NCBI GenBank assembly: GCA_017626015.1 | Contig: JAGAJO010000015.1 | Coordinates: 1-44,543 of the forward strand | Direction of reading: 5' to 3' | Length of the DNA: 44,543 nt | DNA from: Ruminococcus sp. | GTDB lineage: Bacteria > Bacillota > Clostridia > Oscillospirales > Ruminococcaceae | In this document: in pieces, positions 1-44,543 of the stretch | Numbering within the stretch: position 1 is the stretch's first letter | How the letters are laid out: each line of letters opens with the position of its first letter | Notes under the pieces: model-generated | Database searches by the model: none | What the model saw: the letters and a program-made list of their open reading frames with translations, nothing else | What the model was told of the DNA's origin: nothing | Made by a program: the position numbers and the translations under genes

Positions 1-52
1 CGCTTTCACGGTATTCTTTTACTCGTTCCGCCCATTTTTCTGATTCGCTCAT
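1..52 (-). CDS. Start of a small IS-encoded accessory protein (partial)
   Basis: Only the first 17 residues are visible (MSESEKWAERVKEYRES), behind an AAAGGCGG ribosome site. The short polar start with a W-x-x-R pattern resembles the first ORF (accessory protein) of IS66-type insertion sequences. The gene continues beyond base 1, so neither length nor family can be confirmed. Its promoter at 89-117 and its position just inside the insertion boundary support an IS gene rather than a host gene. Confidence 0.4.
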   Translation of the reverse strand, partial: MSESEKWAERVKEYRES

Positions 53-88
53 TTTTCTACCGCCTTTCGTGGTTTTGGGGATGAGTAT

Positions 89-117
89 ATTTTAGCATAT
101 GGGCGGGGTGTTTTCAA
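89..117 (-). promoter_or_regulatory. Promoter of the insertion-sequence gene
   Basis: On the minus strand, TTGAAA (117-112) and TAAAAT (94-89) are separated by 17 bp. The predicted start point lies about 30 bp before the start codon at 52. It sits within the inferred insertion sequence. Confidence 0.5.
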
Positions 118-140
118 GGTGGGGCGGGTTGGACGGATAC

Positions 141-1478
141 TTCTGTTCGGGCAGTATCATCGGCATTGCTTTCATAAAAGGCACGGATTTCGTCCTTCGA
201 CGCTTTCAGGTGAGGCGTTGTTCCAAGTATCTCGTTAATGGTTTCATCACCACCGAAAAACGGAAGGCTTTTATCCTCGTGGCTGCGGTCATAGACTAAG
301 CGAAGATTACTTCCGCTTTCACGATCTCCTGAACCCGGTTTCTCAGGTTGTTCATTTTCCGAACCCAAGACATCATATCCACCGCTTTCAGGCTCTCCGT
401 GATTCCTTCCTGCTCCGCCATCTGCTTCATCAGGGATTCCTCCATTGTCAAGGCTCTCTGCTCAGTTTCCGCCAAGTGACCGTTCAGAGTGCAGCTCGTC
501 AGAAGATTGTAGTAACGGACTTTGTGATGTTCCTTGAGAAATTTCCTCCTCATCTGAGCGTATCTGCCCAAGCTCACCTCCGCCTGCTCCGGCATTGTCA
601 GGTTCAGCAGGCTGTAATCGCCCTGCATTGTGTAACTGATTTCGTTCATCTTTAACACTCCTTTCGGTTTTATCGTCAGCCTTATTGTACCCGGCTTTTC
701 CGTTTCCGGCAATTATGCGATTTTGCCTGTCAAGCGCCGTAATGATGCGGGAGATTTCCGTAAGCCCCATTTCCGCAATATCGCTGGTCGCAAAGCCGAG
801 TGCGTTTAAGGTTTCCGGCGTTGTAAAGTTTACAGCGCCACGAAAATCGTCAGGCTCAAAGAAGCCTTCGGTATCAATGCCAAGCCGGGACATCAGCATA
901 TACGCTACGCTGTTCTGAACCGTTTCTCTGTAAATAACCGATATTTCTTCCTCGCTTAACCCATCTAAAAAGCTGTTTTCTACGGAATAAAGCAGATCGG
1001 ATAAGTAATCGGGAATGTTATCCTCTACTGCGTTTTTAGCGGCGCTCATAACAGCGGTTTCAAGGCTTGCCTTATTTTCAAGCTCCCCGAAGGTGCTTTC
1101 AAGGGTATCAATAATATCATCGCTGTATTCCGGCTTCATCTGCCAAATGGGAACAGGGCGGGAATAGCGGCTTTCGTGGGTATCGGAAATATCGAAGTAG
1201 TGCGTAAGACGCTGCCTGCTCCGGTCAGCGTCCTCAAATACCGCAATGCCCCTCGCTCCACGATTTACCCATCTTCCGAAGCTGCCATTCCATCTCTCGA
1301 TTTCAAGCACCGCCGTAGCGTCCGGTCTTTGTGCGTAAATAAGAAGCTGCTCGTCAAAGCGCAGCTTAAAGTTGCGGCAGGCGGAGCGCAAAAAGGCTTC
1401 CCAATTCTGCGGGTTACGCACAACGGTCTTGCAAGTGCGGTCATAGAGTTCGGTAATCAGGTCATATTTTCGTGCCAC
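141..1478 (-). pseudogene. Helicase/DNA-methylase giant protein of a conjugative element, N-terminal part, broken
   Basis: This is the N-terminal part of the very large (over 2,000 residues) helicase/N6-adenine methylase protein typical of Tn1549-like elements, starting VARKYDLITELYDRT. I recognised it by its N-terminal sequence. The GTG at 1478 is the start because AGGAGG lies 8 bp before it. The GTG at 1487 overlaps that site. About 338 codons are open, then TGA at 464-462 interrupts. The same frame resumes with sequence typical of the family (SHEDKSLPFFGGDETINE) and ends at 141, where an insertion sequence follows. All helicase and methylase domains lie beyond this point, so the gene is inactive. 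Loss of this protein would probably impair element DNA processing, which is inference. Confidence 0.8.
296..649 (-). CDS. tnpV: TnpV-family transposon protein, nested in the helicase pseudogene
   Basis: A 117-residue protein starts MNEISYTMQGDYSLLN and ends with the TnpV-type stretch MSWVRKMNNLRNRVQEIV. TnpV is a small protein of unknown role in Tn4451-like and other Clostridia mobile elements. The ATG at 649 has AAAGGAGTG 7 bp upstream, a proper ribosome site. The frame is intact and lies wholly inside the helicase pseudogene on the same strand in a different frame, so the two sequences are overprinted. The stop codon that kills the helicase frame falls on the third base of a Thr codon here (ACT) and would be silent in this protein. 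Confidence 0.75.
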   Translation of the reverse strand: MNEISYTMQGDYSLLNLTMPEQAEVSLGRYAQMRRKFLKEHHKVRYYNLLTSCTLNGHLAETEQRALTMEESLMKQMAEQEGITESLKAVDMMSWVRKMNNLRNRVQEIVKAEVIFA

Positions 1479-1490
1479 GGCTGACACCTC

Positions 1491-2429
1491 CTATCGTTCA
1501 TAATCTTTATTTTTCGGCTTTATGGGAGAGCCGTTCTCATCGTAATTTTTAGGCTTTGCGGCGGGCGTGTGCCAGCCGAACATAGAGCCGGCAAGCATTG
1601 CCGCCTCCTGTGCCTTACTGATACCGTGATTGGAATTATACAGATCAACCAAATTACGGTTTTCTTCGGACGTTTTCTGAACGCCCCTCGGCGTATAACC
1701 CTTCTGATAGCGGTCAATTTTTACAACCTCGCCTGTGGACGGAAGCGTTGAAAGACACTCACGGGGCAGAGGGATTTCCTTCGGCTGGTAAGTGCTGCCG
1801 CTTCGCTCCATTCTCTCTGCAAACTCGCAGATGTGGTATAGGTTGTTTCCAACTTCCAAATGGTATTCATCAATATATCTGCAAGTAAAATCACGCTTTT
1901 CGCCATCGGCATTGGTAACGGTAATCTGCTCACCGTCCGGCAGACGGAACAGCTCTTTGTAGTGGCTGTCAATAAAGCGAATATCCTGACTCGCCCGGTC
2001 AATGTGACGGTTCAGCCATTCTTTCTGATAGCAGAAACAATAAAAATTGTAATCGCCCTGCGTAGGATTGCAGCGGAGAAGATAGGAATACTTTTCTGTA
2101 TCCACCCGGAATCCGTACTCAGTCGTGTAAGAACCCTTAAAGCCGCTTTCAGGGTAATTTCCTGCAAAATCTTTCATACTGCGGCGGCTTTTTAACAGCC
2201 CGCATTCATTGCTGCGAAGCGTATTGATAACATTGTCCAATTCCGAGCTGAACTCCGGCGTTTTCAGCCTGCTGTTATGCTCGTCCCAAGTGGTATAAAA
2301 TTGTTCCCCTGAGCCAAAATCTCCACGCAGATGACCGATACTTCCGGTCTGACCTTGAATTTGTGTGCTTTGTGCGTAGGTGTATTTTCTTTCCTCAATG
2401 GTAAGCGGATTCATCACAAAATCTATCAA
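1491..2429 (-). CDS. Conserved conjugative-element protein, function unknown
   Basis: The product is 312 soluble residues with no signal peptide or membrane segment. I recognise it as a conserved companion of the helicase/methylase in Tn1549-like elements but know no function. The TTG at 2429 is the likely start: GGAG lies about 6 bp upstream and TTGA overlaps the TGA stop of the preceding gene, a classic coupling arrangement. The in-frame ATG at 2414 is too far from that site. The C-terminus is rich in Lys, Pro and Asn (KPKNYDENGSPIKPKNKD). It lies 12 bp before the helicase pseudogene start and is probably cotranscribed with it. Confidence 0.75.
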   Translation of the reverse strand: MIDFVMNPLTIEERKYTYAQSTQIQGQTGSIGHLRGDFGSGEQFYTTWDEHNSRLKTPEFSSELDNVINTLRSNECGLLKSRRSMKDFAGNYPESGFKGSYTTEYGFRVDTEKYSYLLRCNPTQGDYNFYCFCYQKEWLNRHIDRASQDIRFIDSHYKELFRLPDGEQITVTNADGEKRDFTCRYIDEYHLEVGNNLYHICEFAERMERSGSTYQPKEIPLPRECLSTLPSTGEVVKIDRYQKGYTPRGVQKTSEENRNLVDLYNSNHGISKAQEAAMLAGSMFGWHTPAAKPKNYDENGSPIKPKNKDYER

Positions 2430-3004
2430 CGCTCACTCCTTTCCTGCGAAGTTCTCTGTTTTGGAATGGGAAAGCCGTAAACGGCGGCGATTTCATCTCC
2501 AAGCCTGCGGGTAACTCTCGTAATATCGGCTCGTGTCGCTTTTCCCATATAAATCTTGTCTTTCAGGTTTTCAATCTGCGTATCCGATACCCCGTCCTTA
2601 AAGACACGGTACAGATAATGGTTTGTATCGTCATGATGGGCGGCGTCTGCTCGGAAATCTCCGTACTTATCCACATACCATTCCGTATAATCGGTGTCGG
2701 CATAAAGGCAGTCCTTGATATTGCCGGAGTCTATCATTTTGTAGCCCATAACCCTGCCATTCCATCTGCCAATATCGCCAATCACGATAATCGGCTGAGA
2801 GAGCTGGATATTCAGGTTCATTCTTTCATCGTCAAGATACTCCTCATTCGTTTCAACCATCCACTTATACAACTCGTTTTCATCATTCGGATCATCATCA
2901 AGCTCATTGATTTCAAGATAATCCTTATAGCTGTCACGCCAATCATCGGGATTGAGAGACAAATCACTCCATATGATGTGCCTGTCCGTCTGTGTGCTGT
3001 TCAT
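2426..3004 (-). CDS. Conserved acidic conjugative-element protein, function unknown
   Basis: The product is 192 residues, strongly acidic in its first third (DDDPNDENELYKW), with a short basic tail. No catalytic motif is evident. The ATG at 3004 has GGGAGG 8 bp upstream, while the GTG at 3013 lies almost on top of that site, so 3004 is chosen. The first 41 bases overlap the end of the preceding gene, and its TGA overlaps the TTG of the next, so three genes are translationally linked. Small acidic element proteins can be DNA mimics such as antirestriction factors, but nothing here proves that. Confidence 0.72.
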   Translation of the reverse strand: MNSTQTDRHIIWSDLSLNPDDWRDSYKDYLEINELDDDPNDENELYKWMVETNEEYLDDERMNLNIQLSQPIIVIGDIGRWNGRVMGYKMIDSGNIKDCLYADTDYTEWYVDKYGDFRADAAHHDDTNHYLYRVFKDGVSDTQIENLKDKIYMGKATRADITRVTRRLGDEIAAVYGFPIPKQRTSQERSER

Positions 3005-3230
3005 CTGCACCACCTCCCAAATAGGAGAACAGTCTGTTTTTTGATACCTGTTCCTGAAGCTCGGTAATGACCGTCATATCAGGAACGGTTATATCGGGAA
3101 TCTGTAAAATGCTCTGTAAGTTCAGCGCCTTCAAGTCCTTTTCTGTCTTGCAGCCGGACTCAAACAGCTTTGTCAGCACCTTGACCTTCTGCTGCAAGGT
3201 CAAGGCGGCTGTCAGTTTCTTATTTGCCAT
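2964..3230 (-). CDS. Small conserved conjugative-element protein
   Basis: The product is 88 residues starting MANKKLTAALTLQQKV. The first half looks helical and basic, and the C-terminus is His-rich (ADEQHTDGQAHHME). A strong GGAGG site precedes the ATG by about 8 bp. It overlaps the next gene by 41 bp and follows the 103-residue gene after 15 bp, so it sits in a compact element operon. I recognise it as a recurring element ORF without a known role. The Leu-spaced N-terminal half could be a dimerising helix. Confidence 0.68.
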   Translation of the reverse strand: MANKKLTAALTLQQKVKVLTKLFESGCKTEKDLKALNLQSILQIPDITVPDMTVITELQEQVSKNRLFSYLGGGADEQHTDGQAHHME

Positions 3231-3245
3231 CTCTTAAACCTCCTG

Positions 3246-3557
3246 TCAGTTTTTTGCGTAATCAGAATACACACGCTCCATTCTGTGCCTTGCCCTGCGG
3301 ACTTCAGGAGAACAGCCAAGCTCCGGGCATTTCGCCTGAATCTTCTGTCTTGTTCTGCGGATACTCTCAAAGCAGGGGATTCCATAGCCTTTGTAATTCG
3401 TCATTACATCGGCAAAGGTAAATGTGCCTGTGCCGTGCGTTTCAGTAATGCAGGACTCGCTCACAAGCAGATAGAGCCTCATATCATCATTCCGTGCGTC
3501 AGGGTGTTCCCGCAGGATTTCCGCCACACGGCTTTCAATGGTTTTCAGCGTTTTCAT
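3246..3557 (-). CDS. Small conserved conjugative-element protein, possibly DNA-binding
   Basis: The product is 103 residues starting MKTLKTIESRVAEILREHP, basic at the C-terminus (RRARHRMERVYSDYAKN). The helical N-terminal half followed by ESIRRTRQKIQAKCPEL resembles small DNA-binding proteins of phages and conjugative elements that pick a template by context, but no named family can be assigned. GGAGG lies 7 bp before the ATG. It is the first gene after the stem-loop region at 3614-3689 and leads the cluster of four small element genes. Confidence 0.68.
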   Translation of the reverse strand: MKTLKTIESRVAEILREHPDARNDDMRLYLLVSESCITETHGTGTFTFADVMTNYKGYGIPCFESIRRTRQKIQAKCPELGCSPEVRRARHRMERVYSDYAKN

Positions 3558-3613
3558 AGATACCTCCTAATAAAACAAGGGGCGGATCGTCGTCGCAAAC
3601 TACGCTCTGTTCG

Positions 3614-3689
3614 TTTCCGCCTTGCGGCGAAAAGCTCACACGCTCCGTTGCTCCTCCTCTCCCCACGAAGTCTAAAAGACTCCGTGGGG
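3614..3689. repeat. Pair of strong stem-loops between adhesin and small-gene cluster
   Basis: Two inverted repeats lie close together. At 3614-3633 TTTCCGCC pairs with GGCGAAAA with one mismatch. At 3661-3689 CCCCACG-A-AGTCT pairs with AGACT-C-CGTGGGG around a 3-base loop. Neither is followed by a T run on the minus strand, so a simple terminator is unlikely. In a conjugative element an intergenic stem-loop pair can be a transfer origin or a leader RNA. No nick site was recognised. Confidence 0.5.
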
Positions 3690-3715
3690 ACCCCAACAAT
3701 ATCCGCCCCAAGCCG

Positions 3716-3808
3716 TTATTTCTTCTTTCTGTTTCGTATCTGCAAAAAAATAAAGCCGCCGATGATAAAAGCGACCAGTGCGATAGCGATAATGGTTTTA
3801 AGCTCCAT
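3716..3808 (-). CDS. 30-residue single-span membrane peptide
   Basis: A 30-codon frame (starting MELKTIIAIALVAFIIGG, ending RNRKKK) begins at the ATG that overlaps the adhesin stop as TAATG, so it should be translated by ribosomes finishing the adhesin gene. It has an acidic third residue... a hydrophobic span of about 18 residues, and a strongly basic end that predicts a cytoplasmic C-terminus. It resembles no enzyme. The coupling and clean composition argue that it is a real gene that automatic callers would miss. It could help retain or process the adhesin at the membrane, which is speculation. Confidence 0.6.
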   Translation of the reverse strand: MELKTIIAIALVAFIIGGFIFLQIRNRKKK

Positions 3809-6800
3809 TATTTACTCTCTCCCTTCTTCTTTTTCTTGAAGCCTACGATACCGCAGGCGGCAATGCCGAGAGCCGACAGCCCCGCAAGAGCGAACCAAAG
3901 TCCGGTATGGCTGTTGTCCCCGGTTTTCGGCGTATAACGGAGTGTATTGTGCATTTCCACAATCGTGGTAGAGCCTGTCTGCACAGTTGCCTGCTTATCG
4001 GCAGGAAGCACATAGTTTGCAGAAGCCGCATTGCTGACCTCGGAAACGGTGTATTCGCCAATGCGAAGCCCATCAATGAAGATCTCGCCGTTCTCATCTG
4101 TTTCAAGCGTAACATCGTAGTTATTCGGTCCCGTGATGCGGAAGGCAAAGCCCTTCACATTTCCGTCCGATGAGGTCTTTACGATCTTAAGGCTGCCCTT
4201 CATTGCGTTATTGATAAAGCCGACGCCCACCTTGTTCTCCACCTGATAGATCTTTCCATCGGTGTCGATAAACACCTCGTAAACGCCTGTATCGAGGATA
4301 AATCCCTCCGGCGCAACGCTTTCTTTCACGAAGTAGCGACCATAGAGAAGGTCTTTCATTTCGTACTGCCCGATTTCCTTTTCGGTAAGTGTGCCGAGCA
4401 GTTCATCAGCTTCGTCCAATTTTCCGTTATCATTGCTGTCCTTATAGACCTCAAAGGTCGCTCCTGTCAGCTTGTTTTCGGGATATTCTGCGTCCACCTT
4501 TGTCAGAGCTATATTGCCACTGATAAACTCGTTGACAATTTCAATCTCCACAATCTGATTATCCTCGGAAATGGTTACGGGATAGACGGTTTCATCAAGC
4601 ACAAAGCCTGTCGGCTGCTTGATTTCACGCACATACCAAGTGCCGTAAGGGATTTTCTCAAAAGAAAAACTACCGTCAGTAGCCGTGCTGGTAGTCATAA
4701 GTGCGTTTTCCTCTGTAAATTCTCCGTCAGCGGTTTTGAAAAGTCCGATGACAGCTCCGGCAAGTTCTTCGCCATTCTCGTCAACCTTTTTGCCGGAAAC
4801 AGAACCGTAAAGCAGTTCGTTTTCAATAGCAGTTCCGTCATTTGCGGTAATCTCAACCTTTGCAGTTTCCTGTCCCGCATATTCAAAAACCACCGGATAT
4901 TTGGTATCGTTCAAGATATAATGCTCGTCGGTTGCAAGCTCCTCGACATAGTAGCTGCCAATAGGAAGGTCAGTTTTTACAGTTGCTTTGCCGTTTTCAT
5001 CAAGGGTAATAATTTCAATCAGACCGTCAGCCGGGATAGCAGTACCGCTTGCGCTTATGATTTCCTCTGCGGCAAACAAGCCGAAGCTGATATTCTGAAT
5101 CTCTCCATTGTTACCGATTCCGAAAAGCTCATTGTTTTCAAGTGTTTTTTCAAGGCCGATTTCAACCTTCTGTCTTTCATTGTAGAAGCTGGTTGCCGTT
5201 TCGGTTACGGAAACATTCTGTCCGGCGTACACAAGCTCTACCGTGTGGATTTCATCATTCAGCACCATTCCGTAAGGTGTGGTAATCTCCTGAACCTCGT
5301 ATTTTCCGAGATAAATTTCCTTGCTTTTGGCAAGACCGTCCGCACCCGTTGTAACGGTATCCACGACCTCGCCCTTTTTATATCGGGTAGTCCCGTCAGG
5401 CGTGATAATATCCTCTGCGGCTCTGATTTCATAAACAGCGCCGGGAAGTCCCTGCACCTCGTACTGCGGCTGATAAATGGTCGGCAGCTCGTTTCCGTTT
5501 TCGTCCGTACCGCCGATAGCAGACACGCCGAAGAACACCTCGCCGGATTTCTCCACCGTAACCGTGCCTTTCTGCGCCATATTTTCCTTATTCACCTTGA
5601 TAATTGTAACCCCGCTTTCCTCTGTGGAATTATCCTCTGCAACATCAAAGAAGATAGGCGTGCTGTCAAGGACATATCCGTAAGGTGCCTGCACCTCGAC
5701 AATGGAATAGCCTTTGCCGTAAGGCAGCTTTTCAGGAGTGACAAGCGAGCCTTCTGCGTCGGTATAGAAAGTGTCAATGGTCGTAGGAGTCGGATAAGTA
5801 AAGGTCATCGTTACAAGATTTCCTTCGGGATCGTAAATCTGAAAGCCTGCGCCCGCATAAGGGATTGTTTTCCCGGTTTCTGCGTCCACCTTGACTACCT
5901 TCACATAGCTTTCAAAGTTAGCGTTGTTGATAAGGTAGCGGTAGGTCTGAGCGTCCTGAGAAATGAAAACATCAAAATTCTTCATCAGCTCACGACCTTC
6001 CCAGCCTGCTGTCTGATGGACGGTGTAAATTCCGTAAGGCATATCCTTCGTCTGCCCGAAGCCGTTTTCATCACAAACGATTACATCACGCTCGTCAGGA
6101 TCGGCATTGCCATAACTGCCTGCGGATTTGAGATAGATTTCAAATGTTGCCCCTTCTTCGGGTGTTTCAATATGGGTTTCTCCGTCATCGGTATGCTTGA
6201 TAAGGGCAATATTGCCCTTGATAACATCCTCAACTACATCATTTGAAGTCAGGTTATGCTCTACGGTGTAAAGCTGCGGCTCTGCGCCGATGTGATGAAC
6301 CGTAGGATCAAGCAAATATCCCTCGCTCGGTTCAAGCTCCTTTATCGTCCAGTCATCGCCGCAGATATATTCTTTTGTGGTAAACTGACCGTTTTTATCC
6401 GTATAGTACACATCTACAAGCTGATCGCCCTTAAAGATACCGTACTTTGCGCCTGCCAAAGAAGCGTCCCCCTGCGGGAGTCCCTTTTCAGAGTCGCTCT
6501 TGGTTACAGTCACGGCAAACTTTTTTAGGATATTGATGAAGCTGCGGCTTATAACCTCTTTCCACTTGACAGGGGCAGTCTGATTTTCGGGAATGACATA
6601 GCGGATAGCGGTATCCACTTCTTCAAGGGTATAGGGATTTTTTCCGCTGATAAGAACATTCTTAAAAGTTGCTACACCGTTTTTATCGGTTACGGCATAT
6701 TCGTCCACCGCAATGCCGGAGAGCGATGTGCCGTAAAGGTGGAAGGTTACGCCCTCCACAAAGCTATCCTCTGAGGATTTGATAACCTGAACATCTCCAC

Positions 6801-8043
6801 GCTTTAAGGTGTTGGAAAAGGTTACAGAGGATGTGCCGCCGCTTACAATCGTTACACGCTGCGTTTTCTGCGGCTCGTATTTATCAATGCTTTCCTCCGT
6901 TACCGTATAAACACCGGGCATAAGCTCAATATCCACCGTACCGTCTGCTTTGGTGGTAACGGTCTTGTTCACGCCGTTTCCGCTGATAGTAAAGCGGATA
7001 CCGTCAACCTTTCCGTCCTCGGAGTGCTTGACAATATGACCGATTCCTGTTGTTTCAGTCTTGATGTTCATATAGAAATACACGGGATCTTCCGCACCTG
7101 ATACCATTGTCTGCTTGCCGGGATGTCCCCAAATGAGGAGATTTCCCGAAACAGTCGGAATATTTTTCTGTGCGGATACGCCGACAGCGTTTTCAATCAT
7201 CTTTTTGGAGGTAAAGGTGTACTCGTTGCCGCTTCGGGTAACGGTAATTCCTTTATCGGAGGTAAAATGAATATCCGCCAAGGGATTGTTGGTATCTGTC
7301 AAAGTCAGGCTGTAATTATCCTTTGCCTGATTGTATTTCAGGGTATAGGTCTTTGCACTGCCCGCCTGATTGGAAGCAAAGCTCGGTACTGTCGAATGGG
7401 TTTTCATCTGAGACAGAATCCAGTTATAGCACTTCTCGGCAGGTCTGCCCTGAATCATTCGGAAATAGTTATCGGCACGAATACCGTAGCTGTTTGCCTT
7501 TAAGGTCGTGGGGCTGGTTCTTAACTGCTGCTGGTACTCCCACAAAATCGTCTGTGTGGCGATGGAAAAATCGTCCTCATTTGTGCCGCTGATTGGCGCA
7601 GTTTTTCCGGGCTGCCAGCCGTAAAGGGAAGTCAGCATAATGCCGCACTGCACAGAATATGGGAGGTTCTGAAAATAGGAGCTGTTCTTTCCGCTTGTGC
7701 TTTCGTAACTGCCCCCGGCATTGTAATCCACGCCGGACTCAATACACATAAGCTGTCTTGAACCGCTTCCGTCCTTAATCATCAGCTTCGCTCTTGCTGA
7801 ACCGCCGGAATGTGAGTGAAGGCTTGTGTTACCATTGCTGTCATAGGCGATAAAGTCATAATCGGCAGAGCAATAATTTTCTCCGTCTGAGCCGAGATAA
7901 TGAGAGCCATAATAGGCTTCAACACTTTTGCCCTCCTCGGCGGTAAAGGCAAAGGCGGACATAGGCAGAGCCATCAGACACATCACGGCAGATAAAACCG
8001 CTGCTGTCACTCGCTTTCCCTTTGTTTTCAAAAAATGTTTCAT
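3808..8043 (-). CDS. Thioester-domain, multi-Cna_B cell-wall adhesin
   Basis: The product is 1,411 residues. Residues 1-33 are a signal peptide. About 40-330 form a thioester domain with Cys100 in QLMCIESG and Gln164 in ATQTILWEY, the pair expected to form the internal thioester. About 340-1,365 hold a long series of Cna_B repeats, each with a KxD/N-type first strand and an EVxxPxGY/F end. Near 1,371 lies TPKTG, a membrane span and KKKKKGESK, a sortase signal with T in place of the usual L. Such proteins project from the wall and can bind host or partner-cell surfaces covalently. On a conjugative element a mating-contact or colonisation role is plausible. The ATG at 8043 follows an AAAGGATGG site. 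Confidence 0.88.
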   Translation of the reverse strand: MKHFLKTKGKRVTAAVLSAVMCLMALPMSAFAFTAEEGKSVEAYYGSHYLGSDGENYCSADYDFIAYDSNGNTSLHSHSGGSARAKLMIKDGSGSRQLMCIESGVDYNAGGSYESTSGKNSSYFQNLPYSVQCGIMLTSLYGWQPGKTAPISGTNEDDFSIATQTILWEYQQQLRTSPTTLKANSYGIRADNYFRMIQGRPAEKCYNWILSQMKTHSTVPSFASNQAGSAKTYTLKYNQAKDNYSLTLTDTNNPLADIHFTSDKGITVTRSGNEYTFTSKKMIENAVGVSAQKNIPTVSGNLLIWGHPGKQTMVSGAEDPVYFYMNIKTETTGIGHIVKHSEDGKVDGIRFTISGNGVNKTVTTKADGTVDIELMPGVYTVTEESIDKYEPQKTQRVTIVSGGTSSVTFSNTLKRGDVQVIKSSEDSFVEGVTFHLYGTSLSGIAVDEYAVTDKNGVATFKNVLISGKNPYTLEEVDTAIRYVIPENQTAPVKWKEVISRSFINILKKFAVTVTKSDSEKGLPQGDASLAGAKYGIFKGDQLVDVYYTDKNGQFTTKEYICGDDWTIKELEPSEGYLLDPTVHHIGAEPQLYTVEHNLTSNDVVEDVIKGNIALIKHTDDGETHIETPEEGATFEIYLKSAGSYGNADPDERDVIVCDENGFGQTKDMPYGIYTVHQTAGWEGRELMKNFDVFISQDAQTYRYLINNANFESYVKVVKVDAETGKTIPYAGAGFQIYDPEGNLVTMTFTYPTPTTIDTFYTDAEGSLVTPEKLPYGKGYSIVEVQAPYGYVLDSTPIFFDVAEDNSTEESGVTIIKVNKENMAQKGTVTVEKSGEVFFGVSAIGGTDENGNELPTIYQPQYEVQGLPGAVYEIRAAEDIITPDGTTRYKKGEVVDTVTTGADGLAKSKEIYLGKYEVQEITTPYGMVLNDEIHTVELVYAGQNVSVTETATSFYNERQKVEIGLEKTLENNELFGIGNNGEIQNISFGLFAAEEIISASGTAIPADGLIEIITLDENGKATVKTDLPIGSYYVEELATDEHYILNDTKYPVVFEYAGQETAKVEITANDGTAIENELLYGSVSGKKVDENGEELAGAVIGLFKTADGEFTEENALMTTSTATDGSFSFEKIPYGTWYVREIKQPTGFVLDETVYPVTISEDNQIVEIEIVNEFISGNIALTKVDAEYPENKLTGATFEVYKDSNDNGKLDEADELLGTLTEKEIGQYEMKDLLYGRYFVKESVAPEGFILDTGVYEVFIDTDGKIYQVENKVGVGFINNAMKGSLKIVKTSSDGNVKGFAFRITGPNNYDVTLETDENGEIFIDGLRIGEYTVSEVSNAASANYVLPADKQATVQTGSTTIVEMHNTLRYTPKTGDNSHTGLWFALAGLSALGIAACGIVGFKKKKKGESK

Positions 8044-8072
8044 AGATATACCATCCTTTCATTTTTGGGTAT

Positions 8073-8105
8073 AAAAAAATCCCCCTGTCTGCTCTGACAG
8101 AGGGA
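8073..8105 (-). terminator. Terminator after the lipoprotein gene
   Basis: On the minus strand CCCTCTGTC pairs with GACAGGGGG around AGAGCA and is followed by seven T bases. It lies between the lipoprotein stop and the adhesin start, so the adhesin probably needs read-through or its own promoter. Confidence 0.75.
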
Positions 8106-8118
8106 AGCTGCTCACGAT

Positions 8119-8844
8119 TTAGTACAGGAAGTAAATCCGGTAGCTGCCGCTTCCAAGCGGTTCAACGTAAATCGTGAAGTATTGAATTGGATTGCCGCCG
8201 TATGCCGCTATAAGCTCCGGCATAGACTGCACATAATCTTTTAGCCTGCGTTCCAAGTTTTCGCCCTGAAAGTCTGCGGAAGCCGTAATCGGTGTTGACC
8301 AAGAAGCTGTGTCAGGCGTTAAACCGTCCGTATGGGTAAGCCCCATTCCTTCTCCGACTGAAATCAACTCCGCACGAATGGCGTCAATGTCAAATTCATA
8401 ATCGTAAATAGATTTCGGCTCAGGCGGTGTTTCCTGCGGCGGTTCACTTTCCGGCGCTTCCGGCTGTGTCGGTGGTGCTGTCGGCACTTCTGTTTCGAGT
8501 GCAGCCGTTTGTACTGCTTCGCTTTCCGTTTTCTTCGGCGGTTCGTCCTGCGGGGCAGAAGTGGGTTCGGCAATCGGTTCTGCTTCTTTGGGTTTGCTGC
8601 TTTCCATAACGCTTGCTTCTGTGGTGCTTTGATTTTCAGATGTTTCGGTACTCTGCATAGGTTCGGGCGTTGGCTCAACCTCACTTGTTTCTGCTGCCGG
8701 AAGCATATCCTTATCGGAAGTATCTTGATTACTTTCCGAAGAAGAAAACAGTTCGGGTATTTTCTCTGTCTGCGGGGTATTGTTGCAGCCCGATAGCGTT
8801 ATGAGTAACAGCATTGCCAAAACTACTGTGATTTTTGATTTCAT
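8119..8844 (-). CDS. Lipoprotein with Pro/Glu-rich stalk, conjugative element
   Basis: The product is 241 residues. Residues 1-20 form a lipoprotein signal ending LSGC, so Cys20 would be lipid-anchored. Residues about 25-150 are a low-complexity Pro/Glu/Thr/Ser stalk, and about 150-241 form a compact domain ending SYRIYFLY. Many Tn1549-like elements place such a lipoprotein next to the large adhesin. The globular tail has no motif I can name. AAAGGAGTG precedes the ATG at 8844. A terminator separates it from the adhesin. A role as a surface or mating-channel accessory is inferred from location only. Confidence 0.72.
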   Translation of the reverse strand: MKSKITVVLAMLLLITLSGCNNTPQTEKIPELFSSSESNQDTSDKDMLPAAETSEVEPTPEPMQSTETSENQSTTEASVMESSKPKEAEPIAEPTSAPQDEPPKKTESEAVQTAALETEVPTAPPTQPEAPESEPPQETPPEPKSIYDYEFDIDAIRAELISVGEGMGLTHTDGLTPDTASWSTPITASADFQGENLERRLKDYVQSMPELIAAYGGNPIQYFTIYVEPLGSGSYRIYFLY

Positions 8845-9074
8845 ACGACCTCACTCCTTTATCCTTTTGCCATTATTCTAACAGAAAACAGCATTTCAGA
8901 CAAAGGTGCAAAACATACCGCAGCCATTCCCGCCGCCTGAATATCCAAGCTGTGTGCTTTACCGCTTTGATGAGATAGGCTGAACTTAGGAGATAGATTT
9001 ATTTTTCTCGGATAGTCAGGCTGTTATCAGGGGGTTAGAGTGTGAGGAAGGGGGAAGCAAAAAACATACTCCGC

Positions 9075-10019
9075 CTACCTTGAATCACGCTCCGCACGGC
9101 TTCGCAAAAACTTGTTATAATGCTCCAATGCTTTGCAGACATATTCCTCCGTCTGATTTAACGGAATGTTTTTTGGAATCAGGCTTCGCACCTTATCCCC
9201 ACGAAGCACAATCTTTTCACGCTGGTTCGGTTTTTCCTCGCTCATAATTGCCTGCACCGCTTCGGTAGTGAGCTTACCCTCGTTAAAAAACTTTCTCATT
9301 CGGATTGTCTGATCGTGAGAGGGCGTACAGTCGTTCAGGTCGATTTCATCAACAATATCACGCTGACTGTCCTCATCAAGATAGGAAAGCTCAACCGCAG
9401 GGCGCATTTTTATCCTGCCCTCGTCTACCATTTCAAGCAGTTCGGGAACAAGGTTTGTAAGCCGGACATAACGGTGGATTTGATTTCGGCTATCGCCGCA
9501 CTCCAAAGCTATTTGTTCATCGGTTCGTAAATTCGTCCCCACTGGGGACAGATTTTCTTTACTCGGTCTGCCAGCCTGTCTTTTCATCGCTTCCAACCGC
9601 ATTTTATAAGCAAAAGCCTTCTCCGAGGGAAGTATCTGCGACCTTTGGTAATTGCTTTCTACCATTAAAATCGTAGCTTCGTCCCGGTTAAGCTCTACCA
9701 CCTCACAGCGAAGCGTATCAAATCCGGCAAGCTCGCAAGCCCTTTTTCGCCTGTGTCCTGAAATAAGCTCGTATCTGCCATCTTCCTTTTGCCTTACGGT
9801 TGCGGGGGTAATAACGCCACGCTCTTTGATACTCTCCACAAGCTGAAACATATCCTCATCTTCCCGCACCTGAAAAGGGTGGTTTGGAAAACCGTCAATT
9901 TCAGCAAGCGGAATATCCCTGATTTTTTGCAGCTTCGCCTCGTCACGTTCCTCCTGTGAGGAAAAAAGGTCATCAAGCGTGTTCGTGGGAAGCGTGAAGT
10001 CGCTCTTTCTGCCTGCCAT
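9075..10019 (-). CDS. parB: ParB/Spo0J-family partition protein
   Basis: The product is 314 residues. About 35-125 form the ParB/Sulfiredoxin-like nucleotide-binding domain, with ISGHRRKRACELAG in place of the common GERR box and NYQRSQILPSEKAFAYK after it. About 130-230 form the helix-turn-helix region (DEQIALECGDSRNQIHRYVRL). The protein should load at a parS-like site and clamp DNA using CTP, aiding maintenance of the excised element. The ATG at 10019 lies within the end of parA, with GGAGG 8 bp upstream, so the two are coupled. No substitution in its main motifs was noticed, unlike its ParA partner. Confidence 0.9.
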   Translation of the reverse strand: MAGRKSDFTLPTNTLDDLFSSQEERDEAKLQKIRDIPLAEIDGFPNHPFQVREDEDMFQLVESIKERGVITPATVRQKEDGRYELISGHRRKRACELAGFDTLRCEVVELNRDEATILMVESNYQRSQILPSEKAFAYKMRLEAMKRQAGRPSKENLSPVGTNLRTDEQIALECGDSRNQIHRYVRLTNLVPELLEMVDEGRIKMRPAVELSYLDEDSQRDIVDEIDLNDCTPSHDQTIRMRKFFNEGKLTTEAVQAIMSEEKPNQREKIVLRGDKVRSLIPKNIPLNQTEEYVCKALEHYNKFLRSRAERDSR

Positions 10020-10800
10020 CGGCTAACACCTCCTTCGTGAAATCGGCATAAGCCTTAGACACCGTACTGTTTGGCTTATACGCATAAATGCTCTTGCCCT
10101 TTGACGAAACCTCTGCGGCTTTCACAGCAATGGGAATCTTGGTCTTGTAAATCCTGATTCGGCTTCCAAAGTTATCCCTCAAAGCGTCTACCGTGCTTTT
10201 CGCAAGATTGGTTCTGCCGTCCACAAGGGTTAAGAGAAGCCCGTCAATCTGCAAGTTAGGGTTGGTATGCTTCTTTACCTTTGAAATCGTCGTGAGTAGC
10301 TGCGTCATTCCCTTTGCGGGAAGATACTGCGCCTGAATGGGAATTACCACGCTGTCCGCCGCTGTTAAAGCGTTGAGCGTAATCATACCGAGCGAAAGCA
10401 TACAGCCTATGAGAATATAATCGTAGCTGTCCTTTATTTGGCTCAGATAATTCTTCATTATGGACTCTCTGCTCATAGCGGTTACAAGGCTCATTTCCAT
10501 TGCGGACAATTCGAGATTTGCAGGAACAAGGTCAACCTTTTCTTCGTGGTGCAGCATACCGGAATAAGGATTTGCGCTTTCATCACGCATTGCCTCAGAC
10601 AGCTTGCTCGCAAGTGTGGTCTGCAAGCTGTCGGTATCCTGCCAACCGAGACAGGTAGTCAAATCTCCCTGCGGATCAGCGTCGATAAGGAGTACCTTTT
10701 TGCCCTGCATTGCAAGTCCTACGCCTAAATTTACCGCCGTAGTGGTTTTGCCTACGTCGCCTTTCTGATTACATATGGCAATCGTTTTACAGTTTGACAT
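9973..10800 (-). CDS. parA: ParA-family ATPase with altered nucleotide-binding motifs
   Basis: The product is 275 residues with the ParA order of motifs. The P-loop is KGDVGKTT (residues 13-20) where the family has KGGVGKTT. The second motif LLIDADPQGD is intact (about 37-46). The Walker B region reads YILIGCMLSLGM (128-139) where relatives have YILIDCMPSLGM, so the acidic residue at 132 is lost. ParA uses ATP hydrolysis to move ParB-DNA complexes. These changes predict poor ATP binding or hydrolysis. The reading frame is whole, with GGAGG before the ATG at 10800. Sequencing errors are an alternative, but three separate missense changes make that less likely. Confidence 0.85.
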   Translation of the reverse strand: MSNCKTIAICNQKGDVGKTTTAVNLGVGLAMQGKKVLLIDADPQGDLTTCLGWQDTDSLQTTLASKLSEAMRDESANPYSGMLHHEEKVDLVPANLELSAMEMSLVTAMSRESIMKNYLSQIKDSYDYILIGCMLSLGMITLNALTAADSVVIPIQAQYLPAKGMTQLLTTISKVKKHTNPNLQIDGLLLTLVDGRTNLAKSTVDALRDNFGSRIRIYKTKIPIAVKAAEVSSKGKSIYAYKPNSTVSKAYADFTKEVLADGRQKERLHASHEHA

Positions 10801-10836
10801 CTTCCGCTTTCCCTCCTTTCCAAAAATTCATAACCG

Positions 10837-10863
10837 ATTATATAAAAATCTGCTATGTATCAA
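10837..10863 (-). promoter_or_regulatory. Possible parA promoter
   Basis: On the minus strand TTGATA (10863-10858) and TATAAT (10842-10837) are 15 bp apart, shorter than the usual 17. The -10 box is perfect and sits 37 bp before the parA start. The -35 assignment is uncertain. Confidence 0.35.
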
Positions 10864-11170
10864 GCCGCAGTATTTGTTCTCAACGCCCCCCCCGCGGATA
10901 GCGTATTGCCTTTGTGGGAAGCGCTAAGGTTACGGTGTGCTGCACCGTATCATAGGGATTTCACCTCTGCCGGGTTCTCCGCCAGCCCCATAGGGAAGTA
11001 TCATTATCCTTCTGACTGTCATCGCCAAACTCGGTGGCAATCCGAGATTCAGGTCGGGGGTTCTCGCTTGCTCCCACAATGGAGAGGTTATGGCGTACCC
11101 ACTTCCGGGCTATCATCAGAAATAAAGTCCTTAGCGCCTGTATATTCAGTTGTCAAAATGCAGCGAAGGG
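10864..11170. other. Non-coding stretch upstream of parA with a hairpin
   Basis: I find no convincing gene between parA and 11,170. An open frame crosses it on the plus strand, but its composition and lack of a ribosome site argue against a protein. A clean hairpin at 10931-10949 (TACGGTG, 5-base loop, CACCGTA) and an 8-C run near 10886 are present. A leader RNA, an antisense control RNA or a replication/transfer origin would fit this place in a conjugative element, but none is recognisable. Confidence 0.35.
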
Positions 11171-11172
11171 TA

Positions 11173-11197
11173 GCACTCCGATTAGGAGTGGTTTTTT
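11173..11197 (+). terminator. Plus-strand terminator-like hairpin
   Basis: CACTCC pairs with GGAGTG around GATTA and is followed by GTTTTTT. It would end a plus-strand transcript crossing the non-coding region opposite parA, which hints that such an RNA exists. Confidence 0.55.
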
Positions 11198-11295
11198 GCC
11201 CCTTCACCTATTTGGAATTGGAAACCGAAATGACACCCTGTTATTTGAAAAAACTCGAAAAAATTTTTTTGAGTTATAGAAATCACCACAAAACG

Positions 11296-11333
11296 CAAAA
11301 AGCCGCCTGCTTCTCAAATGAGAAACAAGCGGC
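11296..11333 (-). terminator. Minus-strand terminator
   Basis: On the minus strand GCCGCTTGTTTCTC pairs imperfectly with GAGAAGCAGGCGGC around ATTT and is followed by a T run. It would stop transcription coming from the element edge before the parA region. Confidence 0.65.
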
Positions 11334-11437
11334 AAATTCTATTTATAAATAGGTAAGAGGACTATCGGGGAATAGCTAAGAAAGGGAACAAAAAAGACAG
11401 GGTAAAATGAGATAGGACACCAATAAGCACCTTTTTC

Positions 11438-11534
11438 GATTAGCAGAATTTTTAGCAGGATTTTTTGAGCGATTAGCAGGAATGCCGTTTTGATTAGCAA
11501 AATCGAGAAAATCTTGCTAATTTGATTAGCAGGA
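11438..11534. repeat. Five GATTAGCAGGA-like iterons plus an inverted copy
   Basis: Copies of (GA)TTAGCARRA begin near 11438, 11450, 11471, 11492 and 11524, spaced 12-32 bp. At 11513-11529 TGCTAAT-TTG-ATTAGCA forms a perfect inverted pair. The array is non-coding and lies between parA and the element edge. Such arrays bind initiators, ParB-like proteins or integrase arm domains. Which one applies cannot be told from sequence. Confidence 0.65.
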
Positions 11535-11626
11535 TTTCCGTAAGAGATAACGACTGAAAAAAGTGATTGACCGTTAGAGCATAAGCAGACGAATCAGTAT
11601 CCGGCTTGAATTGCTGGAGAAAATAA

Positions 11627-11670
11627 GAAAAGCCGAAAACCCTTGAAAATAAAGGCTTTCGGCGTTTTTT
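11627..11670. terminator. Bidirectional terminator after tRNA-Arg(CCT)
   Basis: GCCGAAAACCC pairs with GGCTTTCGGC around a short A-rich loop. A T run follows on the plus strand (GCGTTTTTT), and a looser one follows on the minus strand downstream of the tRNA. It would end the tRNA transcript. Confidence 0.6.
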
Positions 11671-11671
11671 C

Positions 11672-11747
11672 TGGCGTCCCGGAGAGGACTTGAACCTCCG
11701 ATCTACCGCTTAGGAGGCGGTTGCGTTATCCACTACGCTACCGGGAC
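11672..11747 (-). tRNA. tRNA-Arg (anticodon CCT), encoded CCA end
   Basis: The 76-base minus-strand sequence folds as a complete tRNA. The acceptor is GTCCCGG with CCGGGAC, the D arm is GCG...CGC, the anticodon stem ACCGC/GCGGT encloses loop CTCCTAA, and the T arm is GGAGG-TTCAAGT-CCTCT. CCA is encoded. The anticodon CCT reads AGG, an arginine codon. It lies 64 bp downstream of a truncated tRNA start that also has a CCT anticodon and a strong promoter. Its acceptor stem differs from that remnant, so it is a different tRNA gene and probably arrived with the element. Confidence 0.93.
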
Positions 11748-11810
11748 ATTTTTAAAATATTTAGTTCTCGTATCGTCCGCCTTTTACCAAAAGGCGAGAG
11801 GTCTTTCGTA

Positions 11811-11852
11811 ACCTTAGGAGGGAAGCACTCTATCCAGCTGAGTTACAAACGC
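11811..11852 (-). pseudogene. 5' half of a tRNA-Arg(CCT)-like gene, cut at the anticodon
   Basis: The minus strand begins GCGTTTG-TA, then a perfect D arm (ACTC-AGCTGGATA-GAGT), then CTTCC and the loop CTCCTAA with anticodon CCT. After GG the match ends: the anticodon stem cannot close, there is no T arm with a TTC loop, and no good partner for the acceptor GCGTTTG. The D region closely matches the intact tRNA-Arg(ACG) at 13184-13260. It reads as a tRNA-Arg whose 3' half was displaced. Confidence 0.7.
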
Positions 11853-11866
11853 ATTTAACAGTATTA

Positions 11867-11895
11867 ATTATATCACATCTTTTTTTAAATTGCAA
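11867..11895 (-). promoter_or_regulatory. Promoter of the truncated and replacement tRNA-Arg(CCT)
   Basis: On the minus strand TTGCAA (11895-11890) and TATAAT (11872-11867) are exactly 17 bp apart. The predicted start lies about 8 bp before the tRNA remnant. No other good promoter lies before the complete tRNA, so this one probably drives it too. Confidence 0.7.
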
Positions 11896-12038
11896 TAGCA
11901 AAATAAAATTTTTTTATTGCAAATTTTTATATACCCCGCAGGTGTATCACGGAAATCACTTTTTAGAATACCGAACTAGATCTTTGTATATATTTTTGTA
12001 ATAAGTGACCTGATCTGATATAAAATGCACAAAGACAT

Positions 12039-12503
12039 TCATTCAGTGCATTCCGGATCTCCGGCTTCTTCATTGCCGAGATAAACCTTATACGGTTTTC
12101 CCTCGTAAAAATTCATGATCTGCCGTCTTAGCTTTGAGGGATATAGCTGCTGCAAATTCAGCGTAGAAATATCCAGCCATTCGACTCCGACCTGATTTGT
12201 ATCGCTTTGCAGCGCAGCGTGAGGGATATCATTTATAAATTCACAGTTAAAAATCAGATCGACCCGATGAAAGCTCTCACCGTGAACTCCCTCCACAACG
12301 AAAAGAAGCTCTTTGCATTTTACGTTTATCCCTAATTCTTCCGATACTTCACGGCAGACGGCTTCCGGCAATGTTTCTTCAGGCTCCTGCCCGCCGCCGG
12401 GCATAATATACCACTCTTCACCGGCATCTCTGATTTTTATTGCAGCCATTTTTCCGTCTCTGATGACGAGCGCTTTGGCGGAATTTCTGATCTCTCTTTT
12501 CAT
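12039..12503 (-). CDS. NUDIX hydrolase
   Basis: The product is 154 residues. The Nudix box lies at about 36-58 and reads GGGQEPEETLPEAVCREVSE, then ELGI, with the REVSEEL metal-binding acids in place. NUDIX enzymes cleave nucleoside-diphosphate-linked compounds; the substrate here cannot be told. The end carries a short acidic tail (GDPECTE). GGGAGG precedes the ATG. It stands alone on the minus strand, next to a GNAT gene 142 bp upstream. It marks ordinary chromosome beyond the element. Confidence 0.88.
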   Translation of the reverse strand: MKREIRNSAKALVIRDGKMAAIKIRDAGEEWYIMPGGGQEPEETLPEAVCREVSEELGINVKCKELLFVVEGVHGESFHRVDLIFNCEFINDIPHAALQSDTNQVGVEWLDISTLNLQQLYPSKLRRQIMNFYEGKPYKVYLGNEEAGDPECTE

Positions 12504-12645
12504 GAGCTTCGCCTCCCATTACTTGTTCCCGTTAAAACGAAAACCGACCGGTTCTGATACAAAATGCACACCCCTGCTGACCTTTTGTTAAAAAGTGCAG
12601 TGAATAGCTAAAAGGTGTACGTCTTTAATTTTTAAGTGTGCTCTA

Positions 12646-13089
12646 TTAGATTTCCTTTGAAAAAATGCTGTCAAACTCTCCTGCATAATTCTTCAGCTCA
12701 TCTATTTTGGTAAATCCGCACTTCTCATAAAAGCCGGTCATATCTGACGGAATATAAACAGTTTTAAATCCGATCTCCCTTGCGTATTGAACCGCTGCTT
12801 CTATCATTTCATGGCTGATACGGTGTCCACGATGCTGCTCGTCAACAAATATTGAGCTTATCCACGGAGAATACCTGTTTTCCGGATAATAATCTGTTTT
12901 CAGAAATGTACAAAAACCGATGATCCTTTCGTCTTCGATAGCAGCAAATACCGCTTCCCAATCCGTAAAACGCCTTTCCTTCATCATCTCCGCAAGATGC
13001 TTTCCTGCGGCTTCCCATGAGCAATTTTGTAAATAAACTATAAGCTTATCCCATAGATCAGTATCAAATTGTACACGGATCACACTCAT
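12646..13089 (-). CDS. GNAT-family N-acetyltransferase
   Basis: The product is 147 residues with the GNAT fold order. Residues 45-60 form strands before motif A, and about 75-95 give SSIFVDEQHRGHRISHEMI, where QHRGHR holds the acetyl-CoA pyrophosphate loop. The motif B region is FYEKCGF at about 122-128. The substrate is unknown: amines, amino-sugar drugs or protein N-termini are all possible. No neighbour gives a clue. The ribosome site is weak (GTGGGG region). It may be transcribed with the NUDIX gene. Confidence 0.85.
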   Translation of the reverse strand: MSVIRVQFDTDLWDKLIVYLQNCSWEAAGKHLAEMMKERRFTDWEAVFAAIEDERIIGFCTFLKTDYYPENRYSPWISSIFVDEQHRGHRISHEMIEAAVQYAREIGFKTVYIPSDMTGFYEKCGFTKIDELKNYAGEFDSIFSKEI

Positions 13090-13133
13090 TTATAAATATT
13101 CCCCACTGTTAAGATTTTTCCGGACTGTCTTAT

Positions 13134-13176
13134 AAAAAAACGCCGATCTTGATCCTCTTCGTATCAAAACCGGCGT
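13134..13176 (-). terminator. Terminator after tRNA-Arg(ACG)
   Basis: On the minus strand ACGCCG and TTGAT pair with ATCAA and CGGCGT in a two-part stem, followed by seven T bases. It ends the tRNA transcript just before the GNAT gene. Confidence 0.75.
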
Positions 13177-13183
13177 CCTCGTC

Positions 13184-13260
13184 TGGTGCGCCAGGAGGGA
13201 CTCGAACCCCCGACCTACTGGTTCGTAGCCAGTCACTCTATCCAGCTGAGCTACTGGCGC
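13184..13260 (-). tRNA. tRNA-Arg (anticodon ACG), encoded CCA end
   Basis: The 77-base sequence folds fully. The acceptor GCGCCAG pairs with CTGGCGC, the D arm is GCTC...GAGC-like, anticodon stem CTGG/CCAG holds loop CTACGAA, and the T arm is GGGGG-TTCGAGT-CCCTC. The ACG anticodon, normally deaminated to ICG, reads CGN arginine codons. A consensus promoter and terminator frame it as a single-gene unit. Confidence 0.95.
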
Positions 13261-13275
13261 ACATTCAACTCTATT

Positions 13276-13304
13276 ATTATATCACCGGGCTTTGTTTTTG
13301 TCAA
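13276..13304 (-). promoter_or_regulatory. Promoter of tRNA-Arg(ACG)
   Basis: On the minus strand a perfect TTGACA (13304-13299) and TATAAT (13281-13276) are 17 bp apart. The predicted start lies about 9 bp before the tRNA. Confidence 0.85.
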
Positions 13305-13375
13305 GGGCGGCGACTGGGCAAAATCAATTTTAACAATTTATTAAAAAATCCGTTCCTGCCGATATGTGAATTTCA

Positions 13376-13404
13376 TTGACATTATCACATTATTGTGTTA
13401 AAAT
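13376..13404 (+). promoter_or_regulatory. Promoter of the GT2 glycosyltransferase
   Basis: TTGACA (13376-13381) and TAAAAT (13399-13404) are 17 bp apart, 43 bp before the start codon. Confidence 0.75.
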
Positions 13405-13446
13405 TATTATGAGCAATTATTATCGGTTCAAGGGGGGGTGTGCATT

Positions 13447-14289
13447 ATGAAAAGCGTAGGCAGATATATCTTGCCTGAATACAGCGTGCTTATGTCGGTG
13501 TACGACAGAGAGCTTCCCGAAAATCTCAACGAAAGCATTGAATCCATGCTTATGCAGTCTTTCCCACCGTCGGAATTTGTTCTGGTCTGCGACGGAGAGC
13601 TTACCGACCGATTGAATGTCATTGTGAAAACCTTCGAGGACGAGTACAGAAAAATATTTAAGATCGTAAGGATAGACGAGAACGTCGGTCCCGGGAAAGC
13701 GCTGAACAAAGGCATAGAAGCGTGCAGCTTCGGATATATCGTGCGAATGGACAGTGACGATATATCGCTTCCCAACCGATGTCTTAAGCAGATGCTGCTT
13801 TTCGCCGTAAAACCCAGGCTGGATATAACAGGCACCTATGTGGAGGAATTTGACGACGGGACAGACGAAACGATCTGCGTTAAAAAGGTCCCCATAATGC
13901 ATAACGAGATACTTGAATACTCAAAGAGGAGAAATCCCTTCAACCGTCAGACCATCGCATTCCGCAAAAGCACCGCTGAGAAAATAGGCGGATATTCCGA
14001 CCTGAAGCTGTGCGAGGATTATGAATTTGTCACCAAAATGCTTGCTGCCGGCGCAAGGGGACAGAATATTCCCGAGGCTCTCGTCAGATACCGTGTGGAC
14101 GAAAACACGCCCGTTATCCGCAAAAGCTGGCGGCTTACAAAAGCGTTTATAAAGGTGAGGTGGGTCATTTTTCTGTCCGGCTATATCGGGCTGACCGATT
14201 TTCTTTCACCCTGCGTTCTTCAGCTGGGATTGTTTATCCTTCCGAGAAAATTCACAAGCTGGGTCTACCGCAGGTTCCTCAGAGGGTAG
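13447..14289 (+). CDS. GT2-family glycosyltransferase
   Basis: The product is 280 residues of GT-A fold. The N-terminal strand is YSVLMSVYDRE (about 12-22), followed by SFPPSEFVLVCDG and then RMDSDDISLPNR near 100-110, where DSDD is the metal/sugar-nucleotide DxD motif. EDYEFVTKML near 192-201 is the typical catalytic-base region. The protein resembles AmsE/WcaA-like transferases that extend surface polysaccharide; the sugar is unknown. A C-terminal hydrophobic stretch (about 240-265) suggests membrane contact. The ATG at 13447 is chosen because a run of seven G bases 8 bp upstream acts as the ribosome site. The GTG at 13438 overlaps that run. It is a single-gene unit. Confidence 0.87.
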   Translation: MKSVGRYILPEYSVLMSVYDRELPENLNESIESMLMQSFPPSEFVLVCDGELTDRLNVIVKTFEDEYRKIFKIVRIDENVGPGKALNKGIEACSFGYIVRMDSDDISLPNRCLKQMLLFAVKPRLDITGTYVEEFDDGTDETICVKKVPIMHNEILEYSKRRNPFNRQTIAFRKSTAEKIGGYSDLKLCEDYEFVTKMLAAGARGQNIPEALVRYRVDENTPVIRKSWRLTKAFIKVRWVIFLSGYIGLTDFLSPCVLQLGLFILPRKFTSWVYRRFLRG

Positions 14290-14335
14290 ACGCTCCGTTA
14301 CCTGAGAATATGAACACTGATATAAAAATTTTAAT

Positions 14336-14349
14336 TGTAAACGTTATCG
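14336..14349 (+). promoter_or_regulatory. cre-like (CcpA) operator upstream of the mannanase
   Basis: TGTAAACGTTATCG matches the CcpA consensus TGWAANCGNTNWCA at every fixed position except the last. It lies 36 bp before the -35 box of the GH26 gene. A LacI-family sugar regulator could use the same site. Confidence 0.5.
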
Positions 14350-14384
14350 ATTTTGAACATAATGTAAAACATCTATTTCTTGTA

Positions 14385-14412
14385 TTGACAAAGCTGTGTG
14401 GTGTGGTATTAT
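14385..14412 (+). promoter_or_regulatory. Promoter of the GH26 mannanase
   Basis: TTGACA (14385-14390) and TATTAT (14407-14412) are 16 bp apart, about 90 bp before the start codon. The 5' leader would be about 80 bases. Confidence 0.65.
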
Positions 14413-14501
14413 TATAAATGCCGAGTGCTGTGTACGGCGGCGCTTTTAAAATTTGAACATGAAATATCTGAAGTTAATTTTATAAAAAAGGAGAAAATGC
14501 A

Positions 14502-16163
14502 ATGAATAGGATCTTAAAAAGAACGCTTTCCGGTTGTCTTGCGCTGACTGTTGCAGCGTGCACGGCAGCCTGCGCAAATGGCGGAGACTCAGGCTCATCG
14601 GGATCTTCGGGTTCATCATCGTCCAAGGCTGAAAAGAAGTCCGAGCCTGTGGTGGAAAGCATCGGAAATCTCGACCTTTCGGACGTTACCACCGAATATG
14701 ACGTTCCTGCGGACTTTTCTTTCGAGTCCGAAGCGGAGGCAGGTACCCTTTCGGGAGGCGCCGCTACGCTCAACAAGTCGTTTTTAGGCGACTTTTCCGG
14801 CGACGGTTTTGTTTCCGTAAACTCATCTGAGGATCAGGTGACCTTTGAGGTAGAATTTCCCGCAAAGGGAAGCTTTAACGTGATTCTCACAATGGCGGGG
14901 GATACCGAGGGTACGACCAACCTTATCACTGTGGACGACAGCGTAGTTTCAAGATTCAAGGCGACGGCTACCTCCTTCGGGGAAACCGTTGCTGAAAACG
15001 TCCTTATCGGCGAGGGAAAGCACACTGTGGGCATTAAGGGCGATCAGGGTCATATCTATATAGACAGCATTAAAATAGTACCCGCCCCTGCCATAGATCT
15101 GTCGCAGTATGAGGTAACGCCGGAGCTTTGCAATCCCAATGCGTCGGACCGTACAAAGAGACTTTATAATTTCCTTACGGACGTGTACGGAAAGTATGTT
15201 ATCTCGGGTCAGTTCTCGGGAGACAATCAGGGCAAGGAAAGCCGTGAGTTTATTGAGATAAATAAGCGTACGGGTAAAACGCCTGTCATTCTCGGACTTG
15301 ACGTGGGCAATCTGGGAGTTTCGGCTACAGCCAAGGGTGCCGGAGGCGGCGATATGGTCCCCATTCAGGCGATAGACTGGTACAATAATGAAAACGGAAT
15401 AGTTTCTGTCTGCTGGCACTGGCTTGCTCCGGAGCAGTATCTTGAAGCGAACGGTCAGGCATGGTGGAGAGGATTTTACGCCGACAGCGTATCCTTCGAC
15501 CTTGCAAAGGCAATGAGCGGCGAGGATAAAGCCGGCTACGATGCGATCGTGGCGGAGCTTGACAATATGGCAGAGCAGCTGAAAATAATTGCCGATGCGG
15601 ACGTTCCTATCCTCTGGAGACCGCTTCACGAGGCGGCGGGAGATCCCAACTACCCCGGCAATGCATGGTTCTGGTGGGGAACAGGCGGAAGAGACGCTTA
15701 CATCGAGCTTTGGAAGCTTATGTACGATAAGTTTACCAATGAGTACGGACTTGACAACCTTATCTGGGTTTGGAACGCTCAGAATCCCGAGTGGTATCCC
15801 GGCGACGAATACTGCGATATTATCGGATACGACTGCTATCCCACAGAGCATGACAGCTCCTCCCAGAAGGATTACTACGATCTGATGAAAAAATGCTCGC
15901 CGACCGGCAGCAAGATCATTGCTATGACGGAAAACGGCGCAATGTTCGATCCCGACGTATGCTTCAACGACGGTACCCGCTGGTCGTTCTTCTCCACATG
16001 GAACGGTGAATTTGCCCTTAAGGACAGGCAGCTGTCCGACCAGTATACGACCTTTGAAATGTGGGATAAGATCTATGGCAGCGAGAGAGTTCTCACAAAG
16101 GACGAAATGCCCGACCTCAAATGCTATCCCCTTGACACGGAAGCGTTCCTCGAAGCGAATTGA
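14502..16163 (+). CDS. GH26 beta-mannanase lipoprotein with N-terminal CBM
   Basis: The product is 553 residues. A lipoprotein signal ends near VAAC (Cys20). A Ser/Gly linker follows (28-42), then a beta-sandwich module at about 60-195 that resembles a CBM35-type carbohydrate binder, then the GH26 domain from about 205 to the end. WRPLHEA gives the acid/base Glu377 and MTENG the nucleophile Glu477; both are present. The enzyme should cut beta-1,4-mannan at the cell surface. GGAG lies before the ATG. It is monocistronic, with a cre-like site and promoter upstream, so sugar repression is likely. The stop codon lies inside the end of the downstream repeat element. Confidence 0.93.
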   Translation: MNRILKRTLSGCLALTVAACTAACANGGDSGSSGSSGSSSSKAEKKSEPVVESIGNLDLSDVTTEYDVPADFSFESEAEAGTLSGGAATLNKSFLGDFSGDGFVSVNSSEDQVTFEVEFPAKGSFNVILTMAGDTEGTTNLITVDDSVVSRFKATATSFGETVAENVLIGEGKHTVGIKGDQGHIYIDSIKIVPAPAIDLSQYEVTPELCNPNASDRTKRLYNFLTDVYGKYVISGQFSGDNQGKESREFIEINKRTGKTPVILGLDVGNLGVSATAKGAGGGDMVPIQAIDWYNNENGIVSVCWHWLAPEQYLEANGQAWWRGFYADSVSFDLAKAMSGEDKAGYDAIVAELDNMAEQLKIIADADVPILWRPLHEAAGDPNYPGNAWFWWGTGGRDAYIELWKLMYDKFTNEYGLDNLIWVWNAQNPEWYPGDEYCDIIGYDCYPTEHDSSSQKDYYDLMKKCSPTGSKIIAMTENGAMFDPDVCFNDGTRWSFFSTWNGEFALKDRQLSDQYTTFEMWDKIYGSERVLTKDEMPDLKCYPLDTEAFLEAN

Positions 16164-16239
16164 CAATTAACAGTTAACAATTAACAGTTAACAATTGATA
16201 GTTGTGTGTGGCTTTTCATTATGTGTGCTGAATAAAGTA

Positions 16240-16276
16240 AAAATACAGAGGTGGAGAAATCCGTCTCTGTATTTTT
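16240..16276 (+). terminator. Terminator in repeat unit 1
   Basis: AATACAGAG pairs perfectly with CTCTGTATT, followed by TTT. On the minus strand an A/T run also follows, so it may serve both GH26 and rpsT. Confidence 0.65.
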
Positions 16277-16364
16277 AATATCAAAAGTGCGTTACTATTA
16301 ATTGTTAATTGTTAACTGTTAATTGTCAATTGCGTGTGTTGAATAAAGTAAAAAACAGATAAAA

Positions 16365-16398
16365 AAATACAGGGGCGGGAAATCCGTCTCTGTATTTT
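16365..16398. terminator. Terminator in repeat unit 2
   Basis: AATACAGGGG pairs with CTCTGTATT with G-U pairs. It is the second, slightly changed copy of the hairpin at 16240, and A runs on its left side give a minus-strand T run for rpsT. Confidence 0.55.
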
Positions 16399-16472
16399 AA
16401 TATCAAAAGTGCGTTCTAATTAATTGTTAACTGTTAATTGTTAACTGTTAATTGTTAACTGTTAACTGTCAA

Positions 16473-16724
16473 TTAGCCGAGCTTCTTGGCAAGCTGAGAT
16501 TTCTTTCTCGCAGCGTTATTCTTGTGAAGAATACCCTTTGTGCAAGCCATATCTACCTTTTTAATAGCGGTCCTGATCGTCTGCTCCTTATCGGCAGCAT
16601 TGTTGGCAACGGCAGCGTCAGCCTTCTTAAGAGCCGTCTTCAGATCAGATCTGATCGCCTTGTTTCTCAAAGTCTTTTTGTCGATGACCTTAACTCTCTT
16701 CTTTGCAGACTTGATGTTTGGCAT
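16473..16724 (-). CDS. rpsT: 30S ribosomal protein S20
   Basis: The product is 83 residues, close to the usual 85-90 of S20, starting [13 protein letters not shown] and very rich in Lys and Ala. The last residues AKKLG match the usual end of the family. S20 binds 16S rRNA early in 30S assembly. GGAGG-like GGGAGGTG lies 7 bp before the ATG. It is a single-gene unit with its own promoter. Its TAA stop is formed with the end of the adjacent repeat element. Confidence 0.96.
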
Positions 16725-16831
16725 ACGGACACCTCCCTCATTATTTGTGAATAAATTTGCACTTATTTGGATAAGCTATCCGCAGACTGAGAGGAAATGC
16801 AGATAACAGATTTAAACAAGCCTTGTAAATT

Positions 16832-16860
16832 ATTTTACCACACGCAGAGAAAAAATGCAA
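16832..16860 (-). promoter_or_regulatory. Promoter of rpsT
   Basis: On the minus strand TTGCAT (16860-16855) and TAAAAT (16837-16832) are 17 bp apart, about 108 bp before the start codon. The leader is therefore about 100 bases and could carry control, though no clear structure was seen. Confidence 0.65.
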
Positions 16861-16934
16861 GTGTTTTTTGAAAAAAATTCAATGGTTTTTAAGACTTTAT
16901 TTTGTGCATATTCCCAAATAAGGAGGAGATAATC

Positions 16935-17804
16935 GTGTCATTAAGAACAGATCTGGCTGTGGAATCCGCAGAACAGCTTTCCATTAACCGGGGACTGGAG
17001 GGAGTTTCCAGCCACGTTGATACGGTGCCGGAGGCGCAGCTGGAGATAACGGATATTTCCATAGAAACTCCCCGTGCTGCTGAGCTTATGGGGCGTCCCT
17101 GCGGCAGATATATTACTTTGCGTGCGCTGGACGGAGCGTTTGACAGCTTTTCTCCCTGCTTTGAACGGCGGGCAAGGATAGTTTCCCAACAGCTGGAAAA
17201 GCTATGCGAAAATGCGAAAAGCGCATTGGTCGTAGGACTGGGCAACAGAGCGATCACTCCGGACGCAGTAGGTCCGCTCTGCGCAGACAGGATCTTTGCA
17301 ACAAGACATATAAAAAGGTATGCCAAAGAGATGGACAGCGAGGATCTGGGCGAGGTCTCGGTTACGCAGACAGGCGTCATGGGGACGACCGGTATCGAGT
17401 CGGCTGAGTATATAAGGGCGCTGTGTACAAGCCTCAAGCCGCAGATCGTTGTGGCGGTGGACGCCCTTGCCTGCTCGGAGCTTTCTCATCTGGGAAGTAC
17501 TATACAGCTCTGCAACACCGGGATATCCCCGGGAAGCGGAGTTAACAATGCCCGTAAGGAGTTGTCACGAAGCACGCTGGGCGTTACCTGCGTTGCTGTA
17601 GGAGTCCCCACCGTAATGGATCTGACGTCAGCCGCCGAGGGGATATTCGGCAGCAGTGCGCCTGACGGAGCGCAGAGCATGATGGTAACTCCCCGTAATG
17701 TTGATAAGCTTGCGGAAAATGCCGCCGGATATATTTCGCTGGCTGTTAACCTCTGCTTTCATAAGGGGCTTTCTCCGGAGGACCTGAGAACGCTGACAGA
17801 ATAG
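16935..17804 (+). CDS. gpr: Germination protease (spore protease)
   Basis: The product is 289 residues from the GTG at 16935, which has AAGGAGGAG upstream; the frame is open further but has no better site. It begins VSLRTDLAVES, matching the family start after which the zymogen is cut. Conserved stretches include LVVGLGNRAITPDAVGP, VTQTGVMGTTGIES, VVAVDALA and GVGV-like VAVGVPTVMD. The enzyme degrades small acid-soluble spore proteins on germination; such a substrate is encoded at 23931. It stands alone. No sigma-G promoter could be pinned down. Its presence marks the host as a spore former. Confidence 0.94.
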   Translation: MSLRTDLAVESAEQLSINRGLEGVSSHVDTVPEAQLEITDISIETPRAAELMGRPCGRYITLRALDGAFDSFSPCFERRARIVSQQLEKLCENAKSALVVGLGNRAITPDAVGPLCADRIFATRHIKRYAKEMDSEDLGEVSVTQTGVMGTTGIESAEYIRALCTSLKPQIVVAVDALACSELSHLGSTIQLCNTGISPGSGVNNARKELSRSTLGVTCVAVGVPTVMDLTSAAEGIFGSSAPDGAQSMMVTPRNVDKLAENAAGYISLAVNLCFHKGLSPEDLRTLTE

Positions 17805-17869
17805 CGGTTGGCAGCATCGTTTGTAAAATTTGTGTGAATAAGTATCATATCAGTGCCGAAACCGTTTTC

Positions 17870-17883
17870 TGAAAACGTATTCT
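17870..17883 (+). promoter_or_regulatory. Weak cre-like site upstream of the solute-binding protein
   Basis: TGAAAACGTATTCT matches the CcpA consensus with two mismatches and lies about 70 bp before the -35 box. It also contains the short palindrome CGTTTTCTGAAAACG with the bases before it. Confidence 0.3.
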
Positions 17884-17951
17884 CTTGAAAAATTATTGTC
17901 TGTTTAGCAAAATCAACAAAAATGTAAATGATTTATATTGCAAAATGCTGA

Positions 17952-17980
17952 TTGACTAATTTTTCGGTTTTTGTTATTAT
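17952..17980 (+). promoter_or_regulatory. Promoter of the solute-binding protein
   Basis: TTGACT (17952-17957) and TATTAT (17975-17980) are 17 bp apart, 95 bp before the start codon. Confidence 0.65.
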
Positions 17981-18012
17981 ATTAATAGACGAAGATATAC
18001 GTTATTTGCGTT

Positions 18013-18052
18013 AGACAGGCGTTTTAGGGTAAGAAAACGCTCGTCTTTATTT
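18013..18052 (+). promoter_or_regulatory. Leader hairpin before the solute-binding protein
   Basis: AGAC-AG-GCGTTTT pairs with AAAACGC-TC-GTCT around AGGGTAAG, followed by TTATTTA, just before the GGAGG site. It could be an attenuator or an mRNA-stabilising hairpin; no aptamer was recognised. Confidence 0.45.
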
Positions 18053-18074
18053 ATCAAGGAGGTTACTGATTATT

Positions 18075-19505
18075 ATGAAATTTGCAAAGAGATTACTTGC
18101 AGGCGTATGTGCTCTTACGCTGTGCTGCGGACTCGCTGCATGCGGCGGTTCAGGCTCAAGCGACGATGAGTCCTCAAAGGCTAAGTCTATCGATCTTAAC
18201 GACGATCAGCAGAAGCAGGTAGAGGATCTTACTGCCAAGCTCCCCGAAAGGGATCTGGCAAACAAGGAGATCAAGTGGCTCGCTCACTACGACATCAACC
18301 CCGGCGACGGTCAGGCTATCTCTCCCGGACTGAAGCTTTTCCAGGAGAAGTACGGCGGAAGCGTTAAGTTTATCCAGACCACATGGGAAAACAGATATAC
18401 CGATCTGGCTAAGTCTGTAATGGCTAACGATTCACCTGACTTTTTCCCTGCATCCGATATGGACGGCTTCCCCAGAGGAGCTATCAAGGCGATGTTCGAT
18501 CCGCTTGATGACGTTATCGACTTCGGCTCCGAGCTTTGGGCTAATTCCCAGGCTGTAAACGACTCTTTCATTTTCAACGGAAAGCACTATGCGGCTTGTA
18601 TCCAGGCTGCACCTAACTTTGTGTGCATTTACAATACAAAGACTATCGAGGATAACGGATATGAGGATCCTGCCGAGCTGTACTACAATGACGAGTGGAC
18701 ATGGAGCAAGTTCAGCGAGATGTGCCTTGACTTTACAGACGCTGACGCTGATAAGTACGCTCTGGACGGCTATTGGTACGGTCAGGCTCTGAACGATACC
18801 TGCGGCGTTCCGCTTATCGGTCTTTCGGACGGAAAGCTTGTAAACAACATGAGCGATCCTCAGGTTTCCAAGGTTCAGGAGCTTATGTATGAGCTTCAGA
18901 AGAACGAAGTCGTATTCGACCGTTCCAGCAATAACTGGTCTACAAGAGGAGACGGAACTACAGGCGAGGGCCTTGGCTCTTATCTGACTCTGTTTATCCC
19001 CTGCGGACTCTGGGGTATTGAGAACTCTCCTGAAAACGTTAAGCCTTTCGGCGACGTTGCTGCCGGCGAGATCATGTTCTGCCCGATGCCCAGAATGGAT
19101 GATTCCGATAAGTACTATGTATCCGCAAGAGTTGACGGATATCATCTCTGCAAGAACGCTCCCAACCCCGAGGGCTTTGCAGCTTACATGGACTGCCTCC
19201 AGGTTGCGAACGCAGAGGCTTCAAACATCACTGTTGAGCAGCTCAAGAACGAATATAAGTGGAACGACGATATGCTCGCTATGAGAGAAGAAGTTTACAG
19301 ACTCGTTAATGAGAACCCTGTATTTGACTTCCAGCACGGCGTTTCTCCTGAGATGGAGACTCAGATGCAGTCTGTAAACCAGGCTACAATGATAACCGGC
19401 GGTGGAGCTACTACATGGACCGCTACTGTTGCCGAGTATGAGAAGGCTGTTGACTACCTCATAAAGGAAGCTAACGAAAACATTTCCGAGACTCCCGAGG
19501 CATAA
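18075..19505 (+). CDS. ABC-transporter solute-binding lipoprotein, family 1 (sugar type)
   Basis: The product is 476 residues. The lipoprotein signal ends LAAC (about Cys23), followed by a Gly/Ser/Asp linker. The body has the family-1 extracellular binding-protein pattern: IKWLAHYDINPGD at the start, TDLAKSVMANDSPDFF in the first lobe, FNGKHYAA and LYYNDEWTWSKFSEMC further in. These proteins capture mono- or oligosaccharides for an ABC importer. No permease or ATPase gene is near, so it is an orphan that must work with transporters elsewhere. The even codon use and strong GGAGG site suggest high expression. The sugar cannot be named; mannan products from the nearby GH26 enzyme are one possibility. 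Confidence 0.87.
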   Translation: MKFAKRLLAGVCALTLCCGLAACGGSGSSDDESSKAKSIDLNDDQQKQVEDLTAKLPERDLANKEIKWLAHYDINPGDGQAISPGLKLFQEKYGGSVKFIQTTWENRYTDLAKSVMANDSPDFFPASDMDGFPRGAIKAMFDPLDDVIDFGSELWANSQAVNDSFIFNGKHYAACIQAAPNFVCIYNTKTIEDNGYEDPAELYYNDEWTWSKFSEMCLDFTDADADKYALDGYWYGQALNDTCGVPLIGLSDGKLVNNMSDPQVSKVQELMYELQKNEVVFDRSSNNWSTRGDGTTGEGLGSYLTLFIPCGLWGIENSPENVKPFGDVAAGEIMFCPMPRMDDSDKYYVSARVDGYHLCKNAPNPEGFAAYMDCLQVANAEASNITVEQLKNEYKWNDDMLAMREEVYRLVNENPVFDFQHGVSPEMETQMQSVNQATMITGGGATTWTATVAEYEKAVDYLIKEANENISETPEA

Positions 19506-19542
19506 CAGCTACATGAATATCCGCACTTATAAAGTGCATTAT

Positions 19543-19575
19543 AAGGACAGATCCCTGCGGTCTGTCCTTTTTTGT
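19543..19575 (+). terminator. Terminator after the solute-binding protein
   Basis: AAGGACAGA pairs with TCTGTCCTT around TCCCTGCGG and runs into T bases. Confidence 0.85.
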
Positions 19576-19732
19576 GATAATAAATAATTAAATTGTGTTC
19601 TGCACGTATTTGGAAAAACATTAAAACTTTCTGAATTTATCATACTCTTATCACATTAAAAGTTATAATATAATTATAGAAAACAAAAGACGTCAAGCCG
19701 AAAGGCAGAAGATATATTCTGGAGGTTTTACT

Positions 19733-21166
19733 ATGAACGATTATAACGGAAATAATTACGGCAATTACAATAAAAGCGGATCGGACAATATGAACGGTAC
19801 AGGCGGGCAGAGCTTCAACGGTATGCCCGGCAGCGGCACATACAGATACGGCGCATATAACAATAATATGAATGAATTTTCATATAATCCCGGAAAGCCT
19901 AAGAAAACCATAGGCAGAAAGATCCTTACCGGCTGTATCGCCGTTCTCAGCGTTGCGGCTATCGCAACAACGTCTATCGTGGGTTATACGCTTATTACGG
20001 GAAAAACTCCTGTGGCTACTTCGGAAAACAGCTCTCAGTCTCCTTCCCAAAACGGAGGAGCTTCTGATGCGGCGGCGGTGGACAGGGAAAACCTCCCCAC
20101 TATCGAACAGCTTTCCACTCCGGAGGATGCGCTTTCAATTCCCCAGATCGTTGAAAAGGTCTCGCCCTCAGTTGTGGGGATCTCATGCATAACAGGCGGC
20201 GGAGTAAGTACCGGCAGCGGAATAATCCTGAGCGAGGACGGATATATAATCACCAATGCCCACGTTATAAGCGGCGCTCAGGCGATCTCTGTGGTACTGC
20301 CCAGCAGCTACGCCGATCCCAAGGCCTCTGATGATGACACGGAAAGCACAGAGGATAATCTCACCTTTACGGCAACCAAGGTGGGCAGCGACGAGCAGAC
20401 TGACCTTGCGGTGCTTAAAATAGATAAGAGCGGTCTTGTGGCTGCGGAGATCGGAAAGTCGGAGGACGTTCAGGTCGGAGAGGCTTCTATAGTAATAGGA
20501 AACCCTCTCGGTCTCGATCTTGCGAACTCGGTAACGGCAGGTATCATTTCCGCAAAGGACAGGACTATAACGGTCGAGGACAGGACGATGAACCTTATCC
20601 AGACCGACGCCTCAGTAAATAACGGCAACTCGGGCGGACCGCTTATCAACGCCTATGGTCAGGTCATAGGCATTACTTCGGCGAAGGTATCTTCCTCCGT
20701 TGCCGAGGGACTTGGCTTCGCTATCCCTATTGACGAGGCTCTGCCGATCATTCAGGATCTTATGGAAAACGGCTATGTTACCGGCAGACCAAGCCTCGGC
20801 ATCACCGGTTCTGACATTACCAGCGCATACTCCAGCTACTACGGTATCCCCCAGGGCTTCCTTGTTGCCGATGTCACTGAAGGCGGAGGAGCGGAAAAAG
20901 CCGGTATTCAGACCAACGATATAATAATCGCTATCAACGATACCATGATAAGCTCTATCAGCGAGCTAAACGAGATCAAAAACAAGTGCAGCGTAGGCGA
21001 TACCGTTACCCTTACCGTTTACAGAAACGGCAAGAAGATAGATATAGACGTTGTTCTTGGCGAATCCTCGGGCGAGGAAAACTCAGCGCAGGAGGACCAG
21101 CAGCCGCAGGATAATTATGATAATTATAACGGTTACTACAATCCCTTCGGCGGCTTTGGATTCTAA
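19733..21166 (+). CDS. HtrA/DegP-like membrane serine protease with PDZ domain
   Basis: The product is 477 residues. The first 55 are a cytoplasmic Asn/Gly/Tyr/Met-rich tail, and about 62-90 form one membrane span. The trypsin-like domain (about 135-340) holds the full triad His177 (NAHVI), Asp224 (TDLAVL) and Ser300 (NGNSGGPL). A PDZ domain spans about 350-450, and the end repeats Asn/Tyr/Gly motifs (DNYDNYNGYYNPFGG). HtrA proteins degrade or refold damaged exported proteins. GGAGG lies before the ATG. It is monocistronic. The Asn/Tyr-rich tails at both ends are not needed for catalysis and may form contacts. Confidence 0.93.
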   Translation: MNDYNGNNYGNYNKSGSDNMNGTGGQSFNGMPGSGTYRYGAYNNNMNEFSYNPGKPKKTIGRKILTGCIAVLSVAAIATTSIVGYTLITGKTPVATSENSSQSPSQNGGASDAAAVDRENLPTIEQLSTPEDALSIPQIVEKVSPSVVGISCITGGGVSTGSGIILSEDGYIITNAHVISGAQAISVVLPSSYADPKASDDDTESTEDNLTFTATKVGSDEQTDLAVLKIDKSGLVAAEIGKSEDVQVGEASIVIGNPLGLDLANSVTAGIISAKDRTITVEDRTMNLIQTDASVNNGNSGGPLINAYGQVIGITSAKVSSSVAEGLGFAIPIDEALPIIQDLMENGYVTGRPSLGITGSDITSAYSSYYGIPQGFLVADVTEGGGAEKAGIQTNDIIIAINDTMISSISELNEIKNKCSVGDTVTLTVYRNGKKIDIDVVLGESSGEENSAQEDQQPQDNYDNYNGYYNPFGGFGF

Positions 21167-21211
21167 ATAAGCATTTGCCATATTCTTCATATTTTCATAT
21201 TCTTTACTTTC

Positions 21212-21249
21212 GGAAAAACGCTGTGCATAACGCATGGCGTTTTTCTTTT
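21212..21249 (+). terminator. Terminator after the HtrA gene
   Basis: GAAAAACGC pairs with GCGTTTTTC across a 20-base loop region, followed by TTTTA. The long loop contains a smaller TGCATAACGCA fold. Confidence 0.6.
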
Positions 21250-21274
21250 AATGATGTCCGCTTGCGACAGGCTG

Positions 21275-21303
21275 TGTCAGCGGGCGGCGGCTCGGAATAT
21301 AAT
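21275..21303 (+). promoter_or_regulatory. Possible promoter of the DUF3343/desulfurase pair
   Basis: A perfect TATAAT (21298-21303) lies 63 bp before the DUF3343 start. The -35 region 17 bp upstream is a poor TGTCAG. Confidence 0.4.
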
Positions 21304-21365
21304 AGGGTATGCGCAGAACAGAAGCATCATTCTGTGCAAAAAATGTCTAAAGAGGCGGTGGAAAA

Positions 21366-21599
21366 ATGAAAGGCGCAAATCAAAACAGAAGGATATATAT
21401 TGCTATGACCTCCATAACCTATGCTATGAAGGCCAAGGATATTCTCAACAGGCTCGGATATTTCTGCGAGGTAGAGAGAACTCCGAAAAATCTGGGGAGC
21501 GGCTGCGGTTATTCCCTTAGAATAAAGGATAATCCGGATCTTATTACCCCTCAGCTGGACAGATATTCATTGCCGTATAAGGGTGTGCTTTACGGCTGA
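21366..21599 (+). CDS. DUF3343-family small protein, putative Se/S carrier
   Basis: The product is 77 residues with the DUF3343 layout: a first strand RIYIAMTSITYAMKAKDIL, then FCEVERTPKNLGSGCGYSLRI, where Cys47 in GCG is the residue the family keeps. Public annotation calls this family putative Se/S carriers. The TGA stop lies 18 bp before the cysteine desulfurase start, so the two are cotranscribed and probably act as a pair: the desulfurase would load sulfur or selenium on Cys47. The acceptor is unknown. The ribosome site is AGGCGGTGG. Confidence 0.82.
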   Translation: MKGANQNRRIYIAMTSITYAMKAKDILNRLGYFCEVERTPKNLGSGCGYSLRIKDNPDLITPQLDRYSLPYKGVLYG

Positions 21600-21617
21600 G
21601 GAGGTGAAAAACGTGAG

Positions 21618-22784
21618 ATGAATCGTAATTCAGACAAACCGTCGGAGCGTGGTGCTGCGGGACTTGTGAACTTTGACAATTCCGCAACGACGTTTCCAAA
21701 GCCCGAAAGCGTCAAGCGGACAGTTTACACTGCAATGAACAGGTACGGCGGAAATCCCGGAAGGGGAGGGCATAGGCTCTCGGTGGAAACGGCGGGGCAG
21801 ATCTACAGAGTGAGGAGATCTGCAGCGGAATTTTTCGGCGCACAGACGGAAAACGTCGCCTTTACGCCCAACTGTACCTATGCGCTTAATATGGCTATAA
21901 AGGGCATGATGCAGTACGGCGGGCATATAGTGATCTCAGGCTATGAGCATAATGCGGCGGCAAGACCTGTCTACGCATTGACGAAACGGAGCGGAGTAAA
22001 ATATTCCGTGGCAAGGATCTTTGACAGCCCTGAGAAAACGGCGGAGGAGTTTGACAGGCTGATGACTCCGGAAACAAGGTGCGTATGCTGCATAATAGCC
22101 TCCAACGTTACGGGACGCATACTGCCATATAAGGAGATAGCGGAGGTTTGCAGGAGGAAAAACGTCTGCTTCATTGCAGACGGCGCCCAGGCGTGCGGAG
22201 TGCTTGATGTAAAGCTTTCGGACGGCATAAACTTTCTTTGCACCTCCGGACACAAGGCTCTTTACGGACCGTCCGGAACGGGACTTCTCATATCGGACGG
22301 CAGATATTCTCTGTCTACGATAATCGAGGGAGGTACAGGGGCGACCTCGTCGGAGCTTGCCCAGACGCCGTTTATGCCTGAAAAGCTGGAAAGCGGCAGC
22401 ATAAATACAGCGGGTATCATCGGTCTGGGCGCAGGGCTGGATTTCGTCCGCAGAAAGGGAACACAGCGTATTCTCAGCCACGAAAAAAGCCTGTGCAGAC
22501 AGTTTGAGGACGGTCTGCGGGAAATAAAGAACGTGAAGCTTTACGACAGCGATACCCTCCGTGCGCCGATAACTGCGTTCAATATCGGAGACAGAGATTC
22601 TCAGGAGGTCTCTCAGCTGCTGGCAGAACGGGGCTTTGCACTCAGGGGAGGACTGCAATGTGCGGCGGTAGCGCACAGCACCCTTGGGACGACCGAACAG
22701 GGAGTGGTGCGGTTTTCGCCCTCTGCGTTCAACAACTCCGGGCAGGTGAAAAGGCTGCTGGCGGCAGTGAGAAGTATAGCATAG
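21618..22784 (+). CDS. Cysteine desulfurase-like aminotransferase class V
   Basis: The product is 388 residues, PLP fold type I. It starts with FDNSATTFPKP (about 19-29), the desulfurase N-motif. IADGAQACGV (186-195) holds the Asp and Gln that contact PLP, and TSGHKALYGPSGTG gives the Schiff-base Lys213. The persulfide Cys is expected at Cys348 (GGLQCAAVAHSTLGT). It differs from IscS/NifS in lacking a close iscU neighbour. It sits in one operon with the DUF3343 gene. The likely reaction is removal of S or Se from cysteine or selenocysteine to load the partner protein. GAGGAGGTG precedes the ATG at 21618. Confidence 0.88.
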   Translation: MNRNSDKPSERGAAGLVNFDNSATTFPKPESVKRTVYTAMNRYGGNPGRGGHRLSVETAGQIYRVRRSAAEFFGAQTENVAFTPNCTYALNMAIKGMMQYGGHIVISGYEHNAAARPVYALTKRSGVKYSVARIFDSPEKTAEEFDRLMTPETRCVCCIIASNVTGRILPYKEIAEVCRRKNVCFIADGAQACGVLDVKLSDGINFLCTSGHKALYGPSGTGLLISDGRYSLSTIIEGGTGATSSELAQTPFMPEKLESGSINTAGIIGLGAGLDFVRRKGTQRILSHEKSLCRQFEDGLREIKNVKLYDSDTLRAPITAFNIGDRDSQEVSQLLAERGFALRGGLQCAAVAHSTLGTTEQGVVRFSPSAFNNSGQVKRLLAAVRSIA

Positions 22785-22787
22785 ATA

Positions 22788-22817
22788 GCCGGGCGGGTTT
22801 TCCGCCCGGTTTTTTTA
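22788..22817 (+). terminator. Terminator after the desulfurase
   Basis: CCGGGCGG pairs with CCGCCCGG around GTTTT, followed by seven T bases. It is the strongest terminator in the window. Confidence 0.92.
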
Positions 22818-22961
22818 TTGCCCGTTATATTGTTTTTTGCCTTAATATCCCAGCGTTTCTTATAATTTGTTACGCCGTGTTAACATATTGTGCATATTTA
22901 CAATAGAAGGACAGCTGAGAATTAAATGGTATACAAAATTAACAAAAATGCATTTAGGGGG

Positions 22962-22990
22962 TTGACAAAGCTTGTTTTTTGAGCTATAAT
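22962..22990 (+). promoter_or_regulatory. Perfect-consensus promoter P1 upstream of the pilin
   Basis: TTGACA and TATAAT are exactly 17 bp apart. The predicted start near 22997 is 300 bp before the pilin, so P1 makes either a long leader or a separate short RNA. Confidence 0.8.
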
Positions 22991-23000
22991 TATCTACAGA

Positions 23001-23062
23001 AAAGAGAAAACGTTTGCAGAGGTTCCTGTTGAATGATTTATTTTGAATGATTTGTTTTCTCT
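23001..23062 (+). other. Inverted repeat and cre-like site just after P1
   Basis: AGAGAAAAC (23003-23011) pairs with GTTTTCTCT further downstream, enclosing two tandem copies of TTGAATGATTT. The bases at 23005-23018, AGAAAACGTTTGCA, match a CcpA site with two mismatches. No terminator T run follows. It may be a roadblock operator or the body of a small RNA. Confidence 0.4.
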
Positions 23063-23145
23063 CTTAACGTATTGTCAACATAGACATTATCGGAATGCGT
23101 TTTTTGTGAAAACCTACAAAAAGCAGGAAAGATAATGAAAAACTA

Positions 23146-23174
23146 TTGACAGATCGGAAAAAAAGAGTTATAAT
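23146..23174 (+). promoter_or_regulatory. Perfect-consensus promoter P2 of the pilin
   Basis: TTGACA and TATAAT are again exactly 17 bp apart. The transcript would begin with a 5' hairpin (ATACCA, 8-base loop, TGGTAT) at about 23181-23200, a structure known to protect mRNA ends, and a second hairpin, CATCTG/CAGGTG, lies near 23247. Confidence 0.85.
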
Positions 23175-23298
23175 TTAAACATACCAAAGAACAATGGTAT
23201 GGGTTACAAAATCACCATTCAAATCTTATTACTTACGGAAAGTTCATCTGGTTTCAGGTGCTTTTAATATTTTAAAATTTATTATGGAGGGATTTTCT

Positions 23299-23772
23299 AT
23301 GAAGAAATCTAACACCAAGGGCTTCACCCTTGTAGAGCTCGTAGTAGTTATTGCAATTATCGGCGTACTTGCAGCTATCCTCGTGCCTTCAATGATGGGT
23401 TATGTAAAGAAGTCCAGACTTAAGACAGCTAACGGAAACGCAAAGACTGCTTACAATGCACTTGCAGAGTATGCAACCGATCAGGAGACAAAGGGTACTC
23501 CTTGGACTCCCGGCGGAACTTCCTACGATGCTAAGGCTGACGGAGCTGCTGGCACTCCGGATCATGTAATTTACACAGCTCTTTCCGATAATGGTAACGA
23601 GGCTGGTATTGTTTACTGCGGTACAGCTACTCTTGGTAACGGCAAGACAGATGCTATGTTCGTTCAGTGGATAAAGGCTTCAAGCGATACAATGGTTGGT
23701 CAGTATCCTGACGCTGTAGCTGACGTTGATACTGCAGAGGCTGCATCTTTCGGTACTTATGTTTCTCCGTAA
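23299..23772 (+). CDS. Type IV pilin / pseudopilin-like protein
   Basis: The product is 157 residues. The start MKKSNTKGFTLVELVVVIAI is a textbook class III signal: prepilin peptidase would cut after Gly8 and methylate Phe9, and Glu13 is the conserved glutamate. A 22-residue hydrophobic helix follows, then a small Ala/Gly/Thr-rich globular part with one Cys. The ATG at 23299 has GGAGG 8 bp upstream; the open frame extends upstream without another site. No pilus ATPase, platform or peptidase gene is near. Rumen Ruminococcus use such pilins to attach to cellulose, a possible role here. Strong promoters and smooth codon use suggest very high expression. Confidence 0.9.
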   Translation: MKKSNTKGFTLVELVVVIAIIGVLAAILVPSMMGYVKKSRLKTANGNAKTAYNALAEYATDQETKGTPWTPGGTSYDAKADGAAGTPDHVIYTALSDNGNEAGIVYCGTATLGNGKTDAMFVQWIKASSDTMVGQYPDAVADVDTAEAASFGTYVSP

Positions 23773-23819
23773 TTTTCGGATTTGCATGATTTAAACCGAG
23801 CGTTTAAAAACAAAATTGA

Positions 23820-23847
23820 GACGGTAGCTTCGGCTACCGTCTTTTTT
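23820..23847 (+). terminator. Terminator after the pilin
   Basis: GACGGTAGC pairs perfectly with GCTACCGTC around a stable TTCG tetraloop, followed by six T bases. Confidence 0.93.
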
Positions 23848-23871
23848 GCATTTTAACAATTACGGCGCAGT

Positions 23872-23913
23872 TAAAAAGCAAACCGTCCGGCGGATATTTC
23901 CGTCGGACGGTTT
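23872..23913 (-). terminator. Terminator after the SASP gene
   Basis: On the minus strand AAACCGTCCG-A-CGG pairs with CCG-C-CGGACGGTTT around AAATAT, followed by GCTTTTT. It lies tail to tail with the pilin terminator. Confidence 0.85.
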
Positions 23914-23930
23914 ATCGTTACGGGAGAAAA

Positions 23931-24128
23931 TTACTGGTTGCTGTTGCTTCCCGCTGTCTTATAGGCATCGATCATCTTCTTTACCATCTGACCGCCGACA
24001 GAACCTACCTCACGGGCGGTAAGATCGCCGTTGTAGCCCTGCTTGAGGTTTACGCCAACCTCGTTAGCTGCCTCCATTTTGAACTTGTTGAGGTTATCTC
24101 TACCCTGCTGTGTTGTGATACCTTTCAT
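23931..24128 (-). CDS. Alpha/beta-type small acid-soluble spore protein
   Basis: The product is 65 residues, the usual SASP size. NKFKMEAANEVGV (about 14-26) carries the germination-protease cleavage region, and LTAREVGSVGGQMVKKMID (about 37-55) is the second conserved helix. SASPs coat spore DNA and protect it from UV and chemicals, then feed the outgrowing cell. The protease that would cut it, Gpr, is encoded at 16935. AAAGGAGTG precedes the ATG. A forespore promoter is expected; CATAATA at about 24196 resembles a sigma-G -10 box but no good -35 was found. Confidence 0.93.
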   Translation of the reverse strand: MKGITTQQGRDNLNKFKMEAANEVGVNLKQGYNGDLTAREVGSVGGQMVKKMIDAYKTAGSNSNQ

Positions 24129-24261
24129 TTTTTACACTCCTTTAAGTTTTTTTCGGGTTTGCAGTATTATTGTGTACTCATGACGAAGTATTATGAAAGG
24201 TAATTTTTTGTTTTGATTTTAGTAATTTTTTTCGCAAACAAAAGTTTTCAATATCCTAAAG

Positions 24262-25305
24262 TCAGACCTCGTCGTAGAACAGCGTCAGGACCTTTTCCTG
24301 AAGATCTCCGTCATCGACGTAGTATTCCATAAACTCGTCGCCCTTTACGGATTCTCCGGCTGTCTCGAGAGTGCCGTTGTCCTTGTATTCCGCTACATAG
24401 TTTGCCAGATCGGAGAGCTGGTCAATGCTCATATCGCTTACCATATATTCCGACACTACCGACAGCAGCGAAAATACAAAATTGCTGTCGTCTTTTATGC
24501 GCTGTACAGCCTTATCCTTCCACAGTGATATATATTTCTTTTGTCTGGACATACGGTTAAGGTTGGTCTGATCCGATACTCCCTTTCTGGAACGCACAAA
24601 ATGCTCCGCCTGCTCGGCGTTAAGAGTTACTGTCTCGCCCTTGACAAGAGTAGGATCAGCTTCGCCGAAATCGTCCTCAACTGTGACGGTAACTCCCCCT
24701 ACTGCGTCGTTTACGATACCAATAGACGGCATCGCAAGGGAAGCGTAATGGTCAACAGGGGTCTGGAAAAGAAATTCGGAGACAGCCAGTACCGTGTTTT
24801 CACAGCTGTCCTCAAGACCGCTTCCGTAGGTGTGGGCGAGAGCAAGCTGTCCGTCTCTCCATTCAATAAATTCGCCGTCAAGTCCCAGCGTAGGTATTTT
24901 GGTCATCGTATCACGGTTTAGGGCAAGAGACGTGTAGCTTTTGCTGTTGTGGTCTATCACTATAACTGTCAGGAAGTCCGCCTGATTGTGATTGAGGTAG
25001 GTCTCGGAATCCTGCTGAACTTCGGCTTCGTCCACGCCCATGATAAGCACGGTCTCCAGATCGTCCTTGAGCCTGTAGTTTTTCCCGTTTACGGTTATCA
25101 GCTTTTCTTCGGTATTTTCGTCAATAAAACTTTCAGCAGACCGAGAGTCTTCAGTCTGCTGAGATTCGCTGTTTTTTGCGGAAATACTTTTATCCGCAAG
25201 CTTGCCGGCGGCATAAGCCAGCCCGACAACGGCTATGACGGATAAAGCCATAAGAATACTGCGCCGAAACCATACACGTCTTTCAGATGTGTTCATTTTT
25301 GGCAT
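24262..25305 (-). CDS. LCP (LytR-CpsA-Psr) family protein
   Basis: The product is 347 residues. A short basic tail and one membrane span (about 14-33) put the rest outside the cell. The LCP domain runs from about 75 to 270: LETVLIMGVDEAE, LALNRDT (phosphate-binding Arg-Asp), VGGVTVTVEDDF, and RSRKGVSDQTNLNRMSRQ, whose Arg residues bind pyrophosphate. LCP enzymes move undecaprenyl-linked glycopolymers onto peptidoglycan. It ends a five-gene operon with two polysaccharide-export regulators and a sortase pair, 22 bp after the sortase substrate. GGGAG lies 8 bp before the ATG at 25305. No terminator was seen right after it. Confidence 0.88.
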   Translation of the reverse strand: MPKMNTSERRVWFRRSILMALSVIAVVGLAYAAGKLADKSISAKNSESQQTEDSRSAESFIDENTEEKLITVNGKNYRLKDDLETVLIMGVDEAEVQQDSETYLNHNQADFLTVIVIDHNSKSYTSLALNRDTMTKIPTLGLDGEFIEWRDGQLALAHTYGSGLEDSCENTVLAVSEFLFQTPVDHYASLAMPSIGIVNDAVGGVTVTVEDDFGEADPTLVKGETVTLNAEQAEHFVRSRKGVSDQTNLNRMSRQKKYISLWKDKAVQRIKDDSNFVFSLLSVVSEYMVSDMSIDQLSDLANYVAEYKDNGTLETAGESVKGDEFMEYYVDDGDLQEKVLTLFYDEV

Positions 25306-25327
25306 TAACTATTCTCCCGTTTTACTG

Positions 25328-26140
25328 TTATGATCTCTTTGAACGCTTTAAGCATACAACTGCGCCTGCTGCCGTTACTGCGGCTGCCGAAATAAGAAGT
25401 ATACCCTTGCTGCCTGCTCCTGTGTTAGGCGATGTCACCTTTCCGCCGGATGAAGAGCTTCCTGAGCCGGAGCTTGAACCCGTCTGGCTTGAAGAAGAGG
25501 AGCCGCTGTTATCGCCGCCTGAAGAAGTAGTAGCGTCCGTCTCGGTGAACAAAGCAATAACGCCGTTGGAGGGCAGTGTCAGCGTGATCGTGCCGTCTCC
25601 GTTATCCGTAAAGGGAATGACAGACCATTTTCCGTCTGCATTCTGCATGACCATTGTGGTGCTGTTTACGTCACCAACAGCCAGCTTAACGGTCATTCCG
25701 CTTACGGCTACAATGTCGTTGCTTTCGTTAAGGAGAGAAATATCGAAAACATTGCTTGCAACGATCTTCTTGTTCCTTGATGCGGCATCGTTGGTCAGCT
25801 CGTTGAATGCCTGAAGATCGGCGTCGCTGGTGAAATTAATTTCAGAAGGGTCGGTATCGGAAAGCTCCTTCTGAGCCTTATCCAGCTTTTCGGTGATCGC
25901 CGGATTCAATGCTCCCATTTTCTCGGAAAGGGGAGTTATCATCATAACCATATTCTGATTTGCCAGCTCGTCGACAGGGATCTCTTCTCCGTTTACATTA
26001 ACGGTAGTGCCTGCCTGGATCTCCGGTGCGGGCTTCTGTTCAACGCTTCCTACAAATCCGGTACCGCTGGCGGCATAAGCGCAGACTGCGGTTGTTGCTG
26101 CCATAATAAGCGCAGCCAGGATCGATGCGATTTTTTTCAT
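25328..26140 (-). CDS. Secreted sortase substrate with SPNTG signal
   Basis: The product is 270 residues. Residues 1-24 form a signal peptide (cut after AYA). About 25-190 form a globular domain that I cannot assign (VNGEEIPVDELANQNMVMMI; FDISLLNESNDIVAVSGM). About 195-232 form a Ser/Gly stalk. SPNTG then precedes a hydrophobic stretch and KRSKRS, the layout of a sortase signal with SPNTG in place of LPXTG. The adjacent gene upstream is a class B sortase, so the pair is probably enzyme and dedicated substrate. The related layout occurs widely in Ruminococcus surface proteins, but its function is unknown. Confidence 0.82.
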   Translation of the reverse strand: MKKIASILAALIMAATTAVCAYAASGTGFVGSVEQKPAPEIQAGTTVNVNGEEIPVDELANQNMVMMITPLSEKMGALNPAITEKLDKAQKELSDTDPSEINFTSDADLQAFNELTNDAASRNKKIVASNVFDISLLNESNDIVAVSGMTVKLAVGDVNSTTMVMQNADGKWSVIPFTDNGDGTITLTLPSNGVIALFTETDATTSSGGDNSGSSSSSQTGSSSGSGSSSSGGKVTSPNTGAGSKGILLISAAAVTAAGAVVCLKRSKRS

Positions 26141-26211
26141 AATAATTTACTCCTTTCAGTAAATAAACTTCATTATTATAAAGTGCTTAGCTTTCCGCTG
26201 CAAGCAAGTGC

Positions 26212-27015
26212 TTACCGCTCCGCTGCCAGCACTAGAAAACGATGCGAATAATCGCCTGACAGGCAGGTCGAGAATATTATCATGCGCTGATCCGCTTCGG
26301 GAAGTGCGTCCTCATCGACGATACTGTTGAGGGCACGTGTTTCCGCTATATCCTCTATAAAATCATCGTAGACCTTTTCGTTTGAAAAGTCGTTATAATA
26401 CAGTATGTGCAGATCGTTGTAGGGAACAGCCGCAAATACAGTATAATCCCGCTCCTCCTCTGGAAGATACAGCTTAAATTCCCTGCTTTTTTCAAATGCT
26501 TCGGGATCTGTAAATACCGTCTGGAACTGCCCGAACCATTCGCCGTTGTTTATGTTGTGTCCGTAGATCACGCTTACCGGGTCGGAAAAGTCTCCGCTGT
26601 TATAGTCCTCCATGTAAGCTGCGCCGTAAATGGACTGCTTGTTTTCAAAGGTATGCGTAAGATAATATGAATTATCTCCCGGACGCTGGACTACCGGAAA
26701 GGAAAGCTCGCTGTCAGGGATATCTACCCAGCCGCATATGTCCGGGTTTTCCTTTTTCAGCTTACCGAAATCTATGGGGCTTGTATATTCTTCCTCCGCC
26801 TGAGAGCTTTGTGCATCCGATATATTCTCGGCAGAGCTTTCTTTTTCCGTGCTTACGGTTTTATCCGGCTGAGAAACGATATATGAAGAAAGCGACGGAG
26901 CGTCGGATATCTCCTTTTCAACACCGACCCTGGCGTATATATAGCTTCCGGCAAATATTGCAGCTGCTGTAAAAAGTACAGCTGAAGCGGCAAGACAAAT
27001 CTTTTTCTTTTCCAT
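26212..27015 (-). CDS. Class B sortase
   Basis: The product is 267 residues. One membrane span at about 7-27 is followed by a Ser/Glu linker, then the catalytic domain (about 78-267). The domain starts IDFGKLKKENPDICGWVDIPD, the class B signature. The triad is complete: His153 (VIYGHN), Cys251 (IFSTC) and Arg259 (SHRF). The enzyme should cleave the T-G bond of a sorting signal and attach the protein to the wall or to a pilus. The substrate gene follows 71 bp later. Both lie between the BY-kinase and the LCP gene in one operon, unusual for a sortase. Confidence 0.93.
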   Translation of the reverse strand: MEKKKICLAASAVLFTAAAIFAGSYIYARVGVEKEISDAPSLSSYIVSQPDKTVSTEKESSAENISDAQSSQAEEEYTSPIDFGKLKKENPDICGWVDIPDSELSFPVVQRPGDNSYYLTHTFENKQSIYGAAYMEDYNSGDFSDPVSVIYGHNINNGEWFGQFQTVFTDPEAFEKSREFKLYLPEEERDYTVFAAVPYNDLHILYYNDFSNEKVYDDFIEDIAETRALNSIVDEDALPEADQRMIIFSTCLSGDYSHRFLVLAAER

Positions 27016-27056
27016 ATCAGGACCTCTGTAAGATCAATTTTACTTTGCCGTGCCCG

Positions 27057-27848
27057 TCACTCGGCGGTGTGCTTATGGGAATCCTCGGTATATTCGTTTG
27101 AATAATACCTTTTGTACCTGCCCTTATAGTACTTTTTGGAATACTTTTTAGTGTCTGAGTCATTGCCGTTGTAGACAAAACCGAGTATTTTTGCGTTTGC
27201 GACTCTGAGCTGACGCATAGTTTCCTGAATAGCTTTTTTATCCGCATATTCGTGGCGTACCACAAGTATTATCCCGTCAACGATCGGCGTTACGACAATA
27301 GGGTCGGGGACAGCCGTTACAGGCGGCAGATCGAAAATAATATATTCATAATTGTTGGACAGCAGATCCATAAGCGACTTCATTCTGTCAGAGCCTAACA
27401 GCTCGGACGGATTAGGCGGAATATCTCCGGAGGTTATAACATCCAGTCTGCTTCCGCATACGTGTCTTTGCAGCGCTTCGGTAACGTCGTTGATAGAGCC
27501 GGTAAGAATATTTGATACTCCGGGAGTTCTGTTGACGTCCAGGATCTTCGCCATGGTGGGAAGTCTCAGATCGCCCTCGAGAAGAAGCACCCGGGCGTTT
27601 GCTTCAGCCAGAGAAATGGCAAGGTTTGCCGATACGAAAGATTTTCCTTCTCCTCTGAACGAGCTTGTGACGCCTATTATCCTCGCTCCCTTTGTATCTG
27701 CAAAGGAGAGAGTAAGATTTGTTCTTAAAAGATTAAAGGCTTCCTTTGCGGCAAAGCTTATGTTTTCGCCGATCTTTACAGTTTTTCCGGAGCTGCCCGT
27801 TTTATTGCCGTGTTCACTCTGTGAGCCGCCGGGATTTTTCGTACTCAT
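27057..27848 (-). CDS. CpsD/CapB-family bacterial tyrosine kinase
   Basis: The product is 263 residues. The P-loop is TSSFRGEGKS (61-70). The A' motif reads LLLEGDLRLP (88-97), where most relatives have LLIDADLRRP, so one conserved Asp is Glu-Gly here. Walker B is IIFDLPPV (170-177). The C-terminus carries a Tyr cluster of about nine residues (YSKKYYKGRYKRYY, NEY), the autophosphorylation tail. With its membrane partner 24 bp upstream it should control polymer chain length or export by phosphorylation cycles. No glycosyltransferase or flippase gene lies in the operon. Confidence 0.9.
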   Translation of the reverse strand: MSTKNPGGSQSEHGNKTGSSGKTVKIGENISFAAKEAFNLLRTNLTLSFADTKGARIIGVTSSFRGEGKSFVSANLAISLAEANARVLLLEGDLRLPTMAKILDVNRTPGVSNILTGSINDVTEALQRHVCGSRLDVITSGDIPPNPSELLGSDRMKSLMDLLSNNYEYIIFDLPPVTAVPDPIVVTPIVDGIILVVRHEYADKKAIQETMRQLRVANAKILGFVYNGNDSDTKKYSKKYYKGRYKRYYSNEYTEDSHKHTAE

Positions 27849-27872
27849 TATATAAAACTCCTTTGTTTACTG

Positions 27873-28619
27873 TTACCTTCGGGTCTTTGAATAATAATAG
27901 TTACCTCTGCTTTTTTTGCTGCCGTTTTCATCTATCGACGGCACTACCGCCAGCAAAGGCACGTCGGAATACTGCTGGAGCAGATAATCCTCGGAGTGGA
28001 TCTTTGTATCCATAAGCTCTCTTATAACAATTATGGCGATACAGATCGCTGCGCCTAAAAGAGCGCCGAGCATAGTGTTTTTGGAAAGGTTCGGCGAGAA
28101 GTTCGTTTTCGGGACAACTGCGTAGTCTACGACCTGAACGTTGCTTCCGTCCATTATTTCTTTTATTCTTTTGGGAAGTATCTCTACTATCGTGTTTGCG
28201 ATCTTTTCAGCCTCGTGCGGATCTGTGCTGGTGACTGTTACCTCGAAAACCTCAGTATCGTTTACAGGCGCTACCTGAAGCATACTTTTCAGTGTCTCGT
28301 AGCTGTAGCTCACTCCCGATCTTTCAATGACCTGTTCGAGAGTGCCTCTGGAGTTAAGTATTACGATATAGGTCTCCACCAGGCTCTGCGCAGCTGACAG
28401 ATCGGAAAGATTTATCTTTGTGCTTCCGACGTCCAGCGAGGTGTTATTTACATACATCATAGCGCTTGCGTGATATTTTGGCGTGATAAGGAGCATTGTG
28501 CCGCTCAGTATCAGAACTGCTCCCACCGCTGCTGAAACCACAATGATCCACAGGCGTTTCCACAGAGCATTGAATATCTGCGCTAAATCTATTACTTCGT
28601 CTTCATTATTTACATTCAT
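27873..28619 (-). CDS. Wzz/CapA-type chain-length determinant, BY-kinase activator
   Basis: The product is 248 residues from the ATG at 28619, which has GGGAG 7 bp upstream; a start at 28649 lacks a site. The layout is membrane span (about 22-44), a long external domain, and a second span (about 185-206) with the Pro-rich motif PNLSKNTMLGALLG before it. A cytoplasmic tail ends KKSRGNYYYSKTRR. In Gram-positive capsule systems this protein activates the CpsD kinase through the second tail, and the two are separate polypeptides as here. It is the first gene of the five-gene operon and has a promoter 49 bp upstream. Confidence 0.88.
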   Translation of the reverse strand: MNVNNEDEVIDLAQIFNALWKRLWIIVVSAAVGAVLILSGTMLLITPKYHASAMMYVNNTSLDVGSTKINLSDLSAAQSLVETYIVILNSRGTLEQVIERSGVSYSYETLKSMLQVAPVNDTEVFEVTVTSTDPHEAEKIANTIVEILPKRIKEIMDGSNVQVVDYAVVPKTNFSPNLSKNTMLGALLGAAICIAIIVIRELMDTKIHSEDYLLQQYSDVPLLAVVPSIDENGSKKSRGNYYYSKTRR

Positions 28620-28667
28620 ATTATAACTCCCACAAAGTGTAAATTGCATTATTTTATACTTTCATTA

Positions 28668-28696
28668 ATTATAGCATAAACCAATAAAAATGTCCA
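28668..28696 (-). promoter_or_regulatory. Promoter of the chain-length/sortase/LCP operon
   Basis: On the minus strand TGGACA (28696-28691) and TATAAT (28673-28668) are 17 bp apart, 49 bp before the first start codon. Confidence 0.75.
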
Positions 28697-28729
28697 GTGC
28701 CGTATATGGATTTTTTTATTGCATTCAGG

Positions 28730-28753
28730 CGTTTTGTATAAATATACAAAACG
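28730..28753. promoter_or_regulatory. Perfect 11-bp-arm palindrome upstream of the operon
   Basis: CGTTTTGTATA and TATACAAAACG flank two A bases. It lies about 34 bp upstream of the -35 box, a usual activator or operator place. Long A/T arms of this form suit a dimeric regulator. The rest of the gap 28754-28988 shows only short hairpins such as AAAACGGCTG/CGTTTTCC and nothing assignable. Confidence 0.55.
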
Positions 28754-28988
28754 GTGCGTATAAAATTCACGCATTTGTCTGTTTTATCACCATTTTCCGC
28801 TGTACATGGAACGCTTTTTTCCGTTGGAAAACGGCTGTATCTCCAAAAAACGGCTGATCCGTGGTATCTGACTCCAATTTACATTTTATCATAATTCGGC
28901 ATATTTGTCAATGCAATGGGAATGAGTTCTATAAGAAGTAATACATTGCAGCGCCTTGCCCTGATGCTTGTTCTGCGGAGCTTTCCGG

Positions 28989-30506
28989 TCATTCGTCAAA
29001 GGTGCTGAACGGCGCCAGCGGGATACCTGTTTCGTTGCAGACGGTCACTTCTGCATAGTTGAACCAGTTGTAACGTACATATTTCGGCTCGGCGATCTCA
29101 GGGGAGCTTACTAAGATCCTTGATCCCTCGATCCTGACATCGGCACAGACAAAATTTCCGCCCTCTGCGGCTATCTCGAAGCCCGTCGGCTTTTCTCCCT
29201 TTATGACAAATCCGTTTTCGGCGTAGTCAAAGCTAAGCTCTATCTCATTATCTCTGACTACATAGGACTTGTAAAGAGGTCCGAACGCCTTTACGTCCAT
29301 GCCGTAGCAAAGCTTCTGAGCCTGCAAACAAAGTCTTTCGCCTACAGGCTGCTTGTCCAGAGGATGAATGTTGTCAAGCTCTCCGCAGTCGAGAATAACT
29401 GCGATACCGGTATTCTTTACCGTCCTGAACGCCTTCATCTGGGCAGACCTTATCTTGCACCAGTGCTTGTAATCGGGATCTGCCGCAAATTTGAACATCG
29501 GCAGCTGTACCATAATAAACAGCAGCTCGTCGTCTCCCCACTTTTCTCTCCACAGGGAGATAAGGCTTGTTAAAAGTCTGTAGTAGCTGTCGGGCTTGTG
29601 GTCGTCCGACTCGCCCTGATAGTATAAAAAGCCCTTGATAGTGTATGGACACACTCTCATTACCATATTGTGGAACATATTAGTGGGCCTGAACGGGTTG
29701 AACTCGTTAAGCGGACCGGGCCACTTGTTTTCACCGCATATTTTGCAGACCTCCGCCCAGCTCATTTTGGGGTCCTTTGCATAGCATTCCTGCTGTTTTT
29801 TGTTCCATTCGGCGTCGTATTTCTCGTAATCACGGTACTCCTGAGCCTGCTGTTCAAGGGACTTTCCCTTTATCTTCTCGTCGTATTCCTCTATGTAGCT
29901 TGAGATCGTCTTATCGTTTTCCAGCGTTTTTCTGTCCACCCAGCTTGATGCGGAGGTCCCGCCCCAGTTGCAGCCGATAAGTCCCACGGTGACGCCCAGA
30001 TCCTTGGAAAGCTTTCTTGCAAAGTGGAAGCCTACTGCGCTCCACGCCTTTGAATTTTCGGGGGACGCTGTGTTCCAGCCTGAGTTGGCGCCCTGCTCCT
30101 CCGCCTCCTCAGCGGTGGCTACCTTGGGGGTGTAGTAATAGCGTATGGGAGTGCTTTCGTCAAGCTCCTTTAAAAACTCATTGCCGTCCTTTGCGTTCTG
30201 AAGCTCCAGCTCCATATTGGACTGTCCTCCGCAGAACCACACCTCGCCTATGACAACACGGCAGAATGTTATGGTTTCCTCTCCGTCGGTGATCACCATT
30301 TCGTATTCGCTGTCTGTGCCTACAGGCGATGCGCTCATCGGGGGCAGCTCGAGAGACCATTTTCCCTCCCTGACTGCGGCTGTTCTTGTTACTCCGTCAA
30401 GGGTAACGCTGACGGTCCTGCCGTCCTCGCCCTTTCCCCATACTGCAATATTCTTATCTCTCTGCAATACCATATTATTGCTGAAGATCTGTGCGGCTTT
30501 AAGCAT
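28989..30506 (-). CDS. Sialate O-acetylesterase-like carbohydrate esterase (SGNH)
   Basis: The product is 505 residues from the ATG at 30506, which has GGAGG 7 bp upstream; the open frame runs further to 30548. The N-terminal beta domain is typical of sialate O-acetylesterases. GEVWFCGGQSNMEL holds the nucleophile Ser in GQSNM. FLYYQGESD is the second block. DNIHPLDKQPVGERL gives the catalytic Asp and His. The protein lacks a signal peptide, so it would act on sugars taken into the cell, probably removing acetyl groups from mannan, xylan or mucin sugars. It is monocistronic with a consensus promoter and a leader hairpin. Confidence 0.85.
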   Translation of the reverse strand: MLKAAQIFSNNMVLQRDKNIAVWGKGEDGRTVSVTLDGVTRTAAVREGKWSLELPPMSASPVGTDSEYEMVITDGEETITFCRVVIGEVWFCGGQSNMELELQNAKDGNEFLKELDESTPIRYYYTPKVATAEEAEEQGANSGWNTASPENSKAWSAVGFHFARKLSKDLGVTVGLIGCNWGGTSASSWVDRKTLENDKTISSYIEEYDEKIKGKSLEQQAQEYRDYEKYDAEWNKKQQECYAKDPKMSWAEVCKICGENKWPGPLNEFNPFRPTNMFHNMVMRVCPYTIKGFLYYQGESDDHKPDSYYRLLTSLISLWREKWGDDELLFIMVQLPMFKFAADPDYKHWCKIRSAQMKAFRTVKNTGIAVILDCGELDNIHPLDKQPVGERLCLQAQKLCYGMDVKAFGPLYKSYVVRDNEIELSFDYAENGFVIKGEKPTGFEIAAEGGNFVCADVRIEGSRILVSSPEIAEPKYVRYNWFNYAEVTVCNETGIPLAPFSTFDE

Positions 30507-30553
30507 TTTTATTCCTCCGTCATTTTTAAATTGTTTTTCTTGTTTCACAAGAA

Positions 30554-30587
30554 AAAGAGATACAAAGCCTGCGCTGAATATCTCTTT
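30554..30587 (-). promoter_or_regulatory. Leader terminator-like hairpin of the esterase gene
   Basis: On the minus strand AAAGAGATA and TATCTCTTT pair across a 16-base loop, followed by TTCTT, between the promoter and the start codon. This is the shape of an attenuator. No ligand-binding domain was recognised. Confidence 0.4.
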
Positions 30588-30599
30588 ATACTATATAAA

Positions 30600-30628
30600 A
30601 TTATATTCCTTTTGAAGTTGAATGTCAA
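30600..30628 (-). promoter_or_regulatory. Promoter of the esterase gene
   Basis: On the minus strand a perfect TTGACA (30628-30623) and TATAAT (30605-30600) are 17 bp apart, 94 bp before the start codon. Confidence 0.85.
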
Positions 30629-30665
30629 TAGTGGATTGGAAAATATGATGAACTTTTTGCGGACT

Positions 30666-31175
30666 TTATAAGCCTGTGAACATTGCTCCGATTTTCCATG
30701 GACTGTCCTCGGCTTCCTTTTCTACCAGTACATAACGCACCCTGTTTGACCGCCAGCTTAATTCATTATCAAAGCCTGTTGTAAAGGTGTCAAGGCGGAA
30801 AACCTTCATTTCGGCATAATTTCTGTCATCATAATTTTTGGGAAGCTGTTCTGCCTCCTCAAGCTTTGTGATAACAGTAATTTTCATATCCTCGCCGAAA
30901 TAGTAAGGCGTTCTTTTTTCGGCATAATTGCTCAGTTCCATATCTTCGCCGCAGATAAGATAAAGTCCTTTTTGATTACCGTCGTTCCAGTAATCCACAA
31001 GCTGTCTGACAGTTTCCTCTGCCGTTAAATTTTCAGGCAGAGCAGTTTTCCCGCACCGCTTTTTCATAACTGCACAGCGTATTATTGCAGAAACGATCAG
31101 CGCTAAGATCACCGCAGCAATAATTATCAGAATGATCTTTGCTCTGCTTTTTTTGATGTTAGTTTTCTCTGCCAT
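30666..31175 (-). CDS. Small membrane-anchored protein, function unknown
   Basis: The product is 169 residues from the ATG at 31175, after AAAAGGGG. A basic tail (KTNIKKSRAK) precedes one membrane span at about 12-34. The outside part includes NLTAEETVRQLVDYWNDGNQKGLY, then a hydrophilic beta-rich domain, which looks like the NTF2-like fold often called DUF4829 or similar. That is a guess from pattern only. No catalytic residues stand out. The gene is alone between the esterase and the ABC-F gene. Confidence 0.7.
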   Translation of the reverse strand: MAEKTNIKKSRAKIILIIIAAVILALIVSAIIRCAVMKKRCGKTALPENLTAEETVRQLVDYWNDGNQKGLYLICGEDMELSNYAEKRTPYYFGEDMKITVITKLEEAEQLPKNYDDRNYAEMKVFRLDTFTTGFDNELSWRSNRVRYVLVEKEAEDSPWKIGAMFTGL

Positions 31176-31194
31176 AAAAATTCCCCTTTTGCTA

Positions 31195-31223
31195 ATTATA
31201 GCACAAAAGGGGAATATTTTCAA
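31195..31223 (-). promoter_or_regulatory. Promoter of the small membrane protein
   Basis: On the minus strand TTGAAA (31223-31218) and TATAAT (31200-31195) are 17 bp apart. The 5' leader would be only about 12 bases, just enough for the ribosome site. Confidence 0.65.
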
Positions 31224-31272
31224 GTCTGAACCTGCTGCTTTAAGAAATAATTAAGAACCTGTATCCGGGAGC

Positions 31273-32889
31273 TTACTCGATAAACGACTTCATACCGTGC
31301 TCACGTCTCCACTCAAGGAATTCCTCGTATGTTCCCTGTCTGTCGATACAGCCGTCGGGAGTTATCTCGATGATCCTGTTTGCCACCGTCTGGACTATCT
31401 CGTGGTCGTGGGAGGCAAAGATAACAACGCCCTTGAAGTCCCTCAGACCGTTGTTTACCGCCGTGATCGACTCCAGATCAAGGTGGTTGGTAGGTCTGTC
31501 AAGCAGAATGACATTGGATCCGAACAGCATCATACGGCTGAACATACATCTGACCTTTTCTCCTCCCGAAAGCACCTTTACGGGCTTGTATATCTCGTCT
31601 CCGGAGAAAAGCATTCTGCCTAAGAAGCCACGCAGGAACGTGTCCGTTACTTCGGATGTGGAGTAGGGTCTCAGCCAGTCCACGATGCTTTCGTCGTGTC
31701 CGTTGAAGTAGGCGGAGTTGTCCACAGGGAAGTATGAGCGTGAGGTCGAAACGCCCCACTTTATCGTACCCTCGTCAGGCTCCTCCTCCTCGGCGAGTAT
31801 CTTGAACAGTGCGGTGATAGCCTGCTCGCTTTCGCCGATAAATGCTACCTTGTCGGTTCTTGACAGGGTAAAGGACACGTTGTTTAACAGCTTTACGCCG
31901 TCAACGGTCTTTGAAACTCCGTTGACCTTAAGCACGTCCTTGCCAAGCTCCCTGTCCATATTAAAGCCTATAAACGGATATTTTCTCGATGAAGCGGGCA
32001 TCTCCTCAACTGTAAGCTTGTCCAGCAGCTTTCTTCTTGCGGTCGCCTGCTTTGATTTTGACTTGTTGGCGGAGAATCGGCTGATAAATTCCTGGAGCTC
32101 CCTGATCTTTTCCTCCGCCTTTTTATTCTGGTTCTTTATCATGCGCTGCATAAGCTGTGAGGATTCATACCAGAATTCGTAGTTGCCCACATACATTTTG
32201 ATCTTCGTGTAGTCTATATCCACTATATGGGTGCAGACGTTATTAAGGAAATGCCTGTCGTGGGAAACCACTATCACCGTGCCGAAATAGTCCGCCAGAA
32301 AATCCTCCAGCCAGCGTATGGCGTCTATATCAAGGTGGTTGGTAGGCTCGTCAAGCATGATAATGTCCGGATTTCCGAAAAGCGCCTGAGCAAGCAGGAC
32401 CTTGACCTTTTCGTTTCCCGAAAGCGACGACATCTGCGAGTATAAAATATCCTCCGGCAGTCCCAGACCCTGTATAAGACGTGATACGTCCGATTCTGCC
32501 TCCCAGCCGTTAAGCTCGGCAAATTCAGCCTCCAGCTGTCCGGCTCTGTCTCCGTCCTCGTCGGAGAAATCCTCCTTTGCATACAGCTCGTCCTTTTCCT
32601 TCATGATATCGTAAAGCCGCTTGTTGCCCATAATAACGGTATCCAGTACGGAAAATTCATCAAATGCGAAGTGATCCTGTCTGAGTACCGAGATCCTTTC
32701 CTCCTTGGATACTGAGACCTCTCCGGTGGTAGGCTCCAGCTCGCCGTTAAGTATTTTGAGAAACGTGGACTTTCCTGCGCCGTTGGCTCCGATAATGCCG
32801 TAGCAGTTGCCGTTTGTGAATTTAAGGTCAACGTCCTTGAAAAGCATCTGACCGCCGAATGAAAGGCTTACGTTTGAAACTGTTATCAT
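31273..32889 (-). CDS. ABC-F ATPase, YbiT/YkpA-like, with degenerate second ATP site
   Basis: The product is 538 residues with two ATP domains and a charged linker (about 245-295). Domain 1 is intact: Walker A GANGAGKST with Lys40, signature LSGNEKVKV, Walker B LDEPTNHLD at 179-187. Domain 2 is not. Its P-loop reads GESEQAIT (352-359), with Ile where Lys should be, and its Walker B reads LLDRPTNHLD with Arg465 in place of the catalytic Glu. The second signature LSGGEKVRC is kept. ABC-F proteins act on the ribosome exit or peptidyl site, rescuing stalls or giving antibiotic protection. GGAGAG precedes the ATG at 32889. Confidence 0.9.
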   Translation of the reverse strand: MITVSNVSLSFGGQMLFKDVDLKFTNGNCYGIIGANGAGKSTFLKILNGELEPTTGEVSVSKEERISVLRQDHFAFDEFSVLDTVIMGNKRLYDIMKEKDELYAKEDFSDEDGDRAGQLEAEFAELNGWEAESDVSRLIQGLGLPEDILYSQMSSLSGNEKVKVLLAQALFGNPDIIMLDEPTNHLDIDAIRWLEDFLADYFGTVIVVSHDRHFLNNVCTHIVDIDYTKIKMYVGNYEFWYESSQLMQRMIKNQNKKAEEKIRELQEFISRFSANKSKSKQATARRKLLDKLTVEEMPASSRKYPFIGFNMDRELGKDVLKVNGVSKTVDGVKLLNNVSFTLSRTDKVAFIGESEQAITALFKILAEEEEPDEGTIKWGVSTSRSYFPVDNSAYFNGHDESIVDWLRPYSTSEVTDTFLRGFLGRMLFSGDEIYKPVKVLSGGEKVRCMFSRMMLFGSNVILLDRPTNHLDLESITAVNNGLRDFKGVVIFASHDHEIVQTVANRIIEITPDGCIDRQGTYEEFLEWRREHGMKSFIE

Positions 32890-32956
32890 ATTTACTCTCC
32901 TGCTTTAGTTTAGGAAGCGCTGATCAGCATTTCCTTTATTGTCTTAAATATTTTTC

Positions 32957-32985
32957 ATTATACCATAAAGCTCCGCATTTGTCTA
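32957..32985 (-). promoter_or_regulatory. Promoter of the ABC-F gene
   Basis: On the minus strand TAGACA (32985-32980) and TATAAT (32962-32957) are 17 bp apart, 67 bp before the start codon. It overlaps the last codons of the upstream gene. The leader holds the hairpin AGGAA-AT-GCTGATCAGC-GC-TTCCT. Confidence 0.65.
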
Positions 32986-34515
32986 GAAAATTTGCGGATC
33001 TTTACGTTTATTTAATATTTTTTCCGCTGCCGATGCGGCATAGGCTATCCCGTCCGCCGCCATTATAAGCATAAGGGGGATAAAATTAAACAGATATCTT
33101 GATCTGGTTTCCCATATGAGCAGAAATACCGTGATACCGAAAACGGCAAGCCTGATATAGCTCATGGAGCTTTTTCCGCCCTTGCGTATTCCGCCCAGAA
33201 CAGAAAACGACATAGCCAGTATTATCATCAGGTGGTAGGACTGAAAGTATATAAGCGCCTTGGTCCCTTTGCCGATAATATATTTAAGCGTTCCGTCCCG
33301 GGCGGATCTGATATGATTTTTTATATAGTAGGTCCCGTCTCCCCATGTAAATCCCAGCTTTTTGAAAATGTGAAGGCTCATATCTTCGGCGGAGGACTCG
33401 GATATACGCTCTTTTATCACCCGTATGCTTTCTTTTCTGCGGGTCTCATAGTCGGGCTGGTATTTTGTGAAATTGTGATCGTCAACGTCAAAGCCGCCCT
33501 CGTCCTTAAGTCCCATCATTACCCAATGGGTCATAGGAAAGCGGTAGGTGTCAAGCTTTTCCTCCGTGGCTATGCCCGAGCCTATGGCGATCCCATGTAT
33601 AACGACCGAATTAAAGATGACCGTAACGGCAAGCAGCATTGCCGCCGCCGGAATGGATCTTTTGACAGGAACGTTTGCAGCAAGGTAAATTATCGATGCA
33701 ATAATTATAACGGCGAGACTTCCTTTGACGGAATAGCCTGCCGCCGTAACGGCTGACGCTGCGGCGCAGAGACCGAAAAAGCCTTTTGTGCTTTCCGCTT
33801 TTACGGTTTTTATGATCAGATAGACCGCCGCAGAAACAAAAGGCATACTTACCGAATCTGTGTAGAAATAGCATGAGTAGGTATACAGCGGAGCATACCC
33901 CAGCATAAGAATGATGCAAAGGGCGGTCTTGCGGTTATCCTTGAAGATCAGCCGGGCGCATCTGAACATAAAAAATAGTCCCAGCTGTATAAACGCTGTA
34001 TTCAGAAGTCCGGCGGCATAAACCGGTATCTCTCCCATAACGGCATAGACCGCCTTATATAATACCGACAGTATCATAAGAACAGCCCAGTTGTTTGGAA
34101 ACTGGTAAAAGTATGTGGTGTGTTTCTCGGTCGCCTGAACGGCGTCGGAAAAATCTCTCCCCTGAGCGTACGCCCTTGCGGCGTTGTCGATAAAGCGGCT
34201 GTCGCTTGTGGGAATGTTTTTCAGCTCAAAAATTATAAAAATCTGTACCGCCGTGATCAGCAGTGCGGCGGCAGCATAGAGTATATTTATCTGCTTTCTG
34301 CTTAGATCTGCCCTGCCCTTTGAGAATATATAATATCCGTAACCGGCTGCGAGCAGCAGAAAAGCTCCCGCAGGGATAGATACAGGATCGTATTCTGCCA
34401 GTCCGAGCGGCAGCTCCAGACGGTTGCCGCATAAGGTCGCACATACCGCCGTAATTACGGCGAGCAATACGAGAAAATACGCCGAATGAAATATTCTGCT
34501 CAGTGTTTTTATCAT
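32983..34515 (-). CDS. Multi-span membrane protein, GT-C glycosyltransferase-like
   Basis: The product is 510 residues with about 11 membrane spans. The first loop has TSDSRFIDNAARAYAQG, resembling the acidic first external loop of GT39/PMT-type transferases. A large external loop at about 320-395 carries HWVMMGLKDEGGFDVDDHNF, a pattern of Gram-positive integral membrane GT-C proteins. They transfer sugars from polyprenyl-phosphate donors outside the membrane. The donor and acceptor are not known. The ribosome site is weak (AGAGATGA). It is a single-gene unit with its own promoter. Confidence 0.72.
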   Translation of the reverse strand: MIKTLSRIFHSAYFLVLLAVITAVCATLCGNRLELPLGLAEYDPVSIPAGAFLLLAAGYGYYIFSKGRADLSRKQINILYAAAALLITAVQIFIIFELKNIPTSDSRFIDNAARAYAQGRDFSDAVQATEKHTTYFYQFPNNWAVLMILSVLYKAVYAVMGEIPVYAAGLLNTAFIQLGLFFMFRCARLIFKDNRKTALCIILMLGYAPLYTYSCYFYTDSVSMPFVSAAVYLIIKTVKAESTKGFFGLCAAASAVTAAGYSVKGSLAVIIIASIIYLAANVPVKRSIPAAAMLLAVTVIFNSVVIHGIAIGSGIATEEKLDTYRFPMTHWVMMGLKDEGGFDVDDHNFTKYQPDYETRRKESIRVIKERISESSAEDMSLHIFKKLGFTWGDGTYYIKNHIRSARDGTLKYIIGKGTKALIYFQSYHLMIILAMSFSVLGGIRKGGKSSMSYIRLAVFGITVFLLIWETRSRYLFNFIPLMLIMAADGIAYAASAAEKILNKRKDPQIF

Positions 34516-34567
34516 TATTTATCATCTCTGTTTTATTTGTTCTTTATTATTTTATATCTGTTAGGCT

Positions 34568-34596
34568 ATTATAGCACCGCACCCCGTGATAATCAA
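34568..34596 (-). promoter_or_regulatory. Promoter of the GT-C-like gene
   Basis: On the minus strand TTGATT (34596-34591) and TATAAT (34573-34568) are 17 bp apart, 53 bp before the start codon. Confidence 0.7.
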
Positions 34597-34714
34597 GCTT
34601 TTATATGTTTTTTCTCTGTAATACCTAAATTATTCCCCGAACAGAGGAAAAAAATAGGCAAAATAAAAATATACATAATTTTCCTTGAAATTTCCGGCGT
34701 GCTGATTGATCTGC

Positions 34715-34743
34715 TTGACAACCGCCGTGAACGGTGGTAAAAT
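34715..34743 (+). promoter_or_regulatory. Promoter of the sirtuin gene
   Basis: TTGACA (34715-34720) and TAAAAT (34738-34743) are 17 bp apart. The spacer holds a short inverted repeat, ACCG...CGGT. Confidence 0.7.
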
Positions 34744-34797
34744 AAAGCTGTAAGCTTGTTTTTTCAGCTGCTTAGGACAGAAAGTGAGGCGGAAGAG

Positions 34798-35508
34798 ATG
34801 ACATTACAGCAGATCATCGACAGCTCGGAAAGAATAGTTTTTTTCGGAGGAGCGGGCGTTTCCACCGAAAGCGGGATACCGGATTTCCGTTCTGCTGACG
34901 GACTTTACAGTCAGAAGTACGACTATCCTCCCGAGGAGATATTAAGTCACACGTTTTTTATGAGAAGGCCGGAGGAATTTTTCAGATTTTACCGTGATAA
35001 AATGCTTTGTCTGGGCGCAAAGCCAAACAAGGCGCATTTAAAGCTGGCTCAGATGGAGGAGGCGGGAAAGCTCTCCGCAGTCGTGACCCAGAATATAGAC
35101 GGACTTCATCAGGCTGCCGGAAGCAGGAAAGTGCTGGAGCTTCACGGCTCGGTGCTGAGAAATTACTGCATGAAATGCGGAAAATTCTATACTGCGGAGG
35201 ATATTCTTGCCTCGGAAGGAGTTCCCGTGTGTCAATGCGGCGGGATCATCAAGCCGGACGTTGTTCTCTACGAGGAGGGTCTTGACGACAGGACCGTTTC
35301 CGAGGCGGTGCGGCAGATCTCGCACTGCGATACACTTATAATTGCCGGAACGTCCCTTACTGTATACCCTGCGGCGGGAATGGTGAGATATTTTCAGGGC
35401 AGTCACCTTGTCCTTATAAACCGTGATCCGACGCCTATGGACGGTATGTGTGAGCTTGTTATACGGGAAAAGGTCGGAGAAACGCTGGACGGGATAAGGC
35501 TTTTCTGA
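34798..35508 (+). CDS. NAD-dependent protein deacylase, sirtuin
   Basis: The product is 236 residues from the ATG at 34798, a normal length for the class. GAGVSTESGIPDFRS (about 18-32) binds NAD. VTQNIDGLHQAAG (about 99-111) is the catalytic core, and ELHGS holds the active-site His. The zinc site has CMKCGK and CQCGG. GTSLTVYPAAG (about 195-205) is the second NAD motif. Sirtuins remove acetyl or longer acyl groups from lysines, tuning metabolic enzymes. The ribosome site is weak, AGGCGGA. It precedes the ileS leader but has no strong terminator. Confidence 0.92.
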   Translation: MTLQQIIDSSERIVFFGGAGVSTESGIPDFRSADGLYSQKYDYPPEEILSHTFFMRRPEEFFRFYRDKMLCLGAKPNKAHLKLAQMEEAGKLSAVVTQNIDGLHQAAGSRKVLELHGSVLRNYCMKCGKFYTAEDILASEGVPVCQCGGIIKPDVVLYEEGLDDRTVSEAVRQISHCDTLIIAGTSLTVYPAAGMVRYFQGSHLVLINRDPTPMDGMCELVIREKVGETLDGIRLF

Positions 35509-35525
35509 TCGGGCAGATTTTTCTC

Positions 35526-35554
35526 TTGACAAATCGGAAGGGCAATGCTATAAT
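35526..35554 (+). promoter_or_regulatory. Promoter of the ileS T-box transcript
   Basis: A perfect TTGACA and TATAAT are 17 bp apart, 342 bp before the ileS start. This leaves a leader of about 330 bases for the T-box. Confidence 0.85.
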
Positions 35555-35565
35555 AGTTATACATT

Positions 35566-35838
35566 ATATTTTCAAAGACCTTGACGGAGACAGTATGCCG
35601 GCGTGGGAAAGCGACAGCGAGCTGCGGACAGTGTAAGCGCAGTGCAAGTAGCATCCGGCTGAATATCACTCCCGAGTCCCGTGGCGGAACGGCAGGCGGA
35701 GATCATTCTGCGGCTTAAGTACGCTCCGGCGCATTCTCTGCGTTAAAGGGGACGCATATGCTTGTATGCTGTGAAACGGGTGGTTTATCCGAAAGTACGC
35801 TTTCGTCCTATTTCTCGGGACGGAAGCTTTTTTGTTTT
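35566..35838 (+). promoter_or_regulatory. T-box riboswitch of ileS (specifier ATC)
   Basis: The leader carries the parts of a T-box. An AGCGA-type bulge region near 35610 and a specifier region GAATATCACT at 35661-35670 place ATC (Ile) at 35665-35667. The tRNA-end binding sequence lies near 35776-35790 (ACGGGTGGTTTATCC). A terminator follows: CTTTCGTCC with GGGACGGAAG, then CTTTTTTG at about 35800-35838. Uncharged tRNA-Ile would pair with both sites and allow read-through. The T-box bulge is diverged from the usual GGGTGGTACCGCG. Confidence 0.8.
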
Positions 35839-35895
35839 CCGCAGGTTGATAAGAAAATTCAGGTAACAGACTTTTTAAAGAAAGGATTGATCTTC

Positions 35896-38800
35896 GTGTA
35901 CAAAAAGGTTGACGCATCTCTGGATTTTGTACAGAGAGAAAAGAAAGTCGAAAAATTCTGGAAAGAAAACGACATATTCGGCAAGAGCCTGGAATCCCGC
36001 AAAAAGGGAGAAAGCTATGTTTTCTACGACGGACCTCCCACTGCTAACGGAAAGCCGCATATCGGTCACGTCCTTACCCGTGCTATCAAGGATATGATCC
36101 CGAGATACCGCACAATGAAGGGCTATAACGTTCCGAGAAAGGCAGGCTGGGACACTCACGGACTGCCCGTTGAGCTTGAAGTGGAAAAGGAGCTTGGACT
36201 TGACGGCAAGGAGCAAATCGAGGAATACGGTCTGGAGCCTTTTATCAAAAAATGTAAGGAATCGGTATGGAAATACAAGGGTATGTGGGAGGATTTCTCC
36301 GGAACCGTCGGCTTCTGGGCGGATATGGAGCATCCGTATGTTACCTATGATAATAACTTTATCGAGTCGGAGTGGTGGGCGCTCAAGCAGATCTACGACA
36401 AGGGACTGCTTTACAAGGGCTTTAAGATCGTTCCCTACTGCCCGCGCTGCGGAACTCCGCTTTCGTCTCACGAGGTCGCTCAGGGCTACAAGCTGGTAAA
36501 GGAGCGTTCGGCGATCGTCCGCTTTAAAATAAAGGATAAGGACGAGTATTTCCTTGCGTGGACCACCACACCGTGGACGCTGCCCTCCAACGTTGCGCTC
36601 TGCGTAAATCCCGACGAGACCTACTGCAAGGTAAAGGCTGCGGACGGATATGTTTATATCATGGCTCAGGCGCTGCTCGACAGCGTTCTCGGCAGACTTG
36701 CCGACGGGGATAAGCCCGCCTATGAGATCCTTGACAGCTGTACGGGAAAGGATCTTGAATATACCGAGTATGAGCCGCTGTTCGCCTGCGCAGGAGAAGC
36801 TGCCGCAAAGCAGGATAAAAAGGGATTTTTTGTGACCTGCGACGGCTATGTTACCATGTCAGACGGTACGGGTATAGTTCATATAGCTCCCGCATTCGGT
36901 GAGGACGACTCCAAGGTGGGAAAAAATTACGGTCTGCCCTTTGTTCAGTTCGTTGACGGCAAGGGCGATATGACAGAGGAAACTCCCTTTGCGGGAATGT
37001 TCGTAAAGGACGCCGATCCGGAGGTGCTTAAATATCTTGACGCCGAGGGCAAGCTGTTTGCCGCTCCCAAGTTCGAGCATGACTATCCTCACTGCTGGAG
37101 ATGCGGATCACCCCTTATTTACTATGCAAGAGATACATGGTTCATAAAAATGACCGATGTTAAGGACAGACTTATTGCAAATAACGACACGATAAACTGG
37201 ATACCCGAAAGCATCGGAAAGGGACGCTTCGGCGACTGGCTGAAAAACGTTCAGGACTGGGGTATCTCCAGAAACAGATACTGGGGCACGCCTCTTAATA
37301 TCTGGGAGTGCGAGTGCGGTCACAGACATTCCATAGGCTCTGTGGAGGAGCTGAGATCCATGTCTCCCGACTGTCCGGAGGATATAGAGCTTCACCGTCC
37401 TTATATCGATAAGGTAACTATCACCTGCCCGGAATGCGGAAAGCAGATGAAGAGAGTGCCGGAGGTAATAGACTGCTGGTTCGATTCAGGCTCAATGCCT
37501 TTTGCGCAGCACCACTATCCCTTTGAGAACAAGGAGCTTTTTGAGGCGCAGTTCCCTGCCGACTTCATATCCGAGGCGGTGGATCAGACAAGAGGCTGGT
37601 TCTATTCGCTGCTTGCCATATCCACGCTTATATTCGACAAGGCGCCCTACAAGAATGTTATCGTTCTGGGACTTGTTCAGGATAAGGACGGACAGAAGAT
37701 GTCAAAATCCAAGGGCAACGCCGTGGATCCCTTTGAAGCTCTGCCTAAATTCGGCGCAGATGCGATAAGGTGGTATTTCTATACTAATTCCGCTCCGTGG
37801 CTCCCCAATAAGTTCCACGACAAGATCGTTACCGAGGGTCAGAGAAAGTTCATGGGCACGCTGTGGAACACATACGCTTTCTATATCCTATATGCGGAGA
37901 TAGACGGCTTCGATCCAACAAAGTACGCTATAGAGTATGAAAAGCTTTCGGTCATGGATAAGTGGCTGCTTTCCAAAATGAACAGCATGATAAGAGATGT
38001 AGACAGCAATCTGGAGAATTACAGGATCCCGGAGGCTGCAAAGGCTATGCAGGAATTTGTTGACGATATGTCAAACTGGTATGTAAGAAGAGGCCGTGAA
38101 AGATATTGGGCGCAGGGTATGTCTCAGGACAAGATAAACGCCTATATGACCCTTTACACCGCACTGCTCAACGTCTGCAAGTGCGCAGCTCCCATGGTTC
38201 CCTTTATCACAGAGTCTATATACCAGAACCTTGTCAGAAGCGTTGACAGCAGCGCCCCCGAGAGTATACATCTGTGCGATTTCCCCGAGGCTGACGAGAG
38301 CATGATCGATTCAAAGCTTGAAGCGGATATGGAGGAGGTACTGGATATAGTCGTTCTGGGAAGAAGCGCAAGAAACGGAGCGAATCTTAAAAACAGACAG
38401 CCTCTGAGCGTTATGTACGTTGCCGCCGATCATACGCTTGACAGCTACTATGTGGATATCATCAGAGACGAGCTTAATATGAAGAAGGTGGAATTCTCTG
38501 ACGACGTATCGGCTTATATCGATTACAGATTCAAGCCGCAGCTCAAAACTCTGGGACCAAAGTACGGCAAGCTGCTGGGCGAGATAAGAAAGCTTCTGGG
38601 AGAGCTTGACGGTCATATGGCAATGGACGAGCTGGAGAAAACCGGCGAGCTTAAGCTGACGGTCTCAACGGGTGAAATTTCTCTCTCCAGGGAGGATCTG
38701 CTTATCGAGTCACAGCAGAAGGAAGGCTTCTTTACCCTGACTGAGGGAACAACAACGGTTGCTGTCAGCACTGTGCTTACTCCCGAGCTTCTGGAGGAGG

Positions 38801-39042
38801 GCTATGTCCGTGAGGTCATAAGCAAGGTACAGACCATGCGTAAGGAATCCGGCTTTGAGGTTATGGATCACATCGTACTGAGTCTTTCCGGCAACGACAA
38901 GATAGCGCAGCTGGTGGAAAAGAACAGAGTGGAGATCTGCACCGATGTTCTTGCTGACGAGATCAAGATCGGAGCCGCTACAAATTCCAGAGAATGGGAT
39001 ATAAACGGCGAAAAGGTAACTATCGGTGTAACGAAAATATAA
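35896..39042 (+). CDS. ileS: Isoleucyl-tRNA synthetase, eukaryote-like (type 2)
   Basis: The product is 1,048 residues from the GTG at 35896, with AAAGGA upstream; the open frame reaches back into the T-box and is not coding there. PTANGKPHIGHV gives the HIGH motif, DTHGLPVELEVEKELG is the type 2 form, and GQKMSKSKGNAV gives KMSKS. The editing domain lies between, and a long anticodon-binding tail follows. Type 2 enzymes are naturally less sensitive to mupirocin. The enzyme charges tRNA-Ile. Expression depends on the T-box leader. A strong terminator ends the transcript. Confidence 0.95.
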   Translation: MYKKVDASLDFVQREKKVEKFWKENDIFGKSLESRKKGESYVFYDGPPTANGKPHIGHVLTRAIKDMIPRYRTMKGYNVPRKAGWDTHGLPVELEVEKELGLDGKEQIEEYGLEPFIKKCKESVWKYKGMWEDFSGTVGFWADMEHPYVTYDNNFIESEWWALKQIYDKGLLYKGFKIVPYCPRCGTPLSSHEVAQGYKLVKERSAIVRFKIKDKDEYFLAWTTTPWTLPSNVALCVNPDETYCKVKAADGYVYIMAQALLDSVLGRLADGDKPAYEILDSCTGKDLEYTEYEPLFACAGEAAAKQDKKGFFVTCDGYVTMSDGTGIVHIAPAFGEDDSKVGKNYGLPFVQFVDGKGDMTEETPFAGMFVKDADPEVLKYLDAEGKLFAAPKFEHDYPHCWRCGSPLIYYARDTWFIKMTDVKDRLIANNDTINWIPESIGKGRFGDWLKNVQDWGISRNRYWGTPLNIWECECGHRHSIGSVEELRSMSPDCPEDIELHRPYIDKVTITCPECGKQMKRVPEVIDCWFDSGSMPFAQHHYPFENKELFEAQFPADFISEAVDQTRGWFYSLLAISTLIFDKAPYKNVIVLGLVQDKDGQKMSKSKGNAVDPFEALPKFGADAIRWYFYTNSAPWLPNKFHDKIVTEGQRKFMGTLWNTYAFYILYAEIDGFDPTKYAIEYEKLSVMDKWLLSKMNSMIRDVDSNLENYRIPEAAKAMQEFVDDMSNWYVRRGRERYWAQGMSQDKINAYMTLYTALLNVCKCAAPMVPFITESIYQNLVRSVDSSAPESIHLCDFPEADESMIDSKLEADMEEVLDIVVLGRSARNGANLKNRQPLSVMYVAADHTLDSYYVDIIRDELNMKKVEFSDDVSAYIDYRFKPQLKTLGPKYGKLLGEIRKLLGELDGHMAMDELEKTGELKLTVSTGEISLSREDLLIESQQKEGFFTLTEGTTTVAVSTVLTPELLEEGYVREVISKVQTMRKESGFEVMDHIVLSLSGNDKIAQLVEKNRVEICTDVLADEIKIGAATNSREWDINGEKVTIGVTKI

Positions 39043-39054
39043 AAATAAAATCTG

Positions 39055-39084
39055 CGGACGGTTCATAAACGAGCCGTCCGTTTT
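39055..39084 (+). terminator. Terminator after ileS
   Basis: CGGACGG pairs with CCGTCCG around a loop containing TTCATAAACGAG, followed by TTTT. Confidence 0.8.
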
Positions 39085-39134
39085 GATTTCAGCGGAGCTT
39101 CCGGCTTTGCATGAGGAAAAAATCTTTTTTCCGG

Positions 39135-39163
39135 TTTACAAATCCGCCGTGATATGCTATAAT
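39135..39163 (+). promoter_or_regulatory. Promoter of the shikimate gene cluster
   Basis: TTTACA (39135-39140) and TATAAT (39158-39163) are 17 bp apart, 51 bp before aroB. Confidence 0.75.
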
Positions 39164-39214
39164 ATTATCATATTGATATTTTATGGGCAACAGTAAGTAA
39201 AAGAGGTATGCAAT

Positions 39215-40324
39215 ATGAAATTTAACTGCGAACTGAAAAGGATCGTGGACGATTCCTACGATATCGAAATAGGCAGGAGACTGCAAAAAACTCTGGCGGA
39301 GGATCTGAAAAACGGTCTTGTGGGAAAAATAAAGAAATTTGCTGTGGTTACGGATTCTGTAGTTGCAGAGCTGTACGGCAGGGAAATATATGAAATGCTC
39401 CTTGACGAAGGCTTTAAAGCCGACCTGATAGTTATTCCCGAGGGGGAAAAGTCCAAAACAAGGGAAATGAAGGAGTTTGTCGAGGACACAATGCTTGAAA
39501 AGGGTTACCGCAGAGACTGCGCAGTGGTTGCCGTGGGTGGGGGAGTTGTTACCGACCTTGCAGGATTTGTTGCGGGTACGTTCGGCAGGGGAGTACCCTT
39601 TGTGAATTACGCCACAACGCTCCTTGCTGCTGCGGACGCTTCGGTGGGCGGAAAAACGGCTGTCGATACTCCTCTTGCCACAAATCTTATCGGACTTTTC
39701 AATCAGCCGAAAAAGGTGTATCTGGATATCGACACATGGAAAACTCTCCCCAAAGAGCAGATCTCCAGCGGACTGGCGGAAACTATCAAGCACGGCTGTC
39801 TGGGCGATGCAGAGCTTTTTGAGTACCTTGAAAAGAACGTGGAAAAGATATTTGAGGGCGATACAGAAGCCTGCGAGTACATAGCCGAGCGTAACTGCTC
39901 CGTAAAATACAAGGTAGTAATGAAGGATGAGAGAGAGTCCGGTCTGCGTGAGATCCTTAATCTGGGACATACCGTGGGCAGGGCGGTGGAAACCGTTTCC
40001 GATTACAGACTGTATCACGGAGAGGCTGTGGCGATCGGCATGGTCGCTCAGGCAAGGCTGGGACAGAAATACGGCTTTATTTCCGAAGAAAACGTAAAGC
40101 GTGTTGAAAGTCTTATTGCAAGAGCGGGACTTCCCACGGCTGTGCCTGATTATATAAATAAGGCGGAGCTTGTCAAAAAGCTCTACACCGACAAAAAGGT
40201 GAGAGACGGAAAGCTGAGATTTGTTTTCCAGAAAGAGATCGGAGATGTAATGCAGTTCGGCGATAACAACTACGCAAAAGAGATCGCCGAGGAGGAGATA
40301 GCGGAGATAATCGCAGGAATGTGA
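39215..40324 (+). CDS. aroB: 3-dehydroquinate synthase
   Basis: The product is 369 residues, the usual length. VVAVGGGVVTDLAGFVAGT (about 105-123) binds NAD. TTLLAAADASVGGKTAVDTP, AETIKHGC and NLGHTVGRAVE carry the zinc and substrate residues. It forms 3-dehydroquinate from DAHP, the second step of aromatic amino acid synthesis. AGAGGT precedes the ATG. It starts a same-strand cluster with a small membrane gene, aroA, a NUDIX gene and aroC. No aroF, aroD, aroE or aroK is inside the window. Confidence 0.96.
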   Translation: MKFNCELKRIVDDSYDIEIGRRLQKTLAEDLKNGLVGKIKKFAVVTDSVVAELYGREIYEMLLDEGFKADLIVIPEGEKSKTREMKEFVEDTMLEKGYRRDCAVVAVGGGVVTDLAGFVAGTFGRGVPFVNYATTLLAAADASVGGKTAVDTPLATNLIGLFNQPKKVYLDIDTWKTLPKEQISSGLAETIKHGCLGDAELFEYLEKNVEKIFEGDTEACEYIAERNCSVKYKVVMKDERESGLREILNLGHTVGRAVETVSDYRLYHGEAVAIGMVAQARLGQKYGFISEENVKRVESLIARAGLPTAVPDYINKAELVKKLYTDKKVRDGKLRFVFQKEIGDVMQFGDNNYAKEIAEEEIAEIIAGM

Positions 40325-40351
40325 TCTATTCAGAAAAGATCGGAGTATGCT

Positions 40352-40639
40352 ATGGATCTGCTTATAGAAATACTTTCAGAGATAGTAATAGAATGGTTTT
40401 TCGGCGGCGCAGAGGAAGCTGCACTTGATCGGAAATATTCTAAACCTGTCAGGATATTTTCCGCTGTTATCGCATTGATCTTCTACCTTGCCGTATTTGC
40501 GCTTATTGCCATAGCGGGGATAGCGTCGATCAGAATGAATTATCACATTGCTGGAATTCTCCTTTTTGTGATAGATCTGCTGCTGATTTTTCTCTTTATC
40601 AGAAAGATCGTCAGATTAGTTAAATACAGAATGAGATAA
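40352..40639 (+). CDS. Small membrane protein between aroB and aroA
   Basis: The product is 95 residues with two membrane spans, at about 35-57 and 62-84, and a basic end (RKIVRLVKYRMR). The N-terminal part is acidic (LIEILSEIVIEWFFGGAEEAALD). I do not recognise the family. It lies 27 bp after aroB and 42 bp before aroA in the same direction, so it is cotranscribed. A transport or regulatory link with aromatic synthesis is unsupported. The ribosome site is weak, AGATCGGAG. Confidence 0.7.
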   Translation: MDLLIEILSEIVIEWFFGGAEEAALDRKYSKPVRIFSAVIALIFYLAVFALIAIAGIASIRMNYHIAGILLFVIDLLLIFLFIRKIVRLVKYRMR

Positions 40640-40681
40640 ACGTCCGTTGCCGTAAGCGGCGTATGTATCGGAGGAATTAAT

Positions 40682-41911
40682 ATGAACATAAAAATAACCC
40701 CTAAAAAGCTTTCGGGAACGGTAACGCCGCCGCCCTCTAAAAGCGTGGCGCACAGAATGATAATCGCGGCGGCTTTTGCGGAGGGTCAGTCGGTCATTAC
40801 AAATCTTTATCCCTCGGTGGATATCCTTGCCACTATCGGAGCAATGAAGTCGCTGGGAGCGGACATTGTTTTTGAAAACAATACCGCTGTAATAAATGGA
40901 TTTAAGAGCATTCCCGAAAAGGCAACGGTGGACTGCTGTGAATCGGGTTCCACAATGAGATTTTTAATTCCCGTTGCCTGTGCGCTGGGAGTGAACGCAA
41001 CCTTTATCGGCGGGGGAAAGCTCCCCCAGAGACCTATCACGCCCTTTCTGGAGGAATTTCCAAAGCACGGGATAACATTCGATTACCATAATACCATGCC
41101 TTTTTCAACCTTCGGTAAGCTTACCCCGGGGAAGTTCTGTATCAGCGGCTCGCTGTCCTCACAGTTTATAACTGGTCTTATGCTTGCTCTGCCGACTCTG
41201 GAGGGCGACAGCGAGATCATTCTTACGTCCGAGCTTAATTCAAAGCCCTATGTGGATATCACCGCAGGCTGTCTGAAAAATTTCGGCTGTGAGATCTCCG
41301 AGAGGTCGCATGGCTACTTCATAAAGGGCGGACAGAAGTTAAAGCCGTTTTCCGGCGCAGTCGAGGGGGATTATTCTCAGGCGGCGTTCTGGGAGGTGGC
41401 TCGTGCCCTCGGTTCGGATATAGATATTCAAGGCTTAAATGTAAATTCTTTTCAGGGAGATAAAAAAATCGTTGAAATTTGCAGGGAAATAGTGTATAAT
41501 GAAAATGGCGTATTAAATCCGTTCGAGATCGACTGCTCGGATATACCCGATCTTGTGCCGATACTTGCGGTGCTTGCAACGTTCTGCAACGGAAAAAGCC
41601 GTATAACCAATGTCGCAAGGCTGAGATTTAAGGAGTGTGACCGGCTTGCCGCTATGACCGACTGCCTTAACCGTGTCGGCGGAAGGGTCACGGAGTATGA
41701 GGACTGCCTGGAGATAGAGGGAGTTCCAAGCTTAAAGGGCGGAGAAATCCAGGGCTGCAACGATCACAGGATACCTATGGCAATGTCCGTTGCGGCGACA
41801 AGATGTGAAGCTCCGCTGACGATCATCGGTGCGGAGTGCGTGAGAAAGTCCTACCCAGATTTCTTCGAGGTCTACAGAAGTCTCGGCGGTATTGCAAAGG
41901 TCGTTGATTAA
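40682..41911 (+). CDS. aroA: 3-phosphoshikimate 1-carboxyvinyltransferase (EPSP synthase)
   Basis: The product is 409 residues, near the usual 420-430. PPPSKSVAHRMI near 16-27 holds the substrate Lys and Arg. ESGSTMRFLIPVA (about 87-99) and GGGKLPQRPI (about 109-118) line the active site, and DHRIPMAMSVAA near 361-372 is the closing block. The enzyme joins shikimate-3-phosphate and PEP, the sixth step of the pathway. The P-loop GSTMRF with no Gly-rich NAGTA/TR pattern places it outside class I. GGAGG lies 7 bp before the ATG. Confidence 0.95.
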   Translation: MNIKITPKKLSGTVTPPPSKSVAHRMIIAAAFAEGQSVITNLYPSVDILATIGAMKSLGADIVFENNTAVINGFKSIPEKATVDCCESGSTMRFLIPVACALGVNATFIGGGKLPQRPITPFLEEFPKHGITFDYHNTMPFSTFGKLTPGKFCISGSLSSQFITGLMLALPTLEGDSEIILTSELNSKPYVDITAGCLKNFGCEISERSHGYFIKGGQKLKPFSGAVEGDYSQAAFWEVARALGSDIDIQGLNVNSFQGDKKIVEICREIVYNENGVLNPFEIDCSDIPDLVPILAVLATFCNGKSRITNVARLRFKECDRLAAMTDCLNRVGGRVTEYEDCLEIEGVPSLKGGEIQGCNDHRIPMAMSVAATRCEAPLTIIGAECVRKSYPDFFEVYRSLGGIAKVVD

Positions 41912-41913
41912 CT

Positions 41914-42372
41914 ATGGATTATGTATCGTATATAAGAGGTTTTACCGGTCACAGCGAAATATTCCTGATGTGTGCGGGAGCGGTGATCGCCGACGATAAA
42001 GGCAGGGTGCTTTTGCAGAAGCGGGGCGATAACGGAAAATGGGGACTTCCCGGCGGAGTTATGGAGCTTGGCGAGTCCGCAGAGGAGACCGCCGTAAGGG
42101 AGACCTTTGAGGAAACGGGACTTACCGTGGAAGTTGGCGAGCTTATCGGTATCTACACGAAATATAAATGTGTGTATCCCAACGGAGATAAGGCTCAGCC
42201 TGTGCTTGCGGCGTTTACTGCCGAGATAAAGGGCGGCACTCTGAAATGCGACGGCGGGGAAACTCTCGACCTGCGTTTCTTTGCGGAGGACGAGCTGCCG
42301 GAAATGGCGTTTGTCCAGCAGCGGGATATCCTTGAGGACTATTTCAGCGGAAAAAGAGGCTGCTTCAGATAA
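41914..42372 (+). CDS. NUDIX hydrolase in the shikimate cluster
   Basis: The product is 152 residues. The Nudix box GGVMELGESAEETAVRETFE, then ETGL (about 46-69), is complete. PNGDKAQPVLAAFTAEIKGG follows, a pattern of MutT/ADP-ribose-type members. It begins 2 bp after the aroA stop with no ribosome site of its own nearer than AAAGG 11 bp upstream, so it relies on coupling. A link with aromatic synthesis is not known. It may remove damaged nucleotides or a pathway-related phosphate ester. Confidence 0.87.
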   Translation: MDYVSYIRGFTGHSEIFLMCAGAVIADDKGRVLLQKRGDNGKWGLPGGVMELGESAEETAVRETFEETGLTVEVGELIGIYTKYKCVYPNGDKAQPVLAAFTAEIKGGTLKCDGGETLDLRFFAEDELPEMAFVQQRDILEDYFSGKRGCFR

Positions 42373-42420
42373 CGGTCTGACGGAGATACTGAGGAGCGTT
42401 AATACAGTATAATAATTACG

Positions 42421-42438
42421 AGTACAATTATTTGTACT
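42421..42438 (+). promoter_or_regulatory. Hairpin/operator before aroC
   Basis: AGTACAA pairs with TTGTACT around TTAT, 17 bp before the aroC start, just before its ribosome site. A TATAAT at about 42409 upstream hints at an internal promoter. It may be an operator or a hairpin that limits translation. Confidence 0.45.
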
Positions 42439-42455
42439 TGATTGGAGGAAGTATA

Positions 42456-43547
42456 ATGTCATCAACTTGGAAAAATAATATCAGCTTCACCGTTTTCGGT
42501 GAGAGCCACGGCGCTGCGATAGGCGTCTGCATGGATAACGTTCCACCCGGAGAGACTATCGATATGGATAAAATATATGAATTTATGGCAAGGCGTGCGC
42601 CTAAAAAGGACGGGACCTCCACATTCAGAAGTGAAAAGGATATCCCGCAGATAATTTCGGGCTATCATAACGGAAAAACTACCGGAACGCCGCTTACCGC
42701 TATAATAGCCAATACCGATCAGCATTCGCAGGATTACTCAAATCTTTCAAGGCTTGCCAGACCCGGTCATGCTGACTATACCGGAGCGCTGAGGTACAGG
42801 GGCTTTAACGACGTCAGAGGCGGCGGACATTTTTCCGGCAGACTCACTGCGCCCCTTTGCTTTGCGGGAGCGGTAGCGGGGCAGATACTTGAAAAGCGCG
42901 GGATATATGTAGGAGCGCACATAAGCGAGATCCACGGAATAAAGGACAGATCCTTTGATCCCATAAATACCTCAAAGGACGATATACGGGAGCTGCGCAG
43001 CAAGGATTTCCCCGTAATTATAGATGTTCAGGGCAACGAGATGAAGAAGGAGATCCTCAGCGCAAGAAAAAATCAGGACAGCGTAGGCGGTATTATCGAA
43101 TGTATTGCCATAAATGTTCCTGCGGGGATAGGCTCGCCTATTTTTGACGGCCTTGAAAACTCTATTGCTCAGCTTATTTTCGGTATCCCGGCAGTCAAAG
43201 GTCTGGAATTCGGCGCAGGCTTTGACGCAGCCGGCATGACAGGCTCTGAAAACAACGATGAATTCTATGTTAACGACAGGGGAATAGTAGTCACAAAGAC
43301 CAACAATCACGGAGGTATCCTGGGAGGTATTTCCTCCGGTATGCCGATAACTCTGAAGGTCGCCGTAAAGCCTACGGCGTCAATCTCCAAGCCGCAGGAA
43401 ACGGTTGATTATTCCGCAATGAAGAATGAAACTCTGGTGATAAAGGGCAGACACGATCCCTGCATAGTTCCCAGGGCAGTGCCGTGCGTAGAGGCTGCCG
43501 TGAATCTCGCAGTTCTCAGTCATATGCTCGAATACCCAAATTTTTAG
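42456..43547 (+). CDS. aroC: Chorismate synthase
   Basis: The product is 363 residues. GESHGAAIGV near 14-23 is the first signature. RPGHADYTGALRYRGFNDVRGGGHFSGR (shown here in part) holds the FMN and phosphate residues, and GIVVTKTNNHGGILGG plus RHDPCIVPRAVPCVEA close the site. It converts EPSP to chorismate with reduced FMN, the last common step of the pathway. The ATG at 42456 has GGAGG 9 bp upstream; the open frame reaches back to 42432. It follows the NUDIX gene after 83 bp. Confidence 0.96.
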   Translation: MSSTWKNNISFTVFGESHGAAIGVCMDNVPPGETIDMDKIYEFMARRAPKKDGTSTFRSEKDIPQIISGYHNGKTTGTPLTAIIANTDQHSQDYSNLSRLARPGHADYTGALRYRGFNDVRGGGHFSGRLTAPLCFAGAVAGQILEKRGIYVGAHISEIHGIKDRSFDPINTSKDDIRELRSKDFPVIIDVQGNEMKKEILSARKNQDSVGGIIECIAINVPAGIGSPIFDGLENSIAQLIFGIPAVKGLEFGAGFDAAGMTGSENNDEFYVNDRGIVVTKTNNHGGILGGISSGMPITLKVAVKPTASISKPQETVDYSAMKNETLVIKGRHDPCIVPRAVPCVEAAVNLAVLSHMLEYPNF

Positions 43548-43576
43548 ACAGCTTTCCAAAGGAGGAGTGATAATCG

Positions 43577-44173
43577 GTGCAGAATCCCGAAGAGTTTATC
43601 TCCAGCGATATGAAAAACGTCACTGAGGTTTACAGGGTGCAGATACTGCTTGCTTATTTTTTAAATCAGATAAATCAGCTGTGTACCCCCAACCAGCTTA
43701 CTGAGATCGCAACGGGGGAGGGTATAGTCAATTATTTTGATTACACCGCCGCCGTGACGGCAATGCTTGAAAACGATACTCTGGAGCTTGCCGAAATTGA
43801 GGGTACGGAGTATTATCGTCTTACCGAAAAGGGAACTGCCGGGGCGGAGAATTTCAAAAAGCAGGTCCCCAAAAGCCTGCGTGACAAGATCTATGCGTCG
43901 GGGCTTCGTCTGTTTGCAAAGCTCAAAAACGAGCGTGATATAACCTTTGACATTACCAAAAGGGAAAAGGGATATAATGTACACTGCAAATGCTTTGACG
44001 GGGATATAGTGCTTATGGATATCAATTTGTTTGCTCCCGACGAGGATCAGGCGAATTATATCAAGTCGAAGATACAGATGAATCCCACAGATTTTTACTG
44101 CAAGGTAGTGGACTATATTATTGAGAATGAGGAGTATGTTCCCAGCGTGTCGGAGGATCCGACGCTTTTATAA
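43577..44173 (+). CDS. DUF4364-family protein
   Basis: The product is 198 residues, a Clostridia-specific family. A winged-helix-like N-terminal half (about 18-90; EVYRVQILLAYFLNQINQL, YRLTEKGTAG) is followed by a basic middle and an acidic tail. It has no catalytic motif and may act as a transcription factor. Start GTG at 43577 lies about 10 bp after GGAGGA. It comes 29 bp after aroC in the same direction and ends in a terminator, so it probably closes this operon. Confidence 0.8.
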   Translation: MQNPEEFISSDMKNVTEVYRVQILLAYFLNQINQLCTPNQLTEIATGEGIVNYFDYTAAVTAMLENDTLELAEIEGTEYYRLTEKGTAGAENFKKQVPKSLRDKIYASGLRLFAKLKNERDITFDITKREKGYNVHCKCFDGDIVLMDINLFAPDEDQANYIKSKIQMNPTDFYCKVVDYIIENEEYVPSVSEDPTLL

Positions 44174-44182
44174 ACAATTAAT

Positions 44183-44220
44183 GGCAGCGGATTTCGAATG
44201 AAAATTCCGCTGCTTTATTT
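44183..44220 (+). terminator. Terminator after the DUF4364 gene
   Basis: GCAGCGGA pairs with TCCGCTGC around an A-rich loop, followed by TTTATTTT. Confidence 0.8.
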
Positions 44221-44413
44221 TGCGGTATGTACAAATTTGAATGTATATGAAAGCCGGCCATACAAATTTATACATAGTTGCTGCGGTAATGGTTATATTA
44301 TGCTTATAAAGACGAAATTCAGCTTTGCTTAGTTTGCCTTTGAGCAAAAAGCACAAAAAAAGTCAACCAAAATAGGATAAATGACAAAAATCAACAAAAA
44401 GTAAAAAATGGGG

Positions 44414-44442
44414 TTGACAAATGCAAGTGAGGGTGATATAAT
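44414..44442 (+). promoter_or_regulatory. Upstream promoter of a probable rRNA operon (P1)
   Basis: A perfect TTGACA and TATAAT are 17 bp apart, behind an A-rich tract (44340-44410) that resembles an UP element. The transcript points out of the window. Confidence 0.75.
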
Positions 44443-44508
44443 AAATAAGCTGTTTCGAGAGGAGGCAGCGAAGTAGAGACATTCTGAAAAAAAGTTGAGA
44501 AAAAGTAC

Positions 44509-44537
44509 TTGACAAAAGGAGCAGGATGTGGTATACT
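44509..44537 (+). promoter_or_regulatory. Downstream promoter of a probable rRNA operon (P2)
   Basis: TTGACA (44509-44514) and TATACT (44532-44537) are 17 bp apart. The bases before it, GTTGAGAAAAAGTAC, are typical of Clostridia rRNA P2 promoters. The 95-bp spacing from P1 fits paired rRNA promoters. The first rRNA gene is expected to start some 100-300 bp right of the window. Confidence 0.75.
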
Positions 44538-44543
44538 GAACAA

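Follow-up and report, generated by a model that had tools for sequence, protein, structure and literature searches.

Layout of the locus

When a tRNA gene breaks off at its anticodon and a complete gene of the same specificity follows a short distance behind it, the question arises whether a mobile element cut the first gene and brought the second, and which promoter the second one uses. This question is raised by a locus in the window (here, the whole 44,543-nt stretch of Ruminococcus sp. DNA that was analyzed). On the minus strand, a predicted host promoter (TTGCAA, 17 nt, TATAAT; 11867..11895) is followed by the truncated 5' half of a tRNA-Arg(CCT), running from GCGTTTG to CTTCC (11821..11852), and then by the 9-bp sequence CTCCTAAGG (11812..11820), which comprises the anticodon loop plus GG and represents the attL core, the crossover segment. 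A 64-nt spacer (11748..11811), with an AT-rich stretch ahead of the next gene, leads from the core to a complete, element-borne tRNA-Arg(CCT) (11672..11747) that was called by ARAGORN, scores 68.8 bits in Rfam, and has a fold of −30.5 kcal/mol. Sequence and fold indicate an intrinsic terminator behind it, a hairpin with a T-rich tail (11632..11663). An earlier note on this DNA had described a promoter, a 5' half up to the CCT anticodon, loss of tRNA structure after that point, a complete tRNA 64 bp on, and a terminator, and all of these are in place. It had also described a sequence common to the two tRNA copies. The half and the complete tRNA do share CCTCCTAAG, but what the two junctions of the element share is CTCCTAAGG. 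It should be noted that the occurrence of CTCCTAAG at the related loci considered below is demanded by the search pattern itself.

Taken by itself, the promoter scan of the window is not significant (one found vs. 1.0 expected in so short a stretch). No promoter-like site was found in the 64-nt spacer by consensus scan, and no unusual RNA fold was found in the 5' half plus spacer (z −0.2). The replacement tRNA is the sole tRNA-Arg(CCT) among 37 of the 38 genome tRNA matches checked, and the remaining match scores 31.9 bits. Further arginine tRNAs in this genome have the anticodons ACG, TCT, and CCG. Because tRNA-Arg(TCT) is present and may read AGG, the cell may be able to do without the CCT tRNA. 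Across 74 nt, the window tRNA shares 91% identity with a tRNA in an array from another family (genome G053); same-genus matches covering that tRNA stretch are 78–81% identical.

Based on the position of attL, the left part of an integrated element occupies 1..11811 and runs off the contig end at window position 1. On the minus strand, it encodes a ParA-type ATPase (9973..10800; Pfam AAA_31, 1.6e-55), a ParB-type protein (9075..10019; ParB_N, 8e-15), and a SpaA/thioester-domain surface protein (3808..8043; SpaA, 5.4e-110; TED, 5.7e-08). Short GATTAGCA-type repeats extend between the tRNA terminator and the parA region (11430-11545) and are perhaps a partition site. A pemK RNA motif (Rfam RF02913, 69.8 bits; 10950-11007, minus strand) lies upstream of parA/parB rather than of a pemK gene; a PemK-like toxin sits near the opposite end of the element, in contig C5.

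The displaced 3' half

A pattern consisting of this anticodon loop and a T loop downstream of it matched the same genome at two places: the complete tRNA and C5:129334-129308 (minus strand). At the latter, unrelated sequence meets CTCCTAAGG, and the remaining part of a tRNA follows, with no 5' half ahead of the core at this attR. The two halves in the window genome (G000) pair perfectly at 12 of 12 positions (7/7 in the acceptor stem and 5/5 in the anticodon stem), a result matched by none of 30 5' halves from other genomes when set against this displaced half. The first core at attL (L267) fails the pairing test with the sequence that follows it. Also, when the displaced half is compared with the 3' part of the complete tRNA, 15 of 34 positions are different. 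The host gene has been cut: its 5' half, with the promoter, is at attL in the window and its 3' half, without a promoter, is at attR in C5, and neither junction rebuilds a tRNA. The earlier note had predicted a displaced half ending in a CAAACGC-like strand and CCA. Such a half exists and pairs perfectly, but its final strand is CAAGCGC and no CCA follows.

A tyrosine integrase (Phage_integrase, 6.9e-16; SAM_3; and Arm-DNA-bind_4, the last below cut-off) lies ~350 bp from the displaced half and points at it, as in genomes G048, G064, and G095, and we infer that this enzyme acts on the core site. Its presence beside a displaced half in the same genome bears out the proposal that an element splits the host tRNA and brings a complete one. 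An HTH protein, the PemK-like toxin, and a sigma-like protein (below its family cut-off) also adjoin the half. From the orientation of both junctions, host DNA is to the right of the junction in the window and at lower coordinates in C5; the element comprises window 11811 down to 1 plus C5:129334 upward, with the middle unjoined in the assembly. Because attL and attR are on different contigs, the element is not read end to end. Among the window-element proteins scanned, which include ParA/ParB and the surface protein and come from either side of the unassembled middle, no phage structural gene was found. The C5 part also encodes a papain-fold glutamine-deamidase-like ORF (L024:10209-11360, minus strand) and, near Hsp70, GrpE, and an FtsK-like protein, a second tyrosine recombinase (L024:17735-18862, minus strand). 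In Monoglobus (L330, NZ_OY725736.1), an integrase/HTH/PemK/sigma module ends at 11810 in a displaced-half-like 3' part of a CCT tRNA; a predicted tet(40) gene lies at 1-841 of this locus, ~11 kb from the displaced-half-like core.

Thirteen congeners have an intact CCT tRNA at the locus examined and, in one of them (G014, L004), the tRNA has the same acceptor strand as the split gene and is preceded by a similar promoter; a search with the host neighbors beside it gave a single 45% match. Neighbor-gene searches of related genomes found no element-free relative sharing the window's flanking genes. Using the NUDIX neighbor, 15 of 29 genomes matched, only one closely (G016, 71%), with no tRNA in its 3.5 kb. 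Given that no syntenic element-free locus was found, the ancestral site is reconstructed from the two halves. The earlier note named as contrary to its reading an element-free relative in which the same half adjoins the same complete tRNA; none was seen among 61 genomes searched with this DNA.

Recurrence in other genomes

The half-plus-complete-tRNA architecture was found at no fewer than 119 loci (≥119) in a species collection, using a pattern that calls for two cores at a distance of 76-105 bp and a T loop behind the second one. This pattern favors a complete second tRNA and still permits a complete first one. Among the 80 titles listed, most are Clostridia or its families, with isolates of Dorea, Hungatella, Blautia, and Anaerotruncus (named gut isolates included); some are designated only as "bacterium" or Bacillota, two are Erysipelotrichaceae, and one is Flavobacteriaceae. 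In genomes of the window's order, the exact two-core pattern occurs in 23 of 394 at gaps of 98-128 (core-to-core 106-136) and in 23 others at gaps of 68-97 (core-to-core 76-105), and in 0 of 394 at gaps of 38-67 (core-to-core 46-75). A reversed control pattern matched one genome (G112) in the first search, with none seen in the other two, and thus the two-core pattern is not attributable to chance. One of these 46 genomes (G169, L239) has a pair of complete tRNAs, leaving the architecture in 45 of 394.

Among the matches listed, none of 119 first cores passes a completeness test, whereas 113 of 119 second tRNAs are complete, and three of the six incomplete ones are cut by the locus end. As a control, 15 intact tRNAs were put through the classifier, and all 15 came out as complete. 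In the 119 listed matches plus L189 (a virus contig, see below), one exact core precedes the last in 103 of 120 rows, two in 11, and three in six. The 5' half scores poorly in seven of these 120 rows. The poor scorers include L095 and L140, which have halves by eye; L162, which resembles a damaged half; and L189, a free form. In L079, L083, and L170 (genome contigs), we find a core, spacer, and tRNA and no recognizable 5' half before the core; these may be free forms, deletions, or decayed halves.

Relatives of the integrase are present in 20 of 150 genomes searched, the window genome included. Some adjoin a row of truncated 5' halves with one complete tRNA at its end, others adjoin displaced 3' halves, and some have neither within the available flank. 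In the 119 listed matches plus L189, 48 of 120 rows have an integrase relative downstream; for rows with ≥2.2 kb of flank, the figure is 30 of 55. In all 48 it is beside the replacement tRNA and convergent with it, at 188-590 bp from the first core in 47 rows and 2532 bp in one. As judged from sequence comparison, the same tRNA swap, sometimes layered, is found in many genomes, mostly Clostridia.

Paired ends, free forms, and carriers

Both ends were sought in 23 chosen genomes: 13 from the 119 listed loci, nine more from the order, and the window genome. We found 24 displaced 3' halves in 21 of the 23 genomes, and none in the other two. For 14 of the 24, a 5' half in the same genome is a perfect partner (7/7 + 5/5). 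In eight of these cases, no 5' half from another genome pairs as well; for the other six, one to five of ~30 do. The remaining 10 pair at seven to 11 of 12 positions or have no 5' half. Compared with the complete tRNA of the array over its 3' part, 13 of the 14 paired halves show differences at four to 27 of 34 positions, and the fourteenth (G476) at one of 34. In G484, which is outside the 14 (L279, L300, G484:C86), the displaced half and the array's complete tRNA are the same (0 of 34 differences).

Both ends are on a single contig, 6.2 to 73 kb apart, in six of these 13 paired cases (G044, G475, G425, G486, G412, and G477). The tightest example is in a 3.0-Mb single contig (G044), where 6.2 kb containing an integrase and an IS21-type insertion separate the complete tRNA from a displaced half that pairs perfectly with the first of the 5' halves. 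The complete tRNA of G044 was called by ARAGORN and is omitted by our classifier because it has no TTCRA motif.

Four viral matches were obtained. Virus contig L189 consists of core, spacer, and complete tRNA without a 5' half, and from the first core base it is 99.67% identical over 1813 bp to genome locus L167, in which the same DNA is behind a 5' half. When the genome carrying L167 was searched for the right end of L189, one weak 59-bp match came up, and the end was not located there. Virus contig L325 is likewise a free form; its integrase-like reading frame stops at the core. L324 is of the integrated type, and L323, without a tRNA by ARAGORN, was dropped. Comparison with these relatives places the complete tRNA in the element itself, inside attP and one spacer behind the core. 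Other candidates for free circles were rejected: two of the "Bacteriophage sp." records H1-H4 have displaced-half-like places and two have no core, and the junction of a 75.8-kb circular Subdoligranulum record is of the integrated type.

The carriers vary. L189 encodes an endolysin and ParA. The 31.6-kb element of Clostridium asparagiforme DSM 15981 (G475) encodes a T4SS coupling protein, a TraG-type ATPase, a topoisomerase, and CD1107-like and DUF6017 proteins, as would an integrative conjugative element. In G448, where the ends are unpaired, a D5-like protein and a kinase lie between the array and the displaced half. The right ends of six loci from six genomes (L290, L282, L294, L296, L302, and L313) have the same 30 nt before CTCCTAAG; L296 is from C. 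asparagiforme, and L290 and L282 are from genomes of the window's order. Thus, closely related elements occur in different bacteria.

Promoters

Promoters were sought by consensus scan only, using a simple hexamer score, and a score of ≥11 was considered strong. Among the matches listed, a strong promoter occurs within 90 nt before the outermost traceable half at 60 of 117 loci, vs. 2.3 expected by shuffling. None of the 119 listed spacers reaches this score, and their mean score of 8.12 is close to that of shuffles (8.01). Equal-length stretches before the tRNA of the first exact core reach ≥11 in 32 of 119 listed matches; at a cut-off of ≥9, the count is 28 of 119 spacers vs. 59 of 119 equal-length upstream stretches. 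Element right ends, which lie ahead of the core in the free circle, were represented by 23 of the 24 displaced halves (L309 was left out) and two free forms, and one of these 25 scores ≥11 (G485). In L189, a TATAAT lies 28 nt ahead of the core, paired with a poor −35. With no strong promoter in the spacers, and almost none at the right ends, the tRNA of the free element seems to have no promoter close to it. Moreover, because promoters lie ahead of the outermost half and not inside the spacer, the spare tRNA probably depends on a captured promoter, as far as a sequence scan can indicate.

Spacing between the cores

Spacing was evaluated over a contiguous core-to-core range of 46 to 136 in the order genomes and over 76-105 only in the species scan; the pair of complete tRNAs in L239 (G169) was left out. 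Core-to-core distances cluster at about 82, 93, 103.5, 113.5, and 124. A period of 10.6 bp fits best for 64 spacers with <70% identity (R 0.78; the top of 2000 uniform trials was 0.46). This is about one DNA helical turn, and we read the period as reflecting arm-type integrase sites held in register. Using a hand-made pattern, we found an AT-rich motif in 77 of 165 spacers; its usual position is 10-13 or 18-23 nt ahead of the tRNA. The spacers form recognizable families, within which length is much alike, and it is possible, if on balance doubtful, that the phasing records descent from a few fixed-length lineages without any constraint. Against this, there are five length classes about one helical turn apart, and the period stays at 10.7 when only dissimilar spacers are retained (32 at <60% identity, R 0.73, trials up to 0.57; 14 at <55% identity, R 0.90, trials up to 0.81). 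One class of spacers (L044:1132, L053:1135) opens with a T-arm-like GTTCGAATCC, possibly a relic of an older tRNA-rebuilding attP.

Proposed mechanism and alternatives

Taken whole, we consider it very probable that attP recombination splits the host tRNA-Arg(CCT) gene and that the captured promoter drives the element's replacement. The tyrosine integrase would recombine attP with the anticodon loop of the host gene at the 9-bp core. In the free circle, the spare tRNA would have no near promoter, and integration would put it behind that of the host tRNA, so that a single recombination event would kill the host tRNA and turn its replacement on. RNase P and the usual 3' processing would then free the replacement from the fused transcript. 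The spacer may serve as an attP arm along which the integrase is bound in register, as the 10.6-bp steps suggest. Since the anticodon-loop core of the replacement is intact, the next element can insert there, and stacks of 5' halves build up.

Restoration is the rule for tRNA-targeting elements, at least in the accessible account of Islander (PMC4383910), and the locus could be imagined as an ordinary tRNA island, in which attP supplies a matching 3' part that restores the split gene, the extra tRNA being incidental. Indeed, the displaced half and the complete tRNA are alike in G484 and G476 and have a common 3' part in G478 C9 (L304, L305), where two places 11.7 kb apart share the same 30 bases, and certain spacers open with a T-arm-like stretch. 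Ordinary restoration probably holds at G484, G476, and G478 C9, and the same target seems to be used by both tRNA-restoring and tRNA-replacing elements. As a general account, it is very improbable, given that the sequence after the core at attL does not pair with the 5' half (no first core passes among the 119 matches listed, vs. all 15 intact genes) and that the displaced half and complete tRNA of the window genome differ at so many positions. For the window we reject it on the pairing counts and the displaced halves. More improbable still is that such stacks arose by local duplication and decay of tRNA genes, with no integration at all. L039, where like halves with identical spacers stand in tandem, has the appearance expected of such a process. 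Yet displaced 3' halves elsewhere pair with the 5' halves, integrases adjoin the arrays, and the core-spacer-tRNA unit occurs free in virus contig L189. The displaced halves and the free-state contig lead us to reject duplication for the window.

A different kind of objection accepts integration and replacement and supposes that the replacement tRNA has its own element promoter, is expressed in both states as in the phage Fionnbharth, and does not need the host promoter. The 136-bp fragment upstream of the Fionnbharth tRNA is a strong promoter, as reported in the accessible part of PMC10865867. Weak or non-sigma-A promoters would evade our scan; four of the 119 listed spacers score ≥10, and L189 has the TATAAT mentioned above. 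We nevertheless think this unlikely, as spacer scores equal those of shuffles and only a single right end of 25 has a strong promoter. The captured host promoter remains our preferred explanation for expression of the replacement.

Relation to known systems

Replacement of a complete tRNA is known for tycheposons. The earlier note had been aware of no other case for elements of the present type, a view that has to be corrected: according to the accessible text of PMC10865867, actinophages replace a complete tRNA too, so such replacement is not limited to tycheposons. In that account of tRNA-dependent lysogeny, the phages (among them Fionnbharth, Lebron, and Gaia) have cores of 8-17 bp, leave the tRNA unrestored, and encode a cognate one (Guerrero-Bustamante and Hatfull 2024, PMC10865867). 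This is the closest precedent, and the window system is alike in outline, with a tyrosine integrase, a short core in a host tRNA gene, no rebuilt tRNA, and a tRNA of the same isotype. There are also differences from what is described there. In Fionnbharth, the tRNA overlaps gene 37 and is served by a strong promoter of its own, and that of Gaia is downstream of int, whereas the window tRNA lies in attP, with no promoter detected by consensus scan. Unlike the actinophages as described, the present elements have a phased tRNA in attP, an apparently captured promoter, stacks of relic halves, and a conjugative carrier.

Several other systems share part of this design. In Sinorhizobium meliloti, a tRNA inactivated by integration is replaced by a prophage tRNA that resembles those of distant species; the accessible passages describe no attP-embedded tRNA, promoter capture, or stacks (PMC11476347). 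The tRNA targeted by prophage Lj965 of Lactobacillus johnsonii is said not to be reconstructed, and a cognate tRNA is carried (as cited in PMC10865867). Islander islands, as far as the accessible text describes them, are alike in their tyrosine integrases, anticodon-centered sites, and tRNA fragment at the far end, but they rebuild the gene from the shared fragment, and nothing is rebuilt at the window locus (PMC4383910). The tandem ssrA islands of Dehalococcoides are likewise serial islands at one RNA gene, with a tRNA-like locus in the integration module; in the portion of the paper available, they differ in using a serine recombinase and in keeping the 3' end of the target as a 20-bp repeat (PMC3146451). 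Tycheposons, too, are tyrosine recombinase elements at tRNA genes (as summarized in accessible parts of PMC10872708), but they are marine cargo elements.

No description of an attP-embedded, promoter-capturing tRNA was found in the openly accessible literature, at the level of titles and abstract openings. Relative to tRNA-dependent lysogeny, the features that appear to be new from sequence data are the placing of the tRNA within attP, the capture of a promoter, the helical phasing, the stacked halves, and the range of phage-like and conjugative carriers. We somewhat favor the broader view that these loci represent an attP family, mostly of Clostridia, whose promoterless, phased, complete tRNA is off when free and comes on only by integration, via the promoter of the very tRNA that is destroyed; the attP would be a portable module of phages, conjugative elements, and small elements, and the stacks would record takeovers.

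Implications

The accessible part of PMC10865867 calls for investigation of the prevalence of tRNA-dependent lysogeny outside actinophages, and the 45 of 394 order genomes and the loci of the species collection (at least 119) bear on this. The 10.6-bp phasing offers direct access to integrase-attP architecture. The layout of half and complete tRNA also accounts for rows of tRNA fragments, which may be misread in annotation, and provides a record of element turnover. If the proposed mechanism is true, integration would be self-complementing and excision self-reversing. Each new tRNA would be a fresh target, and chromosomes would gather dead 5' halves recording successive takeovers of one housekeeping gene. 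More generally, the architecture suggests a route by which a host housekeeping RNA gene may be replaced through promoter capture.
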